Part shown: in pieces, positions 1-64,000 of the stretch
Position numbering within the stretch: the first letter of the stretch is position 1
Layout of the letters: the number at the start of each line of letters is the position of its first letter
Assembly: GCF_001428245.1 (NCBI RefSeq)
Contig: NZ_LMRV01000028.1
Location: forward strand, 1,326-65,325
Length of the DNA stretch: 64,000 nt
DNA from: Paenibacillus sp. Soil522
Lineage (GTDB): Bacteria; Bacillota; Bacilli; Paenibacillales; Paenibacillaceae
Direction: 5' to 3'
Program-made: the position numbers and the translations under genes
The notes under the pieces: model-generated
Databases searched by the model: none
The model's input: only the letters and a program-made list of their open reading frames with translations
What the model was told of the DNA's origin: nothing

Positions 1-142
1 TTTAGTCTCGACACTTGTTTTCTACGCTGTAACTCGCTCTTGGAGAAAGTCTTGGGCTACAAAGGAATCCGGCGTTAATTTCTAAGCACGACAGCGCCAA
101 GGTTCAGACGTTGATTCCGGTTAACGCCTTGGCAGGATGAGA
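1..142. other. Non-coding left edge with inverted repeats
   Basis: No convincing coding region is visible here. Two interleaved complementary pairs are present: GGCGTTAA (71-78) with TTAACGCC (121-128), and GCCAAGG (96-102) with CCTTGGC (127-133). They could fold a transcript or be chance. The window edge prevents judging what lies upstream. Confidence 0.3.
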
Positions 143-190
143 AAGAGGCCGCTCGCTTGGTAGAAAGATCTACTAAGCGAGCGGCCTCTT
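143..190 (-). terminator. Terminator of the ferritin gene
   Basis: A long hairpin has 22-base arms (143-164 and 169-190), a four-base loop and only one G-U pair. It lies just downstream of the minus-strand ferritin gene. The stem is long enough to act on both strands. Confidence 0.8.
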
Positions 191-220
191 CGTTATTTGC
201 TATTTGAGAGCTGATTCGAT

Positions 221-724
221 TTAGAGCGCCGGAGGCGTGAATGAGCGCCCGGCAAACTCTGCATCAAGCATATAGAAAGCATTGCTGTCTTTGTCGATAC
301 GCTTCAGCTTATGGATGATGCTATCGAACAGCGCTTCTTCTTCAACCTGCTCGTCGATGAACCATTTCAGGAAGTTAATCGTCGCGTGCTCACGATCATT
401 GATCGCAAGGTCCGACAAATTGTAGAAGCGTTTCGTATTTTGCTGCTCATGCCCATAGCCTTGCTCGAACGTATCAAGGATAGATGTGTAGTCGTTATTT
501 GGCTCTCCTAGCGCGGAAAGCCTCGCACGACGGCCACGATCGTTCAAAAACTTGTATATTTTCATTGCATGAAACCGTTCTTCCTCTGCTTGTACAATAA
601 AGAAGTTAGCGAAACCATCAAGACTTTCACCTGAACAATACGCAGCCATCGCAAGATACACATGCGCAGAATAAAATTCAAAATTCATCTGTTCATTCAA
701 CGCTTCTGCTAGTCCATCATTCAT
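221..724 (-). CDS. Ferritin, iron-storage protein
   Basis: This is a 167-residue non-haem ferritin, a four-helix-bundle protein that assembles into a 24-subunit cytoplasmic shell, oxidises Fe(II) and stores the iron. The opening ALNEQMNFEFYSAHVYLAMA, the ferroxidase-type EEERFHAMK around residues 47-55 and the later EQVEEE (about 125-130) are typical, and the length matches bacterial ferritins. The ATG at 724 has GAGGTG seven bases upstream. The gene stands alone between its own terminator (143-190) and the terminator of the DUF1450-type gene (775-796). A PerR-like operator overlaps the -10 region, which would fit peroxide or iron control. Family assignment is secure; regulation is inferred. 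Confidence 0.95.
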   Translation of the reverse strand: MNDGLAEALNEQMNFEFYSAHVYLAMAAYCSGESLDGFANFFIVQAEEERFHAMKIYKFLNDRGRRARLSALGEPNNDYTSILDTFEQGYGHEQQNTKRFYNLSDLAINDREHATINFLKWFIDEQVEEEALFDSIIHKLKRIDKDSNAFYMLDAEFAGRSFTPPAL

Positions 725-746
725 GCTCGTGCACCTCAGCTTTCCT

Positions 747-790
747 AGATTGTATTTATTCTAACATAAAAATAAAGAACGGCAAATGCC
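747..790 (-). promoter_or_regulatory. Ferritin promoter with PerR-like box
   Basis: Reading the minus strand, TTGCCG and TAGAAT are separated by 16 bases. TTAGAATAAATACAA (750-764) matches the 7-1-7 PerR consensus TTATAATNATTATAA at 11 of 14 defined positions and overlaps the -10. The match is imperfect, so this is a candidate only. Confidence 0.4.
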
Positions 791-796
791 GTTCTT
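775..796 (-). terminator. Terminator of the DUF1450-type gene
   Basis: A perfect nine-base stem (AAGAACGGC / GCCGTTCTT) with a four-base loop is followed on the minus strand by a T-rich run. It separates the DUF1450-type gene from ferritin. Confidence 0.8.
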
Positions 797-816
797 GTAA
801 ATGTATCCATATTTAC

Positions 817-1038
817 TCAGCCGATCATTTTCTTTAATCGCTTGTAGAGCTTCTCTGCGGACGGTGCGCTTACCGTCTTCGACTTAATGACGACGAAGCA
901 CTCTAGCTTGCAGGTTTTGCAATCGCCGAGACAATCGCTTTTCTTCTGCTTTATATCCGGATATCGATTTTTCATAGCCTTATAAACCGGCTCTAAACCA
1001 TTCTTTAAATTCCTTTTGCAATACTTGATCTTCTTCAT
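817..1038 (-). CDS. DUF1450-like small cysteine-rich protein
   Basis: This is a 73-residue protein resembling the DUF1450 (YuzB-type) family, small proteins with a thioredoxin-like ferredoxin look. Cysteines are at about 7, 36, 40, 43 and 47, in the pattern CLGDCKTCKLEC, followed by a beta-strand-like stretch and a basic helix, so it could bind a metal or Fe-S cluster; this is inference. I chose the ATG at 1038 because GGGGTGAG sits about eight bases upstream and family members begin MK-x-I-x-x-C; the in-frame start at 1059 is weaker. The gene has its own sigma-A-type promoter with an embedded Fur box, so it is probably induced on iron limitation. The biochemical function is unknown. Confidence 0.8.
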   Translation of the reverse strand: MKKIKYCKRNLKNGLEPVYKAMKNRYPDIKQKKSDCLGDCKTCKLECFVVIKSKTVSAPSAEKLYKRLKKMIG

Positions 1039-1081
1039 CCGACTCACCCCGCAGCGCAACGAAGTATTTGCTTCCTACTAA

Positions 1082-1110
1082 ATGATAATGATAATCATCC
1101 CCGTTGTCAA
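1082..1110 (-). promoter_or_regulatory. Sigma-A promoter overlapped by a Fur box
   Basis: On the minus strand TTGACA (1105-1110) and TATCAT (1082-1087) are 17 bases apart, a near-ideal vegetative promoter. The spacer and -10 contain TGATTATCATTATCA (1083-1097), 13 of 14 defined positions of the Bacillus 7-1-7 Fur consensus TGATAATNATTATCA. Bound Fur would occlude RNA polymerase. The -35 overlaps the last codons of the upstream protease gene. Confidence 0.85.
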
Positions 1111-2531
1111 CTGCGAATTTTAAGAACTTCAATTCCTTTTTGCAGCTGGCTGTCCTCGCGTCCAAGCTTTTCACGAAGCCGCTCCAGCAGCTGGTAGCCG
1201 GTCTTATCATTAAAGCTGCCCGTAGCTTCCAGTTTCTCGGCAGTCTGGAATTTGCTTAATGCTTCGGCAGTCTGCTTGTCGAACAAGCCTTTCTGACCCG
1301 TACGCGTGTAGCCGAGCTCCTTCAGCATCAGCTGAAGCGTCTTTACATCCTCGCCGTAGCTTCCGACTTTCATTTCCGTTCCGATTGCAAGCGGCCTAAG
1401 CTGAGTATATGCAGGCAGAGCAACAACATAGTCCGGTGACACCCCTGTTTTGTTAATCCAAGTCCCGCCCGGCGTCTTCCACTGTGCTTCCGTTAGGCTT
1501 AAGACGGAACCGTCCTTAAATTGATTAAAGGCTTGAACGACACCCTTGCCATATGTCTTCTCTCCGATAACCGCAGCGCCTGCCGATTCTTTCAAGGCAG
1601 CTGTCAGCACCTCGCTCGCGCTGGCAGATTGTCCGTTTACGAGCACCGCAACCGGTACTGTCCATTCCTTCTCCTGCTTCGACTTGTAGGTTATCGTTTG
1701 ACGCTCGTTTTTGTACACGACATTCAAAATAACTTTGTCCTTCGGAATGAGCGTGCTCGCAATCTTAATGGTCGGCTGAAGCAGGCCGCCAGGATTGGAG
1801 CGCATATCGAGCAGCAAGCCCTTAAGCGGCTTCTCCGTCTGAAGCTCGGTGAGCGCGGCAGCAAATTCGTCCGCTGTTTTCTCGGCAAAACGACTGATCG
1901 TTACATGACCGATTCCGCCTTCCAGCAGCTCTGACGTCACGGTATGGATCGGAATTGCTTCCCGCTTTAACGTTAGAGTGAACGGCCCGGTTTGATTCGG
2001 CCTCTGAATCTGCAGCGAGACGGATGTTCCTTCTTCGCCTCTAATGATGCCCAGCAGCTCTTCAAACGTTTTGCCGCTCAGCTTCTGATTATCTGCCGAG
2101 ATGATCATATCGCCCGGCAGCAAGCCGCCACGTTCGGCAGGAGCGCCCTTCGTTAGCCCGCTGATCACGAACTGTCCTTCCTCCTCGCGAATTTCAGCGC
2201 CGATCCCGTAAATTTGACCTTCGTAGGACTCTGTATAAGCATTTCCCTTCTCCTCGGCCAAATAACGGGAATAAGGATCCTCAAGCGAGGCAACCATTCC
2301 TTCCGCCGCCCCGTTAATAAGCTTTTTCGGCTCAGCGCCGTTTAAATAATCATCGATAATTTTGTTGTAGGATACCGTAAATTGCTGGAAAGCCGGCTCC
2401 TTCAGCATGGGATACCGGTTACCCATCCATAGCAATCCCAATGCGAAGCCAACAACTGTAAACAATACAGCACCCAGCGCACAGAAGGTCAGAAATCGTT
2501 TTTTTGCCGCCGCTGATGTAAAATCGTTCAT
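1107..2531 (-). CDS. S41 carboxyl-terminal processing protease (CtpA/CtpB type)
   Basis: This is a 474-residue membrane-anchored serine protease of family S41. An N-terminal transmembrane segment (about 12-36) is followed by a PDZ domain (about 105-190), the S41 catalytic domain and a C-terminal peptidoglycan-binding domain (about 386-456). The catalytic Ser304 (QSASASE) and Lys329 (KTYGKG) are 25 residues apart, as in Prc. The layout matches Bacillus CtpA/CtpB, which act outside the membrane; CtpB cleaves the sporulation factor SpoIVFA. The sequence does not decide which of the two this is. It is read away from the HAD gene, with a shared intergenic region of about 170 bases. Confidence 0.93.
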   Translation of the reverse strand: MNDFTSAAAKKRFLTFCALGAVLFTVVGFALGLLWMGNRYPMLKEPAFQQFTVSYNKIIDDYLNGAEPKKLINGAAEGMVASLEDPYSRYLAEEKGNAYTESYEGQIYGIGAEIREEEGQFVISGLTKGAPAERGGLLPGDMIISADNQKLSGKTFEELLGIIRGEEGTSVSLQIQRPNQTGPFTLTLKREAIPIHTVTSELLEGGIGHVTISRFAEKTADEFAAALTELQTEKPLKGLLLDMRSNPGGLLQPTIKIASTLIPKDKVILNVVYKNERQTITYKSKQEKEWTVPVAVLVNGQSASASEVLTAALKESAGAAVIGEKTYGKGVVQAFNQFKDGSVLSLTEAQWKTPGGTWINKTGVSPDYVVALPAYTQLRPLAIGTEMKVGSYGEDVKTLQLMLKELGYTRTGQKGLFDKQTAEALSKFQTAEKLEATGSFNDKTGYQLLERLREKLGREDSQLQKGIEVLKIRS

Positions 2532-2707
2532 CTGTTCATCTCCTCAAAAGTTTAACGAAGTAAAACTTACTTCGAAAGCATAGACCCCGTTTTGTGTAAT
2601 AAAACTTAACTTAAAAGCTGGCGTTTAGTCTTGTATGTATGGTTCATTTTAGCTACAATCAACCTAATCTTAACTTTAGAGAGCTGGAGAGGAGATTTAC
2701 TGCTAGT

Positions 2708-3514
2708 ATGTATAAACTTATCGCTATTGATGTTGACGACACCTTATTAACAGATGACCTAACCGTAACGGAAGGCACCAAGCGTGCGATGGAGGCTGCC
2801 ATTGCGCAGGGGGTAACCGTAACGCTCGCAACCGGCCGCATGTTTGCTTCTGCCCAGAAGATCGCCAAACAAATTGAACTCAATGTTCCTATTATTACTT
2901 ATCAAGGCGCCCTCGTCAAAACGCTGCTCGACGGACAAGTATTATATGAGAGAAACGTGCCTATCGATGCGGCTAAGGAACTTCACGCCTTCGCAGAAGC
3001 GAACGGTCTTCATCTGCAGCTTTACGTAGATGACGAGCTGTATAGCACAGAGGATAACGATAAAATAAAAGCCTATTCCAAGCTATCCAATATTCCGTAC
3101 AAAATCGAGCCAGACTTCAACAAGCTGCTGGACTTTCCAATGAACAAAATGCTTATTATTGACGAGCCCGCTCGTCTCGACGAAATAGCCGAGCAGCTGG
3201 GGCCACTCATCGGCGATCGCGTGCATATTACGAAGTCGAAGGCGCATTACTTGGAGTTCATGCACAAAGAAGGCACCAAGGGACATGCCCTGCGGTTTAT
3301 GGCTGAGCATCTCGGCTGTACGATGGATCAGACGATTGCGCTGGGCGATGCGTGGAACGATAATGAAATGATTCTCGCGGCTGGTCTTGGCGTAGCAATG
3401 GGCAATGCGATCCAATCGCTGAAGGACATCGCAGACTATGTCACGCTATCTAACAATGAGGAAGGCGTATGCCATGTTATCGAGAAATTTGTTCTGCATG
3501 CATCCGCAGAGTAG
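2708..3514 (+). CDS. Cof-type HAD-superfamily phosphatase
   Basis: This is a 268-residue HAD hydrolase of the Cof/YwpJ subgroup (IIB cap). These enzymes dephosphorylate small phosphometabolites such as sugar phosphates or FMN; the substrate cannot be read from sequence. The nucleophile motif AIDVDDTLL places Asp8 and Asp10 at the active site, TLATGR is motif II, and GDAWNDNEM near residue 215 is motif IV. An earlier in-frame start at 2639 exists, but the family begins at MYKLIAID, so the ATG at 2708 is used; GGAG lies about 13 bases upstream, slightly far. The gene is followed by a strong hairpin terminator. Confidence 0.9.
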   Translation: MYKLIAIDVDDTLLTDDLTVTEGTKRAMEAAIAQGVTVTLATGRMFASAQKIAKQIELNVPIITYQGALVKTLLDGQVLYERNVPIDAAKELHAFAEANGLHLQLYVDDELYSTEDNDKIKAYSKLSNIPYKIEPDFNKLLDFPMNKMLIIDEPARLDEIAEQLGPLIGDRVHITKSKAHYLEFMHKEGTKGHALRFMAEHLGCTMDQTIALGDAWNDNEMILAAGLGVAMGNAIQSLKDIADYVTLSNNEEGVCHVIEKFVLHASAE

Positions 3515-3539
3515 CCTCACTACACAATAGAACATGCGG

Positions 3540-3573
3540 AACAGCCCCTTCGTTTTCAGCGAAAGGGCTGTTT
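3540..3573 (+). terminator. Terminator of the HAD phosphatase gene
   Basis: AACAGCCC and GGGCTGTT form the stem, with an additional CG-rich extension and a short loop, followed by TTTCTTT on the plus strand. Confidence 0.8.
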
Positions 3574-3598
3574 CTTTAGAAAAAGGAGCGTATTGACT

Positions 3599-3790
3599 AT
3601 GAATTGTCCGATATGCAATCAACCGAATGAGTGCGGCATTCCAGCTGTTCAAGAGAATGGTGCGGATTGCTGGTGCTTTCATGAAAATTTTCCAAAGGAG
3701 CTTCTTCAACAGATTCCAACAAATAAACGCGGCAAAGCCTGTATTTGCAAGCGATGCTTGCTTGCAAATGAGGACTCGCTCAAGACCTAG
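3599..3790 (+). CDS. Cysteine-rich CWC family protein
   Basis: This is a 63-residue protein with the CWC signature: CPICNQPNECG near the start, CWC at about 24-26, and a second CICKRC cluster at about 48-53. These small proteins probably bind zinc; their role is unknown. The ATG at 3599 has GGAG ten bases upstream; an in-frame TTG at 3593 would be only four bases from it and is less likely. It sits alone between the HAD gene and a convergent methyltransferase. Confidence 0.8.
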   Translation: MNCPICNQPNECGIPAVQENGADCWCFHENFPKELLQQIPTNKRGKACICKRCLLANEDSLKT

Positions 3791-3894
3791 ATGGAAATTC
3801 ACGCGTAAAAGCATTGTGCGGCGGGATGTCGCTAACCGTCTAGGTCACATTCGTGCTTCCGCCAGCTTAATTATTGTTATTTATTTATCTCTAT

Positions 3895-4623
3895 TTATCC
3901 TTTAATAGCAGTCATCCATATGCGTTGAAATTGATGGGATGGATTAAGCCTTGTCCCTAAGGAAGATAATTGCTCAGGCTGGTGACTCGTTATGGGATGA
4001 AAGCCTGCATGCTCTAGCATCTCAATCAATCTGTTCTCTAGAACACCATTTATGGAATGGCCTACACTTTTCTTCTTCCATGCGATAGGCATATGACTTC
4101 TTGTACATCTTCCCATTTTTGACGAAGTCGTGCGGAAAAAGGGGTCTACGTTACGCGCCTTCCAATCGCCGTCCATGACGACTATTTTGCCGCCAGGCCT
4201 CAGCACTCTGCCCCATTCTGTCAATGCGCATGCTATGCAAGAAAGCCCCGATAGCACGTTTCGGCTAACGACGGCATCAAAGCTTCCGTCTGGAAAAGGC
4301 AGCAGCTGCGCATCTCCCTCAATAAATGTGCACGATAGCCCTATTGCTTCGGCCTTTGATCTCGCGATGCGAAGCATCTCGCTGGATAGATCGATACCCG
4401 TTACACGATGTCCCTGCTCTGCAAGCTGCAAAGCAAGCAGCCCCGGCCCTGTACCCACATCCAATACGTCTAGCTCCGATTTCCCTTCAAGCAGCTTACG
4501 CAGAAGGCCGTTCCATCGCTCCTTTTGCTGTGTCGTTTCCAGAAGGCGATCTGTTCCTTTTGCGTAAGCTTTCGCTTTATTATCCCAGACAGAAGCGATT
4601 GCCGTCATGACTGCATCTGTCAT
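3895..4623 (-). CDS. Class I SAM-dependent methyltransferase
   Basis: This is a 242-residue methyltransferase of the Methyltransf_11/25 type. The SAM-binding motif LDVGTGPG (about 54-61), the acidic end of strand 2 in GIDLSSEML (about 76-84), and GDAQLLPFPDGSFDAVVSRNVL (motifs II/III) are intact. It probably methylates a small molecule; the substrate is unknown. Its ATG overlaps the stop of the upstream unknown gene by four bases (ATGA), so the two are translationally coupled and belong to the operon that starts with the AAA+ ATPase. If that operon answers to the Zur-type site at 6041-6061, this enzyme is part of the zinc-limitation response. Confidence 0.88.
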   Translation of the reverse strand: MTDAVMTAIASVWDNKAKAYAKGTDRLLETTQQKERWNGLLRKLLEGKSELDVLDVGTGPGLLALQLAEQGHRVTGIDLSSEMLRIARSKAEAIGLSCTFIEGDAQLLPFPDGSFDAVVSRNVLSGLSCIACALTEWGRVLRPGGKIVVMDGDWKARNVDPFFRTTSSKMGRCTRSHMPIAWKKKSVGHSINGVLENRLIEMLEHAGFHPITSHQPEQLSSLGTRLNPSHQFQRIWMTAIKG

Positions 4624-5108
4624 GATTTTGCGGTCAAAGCTTGCTCATATAATTCGGTACAGCGCTGCATCAGCAAGCAAAATGAACGGTTATGCCCAAT
4701 AAAAAACGAAGAGAGGTCATATCGCTTACGTGCCGGCTCATAGGAAACAAGAAGGCGATGCTTCATGTATCCAGCTGCAAAACGTACGAATGCTTCCGTC
4801 TGCTCCGATGTATGTAGCGTAATATAGGCATATAGGGAATGATCCAGCGGATCGTCTTGCAGACTCACGCCTGCGCAAGAAAACTCGGTCGTCATTTGCA
4901 TGCGTCTAAGCTGCGACAGCACAGGATAAAGCTCCGCATCAACCATAAACGATTCAAGCATTACGGTATGCTTATCTTTCTTTTTCCGTTTATCTCGTTT
5001 GGCCCAAGCATAAAGCTCCCGCTCCCTGCGCTCCCAAAGCGCCTTTGTTTGGCTGCTTAATACGAGTTCCTTACCATCGTTCACGGCGATGCTCCCCATC
5101 GTTTGCAC
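4620..5108 (-). CDS. Unknown conserved-looking protein with TEFSCAG motif
   Basis: I do not recognise this 162-residue protein. It has a lysine/arginine-rich helix near residues 30-46 and then the stretch MTTEFSCAG followed by a strand AYITL. The pattern (acidic lead-in, Thr/Ser-Cys-x-Gly, then a hydrophobic strand) is loosely like the TYW3 tRNA-modification family, but the resemblance is too weak for a call. The first possible start is a GTG at 5108, with an ATG at 5099; neither has a strong ribosome binding site. It lies 81 bases after the AAA+ ATPase and overlaps the methyltransferase by four bases. Confidence 0.65.
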   Translation of the reverse strand: MQTMGSIAVNDGKELVLSSQTKALWERRERELYAWAKRDKRKKKDKHTVMLESFMVDAELYPVLSQLRRMQMTTEFSCAGVSLQDDPLDHSLYAYITLHTSEQTEAFVRFAAGYMKHRLLVSYEPARKRYDLSSFFIGHNRSFCLLMQRCTELYEQALTAKS

Positions 5109-5189
5109 TGAAACGGCCTAATCGTACGAAAACCCCGGGATCGGATCCTATTGTGTAGTATGCTGCTCTTTTTCGATAGCCAGAAACAG

Positions 5190-6008
5190 TCATGAAATAG
5201 CCTCCATATTCAAATGCGGTTTATATTCCTCAATAGAATAACGAATATGCTTAGATGTTAGCATAGAGCTTTCAATAATAGCTTTCCGCTTTGCTTTCAA
5301 TATGATTTGCTCCATGTCGGCGAAGCTGCAGCCCTTTAACGACGAGCAAGCATGATTTAGAGTTTGCTGCTCACTCTCGAAATCGCCGATCAGCAGCCGG
5401 ATATATTCACTTCTCGCAGCATCGTCCGGCATGCCGTACGTCATTTTCGTATCGAATCTGCGCCATACCGCATGATCGAGCTCCTCCTGCAAATTCGTCG
5501 CCGCCATAAATATACTGCCGCATTCGAATTCATCCAAGCATTGCAGCAGCGTATTCACGACACGGGCCATTTCCTTGACCTCATCATTATTCTCGCGCGT
5601 TCTGGCAATTGCATCAAATTCGTCGAGAAATAACACGCAAGGAGCAGCTTTCGCATATTCGAAAATTTTGCGGACATTGCTCGCCGTTTCACCAAGATGG
5701 CTATGAATAATCGTATCCAACCTTACGAGAACAAGCGGAATGTCAAGCTGCTGAGCCATATAGAAGGCAGTCAACGTTTTACCGGTTCCGGGAGGTCCAA
5801 ACATGACGATTTTATTAGGAATCGGCACATCATGCAGAAAAAACTTTTCCTTCATCTTAAGAATAGTCAAAAATTCCTCTATAATTCTCCGATTTTCCGG
5901 CTGAAATACGATCCGCTTAACCTTGCGCGCACAATCTTTAGGGGTATAGAAGGTGGCCATTTCCGAGCCCTTTGCCCGCGGAAGACGGTTATTGTTGTTT
6001 TTGCTCAT
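5190..6008 (-). CDS. AAA+ ATPase, first gene of a Zur-box operon
   Basis: This is a 272-residue classical AAA ATPase. Walker A is GPPGTGKT (71-78), Walker B is VLFLDEFDAI (about 125-134), sensor 1 is AATN, and an arginine-rich AVWRRFD follows as in the AAA second region of homology. It probably forms a hexamer that remodels a protein substrate. I place the start at the ATG at 6008 because AAGGAG lies about 11 bases upstream; the longer reading frame to 6164 would translate the promoter and operator. The small size and lack of a distinct N-terminal domain mean the partner proteins may set specificity. It leads the operon with the TEFSCAG protein and the methyltransferase. The role is unknown. 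Confidence 0.88.
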   Translation of the reverse strand: MSKNNNNRLPRAKGSEMATFYTPKDCARKVKRIVFQPENRRIIEEFLTILKMKEKFFLHDVPIPNKIVMFGPPGTGKTLTAFYMAQQLDIPLVLVRLDTIIHSHLGETASNVRKIFEYAKAAPCVLFLDEFDAIARTRENNDEVKEMARVVNTLLQCLDEFECGSIFMAATNLQEELDHAVWRRFDTKMTYGMPDDAARSEYIRLLIGDFESEQQTLNHACSSLKGCSFADMEQIILKAKRKAIIESSMLTSKHIRYSIEEYKPHLNMEAIS

Positions 6009-6040
6009 TGCTTTGCATGCTCCTTTGGCTATCGCTTTTA

Positions 6041-6061
6041 AAACGTAATAATTACGATTTA
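6041..6061 (-). promoter_or_regulatory. Zur-type operator upstream of the AAA+ operon
   Basis: On the minus strand TCGTAATTATTACGT matches the Bacillus Zur 7-1-7 consensus TCGTAATNATTACGA at 13 of 14 defined positions, and the flanking AAA and TTT triplets extend the symmetry. It lies directly downstream of the -10 and about 35 bases before the start codon, a typical repressor position. Confidence 0.8.
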
Positions 6062-6092
6062 AGTATATCAGAAACATTTTGCTTTGCAAGCC
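6062..6092 (-). promoter_or_regulatory. Probable promoter of the AAA+ operon
   Basis: On the minus strand TTGCAA and TATACT are separated by 16 bases, immediately upstream of the Zur-type box. The -35 matches the consensus at four of six positions and the -10 at five of six. Confidence 0.6.
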
Positions 6093-6248
6093 ACTCTTCT
6101 CAAAAAGACGCCTAAGCGTTTTCTCCTGCTTTGCCAGGCACCTTGCAATACGTTTCAGGTTCAATGCTATTATCCGCTATAGGGCTCCAGCCAATGATTA
6201 ATTTCTGCAAGCGGCTCTGCACACAAGCTGATTCCGCATGCCAAAAAA

Positions 6249-6280
6249 AGGAGCCTCTCCGCTTCTGTGGAAAGGCTCCT
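6249..6280 (-). terminator. Terminator of fur
   Basis: A 12-base stem (AGGAGCCTTTCC with GGAGAGGCTCCT, one G-U pair) and eight-base loop are followed on the minus strand by a run of T. Confidence 0.88.
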
Positions 6281-6305
6281 GTTCTTTTTGCAGACAAACG
6301 ATCTA

Positions 6306-6785
6306 TCAAGATACGGCTTTACGCGACCGCTTGCATTCGCCCTTGCTGCATGACTGATAGGTCCCTGTAAAATCAAGCCGATGGTCCGTTACCTTAAAGC
6401 CAAATTCCCGTTCAATCCGCTGCTCGATCTCGAGCAGCCAATCCTCTTTTATTTCCGTGAGCGAGCCGCATTCATCGCAAATGAGATGATGATGCATATG
6501 CTCATGATCCTCGCCGCGAAGATCATAGCGTGCTACGCCATCTCCAAAATTCATTTTCTCTACGACATGAAGCTCAGCAAGCAGCTCGAGCGTCCGGTAT
6601 ACGGTAGCCAGACCGATCTCGGAATATTTTTGCTTTACGAGCATAAAGACACCTTCTGCGCTCAAGTGATCCAATTCGTTCTCGAGAAGCACTTGTAATA
6701 TGATTTCACGTTGAGTCGTCAGTTTGTATCCGTTTGCCATCAATTGCCGATTTATTCGGTCCATTTCTGCCGCGATATTTAACAC
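6306..6785 (-). CDS. fur: Ferric uptake regulator Fur
   Basis: This is a 159-residue FUR-family repressor. It resembles Bacillus Fur closely: KLTTQREIILQVLLENELDH, GLATVYRTLELL (recognition helix), the motif FGDGVARYDLR and the metal-site run HEHMHHHLIC. Cys103/Cys106 and Cys146/Cys151 form the usual structural zinc site. I start it at the GTG at 6785 because AGGAGG lies nine bases upstream; longer frames begin inside or before that site. The gene is monocistronic, with its own terminator. A PerR-like box lies about 70 bases upstream, as is known for Bacillus subtilis fur. The paralogues Zur and PerR are not in this window. Confidence 0.92.
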   Translation of the reverse strand: MLNIAAEMDRINRQLMANGYKLTTQREIILQVLLENELDHLSAEGVFMLVKQKYSEIGLATVYRTLELLAELHVVEKMNFGDGVARYDLRGEDHEHMHHHLICDECGSLTEIKEDWLLEIEQRIEREFGFKVTDHRLDFTGTYQSCSKGECKRSRKAVS

Positions 6786-6853
6786 GCTCGGATACCTCCT
6801 CATATTGAAAAGCCAGTACATGAATACTATTCCATTTTTGTAAAGGCTTGCTT

Positions 6854-6868
6854 TTAGAATGATTACAA
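6854..6868 (-). promoter_or_regulatory. PerR-like box upstream of fur
   Basis: On the minus strand TTGTAATCATTCTAA matches the PerR consensus TTATAATNATTATAA at 12 of 14 defined positions and the Fur consensus less well. PerR control of fur is known in Bacillus subtilis. I could not fix the -10 and -35 hexamers with confidence. Confidence 0.6.
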
Positions 6869-6920
6869 TCTAATGGTAGTATACTTTTGCGAATTTAGCA
6901 AATGCCCTATAAAAGAAGGG

Positions 6921-6967
6921 AAGCTCCCGGCAAACATCCGTACGATACGGCCGCATGCAAGGAGCTT
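6921..6967 (-). terminator. Possible terminator of the SDR operon
   Basis: AAGCTCC and GGAGCTT arms flank a 33-base loop with an inner GC-rich hairpin. It follows the SDR gene on the minus strand and is followed by a short T-containing tail. This is a moderate candidate because the loop is long. Confidence 0.45.
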
Positions 6968-6991
6968 CTCTTGTTTTATTGCTGCGGTGAC

Positions 6992-7774
6992 TTACAGCAC
7001 CGCGGAAATTCCGCCGTCAATGTTAACGGAGGTCCCCGTCACGAACGATGCCGCCTCGGAAACGAGGAAGCCAATGACATTGGCCGCTTCCTGCGCATTG
7101 CCAATCCGTCCAAGCGGTATGCCATGACGCGCGTCGGCCGCGAATTCATCCCAACTTAGCTCGGGGGCTTTGGCTTGCCACATCCGCTCAATTTGTGCGC
7201 TGCGAATGAGCCCGATGCATACCGCGTTTACGCGTATGCGGTCAGCAGCCAGGTCCTTGCTCATCGCTTTGGTGAGCGCAAGCCCTGCCGCACGGCTAAC
7301 GGAGGTTGGCAGCGAGGAAGCGCCGGGAGTTTTTCCGCCGACCGCGGTTACATTGACGATAGCTCCGCCGCCAGCTTGTCGCATATGAGGCAGCACCGCT
7401 CGCGAAAATTGAACGGCTCCGAAAAGCTTCAAATCAAGGTCCGCCGTCCAAGCATCCGTCTCGACCTGCTCGAAAGGACGAGCTGCAGACGTGCCCGCAT
7501 TATTAACGAGAATGTTGACGCCTCCAAAGCGCGCCACTGTCTCCGCAACCGCCCGTGCGGCCTCCTCAGGCCTCGATACGTCAGCACTAATTGCTAAAGC
7601 GTCTTTACCTGTCTGCTCCTTGATTTGCTCCGCCGATCTGCGCAGCGACTCTGCCTCCCTGGCGACGATTGTTACCTCAGCGCCTTCGGCAGCCAGCAGC
7701 AATGCCGTTGCCAGTCCAATCCCCTTGCTTCCGCCCGTAATGATCGCTACCTTTCCTTTTAACCCAAGCTCCAT
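6992..7774 (-). CDS. SDR-fold protein with altered catalytic residues
   Basis: This 260-residue protein has the classical short-chain dehydrogenase fold. The cofactor motif TGGSKGIG lies near residues 12-19, NNAG is present near residue 90, and the C-terminal FVTGTSVNIDGG is normal. The catalytic motif YxxxK is replaced by TSVSR, and the catalytic serine position reads NVTAVGG. The enzyme is therefore either catalytically different or inactive; I recall a subgroup with a similar TSVSRAAG stretch but cannot verify it. The ATG at 7774 is chosen because GAGGGG lies 11 bases upstream; a start at 7801 is less likely. It is the last gene of a three-gene minus-strand cluster. Confidence 0.85.
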   Translation of the reverse strand: MELGLKGKVAIITGGSKGIGLATALLLAAEGAEVTIVAREAESLRRSAEQIKEQTGKDALAISADVSRPEEAARAVAETVARFGGVNILVNNAGTSAARPFEQVETDAWTADLDLKLFGAVQFSRAVLPHMRQAGGGAIVNVTAVGGKTPGASSLPTSVSRAAGLALTKAMSKDLAADRIRVNAVCIGLIRSAQIERMWQAKAPELSWDEFAADARHGIPLGRIGNAQEAANVIGFLVSEAASFVTGTSVNIDGGISAVL

Positions 7775-7803
7775 CGTATGATTCGCCCCTCTTCTGCCCA
7801 TTG

Positions 7804-8214
7804 CTATTTTTGAACCGTCTCTATCACCTTTTGCACTTCATTGTTAATATCGACCTCCGTATCGGCAGGTAAATTCACGATAAAGATACCTCCGAATACT
7901 TGCTGGGACTTGCCCTGCCAATTACGGATTTTATTTTTTAAAATTTTCAGCTCCACCGAATAAATGACTTCTTTGCTAAGCAGCCAGTTGTGTCTGGTAT
8001 ACCTTGATTTTTCAATTGTTTCTATGTATAAGGAAACATCGTTAGACGGTTTTACACGGATGACGTCGCCGAAAGCAACGTTTTCTGTAAAAACAGGATT
8101 TTCCTCGATTCTATAAATATCATCATCCAATTGAATGACATCTAATACTTCAACCTCTCGGCCAACACCATCGAAGCAGAGTTGCAGTTCTATAAAATCT
8201 TGAATGCTCTTCAC
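7804..8214 (-). CDS. Hypothetical protein, DUF4265-like pattern
   Basis: This is a 136-residue soluble protein. The stretch DIYRIEENPVFTENVAFGDV resembles DUF4265-type proteins (Y-x-hydrophobic-x-N-x-P-F ... GD-hydrophobic), but only loosely. The start is a GTG at 8214; the only purine-rich signal nearby overlaps it, so the start is uncertain. It sits about 30 bases before the SDR-like gene and 37 bases after the monooxygenase-like gene, suggesting one transcript. The function is unknown. Confidence 0.65.
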   Translation of the reverse strand: MKSIQDFIELQLCFDGVGREVEVLDVIQLDDDIYRIEENPVFTENVAFGDVIRVKPSNDVSLYIETIEKSRYTRHNWLLSKEVIYSVELKILKNKIRNWQGKSQQVFGGIFIVNLPADTEVDINNEVQKVIETVQK

Positions 8215-8251
8215 CCTCTATGCCTATTATCAATTTCATTTCTGGAACCCG

Positions 8252-8548
8252 CTAGCTCAGATCCACACAGGTATAATGCTCCACGGTAGGAAATGGATCG
8301 TAGAAGTGATGAAGCAGGCTCTTCCATTCCAAATAGTCTGCCGATCCCCGAAAGCCCTTTGTATGATCCTCCAGCGTTTCCCATCTTACTAGCAATATGT
8401 ATTTCCTGTCTTCTTCTATACATTTCTGAAGCTCGTGGCTAATATAGCCCTTCATCCTGGAAATGATTGCCGAGGCCTTCTTGAAATTACGCTCAAATTC
8501 ATCTGACATTCCCGATTTAACCTGCAATACAGCAACTTCCAGAATCAT
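8252..8548 (-). CDS. Antibiotic biosynthesis monooxygenase (ABM) domain protein
   Basis: This is a 98-residue single-domain protein of the dimeric alpha/beta-barrel (ABM) superfamily: a first strand ILEVAVLQVK, a helix with FERNFKKASAII, the linker GYISHELQKCIE, the strand KYILLVRWETLEDHTKGFRGS, and a C-terminal strand. Members include quinol monooxygenases and haem-degrading enzymes; most are of unknown substrate. The ATG at 8548 has AAAGGA about eight bases upstream; the longer frame to 8623 has no such site. It is the first gene of the cluster with the unknown and SDR-like genes. Confidence 0.8.
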   Translation of the reverse strand: MILEVAVLQVKSGMSDEFERNFKKASAIISRMKGYISHELQKCIEEDRKYILLVRWETLEDHTKGFRGSADYLEWKSLLHHFYDPFPTVEHYTCVDLS

Positions 8549-8666
8549 ATGATCAGTCCTTTCATACCAATCTAGCATATACGAATTGCCCAAAAAACAC
8601 CATATGCGATCCTGTATTTCCATCGTATGACCGAATTTAATGCTTTCTTATCATACAACAAAAAAA

Positions 8667-8683
8667 AGCCCATTCGGGGGCTT
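8667..8683 (-). terminator. Orphan minus-strand terminator
   Basis: AAGCCC and GGGCTT arms with a six-base loop are followed on the minus strand by a run of T. No intact minus-strand gene lies immediately upstream of it, so it may belong to a lost gene. Confidence 0.55.
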
Positions 8684-8774
8684 ACCTGGAAAGCCTCCAT
8701 GTAAATTAGAGAAAGCATCGCAGCGCATTTTCCTGGATGCCATTATGGACAAATTCGAACTTCATTACGGTTGA

Positions 8775-8924
8775 TCATATTATTTTCTAATAATAATTTT
8801 TCTTAATGGAAACATTATTTACTGGCTTATGGGGTTTATTTTTCTGAGGGAATCACCAACCTGGCGTACGTGGGCCGGTCTTGCGATCATTCTAGTAGGA
8901 TTCGTTGTAGCCAAAGGTAAGTAA
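8775..8924 (+). pseudogene. 3' remnant of an EamA/DMT-type transporter
   Basis: An open stretch with no start codon reads WLMGFIFLRESPTW followed by RTWAGLAIILVGFVVAKGK and TAA. This is the usual last-two-helix pattern of drug/metabolite transporters (FLxE-x-xT-x-x-x-W-x-G-x-x-hydrophobic). A stop at 8772-8774 closes the frame upstream and no further transporter sequence is visible. I read it as a decayed gene tail. Confidence 0.7.
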
Positions 8925-8981
8925 CAAGAGAAGGTCTCAGGTGATGAGTATATTCTTGTTCCCTAAGGCTATATTGTAACA

Positions 8982-9155
8982 TTGCAGGATAGAAGGCGGT
9001 TTCTCAGAGACGCAGCGGTCTATCTTGTATGTGCAGGATAGCTGACTTTAAAGCGCTGAATGTCCGCCAAATGAAAAGGCTATCCTGCAATAATGCAAAA
9101 TAGCCAGAAATCCGAAACAAGAAACAGAAATATTGCTGCATTTATGCAACATACA
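8982..9155. repeat. Intergenic cluster of TGCAGGATAG repeats
   Basis: The unit (T)TGCAGGATAG occurs at 8982-8992 and 9032-9041, and its exact inverse GCTATCCTGCA at 9079-9089; related TGCAAAATAG and TTGCTGCATTTATGCAA pieces follow. TGCAGGATAGC (9032-9042) and GCTATCCTGCA (9079-9089) form a perfect 11-base inverted pair 36 bases apart. It looks like a REP-like intergenic element. The stretch holds no gene. Confidence 0.6.
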
Positions 9156-9181
9156 TAGCATCTTAAACGTAATTTAGTCCT

Positions 9182-11272
9182 TTAATCATCGTCATTGTCA
9201 TCTTTGTCGCGGTGACGGCCTTTTCCTTTTTCTGTGTCGTCATCCTTCTTTCTATCTTTTTTCTCTTCTTTTTCTCTTTCTTTCCGCTCCTCTCTATCCT
9301 CCTTCTCTTTGTCTCGCTCACTCTCATTATTCGAATCATCGTTAGAGCTCCATTTATTCCCCTTATCCTTCTTATTTGGCAAAAGATTCGGAGCCTTTGG
9401 AAACGGCATCACCGGCTCATCCTTTAAAGCTTCTGCTAACAACGCATGGAATACGACAGCTGCGGCCTTAGAGCTCGTGGACAAATAGTGGCTGCTGTCG
9501 CTTTGGTCATAACCTAGCCATACCGTGCCTACAAGCTGAGGCGTATAGCCGACAAACCAGTTATCCTTTGCGCTGTAGCCTGACGTTCCCAGCATTTGCG
9601 TCGTGCCGGATTTCCCGGCAAGCGGGCGGTCCCCAAGCGCGGCAGCGATACCCGTTCCCTCCTTAATGACTCCCTCCAGCATGGCTGTCATCATTCGTGC
9701 AATGGCAGGCTCCGTTACCTTCTCGCTGCCCGCGCTCTTCTCGAATTCTGCCAGTACTGTACCATCAGCGGATTCAATGCGGGTAATGGCATGCGCATGC
9801 ATACGTACGCCGTCATTGGCGAATACGCCGAAGGCTTCGGCCATATGAAGCGGCGATACGCCTTCATGCAGACCGCCAAGCGCAAGTCCCAGCGTGCGAT
9901 CCTGCTCCGTCAACGGAATGCCGAAACGCGCTGCGGCATCGATCCCTTTATCGATCCCTATCTCGTTTAACAATTTCACAGCCGGAATATTGTAAGAGTT
10001 AATTAACGCATCATAAAGCGACACCTGTCCGTGAAATGAGCCGTCTGCGTTCTGAGGCTCATAGCCGTTAATACTGATCGGTTCATCAACCACCTCATCG
10101 CTTGGCTTATAACCAAGCTCCAATGCAGGTGTATAAACGGCGATCGGCTTGATCGTTGAGCCCGGCTGACGCTTTAGCTGTGTCGCTCGATTAAAGCCTC
10201 TGAACGGCTGCTCCCCTCTTCCTCCCACCAGCGCTCGAATTCCGCCATCGCGCGGATCGACCAGAACAGCACCGCTTTGGATGAGCTGATCTGCCGCGCT
10301 ATCCGGAAACAGTTCCTCCTGGGCGTAAACCTTCTCCGCCGACTGCTGCATTTTCGTATCCAACTCCGTATAGATTCGCAGTCCGCCTTGCAGCACTTCA
10401 TTTTCTGATAGTCCGTATTGCGACATAGCCTCTCGAATGATTTGATCCACATAATAAGGATAGTTGATGTCATCTACCCGGTTAGGCCTCGAGCTTAACA
10501 ATTGAATGGGCTCACGGAGAGCCTTATTGTAAATATCCTCGCTAATCAACACTTGATCCTTCATTAGCTGAAGGACGACATCCCGTCGTTCACGTGCCTT
10601 ATCCATGTGCTTATAAGGAGTAAGGGCGGATGGCGCTTTTATTAGACCGGCGAGCAGTGCCGCCTCCGCTACCGTAAGCTGCTTCGGCCGCTTGCCGAAA
10701 TATGTATTCGCCGCCCTGTCAATTCCCCAGGCGCCTTCGCCGTAATAGATCTGATTAAGGTACATCCCCATAATTTCCCGCTTGCTGTAGTTTTCCTCAA
10801 TCTTCTTAGCGAGGAGCACCTCGTTCCACTTCCTTGACCAGGTCCGCTCATGCGACAAAAAGACGTTTTTAGCCAGCTGCTGCGTAATCGTGCTGCCGCC
10901 CTGCACCGTACCGCCTGACACGATATTCTTTAAAAAAGCGCGTCCGATCGCCCGCATATCCATTCCATCATGCTCAAAATACCGCCTGTCTTCCACCGCT
11001 ACAACGGCATCCACCATATGCTTCGGTATTTCCGCATATCCAATTTCTTCAATTTTATTGAATGAAATCCGCGTAGCTTCCGTTCCGTTCTTATCATACA
11101 AAATCGTCGCTGCCGGCAGCGGTACATCCAGTTGCCCGATATCCTGCGCGCCGACCAGTAAGCGAAAGGTGATCCATGCGCCCAGGAAAGCAACGATGAG
11201 CAAAGCTGCAGCCATGCGCAGTATGCTTTTTGCCTTTGACTTTTTCATTTTTAAAGCTTGATTGCTTCTCAT
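9182..11272 (-). CDS. Class A penicillin-binding protein (PBP1A family)
   Basis: This is a 696-residue bifunctional cell-wall synthase. After a transmembrane anchor (about 17-40) comes a GT51 transglycosylase domain with EDRRYFEHDGMD and GGSTITQQLAKN. A transpeptidase domain follows with SxxK in GSTIKPI, SxN in SYNIPAVK and KSGTTQ. It polymerises and crosslinks peptidoglycan on the outer face of the membrane. The last about 60 residues are an extreme low-complexity tail of Asp, Glu, Lys, Arg and Asn, probably disordered. The ATG at 11272 has GGGGG seven bases upstream. It appears monocistronic. Confidence 0.95.
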   Translation of the reverse strand: MRSNQALKMKKSKAKSILRMAAALLIVAFLGAWITFRLLVGAQDIGQLDVPLPAATILYDKNGTEATRISFNKIEEIGYAEIPKHMVDAVVAVEDRRYFEHDGMDMRAIGRAFLKNIVSGGTVQGGSTITQQLAKNVFLSHERTWSRKWNEVLLAKKIEENYSKREIMGMYLNQIYYGEGAWGIDRAANTYFGKRPKQLTVAEAALLAGLIKAPSALTPYKHMDKARERRDVVLQLMKDQVLISEDIYNKALREPIQLLSSRPNRVDDINYPYYVDQIIREAMSQYGLSENEVLQGGLRIYTELDTKMQQSAEKVYAQEELFPDSAADQLIQSGAVLVDPRDGGIRALVGGRGEQPFRGFNRATQLKRQPGSTIKPIAVYTPALELGYKPSDEVVDEPISINGYEPQNADGSFHGQVSLYDALINSYNIPAVKLLNEIGIDKGIDAAARFGIPLTEQDRTLGLALGGLHEGVSPLHMAEAFGVFANDGVRMHAHAITRIESADGTVLAEFEKSAGSEKVTEPAIARMMTAMLEGVIKEGTGIAAALGDRPLAGKSGTTQMLGTSGYSAKDNWFVGYTPQLVGTVWLGYDQSDSSHYLSTSSKAAAVVFHALLAEALKDEPVMPFPKAPNLLPNKKDKGNKWSSNDDSNNESERDKEKEDREERKEREKEEKKDRKKDDDTEKGKGRHRDKDDNDDD

Positions 11273-11375
11273 CCGTTTTCCCCCATAATCGTGCTTCTCT
11301 ATTTTCTACATTATTCGTGAAAGGATGTGATTTTTAGTACGTTCGACTCACTTGCCGCTTTTATGCATAAAAAAA

Positions 11376-11406
11376 TGCCAGGGAGCAGTTGCCTGCTCCC
11401 CAGCAT
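11376..11406 (-). terminator. Terminator of the small unknown gene
   Basis: GGGAGCAG and CTGCTCCC form the core stem with a four-base loop, extended by TGC/GCA pairs, followed on the minus strand by a T run. Confidence 0.85.
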
Positions 11407-11423
11407 CTTTTAGACCTATTTGG

Positions 11424-11657
11424 TTAAGCCTGCATTTCGGGATGATAATGCCTGTCGTAAGCTTCCGGCATAGGAGGAATGAAAATCGCCCGCTTGTTCA
11501 CAAATTGCTGATACTGAATTCGAGCTATTTCGTCATCCGGATTTTCTTCCAAATAAATTTCCAGCTCCACTATCGTTTGTTCAATCTCAAACAGAACGTC
11601 CCTCTTTCCGCCGCTTTTCTCCGGGTTCACCCGCAATTGCTCCCATGGTTTGTTCAA
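11424..11657 (-). CDS. Small hypothetical protein
   Basis: I do not recognise this 77-residue hydrophilic protein. It has a glutamate-rich helix (FEIEQTIVELEIYLEENPDD) and a Pro/Tyr/His-containing end (PPMPEAYDRHYHPEMQ). The start is most likely the TTG at 11657, because GGAGG lies eight bases upstream; a longer frame exists but has no ribosome binding site. It is flanked by its own terminator. Confidence 0.65.
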   Translation of the reverse strand: MNKPWEQLRVNPEKSGGKRDVLFEIEQTIVELEIYLEENPDDEIARIQYQQFVNKRAIFIPPMPEAYDRHYHPEMQA

Positions 11658-11833
11658 ATTATCTGCCTCCTGCCGCCCTATTCTATTGTTTTGCAAAAAT
11701 AATGATAGATCTGCAACAATAGGGCTTCATTATCTACTTTATTCAGGACAGCCAAAATTAGAACCGGCAATTCGAAAAAAAGCTTACGGAGCAGAGGTCC
11801 AGGAAATGATACGCGTGTAACTTTAACGCCAAA

Positions 11834-11863
11834 AAAGGCTGGAACATGAATGTTCCAGCCTTT
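11834..11863 (-). terminator. Terminator of the first sugar-importer operon
   Basis: A perfect 13-base stem (AAAGGCTGGAACA / TGTTCCAGCCTTT) with a four-base loop follows the binding-protein gene and is flanked on both sides by A/T-rich runs. Confidence 0.88.
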
Positions 11864-11892
11864 CGTCTCAGAGAGAAGAAGTTACACGAATG

Positions 11893-13476
11893 TTACTTCG
11901 CATTACGCTCAGCATACAGTTTATTTGCTTCATCCGTATATGCCTGACCTCCGGTTTTCAACCATTGCTCAACGAAATCGTCAAACGATTTATCCGTATC
12001 CAATTCTCCTGAAATGGCTTTAACGAAATATTGATCCTGCAACGGCTTTACAACCGTATCATATTGCGTTTTGCTTTCCAGCACGGCAGGTCCAAGAGCG
12101 TCGGTCAACACCTTCACGCCGCTTGTGACTTTATCCCTAAAGGCAATCTTTTCCGTGGACAAGTGATGCTTCATCATAGAAGATACTTTTTGCACGAATG
12201 GATTATAGAACCCTCCAATCCCGAGCTCGGTGCGTTTATCACCGTCGCTATATGCCTCCGTCCATACGGCTACATCCCCATCCATTGTATAGGAAACGCC
12301 TTCCTCGCCGAATACGGTTGTCATATATCCTTCGGTATCGGTCGCCATAAACTCCAGCATTTGTAAAATTTTGATCCGTTTCTTTTCATTTTTCTCTACA
12401 TCAATACCGAACATCAACGGTGCTTGGAGTGCGCCGTTTGCCACGACATACGAATCTCCATTCGGTCCGGTCAGCGCCGTTCCGACGACAAGCTTACGAC
12501 CTTGGTCTATCGATATTTTACCGAAATATCCGTCTGCAAACAGATGATGCCACATGCCGGTGTCAACTATCCCGGTTTTGCCGCTGACGAATTTCTGCTG
12601 AATTTCGCCATTTGTATCCGTAATAAACTCCGGATCAATGATGCCCGCTTTGTACCATTTGTTCAATAGTTTCAATGTTTGTCTTGTTTCTTCCGTGATC
12701 GCCCCGTTTACAAGCTTGCCGTCAGCGCCAACCTTAAACTGATACGGAGCTACGCCAAACGCTCCGAATACCGGGCTGAACATCGAAGGCGTAAAATCCT
12801 TGCCTCTACCAGTCATGCCGTGGGTATCATCCTTACCGTTTTTATCAGGATCATCGAAGGTGAATTTGGTCAGCATATCCTCAAACTCAGTAAGGGTTTT
12901 CGGCGGTTCGGAGAAGCCAATGGCTTCGAGCCAGTCACCGTTGTAGGCTGGCGTAAATCCGGTCGCCCCCGCGTCCCAAACTCTCGGAACGCCCCAGTTC
13001 TTGCTTTGGTATGTTCCTACATCCCATGCGTTCGGAGCAACCGCTTCGAAATCCGCTACGTATTTCGGCATATATTGTCTGATATCTTCAACCGATATGC
13101 TGCCGATGATGCCTTGATTCGCCCATTGAACCATATCGCCTTCTCCCGATGGTGACGGGAAAATATCGGGTATTTCGTTGGAAGCGAGCATGACGTTAAT
13201 TTGTTCCTTCCAGCTCGCGCTTTCGAATCTGACCGTTTTGATCTTGACGTTAAATTTCTCTTCCAAATATTTCACCGCGAAATTATCGTCTGTTTTTGGT
13301 ATATCGGCGACATTAGCTATCGTAATTTCGATAGGCTCCTCCTTGTCCTGCGCCGGCGAAGTGACTTTCGGGGTGTTTCCCGTATTACCGTTGTTGCCGC
13401 TGCAGCCTGTTACAAGAAGAAACATCGACAATACGATGCATGCGATGGCTGACCAAATATTTTTTCTGTTTTTCAA
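11893..13476 (-). CDS. Sugar ABC transporter substrate-binding lipoprotein (LplA type)
   Basis: This 527-residue protein is a family 1 solute-binding lipoprotein. The signal peptide ends at the lipobox LVTGC, followed by a Gly/Asn-rich linker. The length and the SADIPKT/DGYFG-type body match the LplA group common in Paenibacillus, which captures oligosaccharides outside the membrane. The start is a TTG at 13476 with GGGAGG seven bases upstream. It is the third gene of an operon after two permeases (71-base gap) and is followed by a terminator. No ATPase gene is present, as is usual for this group, which shares an MsmX-type ATPase encoded elsewhere. Confidence 0.93.
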   Translation of the reverse strand: MKNRKNIWSAIACIVLSMFLLVTGCSGNNGNTGNTPKVTSPAQDKEEPIEITIANVADIPKTDDNFAVKYLEEKFNVKIKTVRFESASWKEQINVMLASNEIPDIFPSPSGEGDMVQWANQGIIGSISVEDIRQYMPKYVADFEAVAPNAWDVGTYQSKNWGVPRVWDAGATGFTPAYNGDWLEAIGFSEPPKTLTEFEDMLTKFTFDDPDKNGKDDTHGMTGRGKDFTPSMFSPVFGAFGVAPYQFKVGADGKLVNGAITEETRQTLKLLNKWYKAGIIDPEFITDTNGEIQQKFVSGKTGIVDTGMWHHLFADGYFGKISIDQGRKLVVGTALTGPNGDSYVVANGALQAPLMFGIDVEKNEKKRIKILQMLEFMATDTEGYMTTVFGEEGVSYTMDGDVAVWTEAYSDGDKRTELGIGGFYNPFVQKVSSMMKHHLSTEKIAFRDKVTSGVKVLTDALGPAVLESKTQYDTVVKPLQDQYFVKAISGELDTDKSFDDFVEQWLKTGGQAYTDEANKLYAERNAK

Positions 13477-13547
13477 TTTTCTTCCTCCCTTTTTTTGTCC
13501 AACAGTTTATTTAAACAGAATGCCGCAAGTGCATTCCTTAAAAACCT

Positions 13548-14417
13548 TTATCCCTTAAGCGAGCCAACCATGATTCCGTTGTTGAAATGTTTCTGAACAA
13601 ATGGAAACATCAACAGGAGCGGCAGCGCAGTAAGCATAATGACAGCGGCATTGATCGGATCGCCATACCCAATATCTGTTGTGCCTGAAGTAGCAATCAG
13701 TTGAATATCCTCGCCGGTGATGACGAGCCGGCGCAAATACGTTTGCAGCACCATCTTCGACTGATCCTGAATGTACAATACTGCATCGAACCATGCATTC
13801 CATTGCGCTACGACTCCCCACAGCGCAAGCGTCGCCAATACTGGTTTCGATAACGGAAGGACAATGCCGAACAAAATCCGCAGATCGTTAGCCCCGTCGA
13901 TTTTGGCCGAATCCTCTATCTCTTCCGGTATACTCATGAAGAAATTACGGAGAATCAGCATCGAGAACGTGTTGATCAAACCCGGGATAATATAAACCCA
14001 TCGCGAGTCCATCAATCCGAGCCACTTGATCAGGAGAAAGGTTGGAATAAGCCCACCGCTGAAAAACATCGTAACGACGATAAACATCGTATAGAAATTT
14101 CGATGAGGAAGATATTTCCGTGAAAGCGGATAAGCGCACATCGCCATGAAAATTAACGACAGCGCCGTCCCGATAACCGTCCGAAATACCGAATTGCCAA
14201 ACCCGATCCATACCTGCGGTTTCGTCAATACTTTCTCCCATGCGTATAACGATACCTCAAGCGGATAGAGATGGATTCCGTACCTTTGCGATTCTACAGG
14301 GGTGCTAAAGGAAATCGATAACATGTGAATGAAAGGATAAATCATGGTAACGCATAAACCAATGATAAATATAATGAGGATGACCTGAAATATATTTTCT
14401 CCGAAACTTCGTTTCAC
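13548..14417 (-). CDS. Sugar ABC transporter permease (LplC/YtcP type)
   Basis: This is a 289-residue inner-membrane permease of the MalG-like family with six predicted helices. The conserved cytoplasmic EAA loop is seen as EEIEDSAKIDGANDLRILFGIVLPLSKP. It ends in the group-typical VQKHFNNGIMVGSLKG. The start is a GTG at 14417 preceded by AAAGGTG. It follows the LplB-like permease by 27 bases and precedes the binding protein. It imports an oligosaccharide together with these two. Confidence 0.94.
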   Translation of the reverse strand: MKRSFGENIFQVILIIFIIGLCVTMIYPFIHMLSISFSTPVESQRYGIHLYPLEVSLYAWEKVLTKPQVWIGFGNSVFRTVIGTALSLIFMAMCAYPLSRKYLPHRNFYTMFIVVTMFFSGGLIPTFLLIKWLGLMDSRWVYIIPGLINTFSMLILRNFFMSIPEEIEDSAKIDGANDLRILFGIVLPLSKPVLATLALWGVVAQWNAWFDAVLYIQDQSKMVLQTYLRRLVITGEDIQLIATSGTTDIGYGDPINAAVIMLTALPLLLMFPFVQKHFNNGIMVGSLKG

Positions 14418-14444
14418 TGCTCTTCACACCTTTCGGGTCTTTCG

Positions 14445-15419
14445 TTAAACAATGCCTTCCTGTCCCATTTTTTTCACAATATAATTGGTTATCATAACTA
14501 AAGCAAACCCGATCACATTTTTAAACAACCCGACGGCAGTCGTCATACTGAACTGAAAGTTTTGCAGACCAATACGGTAGACATAGGTATCCAAAATGTC
14601 ACCAACCGCATATACATTGGCGTTATATAAATTCAGCACCTGGTCAAAGCCGGCATTCAGAACGCCCCCGATTCGCAATATAAACAAAATGGCGATGACA
14701 GGAAGAATGGATGGAATCGTAATATGCAGCGTTTGCTTCCAGCGATTCGCGCCGTCCATGACGGCAGCCTCATACAACTGCGGATCAATGCCTGCCAAAG
14801 CGGCCAAATATATGATCATTCCCCAACCGACATCCTTCCAGATTGCGGACATGATCAACGATAATTGGAAATAGGCTTCACTTCCCAGAAAATAGATCGG
14901 ATCAAATCCGAACCACTCGATCACATAATTCACAACGCCAGTGTTCGGGGACAACAGCATAACCAATATACCCGAAAGCACAACCCATGAAAAAAAATAA
15001 GGCAAATACGTGAGCGTCTGCGTGAAATTCTTGAACCTCTTGAAACGGACTTCGTTAAATAACAGCGCCAATATGATAGGAGCGGGAAAACCAAAAATAA
15101 TATGATATAAGCTGATCACAACGGTATTCCTCAATACCCTCAAAAAGTCCGGAGACTGAAAAAACAAATATTTAAAGTGCTTTAACCCGACCCAAGGGCT
15201 CCCCCATATTCCGTCCCGGATAAAAAAATCTTTAAAAGCCAATTGAATACCGTAAATGGGACCGTACTCAAAAACAACATACCAGATCAGCGCAGGAAAT
15301 AGCAGCATGAACAAATAGCGGTTCCTCTTATACTGTTTCCAAGTATGCGCCAACTTCGACGTTCTATTGTTACTGATTCTTTTAATACCGCCAAGTTCAG
15401 GGGCGTTTGCCTGATTCAT
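14445..15419 (-). CDS. Sugar ABC transporter permease (LplB/YteP type)
   Basis: This is a 324-residue permease of the MalF-like group, first gene of the importer operon. After a basic N-terminus there are six hydrophobic segments, and the EAA loop reads LYEAAVMDGANRWKQTLHITIPSILP. The ATG at 15419 has AAAGGAG nine bases upstream. Its promoter (15495-15547) carries the shared TTGAAAGAAT/TACAATAG/cre-like architecture seen also before the giant secreted protein and the GH28-like gene. The adjacent AraC-type regulator is the obvious candidate activator. Confidence 0.94.
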   Translation of the reverse strand: MNQANAPELGGIKRISNNRTSKLAHTWKQYKRNRYLFMLLFPALIWYVVFEYGPIYGIQLAFKDFFIRDGIWGSPWVGLKHFKYLFFQSPDFLRVLRNTVVISLYHIIFGFPAPIILALLFNEVRFKRFKNFTQTLTYLPYFFSWVVLSGILVMLLSPNTGVVNYVIEWFGFDPIYFLGSEAYFQLSLIMSAIWKDVGWGMIIYLAALAGIDPQLYEAAVMDGANRWKQTLHITIPSILPVIAILFILRIGGVLNAGFDQVLNLYNANVYAVGDILDTYVYRIGLQNFQFSMTTAVGLFKNVIGFALVMITNYIVKKMGQEGIV

Positions 15420-15494
15420 GTTTGTAAGCTCCTTTCAATTAAATGTGTTTAAGGCGTCGGTTCCTAAGCTCGCTTGACTCCTACTTTACTAAGA

Positions 15495-15547
15495 TGAAAA
15501 CGTTTTTTCTATTGTAAACTCATTTGATTGCTTATACATTCTTTCAA
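15495..15547 (-). promoter_or_regulatory. Shared-regulon promoter C with cre-like site (importer operon)
   Basis: On the minus strand TTGAAAGAAT starts at 15547, TACAATAG begins exactly 31 bases later (15516-15509), and AAAAAACGTTTTCA (15508-15495), a 12-of-14 cre-like element, follows directly. No good -35 hexamer lies 17 bases before TACAAT, suggesting an activator-dependent promoter. The same layout recurs at 25233-25285 and 42444-42497. Confidence 0.65.
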
Positions 15548-15575
15548 ATAGGTTTATAATTTCTTTAATGAAAAA

Positions 15576-15600
15576 ACAGCAACCCGTATTGGGCTGCCGT
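15576..15600 (-). terminator. Terminator of the AraC-type regulator gene
   Basis: GGCAGCCC pairs with GGGTTGCT (with G-U pairs) around a five-base loop and is followed on the minus strand by a T run. It separates the regulator from the importer promoter. Confidence 0.75.
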
Positions 15601-15619
15601 TTTATTGGGGGAAGCTGCG

Positions 15620-17830
15620 CTATTGTGCCATTGTAACCGCACTATTCGCATTGCGGTATTGAACCGGTGTGATGCCGTAACGGGCTTTAAATTTATTGTG
15701 AAAATATTGCGGATTTCGATAACCGACAAGGGATGCGATCTCGGCGACGGACATCCGCGACTCATCCTGAAGCAAACTCGCAGCTCTATCCAGCCGTGTC
15801 CGGGTGACATATTCGGTAAACGTTTCCCTCATGACTTCACCGAACAAGGTAGAAATGTATGCCGGTGCGAGCGAAGCCACTTCAGAGAGAATATTCAATG
15901 AAAGATCTTCATGCAAATGTTCATCGATGTAGTTTTTTAATTTTAAGATGACATCCGCATGCGCATGACTGCCCGATTCACGCACATGAAGCGCAATCCG
16001 TTCGGAAAGACTTCGTATCGAATCGATCGTCGCCGCGAGCGTATCCTTTTTTAGTTCATCGAACAAGTTAGAGGGTGGAACCAGCTTTTGCAGCTCCAAT
16101 TCGATTACGACTTGATAAAGTGTGGAAACCAGTTGAAGCAGTGACAGCTCCACCGTCTCTAACTGAAGGCTCCGTTCCTCTAGAATGGCGGCAAATTCAT
16201 CAATAAAACGATTCGCACCATTCACGTCCCCCGCCTTCAACGCATTTTTATAGAGATCGAATGCAAATTGATACGGGCTTGAATGGAATGTTGAAATTTT
16301 CGAATGCAGCACGATCGCTTCCGGTCCATACACAAATCGATAACGATAAGCTTGCTGCGCCAATTGATACGAAATCGGAATTTCTTCGGGCGAATGTACC
16401 AAGATGCCGATCGCAGCCCCGAAATGGATCTCCTCACGAATTTCCTCTTTGATCCGAAGCAAATGCGCAGCAATTGTCTCGTCTTCCATTGTGCTATTCG
16501 AATCTAAAAAGTAGATAATGGCGGCCTCCTGCGGATTTAAGCACACAAACTCGCGGTGAATAGTCTCATCTATAGCAGCAAAACGCTGTTTGAATTTGTC
16601 GCTATAGCCTTCAATAAGCCGAATATGCGCAACCATGTATCGGCAATCCTGCGGCAAGCCATCCATATGCTCCAGGTCGAGACTCGCGCCCAGTACAAGA
16701 CTTTTCATCTCATTCGTTTTTGCCCGGGACTCAAGGGTTACTATTTTTTGGCCCAAAAAATTCAACGCGCTGCTGATAATTGCAAATTCATTCGCTTGTG
16801 TATTCACCGGATTAGGTTGATAAAGACTGCGAATATGCTGAACTAAACCCTTCATTGGGATATAAAATTGTTTCGAAAACATATAGGAAATGATTAATCC
16901 GAACAAAAGCACCAGACTGCAGCCCACGAATATACTCGATTTAAATTGCCCCGAAGACAAAACAAACGAATTAATCGGGCGAATGATTGCATAAGTCCAA
17001 CCGTTTCCCGATTTCGATCCATCGAGATACGACAAAACGATTTTACCTTGCTTCTTATCGGTAATCTCTTTAACGGTATCACCGGAGCTGATTGCGTTCC
17101 GCAGAAGATCGATTTCCTCCGGATTCGATTCCGACGTACGAACAATTAATTGCCCATGCTCATCGAATATATACAGCTTCTCAAGCGGAGAACTCATGAT
17201 GTTCGCTGCCGATCTTTTGACATGCTCCAGATCGATATCAACAAATAAGTACCCGTCAGGCAGGGCATTTGGCATCTCATAAGGAAGCTTAACGACATAG
17301 GTAATAGCCTGCTTCCCATCCGGAAGTTTACGGGCTAACCACCGGTTCGGAGCCTCTTGCCCCAGCCTCTTGATGAAAGCTGCATCCTTGGAATTGTCGG
17401 GCTGTGTATAAAAACGATTATTATCCACGACGTAATTTTCTTGGCGAAAATATACCGTCATATAGGAGGTACCCTCGTTCATCATTTTAAATAAGTCAAG
17501 ATCCTGACGAAACGACACTATTCTGCTGGAATTTCCTTCCCATCGATTATCTAATAAATAATTCAAATTGGAATTGTTTTGTATAAAGATGCTGGATAAA
17601 ACGGTGTTTTGGAGATTGTCTTCGTATTTTCTGAGAAGTGTTTGCTCGACATAATCCTTGGCGGTAACGAGTCGGATTTGACTGTCCCGTGCAATTTCGT
17701 CGACCATCAATCGATTGGCTTTGGAGTACAAGTAACCACCCGCAAGTCCTATTAGGACGACAGCAAATACCGTATAGGATAATATGAGACGGGTAAAAAA
17801 GGAATTTCTATATTTAGGCAGCGATTTCAC
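15620..17830 (-). CDS. Membrane-bound AraC-family sensor-regulator
   Basis: This 736-residue protein combines an extracytoplasmic sensor and an AraC DNA-binding domain in one chain (YesS/YtdP-like). A first membrane segment (about 14-36) and a second (about 306-327) bracket a Cache-like extracellular domain, followed by a linker and a C-terminal AraC domain whose second helix-turn-helix reads MSVAEIASLVGYRNPQYFHNKFK. The start is a GTG at 17830 with AAAGGGG eight bases upstream; a longer frame to 17974 has no good site. A consensus cre site lies about 90 bases upstream. It probably senses an extracellular sugar and activates the adjacent importer operon and related promoters. Confidence 0.9.
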   Translation of the reverse strand: MKSLPKYRNSFFTRLILSYTVFAVVLIGLAGGYLYSKANRLMVDEIARDSQIRLVTAKDYVEQTLLRKYEDNLQNTVLSSIFIQNNSNLNYLLDNRWEGNSSRIVSFRQDLDLFKMMNEGTSYMTVYFRQENYVVDNNRFYTQPDNSKDAAFIKRLGQEAPNRWLARKLPDGKQAITYVVKLPYEMPNALPDGYLFVDIDLEHVKRSAANIMSSPLEKLYIFDEHGQLIVRTSESNPEEIDLLRNAISSGDTVKEITDKKQGKIVLSYLDGSKSGNGWTYAIIRPINSFVLSSGQFKSSIFVGCSLVLLFGLIISYMFSKQFYIPMKGLVQHIRSLYQPNPVNTQANEFAIISSALNFLGQKIVTLESRAKTNEMKSLVLGASLDLEHMDGLPQDCRYMVAHIRLIEGYSDKFKQRFAAIDETIHREFVCLNPQEAAIIYFLDSNSTMEDETIAAHLLRIKEEIREEIHFGAAIGILVHSPEEIPISYQLAQQAYRYRFVYGPEAIVLHSKISTFHSSPYQFAFDLYKNALKAGDVNGANRFIDEFAAILEERSLQLETVELSLLQLVSTLYQVVIELELQKLVPPSNLFDELKKDTLAATIDSIRSLSERIALHVRESGSHAHADVILKLKNYIDEHLHEDLSLNILSEVASLAPAYISTLFGEVMRETFTEYVTRTRLDRAASLLQDESRMSVAEIASLVGYRNPQYFHNKFKARYGITPVQYRNANSAVTMAQ

Positions 17831-17920
17831 TTTAATATCCCCTTTCAAGATGTAAATCAAAGCTATGAAATCTAACCTATTAACCTTGATCATTATTATA
17901 AAAGCTATCACCCTTCTATT

Positions 17921-17934
17921 GAAAACGCTTACAT
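17921..17934 (-). promoter_or_regulatory. cre site (CcpA) upstream of the AraC-type regulator
   Basis: On the plus strand TGAAAACGCTTACA matches the consensus TGWAANCGNTNWCA at every defined position. CcpA binding here would repress the regulator when preferred sugars are present. Confidence 0.75.
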
Positions 17935-18060
17935 AAACATAAATGATATTAATCATATCACCTTCACCTTTCATTTCAAATGAAGTATTTTTAGTTTGAA
18001 TAGCATTTTTTGTAGAAATTTGATCAGAAGATACGTATATCTTTCAGTCATAAACAAATA

Positions 18061-18080
18061 GCAGCCCTAATAAGGGCTGC
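18061..18080 (-). terminator. Terminator of the giant secreted protein gene
   Basis: A perfect eight-base stem GCAGCCCT / AGGGCTGC with a four-base loop lies 40 bases after the stop codon and is followed on the minus strand by TATTTGTTT. Confidence 0.75.
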
Positions 18081-18122
18081 TACAAGAGGATTCCAGCTAT
18101 TCAATTCCTTATTCCATTCGGT

Positions 18123-21100
18123 TTAGATAAGCGATTGAGCCCACCGGATTAGGATGTCCGCTTGTTCTTTCGTTAACGTTTTTCCGGACTGATCCGTTAC
18201 TTGACCTATATAAGAGGTCATCAAACTCTTCACCGAAGCTGTATCGCCTCGTCCAGCTGCAGCTTTCGCTTGATCCAGCTTCGATTTCAAAGCTGTTTTG
18301 ACAGCGTCCGAACCTTGAGCACCTGTCGCCTGAAGGAATGCGGCCGTTACTGTCTTTAAGCTGTCAAACGTTGCCTTAACGGTAAACGTATGCGTAACCG
18401 TCGTTACATGACCTGCCATGTCCTCCGCTGTGACCGTTACCGTATTCTGTCCGGCCACTAGTGTATACGCTTTGACCTCCAGCAGCGGTTTAGCGCATGG
18501 TGTACCGTATATACTCGAAGTAACATCGGTCGCGGTGCACGTCATGGTAACCGTCTGGTCGATCGTGTATGAAACCGCGCCTGTTATTTTCGCCACAGGT
18601 GCCGTAAGGTCGATTTTGACCTCCAGCGATTTCTCCACTCCCGTTTTAACGGAACGATATAGAAGCTTGTGCGTTCCTTCTTCTTTCAGAGTAATTGGCG
18701 CTTTATAGGCAACCCAGCTGCTCCCGCCGTCCAGACTGTATTCCGCGATTGGCGCAGGAGACAAAGTCACAGTAACAGGTGATGTATACCAGCCGTTCTT
18801 GCCATTTGGAACCGCAGGATCCAAGGCTGTGGATACATCCTTCCACTGTAACCCTTCCAGTGCCGCAAGCAGGCTGGCATCCGCCGCATTAATCTCTGCC
18901 TGGGTTGCATCAGCATTTGCTGATACGAGCTCCGCATCTGATACAGCCTTCTGTAGGACCGCTACACTTTCCTCTGTATAATAGTCGGCGTTAATAGCTG
19001 AAGCTTCCTCCAGTAAGATCGTCAGCAAGCTGTTGTCGATCCACTTCGCCGTATTGTTCACTACGGCCTGAATCTCTTCTACCGTTAAAACGTGATTATA
19101 AATGCGGAATTCGTCGACCAAACCATTGTACAGCGGATCGGGCCACTGGCTCTTTCCGATGTAATTCTTACTCGGTTTGAAATCGCTTGGTTTGATTGTG
19201 AAGCCGTTAACAGAGGCCTTCTGCTCGCCGTTAACATACAATTGCGCCGTACCGTTTCCGAGCGTTACCGCCACATGAACCCATTGATTAGCGGCAAGCT
19301 GCGAGGTTTGCACGAATTGTTCGCCGCCGCCGTTCTTGATCGCGAAACGCAGCGTATTATTGCCTGAACTCGGCGTAAGGAACATATATTGATTGGTGTT
19401 GTTCCCGAAATCGAAAATCCGTTGCCAATTGCTTCCGCCTCTCCAGTACACCCAGGTTGCAAAGGAGATCTCATTGTAAGTGGACATAATATGCGAAGAT
19501 GGCAGCGTGGCATAATCGTCACCACTCATATTGAAAGCTTGGCCGACTTTTCCTTCCGTGTAAACAGGCGTCCCGTCGACGGTTCCGTGAGACGTTCCTA
19601 AGGAATTGTCCGCATTTCCTTCAAACGCATAAAGCGACGGAACCGGAACAAGTAAGCCTTCCGCCTGGCCAAGCTCAGCTGCAAGCTGCACCTTATCGGC
19701 TTCCGGTTTTGCCATTTCCGCTTCGATCCGCTCTACTTCCTTCATGTAGAGGTAATAGCTGCCCTTTGTAATGTCTGTAGAAGAAAGAATATTAAGCATT
19801 ACCTTAAAGTCCACGATTTGTGTAACTGAAAAATTACTGTTGCTGACCGTAAAGGTTACCGGATGACTGCCATAATCCGCTTGACCCGGTGTCCATATTA
19901 AGGTGCCGGTCGATGCGTTGAATACCGCGCCTGCAGGCAAATTGCCGGCGCTGTAAGACAAAGCCTCTCCTGATAGATCAGTTGCCGTTACATTATAGAT
20001 GAGCTGTTGTTTCGCCGTCAGCTCCACAGTCGTATCAGAGGAGAAAATCGGTTGTCCTTTTACGGTAATTTTGATGGTTTGAGAAGATGACTTCTCACCA
20101 GATGTTGCGGTAAAGGTTACGGTATAAACGCCGCTCTGTTCTTTGGCCGGCGTCCATGCAAAGGTTTGGGTATCCGCGTTGAAGGTGGCTCCTTCAGGCA
20201 GACCGCTGACCCCGTATACAATGTCTTCATTGGTATTCGTCGCTTGTACGACAAATGACAGCTCTTTTTCCGCGGTGATGGTTTTGTTTCCAATGGAATC
20301 AAGCACCGGCATTCCCGGAATATACTGCAGTCCCTTTAGCGCCGGTACCAAGTCCTCTGCCGCCGCATCAATCTCTTCCTGTGTTGCACCCTCGTTGCCG
20401 GCAACCGGTGTTGCTGCGGTTACAGCCTGCTCGAGAGGCTGCAAGCTTTCAGCCGTATAAATCTCAGCAGCAACAGCTGCAGCCGATTCATCCAGCAGCT
20501 GCGTGAGCAGCGTTTTGTCAATGCCTCTCTCCATGAACTCTACTTCCTGAAAGTTCACGAAACCGGAATGATTATCATAGATACGGATATACCGGTATGG
20601 TGTTGGATCCGGATTGATGGCCGAATACCATTTGAATCCATTTACGCCAGTAATCTTATGAAGGTCGACCCAGTTTACGCCATCGTTAGAGCCTTTAAAG
20701 ACCGTATTGTTGGCACGGGTGAAATGACTCTCCCTTGGAAGATATTTGAATGTGTCAACTACTTTTTCATTGCCTGTGCCAAAGTCGATATCAACCCAGC
20801 TTACAGCCGACCTGGTGTGGGTAAGGTTAGTCAGTATGCCGTCGAATAAAAACCATCCGTTTTGCGCTTCAGAGATATTATCATTTCCCCAATATTTTTC
20901 GGATGCTCGAACCATAGAAGGCAACATCTGAACTTTCGTCAGCAGCGTTCTGAACGAAACAAGCACATTTTTAGCTGCATAGATATCGTTAATCAGCTGC
21001 TCCTCATCAAAGCCCGGTTTTGCCATTTCCGCTTTGATTCGGTCCAGCTCTTTTTGGTACAAGTAAAAGCTGGCTTTCGTATAATCTTTAGCCGGAAGGC

Positions 21101-24100
21101 TCTCGGCATCTTCCATGACGACTGCAATGGAATCCGCATAAGCAGAAACGGTTGCTGAGAACGGCTGCGGCGATCCATCACCATGGACGGCCATTACCTT
21201 GTAGTGCAAGCTGCCGTATTTCAGGATTGCTTCTTCGAAGGATGTTGCTCTTGTACCCGCGAGAACTTTCGTCCAAGGGGATCCGTCTACGAGTTCCGTC
21301 GTACCCGGTTTAAATACCGGATCAGTCAAGCCCGCCGCTTTATCATTGGTGCGGTACAGATGGAAGGAGGTAGCCTGCTTCGGTTTATTCCAGTTAACCG
21401 TAACTTTGTCCTTCACTTGTACGATATAAGGCTCTATGATATTGCGCGGCGTTTCCGTTACGGATACCCCGCTGAACTGCGCCCCAGCCGCTGCCACAAC
21501 GCCTGCATGGTAGGCATATGGCAATAGGGTCATCATCTTCTTGACAAATTTCCATGTTACGCCATCCTTGGACACAAACGCATTCACATTTTGCGAATCA
21601 TGTTCGCGTACCAATTTAATATACGGATAATCTGCTGCCTTGTATCCGGTAACCCCCGGGTTGTATGGACTCATGACCACACCGGACCATTGGATGCGGG
21701 AATCCCTTGTACGGCTTTGCAAGACGAGATTGCCGTCCTGATCTGCGCCGAAATACATGTAACGAGTATTGGAAGCAAGCTGGTCGCGCAGCATAATTCC
21801 GCTTGCTGCTCCGCTATGGCTGTCAATCTTCGCGCTAATCGTGCTGCTGCCGGCTACGACTTGGCTTACGAAATGCAAGGAGTCGTTAATGTTTCTCTTG
21901 TAAATATTGTAATCGTCGCCGGTTCCAAGACCCTTGCCATCGGCAGACTCGATCGCGATCGAATCGCCATTAACTGTTGCGCTGCCGGACGTTGTGCCGA
22001 TCCGGTCGTCACGCCATCCGTCAGTCATGCCGGATATCGGCGCTGTCAAATCGACCTTCGCCCGCCATGAATCCCATCCGGCTCCGTTATCATTTACGGC
22101 AGCTACTTTGTAATAATAGACGTTGCCGTTCTGTACATCCGTATCTTTGTAATAATTGCCTGTTACTCCTGTTGCAACGGTCTCATACGTGCCGTTTTCC
22201 GTTGTCGAACGTTTAATCGTGTACGTTTTCCCGCCGGATGCCGTTCTCCACGAGATGCCGGCATAGCCGTTGCCTGCCAGCGCATTCACGAAATCAACGT
22301 GGTTCGGCTTCTGGGCCGCATCGAAATCGGAGGACAGCTTCAGCACCATCGCCGACTTGTGTGAAATCGTCACTTTCCCGTTCACAACAGGAATACTCGC
22401 TCCCGTCACCAGATCCAGCACCGTGCTTCCGTTGTAATCGGACGGCAGCTCAATCTCGAACGATTGTTCGTTTCCATATTCGCTCCGGGTTGTATTCATG
22501 GCCATAAAATATTTCCCGTATCTTGCGGTCATCAAATCCGGATAACCGGAATACGGATGGTCCACTTCAAAGTTATCGCGGTTGACTCTGCCGACGCCCG
22601 GCTGATAAGCGGAAGGATTCACTTCTCCAGCCAGCGCTTGCGGCAGTTTGCCTACATTGGCTGCTTGATCCGACATAAAATCAACGTCTACATTCTGAGT
22701 ACGAATGTAGTAGTCCTCATACTGGAATTTCGAGTTGGTGGCGACTTGTACGACGCTTTCATAATTGTCTTTCATGACATGAAGACGTCCGTTGCCCGCC
22801 AGTCCGCGATTGCGGAGATATAACGAGCCGTTAAACGAAAGATCGCCGTCTCTTACCGACAAGATCATGTTGTCGATGTCTGCCCATGCAAACTGCTGAT
22901 AATCAGCCGGATCAACGCCAAGTTCGGCTATTTCTTCCGGTGTATAATAATCAAAATCCGTGTGCGGCAAGATCACGCCGGCTTTTAATGTTCCTCCCAG
23001 CTTCGGGTAGGTGTTACGCTGACCAGTCAGGTAGCTGTATACTTCCGGCACCAGAAAATTCTCGGCGCTCATGGAACTATACTGGCCGAAACCGTAATTG
23101 AACAGTTGGTTATCCAGCATTTGCTGCTGCGTAATCCCGACTGCCTCTTTCGCATACTTCCAGTACGGATCCCATTCCGGACCGCTGTATCTTTGCTCGT
23201 TCTGAACCATCGCCATTTCCAAAGACGCGAACAGAAGGGCCGTTCCAGAACTTGCCCTTGGTCCATAGGCGTCAAATCCGATCGGGCCCTCGTTCCGTTC
23301 ATCCAGCGTTTGATCTGCGGTCATGACCCGATTCTTGTCGCCATTGAGCATCGGAACGCGGAGATACTTGCGGGCATTAATCGTTTTTAACGCCAGTTTC
23401 AGGATCTCGTCGTTCAGCGCTTCATCACCTGCGTGATTTAATGTTTTATAGAAATATTCCGGAAGATAGTTGACGGCTTCGCCATAGTTGCCTACATACG
23501 TATTTTCTCTAGACAAACCTGCTTCGGTAATGCCTACGTAATGCTCCCCGTACGGCTTCCGTCTGACGACTTTTCCTTCCGCATCCAGCTTGCTTTTGGC
23601 AAGTCCTTTACCGACAATATGCACATAATCATTCGTGAATACCGCTGCTTGATCGTGATGGAAAAGGGAGTGGTACAGATCCAATTCCTCGCCATTCGGT
23701 CCAACCAGCACTTCTTCGCCCAGAAACGGTATGACGCCGAGCGCTTCAAGCAGAATGTCATGGCTGCGCTGCTTGCCTTCAAAGAAGCTCGACCCGATTA
23801 TACCAAGTCCTTCGTGAGCTTCCCATGCGCCCTCGTATGTATAGAGCTGCTGGTTATAAATATAGGACAGCCTTGAGCGGGCAAAGTCGAAGCTCGCTTT
23901 CAGCGCCCGTTCCCATGCTTCGCGGCGCGTCAATTCGCCGCCGTTCCAGTCTACGCCTGCCAGCGAGAACTCGCCAGCGGCTGTTCCAGTGACGAACGTT
24001 TGGTTCAGGAAAGCGTCGAATGCCGCTTGTCCATATACCGCATCATCCTTGATGAGGTTTTCGACAATGTACAGCGCTTCACCCAAAGCGCTGTAATAAC

Positions 24101-25100
24101 TGCCCCAGTCGCCTTGATGTCCGCCGCGAAGCACCCTTCTTGAATCGGCGTAATAATCTTTTACATGATTGTCAATCGATTTGAAAATACGCGCTAGCGC
24201 CGCTTTTTTTAGTTCCGGCGTATTAGCGGGAGACCAGGACTGATTCAATATCCTTGAATAATATCGCATATCGTCCTTGTACCGCTCGATCGAAAATTTA
24301 GCTCCTGCCGAACTATCGATCTGGCCTGACATGGTGTTAAACCGGTTGATTTGAGCCTGTCTGTGCGCATCTACTTTGGCTTGCTTCTCTGCATCCGTAA
24401 TGTCTGCCTTCACAATGGAAGCCATGTCCGCCGGAAACAATTCCGCTCCTTGAGGTTCATCCTCCACATTCAGATAGGCTTGCGGATGCGTGTAGGCTGT
24501 ATAATATTTCTTGGAAGTAGTATCCATATTGCCAAACACGTTCATCGTTTTGATGGTGATTTCAACGGTCTCCTTGCCTACCGTCGTTTCCAGCGGAAGC
24601 ATGATCGTGTAGTACAGAAAGCGATTCGGGATTCCCCAGCTCCGATTAAACGTATAATCCCCGTTTCTGTAAAACCCTACTTGCTCGCCGTTAACGACCA
24701 GAACCGGTTGATGCCCCGCTTCATCCGAGAACTTCATCGTGAAATAGTTCTGGAGATAGGGATCGACCTTCATCGTAAACGTCAAATCTCCGCCCTGTCC
24801 CTCCAGCGGTGTACGCGGATTCGACACCCGGGCAGGCTCGCCTAAGAAACCGGTAATGGTGCTTGTGAAATCGCCTGTAAATTGGTGGGCGCTTTCAGAG
24901 GCGCTATCGCCGAATACAACCTTATCCAAATATCCGTTACTGCCGTTGATTGCTGCTGTTTCTGCATGCACGAGCGAAGGCTGCATCGGAATAAATAATT
25001 GTGAAATTAGCGCAACAATGAGGCTGACAGCCAGCACTCTCGCAACCTGGTTGGTCAAATACTTTTTTGAGTTAAAGACTTCGCTAGTAAAACTGCTCAT
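18123..25100 (-). CDS. Giant secreted multidomain carbohydrate-active protein
   Basis: This is a 2325-residue exported protein. The signal peptide ends near residue 46 (VHA/ET). Then come a beta-rich region (to about 225) and a large mainly helical then beta domain (about 230-930, with RGGHQGDWGSYYSALGEALY near 325-345) that looks like an (alpha/alpha)-toroid polysaccharide lyase or hydrolase, although I cannot place its family. Downstream are FN3 (about 935-1025), a DUF1349-like sandwich (1030-1220), FN3-like (1225-1325), a discoidin-like domain (1400-1525), two FIVAR-like helical bundles (1530-1595, 2015-2085), two Ig-like domains (1595-1770), LamG (1820-2015), further Ig-like repeats and a FIMAH-like end. 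No LPXTG or SLH anchor is visible. The ATG at 25100 has AGGAGG six bases upstream. Confidence 0.85.
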   Translation of the reverse strand: MSSFTSEVFNSKKYLTNQVARVLAVSLIVALISQLFIPMQPSLVHAETAAINGSNGYLDKVVFGDSASESAHQFTGDFTSTITGFLGEPARVSNPRTPLEGQGGDLTFTMKVDPYLQNYFTMKFSDEAGHQPVLVVNGEQVGFYRNGDYTFNRSWGIPNRFLYYTIMLPLETTVGKETVEITIKTMNVFGNMDTTSKKYYTAYTHPQAYLNVEDEPQGAELFPADMASIVKADITDAEKQAKVDAHRQAQINRFNTMSGQIDSSAGAKFSIERYKDDMRYYSRILNQSWSPANTPELKKAALARIFKSIDNHVKDYYADSRRVLRGGHQGDWGSYYSALGEALYIVENLIKDDAVYGQAAFDAFLNQTFVTGTAAGEFSLAGVDWNGGELTRREAWERALKASFDFARSRLSYIYNQQLYTYEGAWEAHEGLGIIGSSFFEGKQRSHDILLEALGVIPFLGEEVLVGPNGEELDLYHSLFHHDQAAVFTNDYVHIVGKGLAKSKLDAEGKVVRRKPYGEHYVGITEAGLSRENTYVGNYGEAVNYLPEYFYKTLNHAGDEALNDEILKLALKTINARKYLRVPMLNGDKNRVMTADQTLDERNEGPIGFDAYGPRASSGTALLFASLEMAMVQNEQRYSGPEWDPYWKYAKEAVGITQQQMLDNQLFNYGFGQYSSMSAENFLVPEVYSYLTGQRNTYPKLGGTLKAGVILPHTDFDYYTPEEIAELGVDPADYQQFAWADIDNMILSVRDGDLSFNGSLYLRNRGLAGNGRLHVMKDNYESVVQVATNSKFQYEDYYIRTQNVDVDFMSDQAANVGKLPQALAGEVNPSAYQPGVGRVNRDNFEVDHPYSGYPDLMTARYGKYFMAMNTTRSEYGNEQSFEIELPSDYNGSTVLDLVTGASIPVVNGKVTISHKSAMVLKLSSDFDAAQKPNHVDFVNALAGNGYAGISWRTASGGKTYTIKRSTTENGTYETVATGVTGNYYKDTDVQNGNVYYYKVAAVNDNGAGWDSWRAKVDLTAPISGMTDGWRDDRIGTTSGSATVNGDSIAIESADGKGLGTGDDYNIYKRNINDSLHFVSQVVAGSSTISAKIDSHSGAASGIMLRDQLASNTRYMYFGADQDGNLVLQSRTRDSRIQWSGVVMSPYNPGVTGYKAADYPYIKLVREHDSQNVNAFVSKDGVTWKFVKKMMTLLPYAYHAGVVAAAGAQFSGVSVTETPRNIIEPYIVQVKDKVTVNWNKPKQATSFHLYRTNDKAAGLTDPVFKPGTTELVDGSPWTKVLAGTRATSFEEAILKYGSLHYKVMAVHGDGSPQPFSATVSAYADSIAVVMEDAESLPAKDYTKASFYLYQKELDRIKAEMAKPGFDEEQLINDIYAAKNVLVSFRTLLTKVQMLPSMVRASEKYWGNDNISEAQNGWFLFDGILTNLTHTRSAVSWVDIDFGTGNEKVVDTFKYLPRESHFTRANNTVFKGSNDGVNWVDLHKITGVNGFKWYSAINPDPTPYRYIRIYDNHSGFVNFQEVEFMERGIDKTLLTQLLDESAAAVAAEIYTAESLQPLEQAVTAATPVAGNEGATQEEIDAAAEDLVPALKGLQYIPGMPVLDSIGNKTITAEKELSFVVQATNTNEDIVYGVSGLPEGATFNADTQTFAWTPAKEQSGVYTVTFTATSGEKSSSQTIKITVKGQPIFSSDTTVELTAKQQLIYNVTATDLSGEALSYSAGNLPAGAVFNASTGTLIWTPGQADYGSHPVTFTVSNSNFSVTQIVDFKVMLNILSSTDITKGSYYLYMKEVERIEAEMAKPEADKVQLAAELGQAEGLLVPVPSLYAFEGNADNSLGTSHGTVDGTPVYTEGKVGQAFNMSGDDYATLPSSHIMSTYNEISFATWVYWRGGSNWQRIFDFGNNTNQYMFLTPSSGNNTLRFAIKNGGGEQFVQTSQLAANQWVHVAVTLGNGTAQLYVNGEQKASVNGFTIKPSDFKPSKNYIGKSQWPDPLYNGLVDEFRIYNHVLTVEEIQAVVNNTAKWIDNSLLTILLEEASAINADYYTEESVAVLQKAVSDAELVSANADATQAEINAADASLLAALEGLQWKDVSTALDPAVPNGKNGWYTSPVTVTLSPAPIAEYSLDGGSSWVAYKAPITLKEEGTHKLLYRSVKTGVEKSLEVKIDLTAPVAKITGAVSYTIDQTVTMTCTATDVTSSIYGTPCAKPLLEVKAYTLVAGQNTVTVTAEDMAGHVTTVTHTFTVKATFDSLKTVTAAFLQATGAQGSDAVKTALKSKLDQAKAAAGRGDTASVKSLMTSYIGQVTDQSGKTLTKEQADILIRWAQSLI

Positions 25101-25232
25101 TTTGTTCCTCCTCAAAATATACATCGTTTTTACCTCAACCCTTCTTCTTTCACCTCCAAAAAACTATCTCTTGCTATTGCGATATGTACGCCTGACCATG
25201 TTGATGTGAATTCAAAACAAACATTAACACAA

Positions 25233-25285
25233 TGAAAGCGCTTTATCTATTGCAATATCATTCATTTTCATCATAATTCTTTTAA
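25233..25285 (-). promoter_or_regulatory. Shared-regulon promoter A with cre-like site (giant protein)
   Basis: On the minus strand TTAAAAGAAT starts at 25285, TGCAATAG begins exactly 31 bases later, and ATAAAGCGCTTTCA (25246-25233), a 12-of-14 cre-like element, follows directly. The block is strikingly similar to 42444-42497 and shares spacing with 15495-15547. The untranslated leader to the ATG is about 130 bases. Confidence 0.65.
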
Positions 25286-25363
25286 TTTCATTTCATGTAG
25301 ACATCATTTTTATAAAATGAACCTTTCTAATGAATTTATATAGCCTTTGTAAAGATTACGTTA

Positions 25364-25618
25364 TTGCAACTACAAAAAGAGGATGTGAGCGGAACCGGAA
25401 CCGCCAACGGGACGAACTTGCAAATTTGGGCATACACCGGTGGAGCGAACCAGAAGTGGAAGTTCTTAAACAACGGGGATGGGACGTATCAACTGTCCAA
25501 TTCGAACAGCAATAAAGTGCTGGATGTTAATGGAAGCGGAACAACCAATGGCACGAACGTGCAAATCTGGACAAGTAACAGTAATCTTGGACAAAAGTGG
25601 AAGCTTGTCTGGAAGTAG
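25364..25618 (+). pseudogene. 3' remnant of a ricin-type lectin (CBM13) domain protein
   Basis: An open stretch of 84 codons carries two ricin beta-trefoil repeats: NLQIWAYTGGANQKWKF and NVQIWTSNSNLGQKWKL, each with the QxW motif, ending KLVWK and TAG. Such domains normally sit at the C-terminus of secreted glycoside hydrolases. There is no signal peptide, no credible start (only a TTG without a ribosome binding site), and less than one full trefoil. I read it as the tail of a lost secreted enzyme gene. Confidence 0.75.
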
Positions 25619-25755
25619 CTTTTTCGGGCAGTCTGAATATTTTTCTGCGGATAATAGGCTGAAATGTCTTCTATCATATACGGATACCCATTGATTCTTT
25701 GTGTAATGTAAACTAAAAATACCCCGAATAATCAAATACATTTCGACAAAAAAAT

Positions 25756-25792
25756 CGTTCTATACCCCATATTAATCGTGGGGTATAGAACG
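25756..25792 (-). terminator. Terminator of the GNAT gene
   Basis: A perfect 14-base stem (CGTTCTATACCCCA / TGGGGTATAGAACG) with a nine-base loop is followed on the minus strand by ATTTTTTT. Confidence 0.88.
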
Positions 25793-25825
25793 AAAATGAA
25801 TGCGATTAACCTTGCTCAAGATGCT

Positions 25826-26314
25826 CTAAATATTCACACTAACAAAATTTTGTATCTTTCTATCGTTTTCGAATCGATCTTTAAATTGTCCTTGCGTGTA
25901 TTCATCAATGGTCTTGTTCCAAAATAGCTGAGCAGGTTTATTGCTTTCTAATTGATAAACTTCCCATTGCCCCTTGTGCAAATTAAATATTTGTTTGGCT
26001 ACTGCTTTACCAATTCCTTCTTTTCTAAATTTCTTCATTATAAAAAACTCTGCAATTGAAAAGTAATTCTGCTCTTCTGATTCAATAAACCGCACTAATA
26101 CAAAACCCACATACTTTTCATCTTGTTTAATGACATATGGAAATCGATGATTCGTTTCTCCCCAATAGTCTTCTAAATATGGATATGCACCAAATAGACC
26201 ATCTTCTTCAACATCACATTTTACAAATTCAGAAAAATCATAAATATAAAATTGCATTAAATTTTTTATGATATCTTGATATTCTTTAGGAGCTTGAATT
26301 AATTCATAATTCAT
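25826..26314 (-). CDS. GNAT-family N-acetyltransferase
   Basis: This is a 162-residue acetyltransferase that uses acetyl-CoA on an unknown amine substrate. The core strand YVGFVLVRF (about 68-76), FSIAEFFIMKKFRKEGIGKAVA with the acetyl-CoA loop R-K-E-G-I-G (about 97-103), and a C-terminal NKPAQLFWNK are all typical. The base composition appears more A/T-rich than the surrounding genes, which could hint at transfer. The ATG at 26314 has only a weak ribosome binding site. It is flanked by a strong terminator and a structured intergenic stretch. Confidence 0.88.
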   Translation of the reverse strand: MNYELIQAPKEYQDIIKNLMQFYIYDFSEFVKCDVEEDGLFGAYPYLEDYWGETNHRFPYVIKQDEKYVGFVLVRFIESEEQNYFSIAEFFIMKKFRKEGIGKAVAKQIFNLHKGQWEVYQLESNKPAQLFWNKTIDEYTQGQFKDRFENDRKIQNFVSVNI

Positions 26315-26375
26315 TTTATATTCACGCCTTGTTTGTGAATTTTCGGTTATTTCGTCTTACGTTCTTGCATTCACG

Positions 26376-26430
26376 ACATCCCCACCACCTTAAGCCCAGC
26401 GGGCCGCGATGCGGTTATATGGTGGGATGT
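26376..26430 (-). other. Compact three-way-junction-like structured element
   Basis: On the minus strand ACATCCCACC pairs with GGTGG-GGGATGT around two inner hairpins, CCGC-ATC-GCGG and CCC-GCT-GGG. There is no T run after it, so it is not an ordinary terminator. It lies in the 160-base gap between the tandem GH43 gene and the GNAT gene and could be a processed 3' end, a small RNA or a decayed mobile-element end. Confidence 0.4.
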
Positions 26431-26474
26431 ATCATCTTCCAACTTTAACTTTAACACTATAAAAACACATAACC

Positions 26475-28307
26475 TTAACTATCCGCAACTGGTATTCCGA
26501 AGCCCGGAGTTCCATCCTCATTCCATTCTAATCTTTGTGCACGTGTATGACGATTGGGGTCGAATAGAGGATCACCAATAATTTCCTTGTAGTTACGGGA
26601 ATGATAGACCATAATATCCTCCGAACCAACTTCTGATACCGTAAAGCAGTTGTGCCCAGGGCCATATTGACCGGTTTCCTCATTGGTTTTGAAAACGGGC
26701 TCCGGCGCTTTAGTCCATGAATTCGGGTCTAATAAATCACTTGTATCCCACGCTGTCAGCAGCCCCATACAATAATGATCATCCGTGGCGCTTGCCGAAT
26801 AACTGATAAATATTCTCCCGTTCTTCTTTAGTACAGCAGGCCCTTCATTGACCCCAAAACCAATCGTTTCCCATTGATACTCCGGTTTCGAAAGCATGAC
26901 CTGTTTTCCGCTGATGGTCCATGGATTGTTCATTTCAGCTATATAGATGTTCGAGTTCCCTTTGATTTGCGGGTCTTGTTGTGCCCAAACCAGATACCGT
27001 ACACCTTGATGCTCGAAGGTCGTAGCATCCAGAGCTACAGATTCCCAATTCGTTTGAAGCTGTCCTTTTTCCACCCATGTTGGTTCCAACGGATTAGCAG
27101 CCTCATTCTCGAGAACGTACATACGGTGCTCCCACACTTCGTCCATGTTCTCATCCGATCCTCCGGCAGCAAAATGGATATACCATTTGTTATCTATAAA
27201 ATGGATTTCAGGCGCCCAAATATGAGCGCTCATCTTGCCCGCAGCATGCTTTTTCCATATGACCGTAGGAACGGCTGCCCCCAGTTCCTGTATCGTTGCA
27301 GCCCTTCTGAGCTCGATACAATCGAACGCCGGAACAGAAGCAGTAAAGTAGTAGTAACCGTCTGTATGTTTATAAATCCAAGGGTCTGCACGTTGTAGAA
27401 CGATTGGATTAATATAATCCTGCTTTATTCTTAATCTGCCGTTTTTCTCCGTGATAGGTAGAAAAACAGGCCTTTCATCCGGAGTATGGTTTGGCCGATG
27501 GATCGTCAGCATGAAATCTCCGTTAAACGTTGTAAAAAGCATGCCATGTCCGCCATCTTTTCCAAATAACGGCTCGCTTTCGTGCACCCATGGTCCTGTA
27601 ATTTGTCCTGCTGCTGAACGCGCAATGCCAATTGCATATCCATCTGCGCCATGACTTGACCATAGCATCAATAGTTCTCCATTTTCCGCTCGATACAAGA
27701 AAGGACCGTCAGTTACATAATTATTTTTTTCGGTTGAATCAGTACTTCCTGCAAACGGACTTACCCATGGCGCATCAGAAGCATGAAATAATAGCTCAGG
27801 TTCTCCTATTGCTGATTTGAGGTTCTTCGTTAAACGAATAACGCACATTTCACCATCTTGAACCTGCAGCCATTCATGGCAAAATACCATCCATGGATTC
27901 CCTGAATCATCCACAAATAAGGTACCGTCCAGACACTCCCAGTCCGAAGGTGTAACAGGGCCATCCGAATGAGGATGAAATGGGCCGATTGGTTGATCAG
28001 AAACCAGTATTTGCGTTCCTCTGCGCTTGCTGTCTGCTTTAAAGCTGGCAAACATATAGTATTTACCTTGATAAAGGTAAACTTCAGGAGCCCAGTAATT
28101 CTGATCCGCCCAAAAGCCGGCTTCCGGCAGGAATGCGGGGAACGGTCCTTCCCAGCTATCAAGGTCTTCGCTCACATATACATCAAAGCCAGTCGCTTTT
28201 CCTTCCCATGCATTTTTATCTGTTGTTCCGTAAAGATAGTATTTTATTTCATTATTATCAGTCAGAATAAATGGATCTCGTATTTGAATTTCTTCTCTTT
28301 TTAGCAT
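26475..28307 (-). CDS. Tandem GH43 glycoside hydrolase (two catalytic domains)
   Basis: This 610-residue protein carries two GH43-type five-bladed propellers in one chain with no signal peptide, so it is probably cytoplasmic. Domain 1 (about 1-300) has the catalytic-base motif RDPFI (Asp11), a WAPEV strand and TDGPFLY. Domain 2 (about 302-610) has RADPWIY, HIWAPEIHFI, LDATTFE and a candidate acid in NEGPAVL. GH43 enzymes remove arabinose or xylose from oligosaccharides, with inverting mechanism. The ATG at 28307 has GGAG six bases upstream. It lies downstream of the second importer operon and the Spo0E-like gene, so it may process the imported sugar. Confidence 0.9.
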   Translation of the reverse strand: MLKREEIQIRDPFILTDNNEIKYYLYGTTDKNAWEGKATGFDVYVSEDLDSWEGPFPAFLPEAGFWADQNYWAPEVYLYQGKYYMFASFKADSKRRGTQILVSDQPIGPFHPHSDGPVTPSDWECLDGTLFVDDSGNPWMVFCHEWLQVQDGEMCVIRLTKNLKSAIGEPELLFHASDAPWVSPFAGSTDSTEKNNYVTDGPFLYRAENGELLMLWSSHGADGYAIGIARSAAGQITGPWVHESEPLFGKDGGHGMLFTTFNGDFMLTIHRPNHTPDERPVFLPITEKNGRLRIKQDYINPIVLQRADPWIYKHTDGYYYFTASVPAFDCIELRRAATIQELGAAVPTVIWKKHAAGKMSAHIWAPEIHFIDNKWYIHFAAGGSDENMDEVWEHRMYVLENEAANPLEPTWVEKGQLQTNWESVALDATTFEHQGVRYLVWAQQDPQIKGNSNIYIAEMNNPWTISGKQVMLSKPEYQWETIGFGVNEGPAVLKKNGRIFISYSASATDDHYCMGLLTAWDTSDLLDPNSWTKAPEPVFKTNEETGQYGPGHNCFTVSEVGSEDIMVYHSRNYKEIIGDPLFDPNRHTRAQRLEWNEDGTPGFGIPVADS

Positions 28308-28339
28308 AAGCTGCTCCTTATCCTTTATAAGTGCCTAAA

Positions 28340-28363
28340 GAAGATGGCTGAGCCATCCTCTTC
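28340..28363 (-). terminator. Hairpin downstream of the Spo0E-like gene
   Basis: GAAGATGGCT and GCCATC-TCTTC arms form a stem with a very short loop, just upstream of the GH43 start. The following T run is weak (TTCTTTAG), so it may stabilise or attenuate rather than terminate. Confidence 0.4.
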
Positions 28364-28476
28364 AGATCATTTGTTTTATTTGATAAACTAAAAAAAAAGA
28401 TTTTTATGCTTACCTTTATTCATAAGTACCCTCATTTCGTATATACCGTTCCAACAACGCTGGTTCAGAGAATCCT

Positions 28477-28656
28477 TTAGCCTTCCGACACCCTCCCCAA
28501 AAGCAAGTGAGCCTTTGCCTTCTGATATTCAACAATATATATATCAAGTTTTTGACTTAAATTAACAATACTTTCATCCGAAAGACATCCTTCGATCATA
28601 GCCTTCTCAACCAAGAAAGAACGTAATTGCTCGATACGATTTTCCAATTTGTGCAT
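28477..28656 (-). CDS. Spo0E-family aspartyl-phosphate phosphatase
   Basis: This 59-residue protein is easily missed because of its size. It has the two-helix Spo0E layout: MHKLENRIEQLRSFLVEKA, a short turn, then the signature SQKLDIYIVEYQKAK (S-x-x-L-D-x-x-I). Family members dephosphorylate Spo0A~P in the cytoplasm and so delay sporulation. The ATG at 28656 has AGGGAG seven bases upstream. It sits between the second importer operon and the GH43 gene on the same strand, an unusual position that could link nutrient import to the sporulation decision. Confidence 0.85.
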   Translation of the reverse strand: MHKLENRIEQLRSFLVEKAMIEGCLSDESIVNLSQKLDIYIVEYQKAKAHLLLGRVSEG

Positions 28657-28722
28657 AAGTTATCTCCCTATTCGGATTTCCCTCAATATGTGTCACAATG
28701 CGCCTTATCACTTCGAGTTGTT

Positions 28723-28761
28723 TCGAGAGGCTCGTTTGGCAAATACCGCCGAGCCTCTCGA
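28723..28761 (-). terminator. Hairpin after the second importer operon
   Basis: A perfect 12-base stem TCGAGAGGCTCG / CGAGCCTCTCGA with an inner small hairpin follows the last permease gene by about 20 bases. No strong T run follows on the minus strand, so readthrough into the Spo0E-like gene is possible. Confidence 0.55.
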
Positions 28762-28780
28762 TATGACTTGATTTTAATGT

Positions 28781-30094
28781 TTAGCCTTTCACTCCAGTAA
28801 AAGCGACGCCCTTCTCAATGTATTTTTGACAGGTTAGAAATACGATCAGCAGCGGGATCATCGCGATAACTGAGCTCGCCATGATCGTGTTTTGATGAAT
28901 GGATGACTGGCTCTGCAAATCATTTAATGCGACGGTGAACGTCCAATTCTCCGGAGATTTCGTAACGATGAGCGGCCACATGAATTCGTTCCACACCGGG
29001 ATAAACGTCATAACGGCCACAACCGTGAATATCGGAATCGATAATGGCATAACAAGCTGCGTAAAGGTTCGAAACTCCGAAGCTCCGTCTACTCTGGCGG
29101 CCTGCATCAATTCATGCGGAAGCTGATCAAAGAAGCCCTTGAACAAGAAAATGACGATCCCCCAGGCGCTGTGGGGCAAAATAATAGCCAGCAGCGTGTT
29201 GACCAGCTGCAGTTTTTTCATCGTTAAGTAAAGCGGAAGCAGCAGAGAAATATCCGGAATCATGATCGTGGCCAAAAAGAACATCAGCAGTACGAATTTC
29301 AATTTTTTGCTTGCAATTAAATGCGAAAGTGCATAACCGGCCATACCGCCAAGTACAAGCTGAAGAACGACAGAGCTTAACGTTACGATCGTACTGTTCA
29401 AAAGGTACTGAAAGAATCCAAGGTTTCCTGCGGTTACCTGGGCAATTTTATTTAGCGAGAGATAGCTTTCCAGCATCCTAATCCATTTTGGCGCTTCTTG
29501 AATAGCTATGACTTTCCCGCTAACGAACGGGGTGGACGAATAAAAAGAAAGAAATTGATTCGATATCGTATCCTCAGAGGAAGAGGAGGCAGATCCCGCT
29601 TGCTTCCCTTGCTCCCCATACCACTCATATTTCGACAGCTTTTGTTCCTTGATAATCGGAAGCTTGAAATTGATCATCGCGTCATTGAACAGCGTTGAAG
29701 GAACCACTAACGGCTGCCCGGTATGAAACGAGGAGGAAGGTGTTTTTGCTTTATAGATTAATTGTCCGTCTCTGACGCCTCGAATCACGACTTCACCAAT
29801 GTTTTCTTTTAGATTGACCATCCATGGGAACCATGTCGCTTTCATGGCTTCTTTCTCATAATACAACTCATCTTCTGCTTCCATCCCTGTATAATCGATG
29901 GTAACCGTGATCGCATGAGGCACGCTTGGCAGCCATTTAATCGGAACAGCATCTATCGATTGATTATCCTTGAGCGAGGAATTGATCATCCAAAGCAACG
30001 GTACAATCGCAGAGATAACGAAGAAAATCGTTACGGAATAAGCAACGAACTTCAGGGAACGCTCGCCTTTCTCAGCTATGCGGTTTCGTTTCAT
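28781..30094 (-). CDS. Sugar ABC transporter permease with large extracytoplasmic insertion
   Basis: This is a 437-residue MalG-type permease, about 150 residues longer than usual. TM1 is near residues 13-35; an inserted hydrophilic domain spans about 40-200; then the normal five helices follow, with the EAA loop LMQAARVDGASEFRTFTQLVMPLS. It ends in the expected KYIEKGVAFTGVKG. The insertion should lie outside the membrane and could contact the binding protein. The ATG at 30094 is preceded by AGAAGGA. It is the third gene after the binding protein and MalF-like permease; no ATPase gene is present. Confidence 0.9.
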   Translation of the reverse strand: MKRNRIAEKGERSLKFVAYSVTIFFVISAIVPLLWMINSSLKDNQSIDAVPIKWLPSVPHAITVTIDYTGMEAEDELYYEKEAMKATWFPWMVNLKENIGEVVIRGVRDGQLIYKAKTPSSSFHTGQPLVVPSTLFNDAMINFKLPIIKEQKLSKYEWYGEQGKQAGSASSSSEDTISNQFLSFYSSTPFVSGKVIAIQEAPKWIRMLESYLSLNKIAQVTAGNLGFFQYLLNSTIVTLSSVVLQLVLGGMAGYALSHLIASKKLKFVLLMFFLATIMIPDISLLLPLYLTMKKLQLVNTLLAIILPHSAWGIVIFLFKGFFDQLPHELMQAARVDGASEFRTFTQLVMPLSIPIFTVVAVMTFIPVWNEFMWPLIVTKSPENWTFTVALNDLQSQSSIHQNTIMASSVIAMIPLLIVFLTCQKYIEKGVAFTGVKG

Positions 30095-30100
30095 ATTCCA

Positions 30101-31009
30101 TCAATCCTTCTCTTTGGTCATTTTGTTTTGAATAATCGTAAGCAATGCAATCAAGACGAACATGAACAAGGACATCGCTCCTGAAATGCCAAAGCGGGAT
30201 TGTTGGAACGCCGTATTGACCACCAGCATGGAAACGACGAGGGTGCTGTTCGCCGGTCCTCCTTGTGTCATAATGTAAATATTGTCGAACGCTAATAGGA
30301 TTCCTGACATGAAGGCAACGAACTGGATGATGATAATAAATTTGATATTCGGCAAAAGCATGGTCCATATGCGTTTCCAGGGCCCTGCTCCGTCGATCTT
30401 GGCTGCCTCGAGAATTTCAGTCGGAACGGAACGTATCGCGGAAAAATATAGCAGCAAGGAAATGCCGGAGCCGGCAAACATGCTTGGCAATACGATCGCC
30501 AGCTTGGTAATGCGTAAATCATTAAGCCAACCGAACGGACCGAGACCAATTTGGGCAAGCAATTCATTCAATAAACCGTGATCAGGATTATACATCCATT
30601 TCCATACAAGTATGCCTGCGACTACTGGTATAATGGTCGGAATTTGATACATAAACCGATAAAATGCATTCCCGCGGCGAATTTCATTTAACAAAAGAGC
30701 TTGAACGATCGGAATCCAGAATGTGAGTACCAGGTACAGTGCAAAAAAAATAAATGTATTGCTCATGGCTTGCCAAAACGTAGCTGATGTTAAAAATTCC
30801 GTATAATTATCTAAACCCACAAATTTCCCAGGCGGATTGACAATGTTATAGTCAAAGAAACTGACATACGTCATATACAAAAGAGGATAGTATTTAAACA
30901 ACAAATAACAAATAACAGAAGGAAGCAAAAAAATGATCGGCATTAAACGTACTTTAAACCGCCTTGGTTGCTGTATGGTCTGTTTACCCGGCTTCAGCAT
31001 GATTTCCAT
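30101..31009 (-). CDS. Sugar ABC transporter permease (MalF/UgpA type)
   Basis: This is a 302-residue permease with six hydrophobic segments; the EAA loop reads ILEAAKIDGAGPWKRIWTMLLPNIK. The ATG at 31009 is chosen because GGAG lies eight bases upstream; an earlier in-frame GTG at 31018 is too close to it. It is second in the operon, separated from the binding protein by an intercistronic hairpin and from the next permease by six bases. Confidence 0.93.
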   Translation of the reverse strand: MEIMLKPGKQTIQQPRRFKVRLMPIIFLLPSVICYLLFKYYPLLYMTYVSFFDYNIVNPPGKFVGLDNYTEFLTSATFWQAMSNTFIFFALYLVLTFWIPIVQALLLNEIRRGNAFYRFMYQIPTIIPVVAGILVWKWMYNPDHGLLNELLAQIGLGPFGWLNDLRITKLAIVLPSMFAGSGISLLLYFSAIRSVPTEILEAAKIDGAGPWKRIWTMLLPNIKFIIIIQFVAFMSGILLAFDNIYIMTQGGPANSTLVVSMLVVNTAFQQSRFGISGAMSLFMFVLIALLTIIQNKMTKEKD

Positions 31010-31031
31010 CTCATTCACTCCTACGAATTAA

Positions 31032-31066
31032 TTGTCGGGATTCCTGTCTTACAGGAATCCCGACAA
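31032..31066 (-). other. Intercistronic mRNA hairpin between binding protein and permeases
   Basis: A perfect 16-base stem (31032-31047 with 31051-31066) and a three-base loop lie between the binding-protein stop and the permease start. No T run follows. Such hairpins typically protect the upstream mRNA and give more binding protein than permease, as in malE-malF. Confidence 0.75.
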
Positions 31067-31079
31067 ACGCAACCACCTA

Positions 31080-32480
31080 TTATTTCAATTCCGCATTGTA
31101 TTTATCGGCAACTTCTTTTTGCGCCAGATCCTGCGCCTTTTGAAGCTCGGCTTTCGGATCTGCATTTTCGTTTAGAAGTACAGACTGAACCGCTTTAACG
31201 ATGTAAGGGCTGAGCCGTTCTTTCAAGAAATATTCCAAATGAGTCACTTCAGCAGCTTTTTTAGCGCCTTCGGAAATATCCGCAGGGAAGTCGGCGATAT
31301 AATTTCCGAGATCGATATCGTTCCTTACAGTAAGAAGATTCGGGAAAATCCCGTTATCTTTTTGATATTGCAAATCAGCTTCCATATATTCCTTGCTGCT
31401 GACGAAAGTAGCATAGGTCCATGCCGCGTCTTGCTTCTCCTGTGATGCTTTCGGATTCAAAATCCAATAGGCGCCGCCTACTTGACCCGGAGACTTACCG
31501 GATGGTCCTGCCGGCAGTGGAGCAAAGCCAAGATCATTGATATTCATTCCCTTCGAAATCATGTCCCCGAACCAATAGGATCCGGCAACCTGCATAGCCG
31601 TACGGCCTGTATAAAAATCTTTCTGGTTGTCATCAAGGCTTTGTACAACGTTCTTTTGCGTTACTTGATGTGTAAATTTCAAGTCCTTGTAGAACTGCAG
31701 CGCTGCTACAGCAGCATCGGAGGTGAAGGTTAGCTTCACGGATCCGTCCGCATTTTTCTCGGTGAGGTCTCCGCCTGCCTGCCATACGTAATATTCAAAA
31801 AACCAGTCTGCCCAATCCATGCCAAGAATGTCATATCCGTTCTTATTATTGCCCGGGTCCGTCAGCTTCTTCGCATAGTCGGTAAATTCATCCCAATTGG
31901 CTGGCGCTTTATTCGGATCAAGGCCTGCTTCTTGGAAAAGCTTCTTGTTGTACATGAGGCCCATGATATACATATCTCTCGGAACACCATATACTTTCCC
32001 GTCTTTCAATGCACCCTCCAGAGAAGAAGGAAGAAATTGGTCTTTATCGGCAAAGCTGTTCCAACGGTCAGTAAGATCAGCTGTAATTCCTTGCTGGATG
32101 TATAACTCCATCGTCGGGAATGGCGTCTGATAAAGATCCGGCTGCTCACCGCCTGCAACCGCAGTCATGAACTGCTCTCTCTCTTTGGTTTTTGTCTGTT
32201 CGACATGGTTCACCTTAATATTCGGGTATTTGTTGTCAAATTCTGCAAACTCCTGCTCATAAAAAGGCTTTTTTGGATCATCCGCATGCGGCTTGTCCCA
32301 TACGGTAATCTCAACGACTTCGGCTGGTGCCGCAGTGCTGGCCCCGTTATTAGCCGATGGACTGGAATTGCCGCTTTCTGTTTTTTCTTGCGAGCTGCCG
32401 CACGCGGCAGACACCAGCAATAGTACGGTCGTCAGAACGACTGCTGCTGACTTTTTAAAAACCCCGCTTTTTCGATTCAT
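31080..32480 (-). CDS. Sugar ABC transporter substrate-binding lipoprotein
   Basis: This 466-residue protein is a family 1 solute-binding lipoprotein. The signal peptide ends in the lipobox LVSAAC (Cys near residue 27) and is followed by a Ser/Asn/Ala linker. The body has the usual MalE-like two-lobe pattern, including GKVYGVPRDMYIMGLMYNKKLFQEAGLD. The ATG at 32480 has GAGGGGG about seven bases upstream. It is the first gene of the second importer operon. A cre-like site lies 22 bases upstream and a two-component pair follows on the same strand upstream. Confidence 0.93.
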   Translation of the reverse strand: MNRKSGVFKKSAAVVLTTVLLLVSAACGSSQEKTESGNSSPSANNGASTAAPAEVVEITVWDKPHADDPKKPFYEQEFAEFDNKYPNIKVNHVEQTKTKEREQFMTAVAGGEQPDLYQTPFPTMELYIQQGITADLTDRWNSFADKDQFLPSSLEGALKDGKVYGVPRDMYIMGLMYNKKLFQEAGLDPNKAPANWDEFTDYAKKLTDPGNNKNGYDILGMDWADWFFEYYVWQAGGDLTEKNADGSVKLTFTSDAAVAALQFYKDLKFTHQVTQKNVVQSLDDNQKDFYTGRTAMQVAGSYWFGDMISKGMNINDLGFAPLPAGPSGKSPGQVGGAYWILNPKASQEKQDAAWTYATFVSSKEYMEADLQYQKDNGIFPNLLTVRNDIDLGNYIADFPADISEGAKKAAEVTHLEYFLKERLSPYIVKAVQSVLLNENADPKAELQKAQDLAQKEVADKYNAELK

Positions 32481-32501
32481 GTTTGTTCCCCCTCGAATTA
32501 T

Positions 32502-32515
32502 TGTTTCCGTTTACA
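32502..32515 (-). promoter_or_regulatory. cre site (CcpA) of the second importer operon
   Basis: On the minus strand TGTAAACGGAAACA matches the cre consensus TGWAANCGNTNWCA at all but one defined position. It lies between the likely transcription start and the start codon. Confidence 0.65.
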
Positions 32516-32611
32516 TTTTCATTATGATGTTTTTCCTGACTAGCTTGAATAGAATATCTAAACCCTCTTATATAAAAATCTTAACTATATCTTGCTGAAA
32601 CTTAAAAAAAA

Positions 32612-32630
32612 GAAATCCCGAAGGATTCCT
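32612..32630 (-). terminator. Terminator of the response regulator gene
   Basis: A compact GGAATCC/GGGATTTC hairpin with a three-base loop is followed on the minus strand by a run of T. Confidence 0.75.
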
Positions 32631-32642
32631 CACAACATGCCG

Positions 32643-34274
32643 TTATGAATTTGATTGAATCTGTTCCCGATGCTGCTTGGGAGTGACGCCATAATATTTT
32701 CTGAATACATTACTGAAATAGGATGCATCCTCAAAACCAACCCTATTCGCAATATCTTGTATTTTTATATCCGTCTCCCGCAGCCAATCCATAGCTTTCT
32801 TCATTCGGATACCCGTTAAATAGTCGACAAAGCTTTGAGCATACCTTTCCTTAAAACGACGGGAAAAATAATTGGGATGGATATAGAACCGCTCTGAAAT
32901 CGACTGTAGAGTAATGGATTTGTCATAGTTCATTTCCATATAATATTTTACCTCTTCCATCAGGTCCTTATTCGAACTGGGGTTGTTTTGGGATAAATAA
33001 CCGACGATGTTATCGGCAATGTTCTGCATTTGATTCACGGCATCTTGCCAGATTGATAAATTTTGCAACCAATACAGCAGATCGTCCATCTCACCGATTA
33101 TCCACTCCGTGACGCCCGTATTCGCAAGAAGATACTTTCGAAAGAGTAAATATAGATCGACACATAACCATTCCAATTGCATATACGTTGCCGAGGGAGA
33201 GTGCGCCAAGGATCGAATGCGAAATTCAATCCAGTTTTGCAATGCGACAGCATTATATTCGCTTAACCAATAAAAGAGCTTGCTTTCGTCCTCGTCAGTA
33301 AGCAAAATACCGCGTTCCCCTGAACGTTTTTGAAGAGATTCGTAATCGTAGATTTGTCCGGTGCCATAAATCATTTTATTGCGGATAGCCTGCTTAGCCT
33401 GCTTGTATGATTGCTGGATTTGTCCGATATCATCCACAGTAGTCCCTATAGCGATTGTCACCTGTAGCTTTAGATAATTTTGCAGCCCGTCCAGTACTTC
33501 TTTAAGCCATGCTTGGATAACCAAGCCTTCACTAGAGCTTTCGATCCCGAGCAGGTAAACCATTTCGTGTTCGTGTAAAATATGCTGAAAAAGCACCCCG
33601 TCACGTCCGCTTGATTCCATTCGCTCCGACAAAACATTCTCAATGGCAAACCAAATGAGGCTCTCGTCACCTTGCCGGAATGAATAATGCGGCAGCTGAA
33701 TGGGCTCGAGGACAAGAACAACCGCCAAATATTTCCGGTATTTGTTCTCAATACGAGAAAGCTGTTCATTACGAACTGCAGCGCTTAGGTCAGGATGGTC
33801 TGCTTGTTGGAGCATCTTCGTCATATATTGCTTGCGCAATGTTTCTCTACTTAAATCCGTTTCGTTACGCAAACGAATCATTTCATCGTTGCTCATTCGC
33901 CCCTTCTCGATCTTGTTAATGATCTTAGATAAACATTCCTTTAATTGATCATCATCAACCGGCTTTAGTAAATAATCGGATACCCCTAATCGTATAGCCC
34001 TCTTGGCATATTCGAAATCACTATAGCCGCTGACAACAATAAAGCCCAGTTGTTCGTTCATTCGCTGCGCTTGCTCAATAAATGCAATCCCATCCATGCC
34101 GGGCATTCGAATATCCGTGATGACAATATCAGGTGCTTCCCTCTGTACAAGCTCCAAGCCAGCCTTCCCATCGCCAGCTTCACCGACGATATCTATGGGT
34201 AGTCCGGACATTTTTAGTTTGTTTATAATTCCTTGACGTAAAATGGGTTCGTCATCCAATATAAGAAGCTTCAT
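32643..34274 (-). CDS. AraC-type response regulator (YesN type)
   Basis: This is a 543-residue response regulator. The N-terminal receiver has the acidic pair in LLILDDEP, the phospho-acceptor Asp54 in IVITDIRMPGMDG and Lys in LLKPVDD. A long helical middle region follows, then a C-terminal AraC domain with two HTHs (SITLQSISERFYIHPNYFSRRFK and KIQDIANRVGFEDASYFSNVFRKYYG). The ATG at 34274 is preceded by GGAGGGGG. It overlaps the end of the sensor kinase gene by 23 bases, so the pair is co-translated. It probably activates the second importer operon, which lies directly downstream. Confidence 0.93.
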   Translation of the reverse strand: MKLLILDDEPILRQGIINKLKMSGLPIDIVGEAGDGKAGLELVQREAPDIVITDIRMPGMDGIAFIEQAQRMNEQLGFIVVSGYSDFEYAKRAIRLGVSDYLLKPVDDDQLKECLSKIINKIEKGRMSNDEMIRLRNETDLSRETLRKQYMTKMLQQADHPDLSAAVRNEQLSRIENKYRKYLAVVLVLEPIQLPHYSFRQGDESLIWFAIENVLSERMESSGRDGVLFQHILHEHEMVYLLGIESSSEGLVIQAWLKEVLDGLQNYLKLQVTIAIGTTVDDIGQIQQSYKQAKQAIRNKMIYGTGQIYDYESLQKRSGERGILLTDEDESKLFYWLSEYNAVALQNWIEFRIRSLAHSPSATYMQLEWLCVDLYLLFRKYLLANTGVTEWIIGEMDDLLYWLQNLSIWQDAVNQMQNIADNIVGYLSQNNPSSNKDLMEEVKYYMEMNYDKSITLQSISERFYIHPNYFSRRFKERYAQSFVDYLTGIRMKKAMDWLRETDIKIQDIANRVGFEDASYFSNVFRKYYGVTPKQHREQIQSNS

Positions 34275-36123
34275 CCTGTCCCCCTCCCTCTTCTCCAAAT
34301 TTATTTAACCGAAGTATAACTTCAGTTCCCTGCCCTGGGAGGCTATTGATGATTAGGCCATATGGATTGCCGTATATTAACTTCAACCGCGCCTGCACGT
34401 TCATTAAGCCTATAGAGGGTTGCTGCTCCGGATTGTGACCCGCTCTTGACCAATTCTCCAGCATCGCCATAATTTTTTGCAGCTTGGATTCTTGAATAGC
34501 TTCTCCATTATTCCAAACCCTAATCTCAACATCCCGTTCATCAATCGAAGCGACCTGTATACGGATACAGCCGCCGGAAGGCATATTTTCTATACCGTGA
34601 ATAATACTGTTTTCTACTAGAGGCTGAAAAAGCAGCTTGGGCAGCCGCATTTGTTCTAAGCCGGGTTCGATATCTATGGAATAATCCAGCCGCGACTCAT
34701 AGCGAATTTTTTGAATGGATAAGTACAGCTCAATCTGCTGGATTTCTGCCCATAACGTAGACATATTGCCTCCGCTGATGTTATAACGAAACATCTTAGC
34801 CAGCGAAAGGCTGATGATGCTGATTCGCCGATCTTCATGCAGAGATGCCAGACTGTCGATCGTCCCGAGCGTATTATACAGAAAATGCGGATTGATTTGC
34901 GACTGCAGCGCTTTAATTTCCGCATCCTTCTTGACCAGCTCAGTCTCATATACTTTGACAACCAAACGATTGATTTCATTTGCCATTTGATTAAAACCTA
35001 TACAGAAATAGCCGATTTCATCTTTGGTGTCAACGGATACCGAAATGTTATAGTTGCCGGTTTCGATCTGCTTCATCCCTTTTCTCAAACTTTTGAGAGG
35101 CATGATCACCTTTGAGGAGAGAAATCCAGCAAGCAGCATAGAACCGAGAATGAAACCCAAACCGATAAGTATCGTTCTTTGAGCTACTTCATTCACTTGT
35201 TTTAGTAATTGATGTACAGGTATTTTCCCTATAATCATCCACTCGCTGTTGACTAACTTCTGATAAACGACAAGCGTTTGATCGCCTTGATCATTTAAAA
35301 ATATATGCCTTTTTTTTCCATTCTCTCGCAACTTTCTTAATCCTGTCTCATTCAATACGGATGTTCCTATCATGTTTTCGTCTTGGGCAAGAAGAATCTT
35401 GCCATCCTGTTGATTGACCAAAAAGAAATTGCCTTGTTCACCCTTCTCGACATCGTGAAGCCAGTTTCGCAGTTCATCAAAGGACAGTTGAATGGCCAAT
35501 GAGCCAATTAATTGCTGTGAAGTAACTTTTATTTCTTTCAAAGCTTGAACAAATACAAGTGTGTTTAAAATGCGGTCAGTTTTCGTATCATACATTTTTG
35601 AATTGACCCATATCCCTTTTCCATCGTTTTTCAAAGCAATGGCATGGAGGCGTTCTCTCTCTTTTTCAAACAGCTCCAATTGCTTCGAATTCCCATAATA
35701 CGTATTCGTATTACTTCCAACGATAAGCGGCGACCCCTCTAATGGATTAACAATGATTACGCCGACAATCGGATTCTCTGAAGTAAGTTTTCTGAACTTG
35801 CTCAAAAAATAGCTGTATTTGTCTGGATCGGAATCCATATGTTGAACGAAGGCTTGGAATTCCTTATCTCCAAAATAATCCCACGCTTCACCCTTGATAT
35901 AACTCATATAAGAGATTATCATTTTCTCTGACTGCTCGCTTATCTGTTCCATATTGGAAACAGCCCGTTGCTTTATATCGGCTGAAGTCCCCACATAGTA
36001 ATACGTTTCTAAGCTGATAACGGTAAGCGTTACAATCGCCAAGAAAGAGAAAAGGATTTTCCGATATAACGAGCGCCTGACATAGTCATACGGGATAAGA
36101 ATCCATTTAGCGACACGATTCAT
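34252..36123 (-). CDS. Sensor histidine kinase (YesM type)
   Basis: This 623-residue kinase has a first membrane helix near residues 23-45, an extracellular Cache-like sensor, a second helix near 325-345 and a HAMP linker. The kinase box is QSQINPHFLYNTLGTIDSLA (phospho-acceptor His), and the ATPase domain has PLVENSIIHGIENM (N box) and SIGLMNVQARL (G box). It senses an extracellular signal, presumably a sugar or binding-protein complex, and phosphorylates the overlapping AraC-type regulator. The ATG at 36123 is chosen because GAGGCG lies seven to eight bases upstream; an ATG five codons earlier has none. Confidence 0.93.
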   Translation of the reverse strand: MNRVAKWILIPYDYVRRSLYRKILFSFLAIVTLTVISLETYYYVGTSADIKQRAVSNMEQISEQSEKMIISYMSYIKGEAWDYFGDKEFQAFVQHMDSDPDKYSYFLSKFRKLTSENPIVGVIIVNPLEGSPLIVGSNTNTYYGNSKQLELFEKERERLHAIALKNDGKGIWVNSKMYDTKTDRILNTLVFVQALKEIKVTSQQLIGSLAIQLSFDELRNWLHDVEKGEQGNFFLVNQQDGKILLAQDENMIGTSVLNETGLRKLRENGKKRHIFLNDQGDQTLVVYQKLVNSEWMIIGKIPVHQLLKQVNEVAQRTILIGLGFILGSMLLAGFLSSKVIMPLKSLRKGMKQIETGNYNISVSVDTKDEIGYFCIGFNQMANEINRLVVKVYETELVKKDAEIKALQSQINPHFLYNTLGTIDSLASLHEDRRISIISLSLAKMFRYNISGGNMSTLWAEIQQIELYLSIQKIRYESRLDYSIDIEPGLEQMRLPKLLFQPLVENSIIHGIENMPSGGCIRIQVASIDERDVEIRVWNNGEAIQESKLQKIMAMLENWSRAGHNPEQQPSIGLMNVQARLKLIYGNPYGLIINSLPGQGTEVILRLNKFGEEGGGQDEASYIG

Positions 36124-36217
36124 GCTGATTCGCCTCATTTGTCTAATAATATATCGCTATTCATTCCACGGCGTACGACAAGAATCCTCTATTTTCGACA
36201 ACATGGAAAAAACAAAC

Positions 36218-36254
36218 ACAGCCCCTTCAGCTTATGATGGCTTGAAGAGGCTGT
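36218..36254. terminator. Bidirectional hairpin upstream of the kinase gene
   Basis: ACAGCC-CTTCA and TTGAAGAGGCTGT arms flank a loop of about nine bases; T-rich runs exist on both strands. It isolates the two-component operon from the decayed region to the right. Confidence 0.65.
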
Positions 36255-36442
36255 TTTATGTATGAATAATTGCCCGAAGGAGTTCGTAAAATCTTCTACT
36301 CAATAAAGACTTTTTACGACGTTCCAAGATTTAGATAGGCCCAATCTTAGCCAGTGCGAATGCGTCCTTCTACTTCCGAAAATTAACTTATATTTCCACG
36401 TCCATAAACGGCCCCATTACCGGACTTCTCCTTTTCTTTTTC

Positions 36443-36550
36443 GCTACCTGTTTGCGGGGGTTTCGGAATGCGACTGAGCAAGCGCTCATGACCGCAGCCG
36501 TTCAGAACATGAAAAAGATTCCCTTTCAACTAGAAAGGAGGGAAATCTAG
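36443..36550 (+). pseudogene. 3' remnant of an IS transposase (IS1182-like)
   Basis: An open frame without a start reads FRNATEQALMTAAVQNMKKI followed by PFQLERREI and TAG. The A-x-x-QNMKKI ending is the usual last helix of IS1182/ISDra-type transposases. Nothing else of the element is recognisable; the surrounding 36124-36652 stretch carries no gene, only this tail and hairpins. Confidence 0.6.
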
Positions 36551-36652
36551 GCGAAATCCCTTTAAGACCTCTTCAAACCGAGTCTCAGAACAAAAAGAGA
36601 AATCCATCGCTTCGGAAAAAGCGTAGGTTTCTCGACATTCTGAGCAGCCTTA

Positions 36653-36955
36653 TTAAGGGCTGCAAAAAGAGGAGTCCATATATTTAGCTAACTGCTGATA
36701 CCTTAAGGTCTGACAATCCATCGTCTTTCCTGCTGCTGTGAAAATGGTCGTCCAGTTCGTATTAACGTTGGAGCCTTGAACCACCGTACCGTTGATTCGG
36801 CGATTGATTTCTTGATTTGAGATCTTTACTAAGGTTTCAATTAAAAATTCATGTTCTTTTATTAATACTCTCTCACTCAAGCTTTCAACCGTATCATAAG
36901 CTACAACAGGTACTTTTCAATGATTAATAATTCGTCCTGTATCGTACTCCTCATC
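36653..36955 (-). pseudogene. Decayed formyltransferase-family gene tail (in-frame TGA)
   Basis: On the minus strand the frame reads LVDEEYDTGRIINH, then a TGA (36917-36919), then KVPVVAYDTVESLSERVLIKEHEFLIETL. This is the C-terminal pattern of formyl_trans enzymes such as PurN (VDEEYDTGpII...VPV...DTxExLxxRV...EH). The upstream two thirds of such a gene are missing (a stop lies just before), and the last about 45 residues do not resemble the family. It is not expected to make an active enzyme. Confidence 0.65.
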
Positions 36956-36976
36956 TACCAGGTACTAAGCCATTCC

Positions 36977-38335
36977 TTATTCATCCTTCACCGATTCCTC
37001 TTTACGTATGGCTGCATCTGTTTTATCTTTAATTGCTCTAATCGTATCATCTAACGAACGTTTACCCGTGAGGTACTGATCGCTTTCCGATAAAATAATA
37101 TTGCTGTACATTGTTGCTGCAGGCCCTATGTTTTTTTCCTGAACATAACCTAAATTGTTATTAAAGAACGCCTTTGATAATTCGTCCACGTTAACGCTGT
37201 CTCCGGAAGCGTCTGAAATTTCTTTAAGCGACTGTTTTTGGGCAACCCGATCCGTTAAAGCGGGTATGACTCCACCCATAATAGCAGAGTTCTCCGCTTT
37301 GAATTTCACATATTCCAAAGCTTCCTTTGGATGAGCCGAATGCTTATTCACAGCGTATGTGTAAGTTACACCGAAATTGTTTATTCCCTTTCCATCCGTT
37401 GGAATTTGAGTTACGCCCCACTTCCAATCCTTCGGATAATCTTTCTCATTAGTTAGCAGGGCAGTATACCAGGTACCAATAAGATGCATCCCGTATTTTC
37501 CGGACATAAACCCGTCCCATGTCAATTTTTTCGTTTTGAATTCATACCAACTGGGTTGAATCTTATAGACATTCCCTAAATCACCGAAAAATTTCAAACT
37601 TTCCTTGAAAAGCGGATCGTCGTAATTCGATGTTCCATCTGCCTTGTAAGCAGAAACGTTATGTTGTTTTGCCAGCATAAACAAGTAAATATCGTAATCC
37701 AGCATATACGATCCATAGATTCCTTTTGCAGGATCGGTCAGTTTTTTTGCCGTGTCAATGTATTGCTCCCATGTCCATTCCGATGGCGGATAAGAAACTT
37801 TGGCGTCATCAAATATCTTTTTGTTATAAAATACGGCCCAAGTAGACACTTGTTCAGGCAAAGAATAAATAATTCCGTCATACTTTGTTAAATATTGGCC
37901 AAACTTTTTATCCGCGTCGTAATGTTCCGTTTTCATCAAATCGTTTAATGGCAGCAAATAATTTTTTTTGACATATTTATCAAGAATTAAAGGCTGAATC
38001 AAAGGAATGACATCGACTGTACCAGCGGACGCAAGATCCATATCTATTTTTTTGTACATATCATTACCAGCGCCGGGAACCATTTCCGATTCTACATTAA
38101 TTCCAGTCTTGGCTGTAAACGCTTCATTTATTCTCTTGTAAAATTCTTTAGCTGAATAGTCCGTACCTAAATAAACTTTAATTGTGACTTGCGGCTTAGC
38201 AGCGCCAGATGATGCTTCTGGTTCGATTGATCCCAAAGATCCTTTCTTGTTCTCAGTTGAATTGCAGGCGGTTAGAATCAGCAACAGTACAATTACTGTA
38301 ATTATTTTATAGTCGTATTTGATTCTGTTTCTCAT
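36977..38335 (-). CDS. Orphan sugar-type ABC substrate-binding lipoprotein
   Basis: This 452-residue protein is a family 1 solute-binding lipoprotein. The signal peptide MRNRIKYDYKIITVIVLLLILTAC ends with the lipidated Cys24. The body contains the characteristic LLPLNDLMK, FYNKKIFDDAKV and a GTWYTALL segment. The ATG at 38335 has GGAGG about seven bases upstream; a longer frame to 38434 runs through the promoter. No permease genes are adjacent; the next gene downstream is a pseudogene. It is divergent from a sensor kinase, so it may serve as the kinase's extracellular co-receptor or be left over from a broken importer operon. Confidence 0.9.
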   Translation of the reverse strand: MRNRIKYDYKIITVIVLLLILTACNSTENKKGSLGSIEPEASSGAAKPQVTIKVYLGTDYSAKEFYKRINEAFTAKTGINVESEMVPGAGNDMYKKIDMDLASAGTVDVIPLIQPLILDKYVKKNYLLPLNDLMKTEHYDADKKFGQYLTKYDGIIYSLPEQVSTWAVFYNKKIFDDAKVSYPPSEWTWEQYIDTAKKLTDPAKGIYGSYMLDYDIYLFMLAKQHNVSAYKADGTSNYDDPLFKESLKFFGDLGNVYKIQPSWYEFKTKKLTWDGFMSGKYGMHLIGTWYTALLTNEKDYPKDWKWGVTQIPTDGKGINNFGVTYTYAVNKHSAHPKEALEYVKFKAENSAIMGGVIPALTDRVAQKQSLKEISDASGDSVNVDELSKAFFNNNLGYVQEKNIGPAATMYSNIILSESDQYLTGKRSLDDTIRAIKDKTDAAIRKEESVKDE

Positions 38336-38449
38336 CTCTAATCCTCCAATAGATTTGTTTATTTCAATAGTCGTATTATTTACATTGATGTTGAATGATG
38401 TAATACTTATGACATAACTTCCGCCTACAGTCACAAGGAGGGACCTACC

Positions 38450-40279
38450 ATTATAATTAGGCTTGGCATACGAGAAAAATTATTTTTGATCTTTTCATTG
38501 TTAACATTGCTGCTTATCGTAATTTCATTTTCGTTTTTCTACTACTATATATCTAAAAATTGGGAGAAGCAAGCCATCGAAAACATGGAAGAATTAACAC
38601 TAAAGATGTCAAAACAAGTCGACTTGATCTTTCGCGAGTTGAATCATACGTCATTTCAAATCATTACTACTTCCGATTTAAATGTTATTATGCAAAAAGC
38701 TGGCGAATCCGAGGAAAATGAGAACTACTTCGCACTCCATACTGATGCTGAACGAATGGTAATGAATTTCTTATCCATCTATAAAAGTCCAGGTCTTAAT
38801 CTGTCGAGAATCAGTATCTATAATATTCGCGGCGATTATGTAAGTTTGGGAGAGATTAGAGAGGATACAGATTCTATTCGTTCCTACTTGCAAAGTAATT
38901 CATTCAAGGCATTATATAGACATTTTACTGAAAACGATAACATTAACTTTATCGCTCCCCATAACGATCCCTATTACACAGATGCAAATCAACGGATGGT
39001 CTCTTTTTATCGTGTATTTCGCAATGAGGTTGAAACGTTCGGCTTGATCGAATTCCAGCAGAGCGTTTCGAAATTTGAAGAGACATTAGGTGTGCCACAT
39101 ACCGCCGAAACGGAAGTTTACTTATTTGATAAGGACGGTAAGCCTGTATACGTGAGGCGAACACAATCAGATCCGACGAATCCAAATGTGACGTTAACGC
39201 AATTGCTTGGAAACGAAGTCTTAGACAAATCTACCGCTTCAAATCCCGAATATATGATCAAATCCGATCATATTTTGACCTATGTACGATCGCCTTCAAA
39301 CCAATGGACTGTTGTCCTTGCAGAACCGAAGTCCGATTTACTTTCGTCCAATATATTAGTAGGCAGACTTATAGTCATCGTAAGCATATCTTTCATCGCT
39401 CTTAGTTTCGTCATGAATTATATGATAGCCAAACAATTTACTAAAAATATAAGCAGGACGGTCGACATGATTCGAGGGGTTCGATTGGATAAACTAACGA
39501 TACCGCTGGATAATACCGATGATGAAATGGTTCAAATCCATAATGCCTTCAATAGTATATTCGAACGCCTTAAGATTTCGATGGAAATGGAAGTACACGC
39601 GCGTTCACGTGAAATTAAAGCGCGGCTAAACACTCTGGAATCGCATGTAAATCCGCATTTTCTGTATAATGTTCTAACGGTCATTGGATCAGTCGGGGAG
39701 CAAGCTGGTGTAGATAAGGTGACTGAATTATGCGAAAAACTAGGTTCGATGTTCAGATACACGTTACAAAATCCGGACAAAGAAGTTACGATTCGTGATG
39801 AAATTAAGTATGCGCAGCTCTATCTGGAACTTATGAAGGTCCGGTACGAGGAACACTTACAATATCGGATAGAGATAGATGAAGCCACACTTTTCTATAA
39901 GGTACCGCGCCTCATATTCCAGCCTCTTATCGAAAATTGTTTTCGTCATGCCTTTCAAACATGCAATCCGCCGTGGGAAATCCACGTATCCATTAAGCAA
40001 ACTCTCGATCATTGTTGGGTGTTCGAAGTGAAGGATTGGGGGGATGGCTTCAATCCGGAGGTTATTGCAAAACTCCAACTATCAAACGATCCCTATGTTG
40101 ATTCGGGCGGTGATAACCTAAGTAATAACGGAGAAACATCCTTAAATATTGGCGGGGTAGGTCTTTTCAATACTTTAATGCGAATGAAGCTGAATTATGA
40201 CAGGATGGTTTTTTATGAGATTACACCCAACCATCCGAGTGGATCAATAGTTCGTATCGGATTGAAGAAGGACAATTAA
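38450..40279 (+). CDS. Sensor histidine kinase (YesM type), probable ATT start
   Basis: This kinase has TM1 near residues 12-33, an extracellular sensor, TM2 near 300-320, HAMP, the kinase box SHVNPHFLYNVLTVIGSVGE and the ATPase motifs PLIENCFRHAF and GVGLFNTLMRM. I place the start at the ATT at 38450, seven bases after GGAGGG, giving 609 residues and the expected basic lead-in RLGIREKLFLIFS; no ATG or GTG lies in frame before the first helix, and the TTG at 38486 would cut into the membrane segment. It is divergent from the orphan binding protein and has no response regulator beside it. Confidence 0.85.
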   Translation: MIIRLGIREKLFLIFSLLTLLLIVISFSFFYYYISKNWEKQAIENMEELTLKMSKQVDLIFRELNHTSFQIITTSDLNVIMQKAGESEENENYFALHTDAERMVMNFLSIYKSPGLNLSRISIYNIRGDYVSLGEIREDTDSIRSYLQSNSFKALYRHFTENDNINFIAPHNDPYYTDANQRMVSFYRVFRNEVETFGLIEFQQSVSKFEETLGVPHTAETEVYLFDKDGKPVYVRRTQSDPTNPNVTLTQLLGNEVLDKSTASNPEYMIKSDHILTYVRSPSNQWTVVLAEPKSDLLSSNILVGRLIVIVSISFIALSFVMNYMIAKQFTKNISRTVDMIRGVRLDKLTIPLDNTDDEMVQIHNAFNSIFERLKISMEMEVHARSREIKARLNTLESHVNPHFLYNVLTVIGSVGEQAGVDKVTELCEKLGSMFRYTLQNPDKEVTIRDEIKYAQLYLELMKVRYEEHLQYRIEIDEATLFYKVPRLIFQPLIENCFRHAFQTCNPPWEIHVSIKQTLDHCWVFEVKDWGDGFNPEVIAKLQLSNDPYVDSGGDNLSNNGETSLNIGGVGLFNTLMRMKLNYDRMVFYEITPNHPSGSIVRIGLKKDN

Positions 40280-40605
40280 CCCTGAATTTCGATAGCTCAT
40301 ACTGGGAACAGTTTACGGCGTCCCACCGGCTTAAGGCCACGAAGTGGCTGGCTGCGCTTTCGCAGTTAGCCGGTGCGGATATGTCCATAGAATAGCTTCT
40401 ATGAGATTCCTTATTTCATTGAGTTCTTTATATTGATTGTATCCATAAGTTAATGTTGTATGAAAATGGAATGTTTCACCGTCAAAACCACTCAGTGGTA
40501 TTGAAAATAAATCCTTTAACTCACTATTTTAAGGTGCGATTAGATCGAAGACTTGCCAGTACGGATTGTTTCCTTGTGATTCCACTTTTCTGCTACTGAA
40601 TTACT
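40280..40605. other. Gap without recognisable gene
   Basis: This stretch follows the orphan kinase gene. I find no convincing gene or response-regulator start in it. Short open frames on both strands do not resemble known families; one plus-strand piece (WEQFTASHRLKATKW) looks protein-like but closes quickly. Confidence 0.4.
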
Positions 40606-40928
40606 CTACTTTGAATCCTCTTCTTCTACTTCAGCCCGGACCAAGGAGCGCAGTATACTAGCCGTCGCAGTATTTGGGAATAAAATCCAATCATACCAAC
40701 CGCCAAAAAAGAAAGGAGGAAGCCCGTCGTCTGCAACGAGACGCTGAGTTTCCTCCGATGCTTTCGAAATCTATGAAGCTGTTACCGAATATTTTGGTAC
40801 AGCCTTGAGGATTTCTTCAACCTCAAGACAGGTAAAGGTCTGGAGCACGTTTTCCACCCCTGCCGCTTCGTCTGCATGAATCGTAATCGGCAAGCCACTT
40901 TCCAGCGCGGCTGCAAACAGAAGTTTAA
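40606..40928 (-). pseudogene. Unidentified decayed gene tail behind the GH28-like gene
   Basis: On the minus strand a frame beginning at the GH28-like gene's stop reads FAAALESGLPITIHADEAAG, then EVEEILKAVPKYSVTAS and TAG (40771-40773). The same frame then stays open for 54 more codons to RAEVEEEDSK and TAG (40606-40608). The first part is reminiscent of the end of Gfo/Idh/MocA-type oxidoreductases, but this is weak. A terminator-like hairpin at 40714-40756 lies inside the second part, so that part may be non-coding. Confidence 0.4.
40714..40756 (-). terminator. Terminator downstream of the GH28-like gene
   Basis: GGAGGAA with TTCCTCC and CGTCT with AGACG form a two-part stem, followed on the minus strand by TTTCTTTTTT. 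Confidence 0.6.
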
Positions 40929-42389
40929 TTATTGCACGATAACGTTATTTACATATTTCCCTATTTGAATATTTCCCAATTGCGCATCTGTAACCTGTGA
41001 GCCGTTGATCCTGAAATTCTTAATCGTGATCCCGTCAACGATTCGCTCCTCATCAAAGCCCTCGATAACAGACGGATTGTCGCATATTCCGTTAAATTCG
41101 ATATTTTCAAACCGGATATTTTCTACTCTGTTACCGGGACTCGGATTATATTTCGGGTTTTGAAATACGCGTATATCGATGAGCCGTCCCAGCTCAAATT
41201 GTTCAACCCGAATATTTCGGTATGTAACATTTTTAACGATATTCTTGTCGGCGGCATTAATGGTCATACAGCCCCAATAGCCGTCTTGTGGCTCATGATG
41301 CTCCAAAATATCAATGTTATCGAAGACGATGTTCTCAATAGTATCCCCTTCATGCTCGTGATCCCCATGGACGCCGATCATGATCGGATGCGCGACATCC
41401 GCCCATAACACGGAATTTGTAACGGAAATATTCGTACTATCCCCATAAAAAACCCCTCGGCTTCCATAGATCGCGATACAATCGTCGGATGTCCGTAGAA
41501 ATACGTCGTCGATATGAACATAAGAGCAGGACATCATGTCAATCCCGTCAGACCACCCGCGTGTACTGAACGTCTTAAAGTTGCTAATGTGAATATGCTC
41601 CGACTTGCCAAGATGAATGCTGTAGTGAGGGGGATCTACTGAAATGATGCCCTCCACCGTAATGTTGCGCGAGAAATCGATTTGTACGGTGCGCAAATAG
41701 GTTGTCTTCTCGATATTTGTTAAATAAATGATACCGCGTCCCCTGATCGTAACGTCTTCTACATGATCGCAAATCATTGAACCCACTACCATAGCACCTC
41801 CGGCGAGATATACCGTCTTGCCCGAAGGGATTCGTAAGATCTTCTCCTCAATAAAATGCATGCCCGGTCCAAAATAGAGTATCTCCGGGAGCGCTCCCTC
41901 ACCAACACTGTCATTTCCGGTAGAAGCTGTAAGCAGCGCAACAAGTTCTTCCATCCGGTGCCTGCCTGCTTCTACGTAGATTGTCCGGGAGTCTTCCACA
42001 TCCGGCACGTTCGTCTCCAAAGCATTTGCAAATATATGAAGGTTATGAAATCTCTCGCCGTTCGCTTCGAATGACAGCTTTCTTGGCCGGTCAAGCTTGA
42101 AAGTTACGGTATTCCCGATTTGATTAAATGGGATTTCGAAGCTGTTTGGTCGAATATCAACGTTCTCGAGAATGCCGTTCCTCTTTGTCACTTCCACCTC
42201 AACGACGCCCTCGAAGTCAAAGGTAACCATGGAAGCCTCACGCACATTATGCATATCTACAGGGACCAGATAAGGGAACAGCTCCCGCCACTCTTCGTTT
42301 TCCACTCGTACACGAACGTAGAAATCATTATTAGCGACAGCCTCAGGGGGAGCTGTGAAAGTGATTAATTCAGCGCGTGTAATTTTCAT
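40929..42389 (-). CDS. GH28-like parallel beta-helix glycosidase
   Basis: This 486-residue protein has an N-terminal beta-sandwich-like region (about 1-150) and a right-handed parallel beta-helix (about 150-486) with repeated VxNVxxxNIxx rungs. The active-site strands read WSDGIDMMSC and TSDDCIAIYG, with the paired aspartates of GH28 polygalacturonases (also seen in GH49). HGDHEHEG may be the further histidine/glycine site. There is no signal peptide, so it probably works in the cytoplasm on imported oligosaccharides. The ATG at 42389 is preceded by GAGG nine bases upstream. Its promoter shares the architecture of the importer operon and giant secreted protein, which suggests one pathway. Confidence 0.85.
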   Translation of the reverse strand: MKITRAELITFTAPPEAVANNDFYVRVRVENEEWRELFPYLVPVDMHNVREASMVTFDFEGVVEVEVTKRNGILENVDIRPNSFEIPFNQIGNTVTFKLDRPRKLSFEANGERFHNLHIFANALETNVPDVEDSRTIYVEAGRHRMEELVALLTASTGNDSVGEGALPEILYFGPGMHFIEEKILRIPSGKTVYLAGGAMVVGSMICDHVEDVTIRGRGIIYLTNIEKTTYLRTVQIDFSRNITVEGIISVDPPHYSIHLGKSEHIHISNFKTFSTRGWSDGIDMMSCSYVHIDDVFLRTSDDCIAIYGSRGVFYGDSTNISVTNSVLWADVAHPIMIGVHGDHEHEGDTIENIVFDNIDILEHHEPQDGYWGCMTINAADKNIVKNVTYRNIRVEQFELGRLIDIRVFQNPKYNPSPGNRVENIRFENIEFNGICDNPSVIEGFDEERIVDGITIKNFRINGSQVTDAQLGNIQIGKYVNNVIVQ

Positions 42390-42443
42390 CCGTATCAGCC
42401 TCTTTCTCTTATTATCGCCATACTTATAGCAAACATTAACAAA

Positions 42444-42497
42444 TGGAAAGGTTGATAGCTATTGTATTATCATTCAATTTGATCATATTTCTTTCAA
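42444..42497 (-). promoter_or_regulatory. Shared-regulon promoter B with degenerate cre-like site (GH28-like gene)
   Basis: On the minus strand TTGAAAGAAA starts at 42497, TACAATAG begins exactly 31 bases later, and CTATCAACCTTTCCA follows. TTAATGTTTG follows further down, as at 25.2 kb. The cre-like part is weaker than at the other two sites. The rest of 42390-42640 shows nothing else. Confidence 0.65.
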
Positions 42498-42644
42498 ATT
42501 AGAGTGAGGATAGCTGAAGCTGGATGCTGTCGCCTGACTATAATCGTTTACGTCTTCTGAGCCGTTCCGTCCTGATCAACTATTTCCCGAGAAATGATAG
42601 AAGCTGTCGGGCTGTTTCATCAGACCTGGGAACGGCTCACAAAA

Positions 42645-42700
42645 AAGCCTCTGTTCCATGCGCCTCACTCAAATGTCGAGCCGCATGGAACTGAGGTTTT
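42645..42700 (-). terminator. Terminator of the sulfate importer operon
   Basis: Long arms including GTTCCATGCG and CGCATGGAAC, extended by GAGG/CCTC pairs, flank a 19-base loop; a T run follows on the minus strand. Confidence 0.85.
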
Positions 42701-42730
42701 CAATTCGTTTCTTAAGCTTGTTCCGTTATT

Positions 42731-43801
42731 TTAAATATCAGCCAAAACCTGATACCAGACACCCTTCTTCGAATAAAGGTTTTTTCTGACCTCAGGCCAG
42801 CCGCCCAGATACGATATGTCGAACAGACCTTCCGGCACCTCATAGCGTTCCTTCGATTCTGCGGCAACCTTCTCGTCGACCGAGCGGAAGCCATGCTCTA
42901 CGAACAAACGCTGCGCTTCATCGCTTTGCAAATAAGCGATAAAAGCTTCGGCAACTTTACGGGAGCCATGCTTATCTGCATTTTTATCGACTACAGCTGC
43001 CGGATTCTCGATCAGAATCGTGCTCTTCGGAACGACGATGTCGTAATCGACGCCCTTCTTCTTTCTGGCGAGCAGCTCATTCTCGTAAGTAACAATGACA
43101 TCGCCTACACCGTACTCGAAAGCAGCCATTGATGCGCGTCCGCTCTTGTCGAGCGATTCCACGTTAGCGTGAACCGCTTTAAGGAAGCTTTTCGCATAGG
43201 CAGCATCCTTCGTACCGTTCTTCTCTTCGGATTGCTTCAGACCAGCCCCATAAATGGCGTTGATGTCCCACTGCGCGCCGCCGGAGGTCTTCGGATTCGG
43301 ATAAAGCACCTTAACGCCGGCGCGCGTCAAATCATTCCAGTCCTTGATCCCGAGCGGATTGCCGGCACGGGTTCCTAAAACGACGATTGAGTTCGTAATC
43401 ATCCCTTTATTACGCTGAGCCTTCCAATCATGCGTAATAAAACCGGCATCGGCTATTTTGTCCAAATCGCCTTCCATCGCAAGAATCGCGACATCCGCTT
43501 CGAACCCCCCGGCTATCGCACGCGCTTGCGTACCTGAAGCCTCATACGATTCCTGGAAGGTTACCTTTTGGCCCGTCTCTTGCAGCCAGTAGGCCCCAAA
43601 TGCAGGCAGCAGATCCGCGAAAGCGTCCTTTACTACCGAATATGCACCGATTACAAGTGTTACATCGCCGTCTTGTATGGTAGACCCAGCCGCATTGTTA
43701 TCCGGCTGCTCCTCTTTGCCGCAGCCCGCCGCAACAAGCAGCACAACTGCAGCAAGCAGCAGCACGAACATGCGCTGACTTGTTGCCCGATTGATTTTCA
43801 T
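42731..43801 (-). CDS. Sulfate ABC transporter substrate-binding lipoprotein
   Basis: This 356-residue protein is a periplasmic-type sulfate/thiosulfate-binding protein anchored by a lipobox (LLVAAGC). Family landmarks are VIGAYSVVKDAFADLLPAF, FQESYEASGTQARAI, the ligand region KTSGGAQWDINAIYGAG and DVIVTYENELL. It captures sulfate outside the membrane for CysT/CysW/CysA. The ATG at 43801 is taken as the start; an in-frame TTG at 43813 is also possible and neither has a strong ribosome binding site. It is the last gene of the operon, 35 bases after cysA. Confidence 0.93.
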   Translation of the reverse strand: MKINRATSQRMFVLLLAAVVLLVAAGCGKEEQPDNNAAGSTIQDGDVTLVIGAYSVVKDAFADLLPAFGAYWLQETGQKVTFQESYEASGTQARAIAGGFEADVAILAMEGDLDKIADAGFITHDWKAQRNKGMITNSIVVLGTRAGNPLGIKDWNDLTRAGVKVLYPNPKTSGGAQWDINAIYGAGLKQSEEKNGTKDAAYAKSFLKAVHANVESLDKSGRASMAAFEYGVGDVIVTYENELLARKKKGVDYDIVVPKSTILIENPAAVVDKNADKHGSRKVAEAFIAYLQSDEAQRLFVEHGFRSVDEKVAAESKERYEVPEGLFDISYLGGWPEVRKNLYSKKGVWYQVLADI

Positions 43802-43835
43802 GTTTGCATACAACTCTTTCTACGTAGCTTATTGG

Positions 43836-44900
43836 TTAAATATGAATAGGCATAGGATCAACCTTCAATTTATTTTCCGCAATCCAGCTCTCGTTATCAT
43901 TGAACAAATATGCACGGTGCACAAGCACGCTTACCTGATCGCCAGGATGCAGCACTTCCTTTTCAAGCGAACGGTACGTGATCAGCTTCGTATCCCCAAC
44001 GAGCAGCTCGACCATCCACTCGCTGCCGCGGAAATGCAAATGCTTCACTTTCCCGGGGAGCGTAGCGGAAGCCAGCTTGATTTCACCCGGCTTGCCGATC
44101 TCAATATATTCAGGACGAATAAGTGCTTTGGTGCCGGGACGGCTTGCCGTATCCTCAAAGCCTTTGAGCTGCGCAATGTTGTCCACGATCGTGGATTCGC
44201 CAATGAAGCTCGCAACAAACGGCGTCTCCGGGCTTTTATAAATATCCCACGGGCTGCCCTTTTGCTCCAGCCTGCCCTTGCTTATAATCATAATTTCATC
44301 GGCTACTTCGATCGCTTCCTCCTGGTCATGCGTAACGAAAATCGAGGTGATTCCGACACGCTCGATCATGTCCTTCAGCCAAGTCCGAAGCTCCGTACGG
44401 ATCTTGGCATCGATAGCAGCGAACGGCTCATCGAGCAAAAGCAGCTGCGGCTCTGGCGCAAGCGCTCTGGCGAAGGCAACGCGCTGGCGTTGTCCTCCGG
44501 AGAGCTGATGCGCATAGCGGTGCTCGAAGCCCTTTAGGCCTGTAAGCTCAACCAGGTACATAACGCGCTCGCGAATATGCTCCTTCGAATGCTTTTTCAC
44601 CTTTAAGCCGAAAGCGATGTTATCATATACGGTCATATGCTTGAACAAAGCATAGTTTTGAAACACGAAGCCGATTCCCCGCTCCTGCGGCGGCAAATCA
44701 TTAACCCGTTTGCCGTGAAAAAGAATATCGCCCGAGGAAGGAGACTCCAGTCCCGCCAGCATACGAAGTATGGACGTTTTACCGCCGCCGCTCGGGCCGA
44801 GCAAGCCGATCAGATGACCTTTTTCGATTTCAAAACTAACATCCCTCACCGCATGAAAATCGCCAAAGTTTTTGTTTAAGTTCCGTACTTCAATATGCAT
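43836..44900 (-). CDS. cysA: Sulfate/thiosulfate ABC transporter ATPase CysA
   Basis: This 354-residue ATPase energises sulfate uptake. Walker A is GPSGGGKTS (about 35-43), the signature is LSGGQRQRVAFARAL, Walker B is LLLLDEP and the switch histidine is in FVTHDQEE. A C-terminal TOBE-like region (about 245-345) carries RPEYIEIGKPG. It is the third gene of the operon; its ATG lies 3 bases after the cysW stop, preceded by GGAAG. The lengths and order match Bacillus/Paenibacillus sulfate importers. Confidence 0.95.
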   Translation of the reverse strand: MHIEVRNLNKNFGDFHAVRDVSFEIEKGHLIGLLGPSGGGKTSILRMLAGLESPSSGDILFHGKRVNDLPPQERGIGFVFQNYALFKHMTVYDNIAFGLKVKKHSKEHIRERVMYLVELTGLKGFEHRYAHQLSGGQRQRVAFARALAPEPQLLLLDEPFAAIDAKIRTELRTWLKDMIERVGITSIFVTHDQEEAIEVADEIMIISKGRLEQKGSPWDIYKSPETPFVASFIGESTIVDNIAQLKGFEDTASRPGTKALIRPEYIEIGKPGEIKLASATLPGKVKHLHFRGSEWMVELLVGDTKLITYRSLEKEVLHPGDQVSVLVHRAYLFNDNESWIAENKLKVDPMPIHI

Positions 44901-44903
44901 GGC

Positions 44904-45704
44904 TTAATGCACTTCCTTTCGTTTCTTCGCCCATTCCATCAGCAGCAGCAGCCCTACGGAAAATGCCGCCAGGACAAGAGCAACGCCGTTCGCGGCAACC
45001 ACGTTAAAATTTTCGACATCCTGATAAACGAGCGTTGTAGCGGTTTGCGTTTTGTTCATAATATTGCCCGACACGACGAGCACGGCTCCGAATTCACCGA
45101 GCGACCGCGCTACGGTCAGTACAACGCCATAAATGACACCCCATCTTATAGATGGCCAAGTCACTTTCCAAAACGTATACCAGGAATAAGCGCCAAGCGT
45201 AGAAGCTGCTTCCTCCTGCTGCGCCCCGATCTCCTGAAGCACCGGCATAACCTCACGCACCATAAGCGGGAACGTCACGAACAAGGTCGCGAGAATCATT
45301 CCGGGCAGCGCATATACGATTTTGAACCCTGCATCCTCAAACAATGTGCCGATGATCGTATTCGGGCCCAAAATAAGAACGATCATCAGACCGCCTATAA
45401 CCGGCGATACCGCAAACGGCAAATCAACTAAGCTATTGAGCAGACGCTTCATCCGCCGTCCGATCCATTCGGCTCGCACGAGATACATCGCAAGCATAAT
45501 GCCAAACACCGTATTCAAGCCCGTAACGACAACAACGATAATTCCCGTCATCATTAGCGCATGCAGCGACTGGGGCCGTGTAATTCCTTCGATAAATCCG
45601 CTCCAGCCGTCCGCCCATGAACCGGTAAATATTTTGATAAGCGGCGCAATCAGCAGCAATGAAAATACAATATAAGTTAGCGTAATCCATATTCTTCTCA
45701 TCAT
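44904..45704 (-). CDS. cysW: Sulfate ABC transporter permease CysW
   Basis: This 266-residue inner-membrane permease has six helices. The EAA loop reads GAQQEEAASTLGAYSWYTFWKVTWPSIRWG, and ARSLGEFGAVLVVSGNI is the family-typical stretch. The ATG at 45704 overlaps the cysT stop by four bases, with AGGAG six bases upstream. It pairs with CysT to form the sulfate channel. Confidence 0.94.
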   Translation of the reverse strand: MMRRIWITLTYIVFSLLLIAPLIKIFTGSWADGWSGFIEGITRPQSLHALMMTGIIVVVVTGLNTVFGIMLAMYLVRAEWIGRRMKRLLNSLVDLPFAVSPVIGGLMIVLILGPNTIIGTLFEDAGFKIVYALPGMILATLFVTFPLMVREVMPVLQEIGAQQEEAASTLGAYSWYTFWKVTWPSIRWGVIYGVVLTVARSLGEFGAVLVVSGNIMNKTQTATTLVYQDVENFNVVAANGVALVLAAFSVGLLLLMEWAKKRKEVH

Positions 45705-46516
45705 TGGTCGCTCCTCCTGCCTTGAATGAGGTTAACCGTCCATAGGATGAGGAAGGATAGCGTCAGCAGCAGCACCGATACAGCAGCCGCTCCCTGCGGA
45801 TTGCTGCTTTCGATTTCTCCGAAAATGTAAACGGAAGCAATTAATGTTTTGCCCGGAATATTGCCGGCTACGAGCACGACTGCACCGAACTCCGCAAGAG
45901 CGCGGGAGAACGAAAGCATCGCTCCGCTCATAATTCCCGGCAGCATCGTAGGAAATATAACGCTGAAGAACGTCTTCGCGCGGGTAGCGCCCAGCGTATA
46001 AGCCGCTTCTTCCTCCGATTTGTCCATTTCCTCCAGCAGCGGCTGAATAGCCCGAATAACGAAAGGAAACGTAACGAACAACATCGCGACTATAATCGCC
46101 GGCTCATGGAACACGATCTCGATACCGAGCTTCTCTGCCAAGCCCCCTACTAGACTATTAGGTCCAAGCAGCAGCAATATCATTAGACCGCCAACTGCCG
46201 TAGGCAGTGCAAACGGCAAATCAACAAGGCTGTTGAGCAAGCGCCGTCCAGGGAACCGGTAACGAATAAGCACCCAGCCGATCATCGTGCCAAGGAACAT
46301 GTTGAGAATCGTTGCGATAAGCGCCAATTTCACCGTAAGCAGCACAGCTTTCCAAGCTAATGGATCCGATACGCTTTCCCAGAAAGGGGTCCATCCAAGC
46401 GAGAATGATTGCGTATAAATGCCGATGATCGGTAGAACGATTAAGATGACAAAATAAAGCATGATGGCGCTTCGAAAACCGAAGCTCCACCCTTTTCCGC
46501 GAAACAAAGCATTCAC
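45701..46516 (-). CDS. cysT: Sulfate ABC transporter permease CysT
   Basis: This 271-residue permease (also called CysU) has six helices, the loop KSEEEAAYTLGATRAKTFFSVIFP and SFSRALAEFGAVVLVAGNIPG. The start is a GTG at 46516 with GGAGG ten bases upstream. It is the first gene of the cysT-cysW-cysA-binding-protein operon. A promoter and a CymR-like operator lie about 70-125 bases upstream. Confidence 0.94.
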   Translation of the reverse strand: MNALFRGKGWSFGFRSAIMLYFVILIVLPIIGIYTQSFSLGWTPFWESVSDPLAWKAVLLTVKLALIATILNMFLGTMIGWVLIRYRFPGRRLLNSLVDLPFALPTAVGGLMILLLLGPNSLVGGLAEKLGIEIVFHEPAIIVAMLFVTFPFVIRAIQPLLEEMDKSEEEAAYTLGATRAKTFFSVIFPTMLPGIMSGAMLSFSRALAEFGAVVLVAGNIPGKTLIASVYIFGEIESSNPQGAAAVSVLLLTLSFLILWTVNLIQGRRSDQ

Positions 46517-46582
46517 TGTGACTTTACCTCCAGACCATCGGCTTGTGCCGTAGGTGTAACTAAGCTAAACAAATAAAAACAT

Positions 46583-46640
46583 AATTCCTATTAAGTTACT
46601 CGGTATTAATAATGTAGCATCCGGACTGGGATCAAGTCAA
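46583..46640 (-). promoter_or_regulatory. cysT promoter with CymR-like operator
   Basis: On the minus strand TTGACT (46635-46640) and TACATT (46611-46616) are 18 bases apart. Directly downstream, 46583-46609 carries an imperfect palindrome of the form AATACC-N13-GGAATT, similar to CymR sites that control sulfur genes in Firmicutes. The promoter is good; the CymR assignment is tentative. Confidence 0.55.
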
Positions 46641-46723
46641 TGCTAAATTTAGAAAAGCTGATCGCTTTCATAGCTATTTCTTATGCCGAATCCTTTTATA
46701 GGCATATCCATGTACAAAAAAGA

Positions 46724-46753
46724 GAGGAGATCAGCTTAACGCCGATACTCCTC
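46724..46753 (-). terminator. Terminator of the YigZ-family gene
   Basis: GAGGAG-ATC arms pair around an 11-base loop with one mismatch and are followed on the minus strand by TCTTTTTT. Confidence 0.7.
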
Positions 46754-46759
46754 ATCTTC

Positions 46760-47392
46760 TTATTCACCTTCGATATAGTAGACATTTTCGCCTTCAGTAA
46801 TGATAGCTTGTCCTTGTGTCAGATCGGTTATCCACGTCATAAACGCATCTGCCTCAGGAGCCTCCGGCAGGCAGCGCACGGTGACGCGATCCGTAAAATC
46901 CGTTCCGCCCACGCGTGTGCCTTTGCCGTGCAGCACATTTTCCAGCTTGCCGTACCATGTATAGTCCACATCAACGAATACTTCGCGATGAAGGACGTTG
47001 ACGATTTCATCGGCCGCCTCGATGCCGGCAACCGCGCCGTCGGTGTAAGCACGGACGAGTCCGCCGGCTCCAAGCATAATGCCGCCAAAATACCGCGTCA
47101 CGACGACGGCGACATTTTTCAGCCCCTTATGCTTAATGACCTCGAGAATCGGCTTGCCCGCCGTACCGCTTGGCTCACCGTCATCGGACGCCTTCTGGAA
47201 TTGATCGCGTTCGCCAACGATGTAGGCCGAGCAGTTATGCGTCGCCTGCTTATGCAGCTGCTTGATCTCATGAATGAAAAGAGCGGCTTCCTCTTCCGAT
47301 TCCACAGGCTTCGCATATCCGATGAAACGGGACTTCTTGATCACGATCTCTGCGCTAGCCTGAAGCCTGACCGTTTTATACCTCTCAAGCAT
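46760..47392 (-). CDS. YigZ/IMPACT family protein
   Basis: This 210-residue protein belongs to the YigZ (UPF0029/IMPACT) family. The signature SDDGEPSGTAGKPILEV and TRYFGGIMLGAGGLVRAY lie near 65-115, followed by a C-terminal RNA-binding-like ferredoxin fold. Bacterial members (YvyE in Bacillus subtilis) are thought to act in translation or peptide metabolism; the precise role is not settled. The ATG at 47392 has GGGAG about eight bases upstream. It stands between pgi and the sulfate operon. Confidence 0.92.
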   Translation of the reverse strand: MLERYKTVRLQASAEIVIKKSRFIGYAKPVESEEEAALFIHEIKQLHKQATHNCSAYIVGERDQFQKASDDGEPSGTAGKPILEVIKHKGLKNVAVVVTRYFGGIMLGAGGLVRAYTDGAVAGIEAADEIVNVLHREVFVDVDYTWYGKLENVLHGKGTRVGGTDFTDRVTVRCLPEAPEADAFMTWITDLTQGQAIITEGENVYYIEGE

Positions 47393-47428
47393 AAGCTATG
47401 ACTCCCGTACACCGGTCAAGCCGGTTTA

Positions 47429-48778
47429 TTACAGCCTTGCTTCCAGCTCGGCTTTTTCTTTCTCGAAGCCCGGCTTGCCGAGCAATGCGAACATGTTCTT
47501 TTTGTAAGCCTCAACGCCCGGTTGGTCGAATGGGTTAACGCCAAGCAGATAGCCGCTGATACCGCATGCTTTTTCGAAGAAATAAACAAGGTATCCGAAT
47601 GTGTAAGGCGTCATGTCGGCAATGTTAACGATCAGGTTCGGAACTTGTCCGTCCGTATGGGCAAGAAGCGTTCCTTCGAATGCTTTCTTGTTCACAAAGT
47701 CCATTGTTTTGCCTGTCAGGAAGTTCAGACCGTCAAGATCCGCCTCGTCGTGCTCGATAGAGATATGCTCAGCCACTTCATTCACTTGAATGACCGTTTC
47801 AAAAATGTTCCGGTTACCCTCTTGGATAAACTGGCCCATCGAGTGCAAATCGGTCGAGAAATCTACTGCTGCCGGGAAAATGCCTTTAAAATCTTTGCCT
47901 TCGCTTTCGCCGAACAGCTGCTTCCACCACTCGGATACGAAATGCAGCGACGGCTCGTAGTTCACGAGAATTTCCGTTGCTTTGCCTTTGCGGTACAGCG
48001 CGTTGCGGGCCGCCGCGTATTGGTATGCTTCATTCTCGGCAAGGTTAGGGTTGCTGTATTCTTTGGACGCGTCTGCAGCGCCCTGCATGATCGATTCAAT
48101 GTTGATTCCTGCAGCTGCGATTGGAAGCAAGCCTACCGCTGTAAGCACGGAATAGCGTCCGCCTACATCGTCAGGAATAATAAACGATTCATAGCCTTCC
48201 TCTGAAGAAAGCTTCTTCAGTGCGCCCTTCTCGCTGTCTGTTGTCGCGTAAATGCGTTTGCGGGCTTCTTCTTTGCCGTATTGCTTCTCAAGCGCTGCGC
48301 GGAACACGCGGAAGGCGATTGCAGGCTCAGTCGTTGTGCCTGATTTCGAGATTACGTTGATTGACCAGTCGCGGCCTTCAATCAATTGCAGAAGATGCGT
48401 CACATAAGTCGAGCTGATGTTGTTGCCTGCGAACAATACTTGCGGCGTTTTGCGCTGCTCTTTCGGCAAAATGTTATAGAACGAGTGCGACAGCATTTCG
48501 ATTGCAGCGCGTGCGCCAAGATAGGAGCCGCCGATGCCGATCACGATCAGCACTTCGGAATCCGATTTGATCTTGTCGGCAGCCTTCTGAATGCGTGCGA
48601 ATTCTTCTTTATCGTAATTAGTCGGAAGGTCGATCCAGCCAAGATAATCCGAGCCGACTCCCGTTCCGTTATGTAGTTGCTCATGCGCGAGGCGAACCGG
48701 TTCCGCCAAATAATCAATTTCATGCTTGCCGACGAAAGTCAGCGCTTTGGTATAATCAAACTTAACTGTTTTGCTCAT
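47429..48778 (-). CDS. pgi: Glucose-6-phosphate isomerase
   Basis: This 449-residue cytoplasmic enzyme interconverts glucose-6-phosphate and fructose-6-phosphate in glycolysis. It has the sugar-phosphate loop [16 protein letters not shown], the [14 protein letters not shown] signature and [18 protein letters not shown] near the end. The length is that of Bacillus-type PGI. The ATG at 48778 is preceded by AGGGGG about 11 bases upstream. It appears monocistronic. Confidence 0.97.
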
Positions 48779-49010
48779 GGAAACAAATACCCCCTAAAAT
48801 TTTTGTGAAGCATGATTGCTTCGAAAGCTTACACTCTTGTTCGCATAAGCAGCTGCTGCGATAGCATGTACAACTATTATGATAACTATTTTCAACTTCG
48901 CCTATAGGATATCGGATTTAAACTACAAACACAAGCATATAAACGATGAAATATTAATGAAGAGCATGTATAATCGTGTAAAAAGCCTTACTGGAGCGGA
49001 GGAAATGGAA

Positions 49011-49916
49011 ATGAAAAAGATCGGATTTATCGGATTGGGCGTTATGGGCTTAGGAATGGCAGCAAATTTGCTGAAGGGCGGCTATGAGGTAGCCGTCTAT
49101 AACCGGACCCCGGGCAAAGCGGGCCCATTGCTGGCACTTGGCGCAACAGAGCTTGAATCGCCATCCGCAATCGCACAAACAGCCGATGTTGTCATTACGA
49201 TGATCAGCAACGATAATGCCATACATGACGTTTATTGGGGCGACAACGGTATTTTTGCCGGAGCACGCAGCGGCGTCACGCTAATTGACTGCAGCACTAT
49301 CTCTCCAACGCTAGCCAAGGAATTAGCAAATGCTGCTGCAAGCATCGGAGTATCGTTTCTTGATGCGCCGGTAACAGGCAGCAAGCCGGCTGCTGAGGGC
49401 GGCACGCTCGTATTTATGGTTGGCGGCCCTGCCAAGGTGCTGAAAGGCGTAGAGGACGTCCTGCTCGCTATGGGGCGCAAGGTAATCCCGATGGGGCCTA
49501 ATGGCAGCGGCTCAATCGCAAAGCTAGCCCATAATACGATTGTTGGCATTAACGTTGTGGCGCTTGCCGAGGGCATGGCCATCGCAGCAAGCGGCGGCAT
49601 TGACGGCAGCGCGTTCGTAGAGCTCGTTCAGTCCGGCGGCGCAGCAAGCAAAGCGGCCGAGATGAAGGGACCCAAGCTGCTTGAGGGCAACTTTGACGTT
49701 CAATTTTCGCTTGAGCTTATGCTAAAGGACCTGCGGCTATCCTCCGTTTTAGCGGATAGTCTGCATGTACCTACTCCGATGCTCGAAGCGACTAAGAGCC
49801 TATTCCAGATCGGTGAATCTTTGGGACTTAGCGATCTTGACATGTCCAGTGTAGGCCAAGCTTACGAGCAATGGATTGGCCGCAAGCTTAGCGGCCGCTC
49901 CGATAACTTACACTAA
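49011..49916 (+). CDS. Beta-hydroxyacid dehydrogenase (3-hydroxyisobutyrate DH family)
   Basis: This 301-residue NAD(P)-dependent enzyme oxidises a beta-hydroxy acid such as 3-hydroxyisobutyrate, tartronate semialdehyde or 4-hydroxybutyrate. It has the N-terminal GFIGLGVMGLGMA (cofactor loop), the substrate motif DAPVTGSKPAAEGGTL and the catalytic Lys in GSGSIAKLAHNTI. The ATG at 49011 has GGAGG eight bases upstream; the longer frame to 48879 has none. It is divergent from pgi and ends with a strong hairpin. The substrate cannot be decided. Confidence 0.9.
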   Translation: MKKIGFIGLGVMGLGMAANLLKGGYEVAVYNRTPGKAGPLLALGATELESPSAIAQTADVVITMISNDNAIHDVYWGDNGIFAGARSGVTLIDCSTISPTLAKELANAAASIGVSFLDAPVTGSKPAAEGGTLVFMVGGPAKVLKGVEDVLLAMGRKVIPMGPNGSGSIAKLAHNTIVGINVVALAEGMAIAASGGIDGSAFVELVQSGGAASKAAEMKGPKLLEGNFDVQFSLELMLKDLRLSSVLADSLHVPTPMLEATKSLFQIGESLGLSDLDMSSVGQAYEQWIGRKLSGRSDNLH

Positions 49917-49930
49917 CAGCTTATTTGACT

Positions 49931-49971
49931 AAAGGGGCAGTCCAACGTTTTTAACGATGGATTGCCCCTTT
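49931..49971. terminator. Terminator between the dehydrogenase and DUF420 genes
   Basis: AAGGGGCA-TCCA-CG and CG-TGGA-TGCCCCTT arms with a short loop serve two convergent genes; T runs flank both sides. Confidence 0.85.
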
Positions 49972-49998
49972 TCGGATACTAAAGATACGAAACCAGAA

Positions 49999-50520
49999 TC
50001 AGTAGTACGGAGAAATCATCAGATAAACGACAACGCCCGTAAAGCTGACATAAAGCCAGATCGGCATCGTCCATCTGGCGATTTTACGATGCTTGTCCAG
50101 CTTCATTTGCAGGCCGCGGACGGCGGACAGCAAGGCAAGCGGCACTACAACGATCGCAAGCAGAATATGTGTGAGCAGAATGAAGAAATAGACAGAGCGC
50201 AGCGCGCCCTCTCCGCCGTATTTCGTTGATTCCGTCAAGTAATGATAGGTGACATAGGAAACAAGAAACAGCGTCGTCGATGTGAAAGCCGCCCCGATGA
50301 AAGCACGGTGCAGACGAACGTTCTTCTTCAAAATCGCGGCTAACGCAACAGCGAGCGAAATAAAGGTAAAGCAATTGAAAATCGCATTAAGCAGCGGCAA
50401 TATCGTAACATCGAATCCAATCTCTCCATCATAAGCCGGCAGAAAGAACAGAACGGTAATGATCGCTACCAAGACCAAAGACAAAATCGCAATAAGGGGC
50501 CCAACGTTTTTTTCCTTCAA
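49999..50520 (-). CDS. DUF420 integral membrane protein
   Basis: This 173-residue protein has five hydrophobic segments and belongs to DUF420 (YozB-type), found near or with haem-copper oxidase genes in Bacillales. Histidines in RLHRAF and VTYHYLTE could bind haem, which is inference. The start is a TTG at 50520 with TAGGAGG seven bases upstream; a longer frame to 50601 is not supported. Confidence 0.82.
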   Translation of the reverse strand: MKEKNVGPLIAILSLVLVAIITVLFFLPAYDGEIGFDVTILPLLNAIFNCFTFISLAVALAAILKKNVRLHRAFIGAAFTSTTLFLVSYVTYHYLTESTKYGGEGALRSVYFFILLTHILLAIVVVPLALLSAVRGLQMKLDKHRKIARWTMPIWLYVSFTGVVVYLMISPYY

Positions 50521-50670
50521 CACATAACCTCCTAATAAGCGCCAAAATGTAGACCAAGGGCACTTTTTCTCTATTAACCTTATCCGATTTGCATAGTTCA
50601 AATCAATTTGATTTGAGGCGCATATGTCACGAAAAATCGAATTTTCCGCTTTAATGGACAGACAAAAAAA

Positions 50671-50712
50671 AGGCCTTCCCGCAGGCGAATGACCGCCGGT
50701 GCAGGAAAGCCT
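50671..50712 (-). terminator. Terminator of ppnP
   Basis: AGGC-TTCC and GGAA-GCCT arms around an inner GC-rich loop are followed on the minus strand by a T run. Confidence 0.78.
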
Positions 50713-50735
50713 ACTCTTAACTATGAAAGAAACGA

Positions 50736-51053
50736 TTACTCGTAAATGTACGAGCAGCAGTAGTCCGTTACTTCAGCAACCTGAAGCTTGAACTTTGTGT
50801 TCGCAGGTACTTTGAATTCGCCTTCGCCTTGAATGTGCAGCCATTCCGTTTCGCCTGGGAGCAGCACTTTCAAATCACCAGCCAAAATCTCCATGATTTC
50901 GAGGCAGTCCGTTCCAAACTCATAGTCGCCCGGCAGCATGATGCCGAGTGTTTTTTTGGTGCCGTCCGCGAACAATACAGCGCGGCTCGTTACTTTACCG
51001 TCGAAGTAGACGTTAGCCTTCTTGACGATCGATACATTATCGAATTGAGACAT
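50736..51053 (-). CDS. ppnP: Pyrimidine/purine nucleoside phosphorylase
   Basis: This is a 105-residue single-domain cupin of the PpnP (formerly DUF1255/YaiE) family, which phosphorolyses nucleosides in salvage. Landmarks are [54 protein letters not shown] and [13 protein letters not shown]. The length matches the family (about 94-105). The ATG at 51053 is preceded by GGGAG. It lies just downstream of tkt on the same strand; the 50-base gap shows no terminator, so they may be cotranscribed. Confidence 0.93.
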
Positions 51054-51102
51054 AGTAACCGTAATCTCCCTTATTTATCGGATGCTAAGCTTAGATGTGT
51101 TA

Positions 51103-53121
51103 TTACAGCAATGCTTTCACTTTGCTCACAACGTTCTCAACCGTGAAGCCATACTCTTTGATTACGCGATCGCCAGGTGCGGATGCGCCGAAACGGTCGA
51201 TAGCAAGAATATCGCCTTGATCTCCTGTGTAACGCTCCCAGCCGAATGGATGAGCCATTTCGATTGCAAGGCGGGCTTTAACTTCAGGAAGAATAACGGA
51301 ATTTTTGTATTCCTTCGATTGCTTCTCGAACAAATCCCAGCTCGGCATGCTTACGACACGTACTTGAATGCCCTCTTCTGCCAAAGCTCTTTGAGCAGCT
51401 ACCGCCAGCTGAACTTCAGAGCCGGTTGCAAGAATTTGCGCTTGCGGCTTGCCGCCCGCTGCATCGGATACAACGTAAGCGCCGCGGCGCAGGTTTTCTT
51501 GAACACCGTTAACAGTGCCTTCAAGGATAGGCAGGTTTTGACGAGTCAAAACAAGAGCAACCGGGTTGCCTGTGTTTTCAACAGCATATGCCCATGCAGC
51601 GGAAGTCTCGTTACCGTCAGCCGGACGAATAACCGTCAGGTCAGGAATGATGCGGATCGAAGCCAGCTGTTCGATAGGCTCATGCGTAGGGCCGTCTTCG
51701 CCAACCGCGATACTGTCATGCGTCAATACATAAACGACAGGCAGCTTCATCAGAGCGGCAAGACGAACAGCAGGGCGCAAGTAATCCGTAAATACGAAGA
51801 ACGTACCGCCGAATACCTTCAAACCGCTGTGAAGCGCAATGCCGTTCATTGCAGCAGCCATTCCGAATTCACGAACGCCGTAGTACAAGTTGCGCCCATC
51901 GTAGCTGCCTGGTTTGAATTGCGGCAAACCTTTCAGGTGAGTCATTGTCGAGCTTTCCAAGTCAGCGGATCCGCCGAAAATGGTTGGCACGTTTTTCGCA
52001 AGACCGTTAAGCGCGTTGCCTGAAGCTACGCGAGTCGATACTGCGTTGTCTGCAGTTGTATATGCAGGAAGGTCAGCATCCCAGCCCTCTGGCAATACGC
52101 CGGAGATTGCCAGCTCGAACTGAGCCGCAAGCTCAGGGAAAGCTTCTTTATATGCTGCGAAGCCCGCATTCCATTGTGCATTCGCTTGCTCGCCGCTGCT
52201 TTTCACTTCTGCGAAATGAGCGCGAACCTCGTCAGGTACGTGGAATTGGTGATCTTCCGACCAGCCGTAAGCTTGCTTCGTCAATTTTGTTTCTTCAACG
52301 CCAAGCGGTGATCCGTGAGGACCAGCATGTCCGCCTTTGCCGCCTTTGTTCGGGCTGCCGTAACCGATAACCGTTTTCACTTCAATCAACGTCGGTTTGG
52401 ACAGATCCGCTTGCGCCTCAGCAACTGCTTTGGAAAGAGCATCGAGATCGTTGCCGTCCTCTACGCGGAGCACTTGCCAGCCGTAGCCTTCAAAACGTTT
52501 TTGAACGCTCTCGGAATACGAAAGGCTCAGCTCGCCATCAAGCGAGATATCGTTGGAATCATATAGGACAACCAATTTACCAAGCTGCAAATGACCTGCG
52601 AAGGAAGCAGCCTCGTGAGAGACGCCTTCCATCAAGTCGCCGTCGCCGCAAATGGAGTATGTGAAGTGATTGATAATTTCATGGCCTTCTTTATTGTAAG
52701 TCGCGCCAAGCTGCTCTTCAGCGATCGCCATACCGACAGCCATAGCAATACCTTGTCCAAGCGGACCAGTCGTTGCGTCAACGCCAGCCGTGTGGCCAAA
52801 TTCAGGATGTCCCGGTGTCAGGGAGCCCCATTGACGGAAATTTTTCAGCTCTTCAAGAGGCAAGTCATAACCGGAAAGGTGAAGCAGGCTGTAAAGCAGC
52901 ATCGAGCCGTGACCCGCAGACAAAACAAAGCGGTCGCGGTTAACCCAAGTCGGGTTCGACGGGTTGTGCTTCATGTTTTTCGCAAACAACTGATAACCCA
53001 TTGGAGCAGCGCCCATTGGCATACCAGGGTGACCTGATTTCGCTTTCTCGATGGAATCGATCGCGAGTGTACGGATCGTATCGATAGAAAGCTGTTCAAC
53101 CGATTTTTGTGTAACAGTCAT
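51103..53121 (-). CDS. tkt: Transketolase
   Basis: This 672-residue enzyme transfers two-carbon units in the pentose phosphate pathway, using thiamine diphosphate. The ThDP motif is [20 protein letters not shown] ... SNDISLDG; the pyrimidine domain has [17 protein letters not shown] and [16 protein letters not shown]. The C-terminal domain is complete. The ATG at 53121 has AGGAGG about seven bases upstream. Confidence 0.97.
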
Positions 53122-53284
53122 TCCAATTTCCTCCTAAGTATCTAATCTAATCTAAGTTCGTATCGTTATAAGGTTTCTCAATTACGATACAGCGTCATAC
53201 CAGTACGTAATAACTTTGAATATTGTAACACTCTGTATGCTTGTTTTCCATCATTAAAAATAGATTTTTCGCATAAAAATACAT

Positions 53285-54187
53285 CTAGTTGAATACAACC
53301 GTCTTATTATGGTGCACGATTACGCGATCCTCAATATGCCATTTTACAGCACGGGCGAGTACAACGCGTTCAATTGTCCGTCCGATCCGCTTCAAATCAT
53401 CTACATTGTTGCGGTGGCTGACGCGCTGAACGTCCTGCTCGATGATCGGACCCCCGTCTAATTCCTCGGTCACGTAATGCGCTGTTGCGCCGATAATTTT
53501 CACGCCGCGTGTATAAGCCTGTGCATAAGGCTTGCCGCCAACGAAAGCCGGAAGGAACGAGTGATGGATATTAATAATCCGATTCGGAAATTGCTCGATA
53601 AACTTTGGTGAAATGATCTGCATGTATCGCGCCAGTACGACGATATCCGCTTTATCCGCGACGACCTCCAGCTGCTTGCGCTCCGCTTCAGCCTTCGTGC
53701 CGGCTGTAACCGGAATGTAGTGATAAGCAATGCCGAAGGACTCCACGAGCTCCCGCATATCCTGATGATTGCTTATTACCATCGAGATATCGGCATCCAG
53801 ATCTCCAGCCTTCCACTGCCATAACAGCTCAAGCAAGCAATGATCCTCTTTGGATACAAAGACAGCAAGACGCTTCTTGCGGCTGGCCCGGAATGTATGC
53901 CACTTCATATCGAACCGGTCAGCTACTCTGGCAAAATCCTCTACAAGCACCGGAAGCTCCTTATCCAGATCATTCAGATCGAACTCGAAGCGGATGAAAA
54001 ACATGCCGCCTTCCGGATCCATCGTATATTGATCCGATTGCACGATATTCGCTCCGTGCTCATACAGGAAATGCGATACGGCCGCTACGATGCCCGGGCG
54101 ATCCGGACAAGAAATAAGCATGCGGGCGCGGCCGCTTTTTCCGCCGATATCATTTGTTATTACGGGCGGGTTAGATTGAGATGACAT
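53285..54187 (-). CDS. purU: Formyltetrahydrofolate deformylase
   Basis: This 300-residue enzyme hydrolyses 10-formyl-tetrahydrofolate to formate and tetrahydrofolate. An N-terminal ACT domain (about 20-95, CPDRPGIVAAVSHFLYEHGANI) is followed by a formyl_trans domain with ARYMQIISPKFI, the Asn-His-Asp active site in NIHHSFLPAF ... GATAHYV ... LDGGPIIEQD. The ATG at 54187 has AAAGGAAG about ten bases upstream; an earlier GTG at 54208 is not favoured. It stands 55 bases after nfo. Confidence 0.94.
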   Translation of the reverse strand: MSSQSNPPVITNDIGGKSGRARMLISCPDRPGIVAAVSHFLYEHGANIVQSDQYTMDPEGGMFFIRFEFDLNDLDKELPVLVEDFARVADRFDMKWHTFRASRKKRLAVFVSKEDHCLLELLWQWKAGDLDADISMVISNHQDMRELVESFGIAYHYIPVTAGTKAEAERKQLEVVADKADIVVLARYMQIISPKFIEQFPNRIINIHHSFLPAFVGGKPYAQAYTRGVKIIGATAHYVTEELDGGPIIEQDVQRVSHRNNVDDLKRIGRTIERVVLARAVKWHIEDRVIVHHNKTVVFN

Positions 54188-54242
54188 GGACTTCAAACTT
54201 CCTTTCACAACGATATATATGAAATGGGCGAATTAGCCTATA

Positions 54243-55373
54243 TTACACTCTCGCCAGCAGTTCTTTACCACCAAACCAAGCGGTAATACGCTGATTGATT
54301 TGTTCCTCCGTCAATTCGGAAGACAAGGGATTACCTGCGAGCACAAGGTCGTACAGACGCTCCATCGGCTCGCGCGGATCAGCTTTTTTCGCTTTCGCGT
54401 CATTTTTCAGCAGTTCCCATGTGGACAGCACAAACAATCTAGGATCGATTTCTTGTTTGCCGAAGAAATGATGAAGACGCTCCACGTCCTCGAAAAACGT
54501 TTCTCCTAAACGATTTCTCCCATTGCCGCTCAGCAAAGCGATTTCCGCTTCATACATCGGCCGCTCCGTCTTGTCTTCCTTGCCGATCCAAGGCGTCTCC
54601 AGAATGAATGGACGTCCTTGGAGGGCTTCATGACCGATGATCCGCTGGATCGCCTCATGTCCAAGCCAGCCTGCGCCGACCGGTGCATGCCTGTCCTTGC
54701 TTGCTCCGCGTGGGTTTTTGCTGTCATTCACGTGAACGACCGCTACGCGGTCCAGTCCAACCAAACGATCGAACTGTTCAAGCACGCCGTCCAGATCATT
54801 TATTAAGTCATAACCAGCATCATGCATATGGCAAGTATCCATACATACGGTAAGGCGATGATTATCCTGAACCTTATCCATAATGGCTGCAAGCTCTTCA
54901 AAACTGCGGCCGATTTCGGTACCTTTTCCCGCCATCGTCTCAAGCGCAATGTTAACATTCGTTTCTTTCGTCCCGGCGAGCACTTCATTTAAGCCCTCCG
55001 CTATACGCGCAATGCCATATTCTGCATCCTTATCCGTATAAGCGCCCGGATGAAGGACAATATTACGAACACCAATATAATCCGTCCGGCGGATTTCTTC
55101 CTGTAAAAAAGAAACCGCAAGCTCGTAAGTAGAATCCTTATATGAGCCTAAATTCACAATATAAGGAGCATGTACAACAATTTCGTTGATGCCCGATTGC
55201 TCCATAAGCGACTTGCCTTCTTCAATATATAACGAATCGATCGGCTTCCGTCTTGTATTCTGAGGTGCGCCGGTGTAGATCATAAATGTGCCTGAACCAT
55301 AAGATACAGCTTCTTGTGCTGCCGTTAGCAGCCCCTTGTCCGAAAATGATACATGGGAACCTATTTTCAACAT
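54243..55373 (-). CDS. nfo: Endonuclease IV with C-terminal extension
   Basis: This 376-residue protein is an AP endonuclease of the Nfo/EndoIV family. The zinc-binding TIM-barrel motifs are complete: [69 protein letters not shown] and FILETP. It incises DNA at abasic sites. The usual length is about 280-300; this protein has about 85 extra residues (from about residue 290) of helical appearance, ending [10 protein letters not shown]. The ATG at 55373 is preceded by AAGGGGTG. Confidence 0.92.
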
Positions 55374-55474
55374 GAATATTACACCCCTTTCAGTTGATCA
55401 AACCTTATTTTACAAGGAATGTCGAAATAAATCTAGGAATACGGTATAATTCATTATTGAGGTGAAAAACACGT

Positions 55475-55912
55475 ATGAAAGTTGCGCCAGATTGGTTTAT
55501 GTATTTTATCGTTTTCTGGGCGATCGTCATGGTTGCGGCTATGTCGATTGGCGGATTTTTCATGTTTCGAAAATTTCTCAAGGTGCTTCCGATGCGAGAC
55601 GGCAAGTCTAAGCTCGATTGGCAAAACTACTGGGTAGATCGCAGCCGCAGCATGTGGAGCGATGATTCCAAAGCGCTGCTCGATGAGCTTGTATCCCCGG
55701 TGCCGGGCGCTTTTCGCGATATAGCTAAACATTCCATCGCAGCTAAAATTGGCCAAGTGGCGATTGAACATGGCGCATCGTCAGTTACGCGCGAGCACTG
55801 TATCGAAGGCTACATACGAGCTACTCCAAAACGTGATTACCGCAGCCTGGTATCGTTCCTTGAACGTCAGGGAATCGACTATGGACCCTATAAGCATTTA
55901 CTTAATAAATGA
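55475..55912 (+). CDS. DUF2621 (YneK-type) membrane protein
   Basis: This 145-residue protein has one N-terminal membrane helix (about 8-30) and a soluble helical domain. RKFLKVLPMRDGKSKLDWQNYW and the C-terminal EHCIEGYIRATPKRDYRSLVSFLERQGIDY match DUF2621, a Bacillales family (YneK) related to protochlorophyllide-reductase-like small domains. The function is unknown. The ATG at 55475 is preceded by GAGGTG about 12 bases upstream. A terminator follows. Confidence 0.82.
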   Translation: MKVAPDWFMYFIVFWAIVMVAAMSIGGFFMFRKFLKVLPMRDGKSKLDWQNYWVDRSRSMWSDDSKALLDELVSPVPGAFRDIAKHSIAAKIGQVAIEHGASSVTREHCIEGYIRATPKRDYRSLVSFLERQGIDYGPYKHLLNK

Positions 55913-55945
55913 GTTTGAGCCGCCCTGTGCGGCTTGAGCTCATTT
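55907..55945 (+). terminator. Terminator of the DUF2621 gene
   Basis: AAATGAG-GAGCCGC and GCGGCT-GAGCTCATTT arms with a five-base loop follow the stop codon and overlap it slightly. Confidence 0.8.
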
Positions 55946-56067
55946 ATACTTTCGGCAAGAGTTAACGGCCGTGGACCGTTTCTTGCTTTATATCGTTATT
56001 TTGCATTTATATAAAAATGTAACCTAATCTGAATTCAATTCGTTATAAAATGCAGGAGGCGGTTCTT

Positions 56068-56568
56068 ATGATGAACTCATCGAAGCGAAGAAGAAGCAAA
56101 AAAGCAGCTACAGCAGGAGCAGTTCTTCTAGCTGTTATGCTCGCCGCATCAGCTTGCGGCGGCACGAACACGAACAATGCAAATATAGGGAACAAGCAGC
56201 AAGGAACAGTGAACGAAGGGCCGGTTATCAGTGAATTGCCTGAAGAAAGCGGTGTGCTTGAACCAGATGTATCGTCGCCTGAGCCGATTGCAGATGAAGC
56301 AGGCAACAGCGGCGCAATTGAGGAACCGGCACCGGCAGAGTCAGTCAAAGTCAGTGAGGGCACTTATAGCGGTCTAATCGACTCGCACTCTATAGAAATT
56401 GTAACAGCTTCAGGGGCAATTGCCCTGCAAGTAACCGAAAAGGATATGAGCGCGTTAGAAGCGCTGCCGGACGCTGCAAAAGTAAAATTCGAGTATATGG
56501 AAAAAGCAATCGAAGGCGAAGCGGACCTCAAACAAAATTGGCTCGTCAAAATCGAGGAAATCAAGTGA
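56068..56568 (+). CDS. Hypothetical lipoprotein
   Basis: This 166-residue protein has a signal peptide with lysine/arginine-rich start and the lipobox LAASAC, then a low-complexity acidic linker rich in Glu, Pro and Ser, then a small domain (about 105-166) reading SGLIDSHSIEIVTASGAIAL and VKFEYMEKA. I do not recognise the domain. The ATG at 56068 has GGAGG eight bases upstream. It is 27 bases ahead of the epimerase gene, so the two are probably cotranscribed. Confidence 0.8.
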   Translation: MMNSSKRRRSKKAATAGAVLLAVMLAASACGGTNTNNANIGNKQQGTVNEGPVISELPEESGVLEPDVSSPEPIADEAGNSGAIEEPAPAESVKVSEGTYSGLIDSHSIEIVTASGAIALQVTEKDMSALEALPDAAKVKFEYMEKAIEGEADLKQNWLVKIEEIK

Positions 56569-56594
56569 TGAGGTAAAAGAAGGAGCGAACAGGG

Positions 56595-57497
56595 ATGCGG
56601 GTTGCGATTGCCGGAGGAACAGGCTTTATCGGAAGTGCGCTGACGAAGGCCTTACTGGAGAGAAATGATGATGTATGGATTATTTCAAGGCAGAGTTCAA
56701 AGGAGCAGTCAAATCAGTCCGGCTTCACCCAAATAACATGGAGCGAGCTTGAAGCTGCTCCCTCTTTGCTTGAAGGCATTGATGCTATTGTCAATCTCAC
56801 CGGTGAATCCATAAATCAGCGCTGGACGGCAGCAGCCAAGCAGCGCGTTATGGATTCTAGATTGACGGCAGCAGCCCGCATCTCTAAGCTCGTTAAATTG
56901 CTTAAGCACAAGCCGCCGCTTGTCGTTAACGCATCTGGCATTTCTGCTTACGGCATATCGGCAGACGGTATTTTCGATGAAACAAGCCCGACTAAGGTAA
57001 CTGATTTTTTATCGGAAGTCGTTCAGAACTGGGAGCAGGCCGCAGACGGTATCCCGGCAGAGCGGCTGGTAAAGCTCCGAGTCGGCGTTGTATTGGACAA
57101 AAAGGATGGTGCTTTTCCTTTAATGGCCATGCCCTACCGCTTGTTCGGAGGCGGTAGAATCGGCAGCGGAAAGCAATGGCTTTCTTGGATTCATCTTGAG
57201 GATATGATCCGTCTTATTTTATATATTATGGACAACAAGCAAATAACCGGGCCTATCAACGGCTCCTCTCCCAATCCGGTAACGAATGATTTTTTTGGCC
57301 GCGCGATTGGCAAGGCTATGGGGAGACCGCATTGGTTTCCGGTTCCGGCCTTTCTGATGAGTGCCTTGTTCGGCGAGATGTCAACACTGCTCCTCGACGG
57401 ACAGCGCGCGCTGCCCCGAAAAGCGCTTGAGCATGGCTTTAGCTTCCGGTATCCGACAGTGGAAAGCGCCATGAATGAACTGGTGGGCCGCGGCTAA
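56595..57497 (+). CDS. TIGR01777 family NAD-dependent epimerase-like protein
   Basis: This 300-residue protein has the extended-SDR fold: N-terminal VAIAGGTGFIGSALTKAL, then NLTGESINQRWTAAAKQRVMDSR (the family hallmark), SGISAYG, GGGRIGSGKQWLSWIHLEDM and a C-terminal DUF1731 region (KALEHGFSFRYPTVESAM). Members (YfcH, Bacillus YfhF) are of unknown substrate. The ATG at 56595 has AAGGAG about nine bases upstream. Confidence 0.93.
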   Translation: MRVAIAGGTGFIGSALTKALLERNDDVWIISRQSSKEQSNQSGFTQITWSELEAAPSLLEGIDAIVNLTGESINQRWTAAAKQRVMDSRLTAAARISKLVKLLKHKPPLVVNASGISAYGISADGIFDETSPTKVTDFLSEVVQNWEQAADGIPAERLVKLRVGVVLDKKDGAFPLMAMPYRLFGGGRIGSGKQWLSWIHLEDMIRLILYIMDNKQITGPINGSSPNPVTNDFFGRAIGKAMGRPHWFPVPAFLMSALFGEMSTLLLDGQRALPRKALEHGFSFRYPTVESAMNELVGRG

Positions 57498-57507
57498 ACC
57501 TGCCTTA

Positions 57508-59088
57508 TCATCCTGATTTCAGCTCATAGGAAGGGCCTTTTGTGCCTGCCAGATGGATAACGTCACCTATTGAAAGCTTATAGCTTTTGTAAGGAATCAT
57601 CGTTTGTCCATTTAGCAGGCTTCCATTCCTGGAGCCAAGATCCTTCGCCCTATACTCCCCCTTCAAGCTCTCAATCTCCAAGTGAAGACGCGATATGCCG
57701 CTAGCAGCATCCGCATAGTTGATCTGCTCTCCCGTCCGGCCTATTTTAAAGCATCCCTCTATTAATTCCAGCTTGTCATGTTGTCCCTCCCAGCTTCTTT
57801 GCAGCCATATGGCAGGATTACCCGGATATTGCTCATGCTGATCACGTCCAAGCAGAACCGTCGGCTCGGAAACGGGCGACACGGAATTCGCGGCGGCTGC
57901 ATGCAGCGCAGCTGCGGAATGAGCTGTGTTTGCCTCATAAAGATCATCCGACGATCGCATTGAAGCAGCCTCGTTTATCTTATGCTCTGCATATATGTTT
58001 GCGAGCCCCGGAAACATTCCGGAGTCCGGCTCATATGGCTCAACTGGCTCATATTGGCCTGACTCATATTGGTCTAACTCAGATTCTGCTTCTACCGGGG
58101 ATGCGTGCGGATTCACTCTTTTCCTCCAAACAAACAATATAGCGACTAGAAGGAGTAAGGTTATCCCCAAGCTGATTAGCAGACTTTGTCTTGTCGCTGC
58201 CGCGAAATGGATAAAGCGCCATACGCACGCAATCGCAATGATAAGTCCAGCCGTTAGCATCCATTTTTTCTTTGTCTCCGGCTCTGCCTCCTCTAAAGAG
58301 AAAGTACGTGCAATATCAATTTCAGAAGACGTTGGATGACCATTAGTCTCACCCATCTTTTTCGAAAAAAGCTGATGATGAGGCCGCAGAATGGCTTGAT
58401 CGCCTTGCTCTTCAGCTCGCTGCTGCTGTACGGGCCGAAAAGCTTGCTCTATCTGCAGTGACGGTTGTACCCGATCATGCATCGTTTGTTCTATTCCATT
58501 TTGTGGCTTTGAAGATACTTCACCTATTAAATCTAAAAGCGTCGCCCTAAGCTCAACAAGCGGCCATCTCTTTCCGGTCAAATGATGCAGAACGCGCTTT
58601 AAACCCTCTCCGTCGATTTTATCGATATATGATGTGAATCGAACGATCAACGACAAAAGGTCGCCTGCTCCGATCATTTGTTCTTCGGCGCCTCCCTTCA
58701 TTGGGACGTATGCTAGATGAATGTCATGCAGCCTTTCAGAGGTAAAAATAAACTGCTCGTTAAGCAGGCAGCCTTCCGGTCTTAGCATATAGTGCTTGCA
58801 TTCAAAGAGCGCATCCGTAACGCCTAGTATAAGCGTATAGTATTGCTCCATCGTGAGCGGCTGCTGCTGCAGACGGTGAATGAGCATTTTCATACCTGAC
58901 AGCTTGTATCGGAAGGTGACTTTGCCGTCCAGTTCGAACCAATCAACAGGCAGCAAATAAGGAATTTTCTCACTGTGAAGCATATGCAGCTCTATCTCGT
59001 CCAGCTCGCCTCTGCATATGCCGCTTTCTCTATCAATCGTCATCTCATGCCCCTGGTTCATTTCAAAATCAATTCGAAAGCTTTGCAT
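57508..59088 (-). CDS. DUF6382-FHA domain membrane protein of the Tad locus
   Basis: This 526-residue protein has an N-terminal DUF6382-like domain (about 1-200), a linker, two membrane helices (about 268-325), a second acidic linker and a C-terminal FHA domain (about 430-524). The FHA phosphothreonine site is present: GRTGEQ, SRLHLEIE and GSRNGSLLNG. It ends the minus-strand Tad/Flp pilus operon, 28 bases after the prepilin peptidase, and may couple pilus assembly to Ser/Thr phosphorylation; this is inference. The ATG at 59088 is preceded by AAGGGAG. Confidence 0.85.
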   Translation of the reverse strand: MQSFRIDFEMNQGHEMTIDRESGICRGELDEIELHMLHSEKIPYLLPVDWFELDGKVTFRYKLSGMKMLIHRLQQQPLTMEQYYTLILGVTDALFECKHYMLRPEGCLLNEQFIFTSERLHDIHLAYVPMKGGAEEQMIGAGDLLSLIVRFTSYIDKIDGEGLKRVLHHLTGKRWPLVELRATLLDLIGEVSSKPQNGIEQTMHDRVQPSLQIEQAFRPVQQQRAEEQGDQAILRPHHQLFSKKMGETNGHPTSSEIDIARTFSLEEAEPETKKKWMLTAGLIIAIACVWRFIHFAAATRQSLLISLGITLLLLVAILFVWRKRVNPHASPVEAESELDQYESGQYEPVEPYEPDSGMFPGLANIYAEHKINEAASMRSSDDLYEANTAHSAAALHAAAANSVSPVSEPTVLLGRDQHEQYPGNPAIWLQRSWEGQHDKLELIEGCFKIGRTGEQINYADAASGISRLHLEIESLKGEYRAKDLGSRNGSLLNGQTMIPYKSYKLSIGDVIHLAGTKGPSYELKSG

Positions 59089-59116
59089 CTCTCTTATCTC
59101 CCTTCAAGCAGCTGGC

Positions 59117-59629
59117 TTAACTGATCATCGACCATACCGTAACAGCTGCAGGCGCGACCGCCAGCATGAACGGAAATTTATTGCCTGACTCCGCCCATTG
59201 CAGCCACTGGCGTTTTCTCCATCCCGCCGCAGGAACGAGGAACGCTGTTACGCCTGCCGCAACCTTTTTCCCAAAAGCACGATTAACCATAATTAGACAT
59301 CCCCCGATAACACCTGCATACAAAATGGCATACAGCATCATATCAAGAACGGTCCATACCCCGACCCAAGCGCCCAATGCTCCAAATAGCTTCACATCAC
59401 CGGCACCTATCCCTCTCGCAAGGTGAAGCAGCAGCAAAGGAACAAAGCCTGCAGCAGCACCGGCCGCCGCCGATGCAACACCGTCCATTCCGCTCAGAGC
59501 GGTATGATAAATAAATGCAGCGGCAAAAAAGCTTGCCGTCAGGCGATTCGGAATGATTTGCAGCTTCAAATCCGTTATAAAAGCAATAATCAGAAGTACG
59601 GCTGCGGCAGCCGTCTGTATGAGGTCCAT
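59117..59629 (-). CDS. Type IV leader prepilin peptidase (TadV/CpaA type)
   Basis: This 170-residue integral membrane aspartic peptidase of family A24 cleaves the leader of Flp-type prepilins. The two catalytic aspartates are in ITDLKLQIIPNRL (about residue 20) and GAGDVKLFGALG (about 80); five to six hydrophobic helices surround them. There is no N-terminal methylase domain, as usual for the CpaA/TadV group. The ATG at 59629 has AAAGGAG six bases upstream. It lies six bases upstream of nothing but the FHA gene in the operon order. Confidence 0.92.
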   Translation of the reverse strand: MDLIQTAAAAVLLIIAFITDLKLQIIPNRLTASFFAAAFIYHTALSGMDGVASAAAGAAAGFVPLLLLHLARGIGAGDVKLFGALGAWVGVWTVLDMMLYAILYAGVIGGCLIMVNRAFGKKVAAGVTAFLVPAAGWRKRQWLQWAESGNKFPFMLAVAPAAVTVWSMIS

Positions 59630-59664
59630 ACTAATCTCCTTTCTGCTGCAGCTTAACAATCCGG

Positions 59665-60636
59665 TTAATTGCTGCCGCTGCTTTTCTCGACTAAAAAATG
59701 CATCGAAACTTGATTGTCCTGCTTGTTCACCTCAGAGGCAGTAAGCTCCCAAACACCTGGAGTCGTATTTCCGGATACATGCCATGTCCACTTTACGTAA
59801 CCATTGGCATCCGCAGCAGCTTCTCCCAGATGCTTCGCTTTACTTGAGCCGCTTTTGTACATAACACCCAAGGATAAAGCTGCACCCGGTGCTGTTTTCA
59901 CGGTAGCGGTTGCCTTCCGGCCCGGCCGGAGAGGCGTCGGCTCTATAGCCACGATTTGTATAGGGATGCTATCTTGATTTCCGCTTTCCGCCCCATATCT
60001 GGCAGGGGCTGCATCGCTTATCCAAACCCGCTCAGCGGCCTGCTCTTTCAGCACGATCGGCTTGCCGTAAAAGGGCAGCTTCAACGGGAAATCATAGGCC
60101 ACCGCGATTGATAAATATGGCTCATTCGCCTTCTCCAAATCAGGCAGCGTTAACCATTCCAGCCTTAGCCTCGCCGGCTCAATAATCACTGCATCGGTGA
60201 ATTCTTTTATTAACGGCTCAACGACAGAGCGTCCTATTTCCGTTGCGGCCATATTTTGAAGCGGCCCGAAATCGCCTCGAAGCGCAGACGACACTAATGC
60301 TCCTGCCGGCGACGGCAGCCATTCTGAAGCTTCAGCCGCAATCTCGCTCCAAGCTGGCAAAGGGATGAGCGCCTGCGCTGGCACTGGAATACTGGCTGCT
60401 GCCTGCTGCCATGCCAGTTCTACAGGATGAATGTTCGCTGCAATTTGCCTTACCGTTTGGGAGGCCGCCGAATGCAAAGCCATCTGAACAGCGCATAGAC
60501 GAATTAGCATGACAAACAGCAGCAGCACAATAATAACCATTGGCATCACTAACGCAGCTTCTACGACTATCGAGCCTTGCTCGTCTCTAGTGCGCCTGCA
60601 TTTAATAGGACCAGCCAATCGTTTGTTTCGTCTCAT
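59665..60636 (-). CDS. TadE-like pilus assembly protein
   Basis: This about 323-residue protein has a TadE-like N-terminus: a basic lead-in, then EQGSIVVEAALVMPMVIIVLLLFVMLIRL, the pilin-like hydrophobic helix with glutamate five residues in. A large extracytoplasmic region follows, ending in an Ig-like domain (about 225-315, LRPGRKATATVKTAPGAALSLGV). It overlaps the end of the upstream gene. The start is uncertain: ATG at 60636 (used) or ATG at 60660; neither has an ideal ribosome binding site, so coupling is likely. Confidence 0.82.
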   Translation of the reverse strand: MRRNKRLAGPIKCRRTRDEQGSIVVEAALVMPMVIIVLLLFVMLIRLCAVQMALHSAASQTVRQIAANIHPVELAWQQAAASIPVPAQALIPLPAWSEIAAEASEWLPSPAGALVSSALRGDFGPLQNMAATEIGRSVVEPLIKEFTDAVIIEPARLRLEWLTLPDLEKANEPYLSIAVAYDFPLKLPFYGKPIVLKEQAAERVWISDAAPARYGAESGNQDSIPIQIVAIEPTPLRPGRKATATVKTAPGAALSLGVMYKSGSSKAKHLGEAAADANGYVKWTWHVSGNTTPGVWELTASEVNKQDNQVSMHFLVEKSSGSN

Positions 60637-62905
60637 AACGGTTGCCGACAACCTTTCCATCCAAAAGTCCGAATCGGCCTAAGGTCCGCATTAAGCCGGG
60701 AATAAACCATAGCTCCACAGAGACGCTGGCCTCTCCCGTTACTCCGCTGGGAACGGCTGAAAGCATCGTTCCGCTGTTTTGCTCGATGACCGCAATCATA
60801 CGGGCCAGTCTAGTCTCATGGCCCGCACCATGCATAAGTATAAAAAGCCGCAAATAGTCGGTGTACGAAAGCTCTGCCTTCACATATTTGGATAAGGGCG
60901 CTGATCCTCGCTCGGTGAAAGCAAGCATATCTTCAATCGTCTTCTCTAAGCCGTAAATCAGCGCCGCTGACAAAATAAGCAGCGGATGGCCAAGTGATTT
61001 GCTTGCAATTAACCCCTCCATCGTCCTCACCGCCAGGCGCGCCGCAAATAGCTCCCCGTATGCAGCTGCTATGTTTCCTACCGGATTGTGAAAGCCATAA
61101 ATCACATATTCCGCTTCCTGATTATTAAAAGAGACGGCATGCGACAGCTCTGATACATTTCCTTCCGTCATCAAGGATCGCAGATGCTGAGGAGCAAAGG
61201 AGACATAGCGGTGAACCACATATTCGCCAAAATAAAGCGAATCTCTTGTTTGTTCCAGCATCCCTGCCATACCCTCAAATATATCTCCCATAGTTGCAAT
61301 AGACTGCTCTGCTGCCTCATGCGCATCGCTTGCCTGCTCAAGCCCCGATGCAGCATCCGTTTCGCCTAACTGTTGGTTGAACAACAGATTATCGTTAAAA
61401 CGCTTCTTGACCTGCTCGAAAACCTGCATATGCTCTTCCGTCTGCGGGACAGAAGTCAAGCTGTGAAGCAAGCCCCTCGCCTGCTTCCACAGCGCTCCGG
61501 CTTGCTTCTCCTGCCGCTCCAGCTGCGCCGTTACATTGCCTTGCTCTTGTGTCTGCTTTCGGCTGATCATAACGCTGGCAGGCCTAATGTATTTTTCTTC
61601 ATAGCCCCCGTAGGCGAGCCGCAAGCTAGTAATGCCCTCAAGCCATGTTTCTGCGGCTATACTAGTGATTGGCTTCACCAATGAAGCCAGGCTATTGGTT
61701 TGGAAGCCTCCCGCTTCCATATCTATCGCTGCTGCTGCCCTACCTTGCGCCTCCAGCTCCTGCCTATACACACTAAACCAATCATCCGGTTTTACAAGCT
61801 CATCTGCCGATTTCTTCACCTGCTCAATATCGGAAGCAGCGCTGGAAGGCACCTGGTATTGCCCAGTTCCCGTTACGCTTCGTCTGGACACAGCATCATA
61901 AGCTGCTTGATCGGGCAGCTGGTTCGCTTGCTGAACAAGCCGCTGCATGTCCTCATTCAATAATCTTGCCTCTTCAAGCTCCGTAATGGCATCTGAATGC
62001 AGCTTCACATGCCGCTTCAGCATTTCGCCGCTTACCTTGCGCAGCTCTATCGCGAATGCTCTGACTTTTTCCTCGTATGCTTCAATCTCTTCTGCATATC
62101 CGGCTTGCAGTGATTGATCATGCATAACTTGCTCTGCATAGGCACCGTATTCCCCTACGATGGTAAGGGCGGAATCGCCAGCTATCGTTACCGCTTCCGG
62201 ACGAACCGGAATCATCGCATGAATTCCGCTTCCGCTTACCGCCAAAGCTGCCTGCTCCTGCAGCTGAAGCACTCTATCCAGATGGCTTTCTCGTTTCTCG
62301 TATAGCTTCCTCATGCCCTCCAGCAGGCCTACCGTAACGGAAGCCTCCTTCATCGCCCCTGCCATCGGCGCAAACCTCGCAGCCAGCTCCAGCGTAAAAT
62401 CAACAGGAGCTTTATACTTCATCTCCTCCAGCACCTGTCTCGCAAACACTTTATGATTGCCCAGAAACGAAGCTGCATGCAGCGCTGAAGTCTCCAGCTT
62501 GGAACGTACCAGCCTCAAACCTTGTTTATCCGATCCGGCAGCTCCTTCAGCATTAGCTGCCATCACTTCCGAGAAAAGCTTCTGCCCCTCAGTTCCGCCG
62601 CGGCCGAACAGCCCATATCTCTCATAAAGGGTAGAATCATAGGCAGAGAGCACGGATCGGACGCTGGAGCGGACAGCATCCTCAGTAAGCTTATGCACAG
62701 CCGCAATCCGGGCATAATCGATGAGCAAAGAGAAAAACAGCAGCAGCGATGATAATACGATAACCGAAAATACCGTAACTGCCCCATCCTCTCGAAACAT
62801 CAACCTGCTGCGGAATTTATGTATAGCTCCCACGCCTTTCTTCCCAGTCACAGCTGCCATGCACCTCCATCTTGTCCAATCATTCTCGAAGGACCGATCC
62901 TTCAT
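60602..62905 (-). CDS. TadG-like membrane-anchored pilus-locus protein
   Basis: This is a protein of up to 767 residues. Near the N-terminus lies a pilin-like segment REDGAVTVFSVIVLSSLLLFFSLLIDYARIAAVH, the typical TadG/DUF5702 arrangement, followed by a long extracytoplasmic, coiled-coil-rich region. Its ATG at 62905 overlaps the upstream stop by one base (TAATG), which suggests translational coupling; an alternative ATG 15 codons in has GGAGG very close. It overlaps the next TadE-like gene by about 35-60 bases. It probably contributes to the Tad pilus or its surface anchoring. Confidence 0.78.
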   Translation of the reverse strand: MKDRSFENDWTRWRCMAAVTGKKGVGAIHKFRSRLMFREDGAVTVFSVIVLSSLLLFFSLLIDYARIAAVHKLTEDAVRSSVRSVLSAYDSTLYERYGLFGRGGTEGQKLFSEVMAANAEGAAGSDKQGLRLVRSKLETSALHAASFLGNHKVFARQVLEEMKYKAPVDFTLELAARFAPMAGAMKEASVTVGLLEGMRKLYEKRESHLDRVLQLQEQAALAVSGSGIHAMIPVRPEAVTIAGDSALTIVGEYGAYAEQVMHDQSLQAGYAEEIEAYEEKVRAFAIELRKVSGEMLKRHVKLHSDAITELEEARLLNEDMQRLVQQANQLPDQAAYDAVSRRSVTGTGQYQVPSSAASDIEQVKKSADELVKPDDWFSVYRQELEAQGRAAAAIDMEAGGFQTNSLASLVKPITSIAAETWLEGITSLRLAYGGYEEKYIRPASVMISRKQTQEQGNVTAQLERQEKQAGALWKQARGLLHSLTSVPQTEEHMQVFEQVKKRFNDNLLFNQQLGETDAASGLEQASDAHEAAEQSIATMGDIFEGMAGMLEQTRDSLYFGEYVVHRYVSFAPQHLRSLMTEGNVSELSHAVSFNNQEAEYVIYGFHNPVGNIAAAYGELFAARLAVRTMEGLIASKSLGHPLLILSAALIYGLEKTIEDMLAFTERGSAPLSKYVKAELSYTDYLRLFILMHGAGHETRLARMIAVIEQNSGTMLSAVPSGVTGEASVSVELWFIPGLMRTLGRFGLLDGKVVGNRYETKQTIGWSY

Positions 62906-63639
62906 TAAGGCTGCTGCACTTCTGCTGCGCCTTTGTAAGGAGCAAGAGCCTGCCCTGCTTGAGACCTCGATTGCCTTGCCCCGCCTGTCCGATTGGCAAA
63001 CTTCATTGCATAATACCGCACAAGATCTACGCTTCGTATAAACTCGACGGGATCCACAACAGCTGCAGCCGATACCGTCTTAGGTTCTCGCCGCAGCCAG
63101 CTGTTCAAAGCAGCCCGAACCGATAAAGGCGTCTTCAGCCTTACTTCGATCTCTCTTTTGAGGATACCGCCCGAATAGCTAATTTGACCTTTATATTTCA
63201 AGCCTGCTTGTCCAAGCCACAGTACCGATTGCTCCATTTTGCGCCCGGATAAATCGCCCTTGCCCGCTTCATCCTTACTTGGCCGAGGAAGCGCGACAGC
63301 AGCAGCTGCCTCCTCTCCTCCTGTTCCAAACAAGCTGCTGAGCAGCTTATCCTCGCCAATCCGCCAGTACAAACCGTCATACTCGGGCGAGATAAGCATG
63401 CCGTTCCGCGCTTCGCGAAAGCTATTATCCCAGCCGAATGCGGCACGTTCAGCGGTTGCCGATGCGGCATAGTACAGAACCACCTTTTGATACATGTACA
63501 TGCCGAACAGAATGAATAGTAAAATTAGCCCCATCAGCATCGGAAATACGATCGTCGACTCTAGCGTAAAGCTGCCCTGCTCCTTCTTCAGCCATTGCAG
63601 CAGCCTCCCTTTCATCCTAAGCCTGCTCACAAGCTTCAC
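62905..63639 (-). CDS. TadE-like pilus assembly protein
   Basis: This is a protein of about 236-244 residues. The segment KEQGSFTLESTIVFPMLMGLILLFILFGMYMYQ near residue 20 is the TadE pilin-like helix with the expected glutamates; the rest is extracytoplasmic and includes a beta-strand-rich region ending in a basic tail. The start could be the GTG at 63639, a GTG at 63630 (AGG eight bases upstream) or the ATG at 63615; I cannot decide. It lies directly after the Flp pilin gene. Confidence 0.85.
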   Translation of the reverse strand: MKLVSRLRMKGRLLQWLKKEQGSFTLESTIVFPMLMGLILLFILFGMYMYQKVVLYYAASATAERAAFGWDNSFREARNGMLISPEYDGLYWRIGEDKLLSSLFGTGGEEAAAAVALPRPSKDEAGKGDLSGRKMEQSVLWLGQAGLKYKGQISYSGGILKREIEVRLKTPLSVRAALNSWLRREPKTVSAAAVVDPVEFIRSVDLVRYYAMKFANRTGGARQSRSQAGQALAPYKGAAEVQQP

Positions 63640-63642
63640 CTA

Positions 63643-63828
63643 CTAACTGAAAATTTTGTCCGCCTCGTCGTCCGCTTTGCCCATCAGCCGTTCAATCAGC
63701 TCAATAATCCAATCCTTAAACAGCAATGCTATAATAATGACAACCGCAATAATCAAAATAATTTCCAGTGTTCCCAAACCGTCTTCCTCTGCCCAAAATG
63801 ACCGGATAGCTTGACCTAGCTTTTTCAT
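63643..63828 (-). CDS. Flp/Fap-type pilin
   Basis: This 61-residue protein is a small Flp-type pilin subunit. A short basic leader with EEDGLGTLEIILIIAVVIIIALLF fits prepilin-peptidase processing before the hydrophobic helix, with the glutamate at mature position 5; the tail is charged (RLMGKADDEADKIFS). The ATG at 63828 has GGAAAG directly upstream; the longer frame to 63987 overlaps the tadC-like gene and is not favoured. It is preceded by the tadC-like gene by 26 bases. Confidence 0.88.
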   Translation of the reverse strand: MKKLGQAIRSFWAEEDGLGTLEIILIIAVVIIIALLFKDWIIELIERLMGKADDEADKIFS

Positions 63829-63854
63829 CTTTCCATCTTCCTCTCTGTTTTTGG

Positions 63855-64000
63855 TTAAGACATGAGCAGAACTACCGGCGCAGCTACTAGAACCATAAGC
63901 ACCAGCAAAATACCCACGAGGGGAAATACGAGCTTGGATGATGCTTCCTCTCCGCGCGATCTGGCGATTGCCTTGCGCTTCTCCCACAGAGAGTAGGAGA
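63855..64000 (-). CDS. TadC-like pilus assembly protein (3' part, cut by window edge)
   Basis: Only the last about 48 codons are in the window. They read EKRKAIARSRGEEASSKLVF followed by PLVGILLVLMVLVAAPVVLLMS and TAA. The arginine-rich helix, then RGEEASSKLVFP and a final membrane helix, is the end of type II secretion F/TadC platform proteins (R-A-E-E-x-x-x-K-hydrophobic-x-F-P). Position before the Flp pilin fits a Tad operon. Confidence 0.72.
   Translation of the reverse strand, partial: SYSLWEKRKAIARSRGEEASSKLVFPLVGILLVLMVLVAAPVVLLMS

Follow-up and report, generated by a model that had tools for sequence, protein, structure and literature searches.

Studied members of the Spo0E family restrain spore formation. 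The closest described proteins are Spo0E, YisI and YnzD of Bacillus subtilis and the Bacillus anthracis proteins of structures 2c0s and 2bzb (PF09388); they have the same length as the protein considered here and resemble it in their two-helix hairpin, their S-x-x-x-D motif and their profile match. Unlike the gene described below, which is part of a sugar-uptake cluster, B. subtilis spo0E is not known to lie in such a cluster. The S-x-x-x-D motif is described as the signature of the Spo0E-like family in the excerpt of PMC11115286; according to the same excerpt, C. difficile Spo0E, likewise a small Spo0E-like protein with this motif, acts with Spo0A and RstA, i.e., with partners besides Spo0A. 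In Paenibacillus, adjacent signal systems are known to control spo0E-like genes: the excerpted text of PMC7425212 reports that the Alo13 quorum-sensing system of P. polymyxa controls the spo0E-like gene directly downstream, and that spo0E-like genes follow several Alo systems in P. polymyxa and P. terrae, control having been shown for Alo13. The resemblance to the present locus is that, in paenibacilli, a signal-responsive unit is directly followed by a spo0E-like gene; the Alo signal, however, is a peptide with an RRNPP receptor, whereas the unit found here is an importer with a two-component system and a cre-like site. PMC3507653 names Spo0E only in its references, and none of the matches listed for the open PMC literature (titles and beginnings of abstracts; subscription papers and preprints lie outside this collection) reports a sugar-uptake operon that contains a spo0E-like gene.

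The window analysed here is a stretch of 64,000 nucleotides from Paenibacillus sp. Soil522. The 59-residue frame with SQKLDIYIVEYQ singled out by the initial annotation is present at 28477-28656. It is read from the minus strand, a detail that the annotation did not give; it runs from an ATG at 28656 to a stop codon ending at 28477, its translation is MHKLENRIEQLRSFLVEKAMIEGCLSDESIVNLSQKLDIYIVEYQKAKAHLLLGRVSEG, and the strong ribosome binding site ascribed to it is found as a good Shine-Dalgarno sequence (AGGGAG) 7 nt 5' of the ATG. The HMM search proposed at the time as a check on the Spo0E assignment returns a strong match to Pfam PF09388 (47.1 bits against a cut-off of 23; E 2.4e-12; positions 1-42 of the 42 of the model), and the objection that a Spo0E hit might be lacking thus falls away. 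Since this match covers the full model and an orthologue occupies the same place elsewhere, the frame is no chance ORF. The family signature is present as SQKLD, with S34 and D38, and residues R12, S34, L37 and D38 are invariant in all 48 rows of an alignment of relatives (A2). The alignment holds 48 of 64 unique ORFs, the latter being what 75 Spo0E-like loci yield once L009, L010, L145 and L146, which have no HMM-accepted ORF, are set aside; the V4I3 row (see below) is taken from the homologous start. Searched against the PDB, the profile of these 48 relatives finds the solved Spo0E-like phosphatases 2c0s (E 4.3e-11) and 2bzb (E 3.3e-9); a single-sequence phmmer search of the same database gives no match at E up to 1. 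The predicted structure consists of helices at residues 2-22 and 28-57 joined by a loop, with a mean pLDDT of 91.1. In structure comparison, 2c0s comes up at rank 13 with Z 7.5, level with unrelated coiled coils, among them SMC, ClpC and designed proteins, and the fold match alone is thus unspecific for a helical hairpin. Membership of the 59-residue protein in the Spo0E family is well supported; it is a further member of a known family in an unusual genomic place. Two other candidates were rejected: a GreA identity, the sole NCBIfam match (E 0.048), at 13.5 bits against a cut-off of 145, and an origin from a mobile element, since none of 72,556 plasmid and 50,697 phage records matches with an E-value of 1e-3 or lower.

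The neighbours named by the initial annotation are in place, with importer genes upstream and a GH43 gene downstream of the spo0E-like gene, all on the minus strand (Table 1). The 437-residue permease carries an extra N-terminal part ahead of the Pfam core and is matched near full length at 25 loci of Paenibacillus, Cohnella and unclassified Bacillota (L054-L078). Downstream of the GH43 and acetyltransferase genes, a 2333-residue protein with laminin-G-like and Ig-like domains is encoded on the same strand at 18123-25124. The reading preferred here, to which we give a probability of roughly 0.45, is that the spo0E-like gene acts as a sugar-induced, catabolite-repressed brake on Spo0A within a cluster for sugar uptake and degradation (importer, Spo0E-like gene, GH43).

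Table 1. Features of the spo0E-like locus, in window coordinates
Feature	Position	Strand	Details
Sensor histidine kinase	34252..36138	minus	PF06580 and PF02518 pass their cut-offs; Cache and HAMP fall just short
Response regulator with AraC-type DNA-binding domain	32643..34298	minus	PF00072 91.5 bits, PF12833 78.3 bits
Intrinsic-terminator-like hairpin	32610..32631	minus	would stop transcription of the kinase and regulator genes ahead of the importer
Importer sugar-binding protein, 466 aa	31080..32480	minus	PF01547 132.9 bits
Importer permease, 305 aa	30101..31018	minus	PF00528 57.2 bits
Importer permease, 437 aa	28781..30094	minus	PF00528 80.1 bits; transport core only residues 247-430
Stem-loop past permease stop	28723..28761	minus	12-bp stem, no U-tract, 19 nt after stop codon
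Spo0E-like gene	28477..28656	minus	59 aa; motif SQKLD (S34-D38); two-helix hairpin
Foldase-like 5'-end remnant	28388..28423	minus	MNKGKHKNLFF then stop; 11 codons; counterpart follows spo0E in V4I3
GH43 gene, 610 aa	26475..28307	minus	PF04616 357.7 bits; 83% identical to V4I3 GH43

The slot behind the permease was followed through 45 permease-relative loci outside the window (41 distinct), the importer loci coming from a genome-contig scan with the 437-residue permease (33) and from a genus search (12); L079-L086 are distant relatives, and one locus ends 0.4 kb past the permease. Within the genus, this permease is found in 13 of 51 genomes, that of Soil522 included. An HMM of the genome's own paralogues, applied at E up to 1 to ORFs of at least 30 residues, detects a Spo0E-like ORF at one of the 45 loci, that of Paenibacillus sp. 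V4I3, where an orthologue 57% identical over 54 residues follows the importer permease in the same slot. The family of V4I3 is not that of the window genome (f6 for G597, which has the same hit coordinates as V4I3, against f1), and because a genome of another family has this orthologue in the same position, the placement of spo0E in the importer cluster is not accidental. The order in V4I3 is importer, Spo0E-like gene, foldase-like gene (its PPIC-type domains narrowly miss the Pfam cut-offs), beta-helix protein (815 residues; PF13229 above cut-off), GH43 and arabinofuranosidase-like gene (ASD1_dom just below cut-off). It recurs in G421, from the genus of V4I3, where only the first codons of spo0E are left before the foldase start, and Soil787 has the foldase, beta-helix and GH43 genes in V4I3 order without spo0E. 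At the nine of these importer loci where the sequence behind the permease was inspected, it consists of other reading frames. When the proteins of the cluster were sought around Spo0E-like genes (84 sources, repeats included), the permease was met only at copies of the window locus, at copies of the V4I3 locus and at L009/L052. The first permease of G421 (L201:6627-7542) and its arabinofuranosidase-like gene (14652-15606) are each matched as two overlapping pieces in different frames; these splits are frameshifts or sequencing errors.

Because G421 keeps the first codons of spo0E in the gap before its foldase gene, the ancestor of these relatives already had the gene in this cluster, and two of them have since seen it eroded. 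The reverse loss is seen in the window, where spo0E is whole, no beta-helix gene is left, and of the foldase gene only the start with 11 codons survives; the region of the foldase remnant (28391-28439) matches V4I3 at 82% of its DNA, and from 28365, before GH43 begins, the sequence is again homologous to V4I3. This pattern of losses bears on the main rival to a brake on Spo0A, according to which spo0E is a by-product of the arrival of the GH43 module and is selected for little or nothing in this place, its position reflecting the assembly of the module and the gene being in the course of loss. That spo0E is intact at two of the four module loci (window and V4I3), truncated in G421 and absent from Soil787 favours this explanation and counts against the brake; at the same time, two lineages of different families have kept an intact frame with motif and start, and the window has kept spo0E whole although it has lost one of the two following genes and all but a remnant of the other; both observations speak against a gene merely carried along.

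The synonymous divergence between the window and V4I3 gives further weight to an arrival with the GH43 module. The proportion of synonymous differences (pS) is 0.78-0.86, near saturation, for the importer genes (0.86 for the permease), 0.42 for spo0E and 0.54 for GH43; the value for spo0E differs from that of the permease (p 5e-8) and not from that of GH43 (p 0.22), so spo0E would have come with the GH43 block and not with the importer, and this suggests a joint exchange of the two, as one block, at a time after the importers had diverged. In a tree of 48 relatives, the V4I3 protein is the sister of the window protein (support 0.97). Purifying selection on spo0E is not significant (dN 0.367, dS 0.62; Fisher p 0.15, from two sequences only), which is again in favour of carriage with the module and against the brake. 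Nine other PF09388 matches in the Soil522 genome, bringing its PF09388 places to ten with the window gene, also fit carriage. Weighing both sides, we regard carriage with the GH43 module as a possible explanation, yet a doubtful one.

Searches for orthologues add to the points that count against the brake. A two-row profile (window and V4I3) matches 13 of 394 family genomes with E no higher than 1e-9, strongly only Soil522 itself (next 7e-12); 5 of 392 order genomes with E no higher than 1e-12, strongly only Soil522 and G597 (next 4e-14); and 21 of the 30 genomes in V4I3's genus with E no higher than 1e-8, strongly only V4I3 (next 2e-12). The single sequence matches 9 of 51 genomes in its own genus with E no higher than 1e-3, where the best other match stands at 5.6e-5. 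The 394 family genomes thus hold no comparably strong match, and the 392 order genomes hold only V4I3's own.

The initial annotation described the importer operon as having a leaky hairpin. A strong hairpin is indeed found in the 124-nt gap between permease and spo0E; its stem is 12 bp long and is not followed by a T-run (1 T among the 10 bases after it); the 76-nt stretch folds at -28.6 kcal/mol (z -4.4, compared with -3.4 in V4I3, -3.6 in Soil787 and -1.8 in G421). The hairpin core AGGCTCG...CGAGCCT is common to the four loci, and the pairs below it differ. There is no run of T behind the hairpin in V4I3 and, as read from the sequence, no consecutive T in G421; Soil787 has 4 T in 10, which counts against the brake, as does a second hairpin-like stretch seen by eye before the GH43 start. 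This second stretch (28330-28365; GATGGCTCAGCCATC, then TTCTTTAGGCAC) is, also by eye, strongly kept in the window, V4I3, Soil787 and G421, and may be a weak terminator or a leader element.

A 124-nt gap with a strong hairpin inside also agrees with spo0E forming a unit of its own, transcribed from a promoter between the permease and the spo0E start and expressed without relation to the importer. Set against this are the missing U-tract of the hairpin and the result of a low-power scan of 26-33 kb, which, for the minus strand from the permease to GH43, the gap included, lists neither promoter-like nor terminator-like sites. The absent internal promoter means little, because the scan performs at chance level (13 sites found against 15.6 expected) and the presumed importer promoter is also missed. 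A separate unit is in our estimate improbable. The link of spo0E to the importer is supported since the order is kept in V4I3, a remnant persists in G421, the hairpin without U-tract is conserved and the low-power scan lists no promoter or terminator in between.

At the other end of the importer genes, the minus-strand stretch ATGTAAACGGAAACA (32502-32516) is a cre-like operator by the cre consensus. It lies 21 nt before the binding-protein gene, and the window contains 5 such matches where chance alone would give 1.75. The pattern recurs about equally far from the binding-protein gene in V4I3 (4594-4608), Soil787 (4584-4598) and G421 (5157-5171), hence at 4/4 module loci with the window, and in all four the site coincides with or closely follows a box resembling TATAAT, which in the window reads CATAAT.

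A kinase/regulator pair stands beside the importer at all four module loci, and relatives of both proteins are present at 37/37 importer loci checked, V4I3 and Soil787 included. This neighbourhood lends itself to a local feedback, in which the Spo0E-like protein would dephosphorylate the AraC-type regulator of the cluster (32643-34298), and not Spo0A, and would thereby limit induction of the importer. Because all 37 loci have kinase and regulator relatives and the paralogue HMM detects a Spo0E-like ORF at only one of them, the regulator does not need a Spo0E-like protein. Its receiver, moreover, reads SGYSDFEYAKRAI where Spo0A of the same genome reads TAFGQENITQKAV, a part that matters for Spo0E action on Spo0A; both points go against the feedback. 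In its favour, the excerpt of PMC11115286 considers it plausible that, outside sporulation, Spo0E-like proteins have response regulators as partners. Partners other than Spo0A are known for Spo0E-like proteins, RstA in C. difficile being the example described in that excerpt, and this counts against the brake; a feedback on this particular regulator seems, for its part, hardly likely.

In the preferred reading, that of a brake on Spo0A, an outside sugar would be sensed by the kinase and the regulator, which would switch on the importer, and the importer would be freed from CcpA repression, via cre, when better sugars are absent. The polymerase would then, most likely by reading through past the permease hairpin, allow the Spo0E-like protein to be made; this two-helix S-x-x-x-D protein would remove phosphate from Spo0A~P, and in the presence of a usable plant oligosaccharide, sporulation or biofilm development would be postponed. 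Co-transcription, induction, the sugar, the phosphatase activity, the Spo0A target and the physiological effect are inferred, the wiring from gene order. The initial annotation had suggested a possible link between sugar import and Spo0A dephosphorylation. This is partly supported, in that gene order and the hairpin without U-tract connect the gene to the importer and the genome has one clear copy of Spo0A (C-terminal domain 154.7 bits); on the other side, the gene is missing or truncated at two of four loci and its divergence tracks that of GH43.

Other Spo0E-like genes of the genome provide a setting for this locus. A Spo0E-like gene (G000:C1:201174-201341) lies between purine- and pyrimidine-nucleoside phosphorylase genes (PNP and PDP), with a phosphopentomutase gene before them and a D-Ala-D-Ala carboxypeptidase-like gene after (L049:4201-6711, about 200.2-202.7 kb). 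Used as a query against 197 family genomes, it matches 72 of them with an E-value of 1e-4 or lower; among the best 30 loci, which were checked for place (L209-L238, 30 genomes), the order PNP, Spo0E-like, PDP is kept in 28, and the two others have PNP and no PDP match within the 1.5 kb covered. This gene looks like a family-wide Spo0E-like gene of a nucleoside-salvage cluster. Because the nucleoside cluster is far better conserved than the window gene, it lends credibility to the idea that nutrient operons can have Spo0E-like genes attached to them; no paper combining Spo0E with nucleoside phosphorylase was found in the open PMC literature. A separate observation concerns a second sugar cluster of the genome, where an SQELD frame (L052:4679-4771; G000:C42:67678-67770, minus strand) matches PF09388 at 28.9 bits and has no ATG, GTG or TTG start by ORF scan; with an importer permease (L052:3103-4227) on its downstream side and a GH35 gene (L052:5275-7107) on its upstream side, the frame has the look of a Spo0E-like gene in decay. 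Three further Spo0E-like places of the same genome (L001, L004 and L010, on G000:C41, C91 and C33) have flanking frames that are alike in pairs, as if they lay within a repeated element.

If the brake on Spo0A is real, it would amount to a direct wire from one food source to Spo0A, with a phosphatase that restrains sporulation being induced by a specific food. For the comparison of strains, nature already supplies the variants: the gene is intact in the window and V4I3, truncated in G421 and missing from Soil787. On a wider scale, it is conceivable, although rather unlikely, that paenibacilli attach Spo0E-type brakes to nutrient-scavenging operons, such as the sugar importer and the nucleoside-phosphorylase cluster; each food would then carry its own anti-sporulation signal, which would replace or complement the phosphorelay's sensor kinases.
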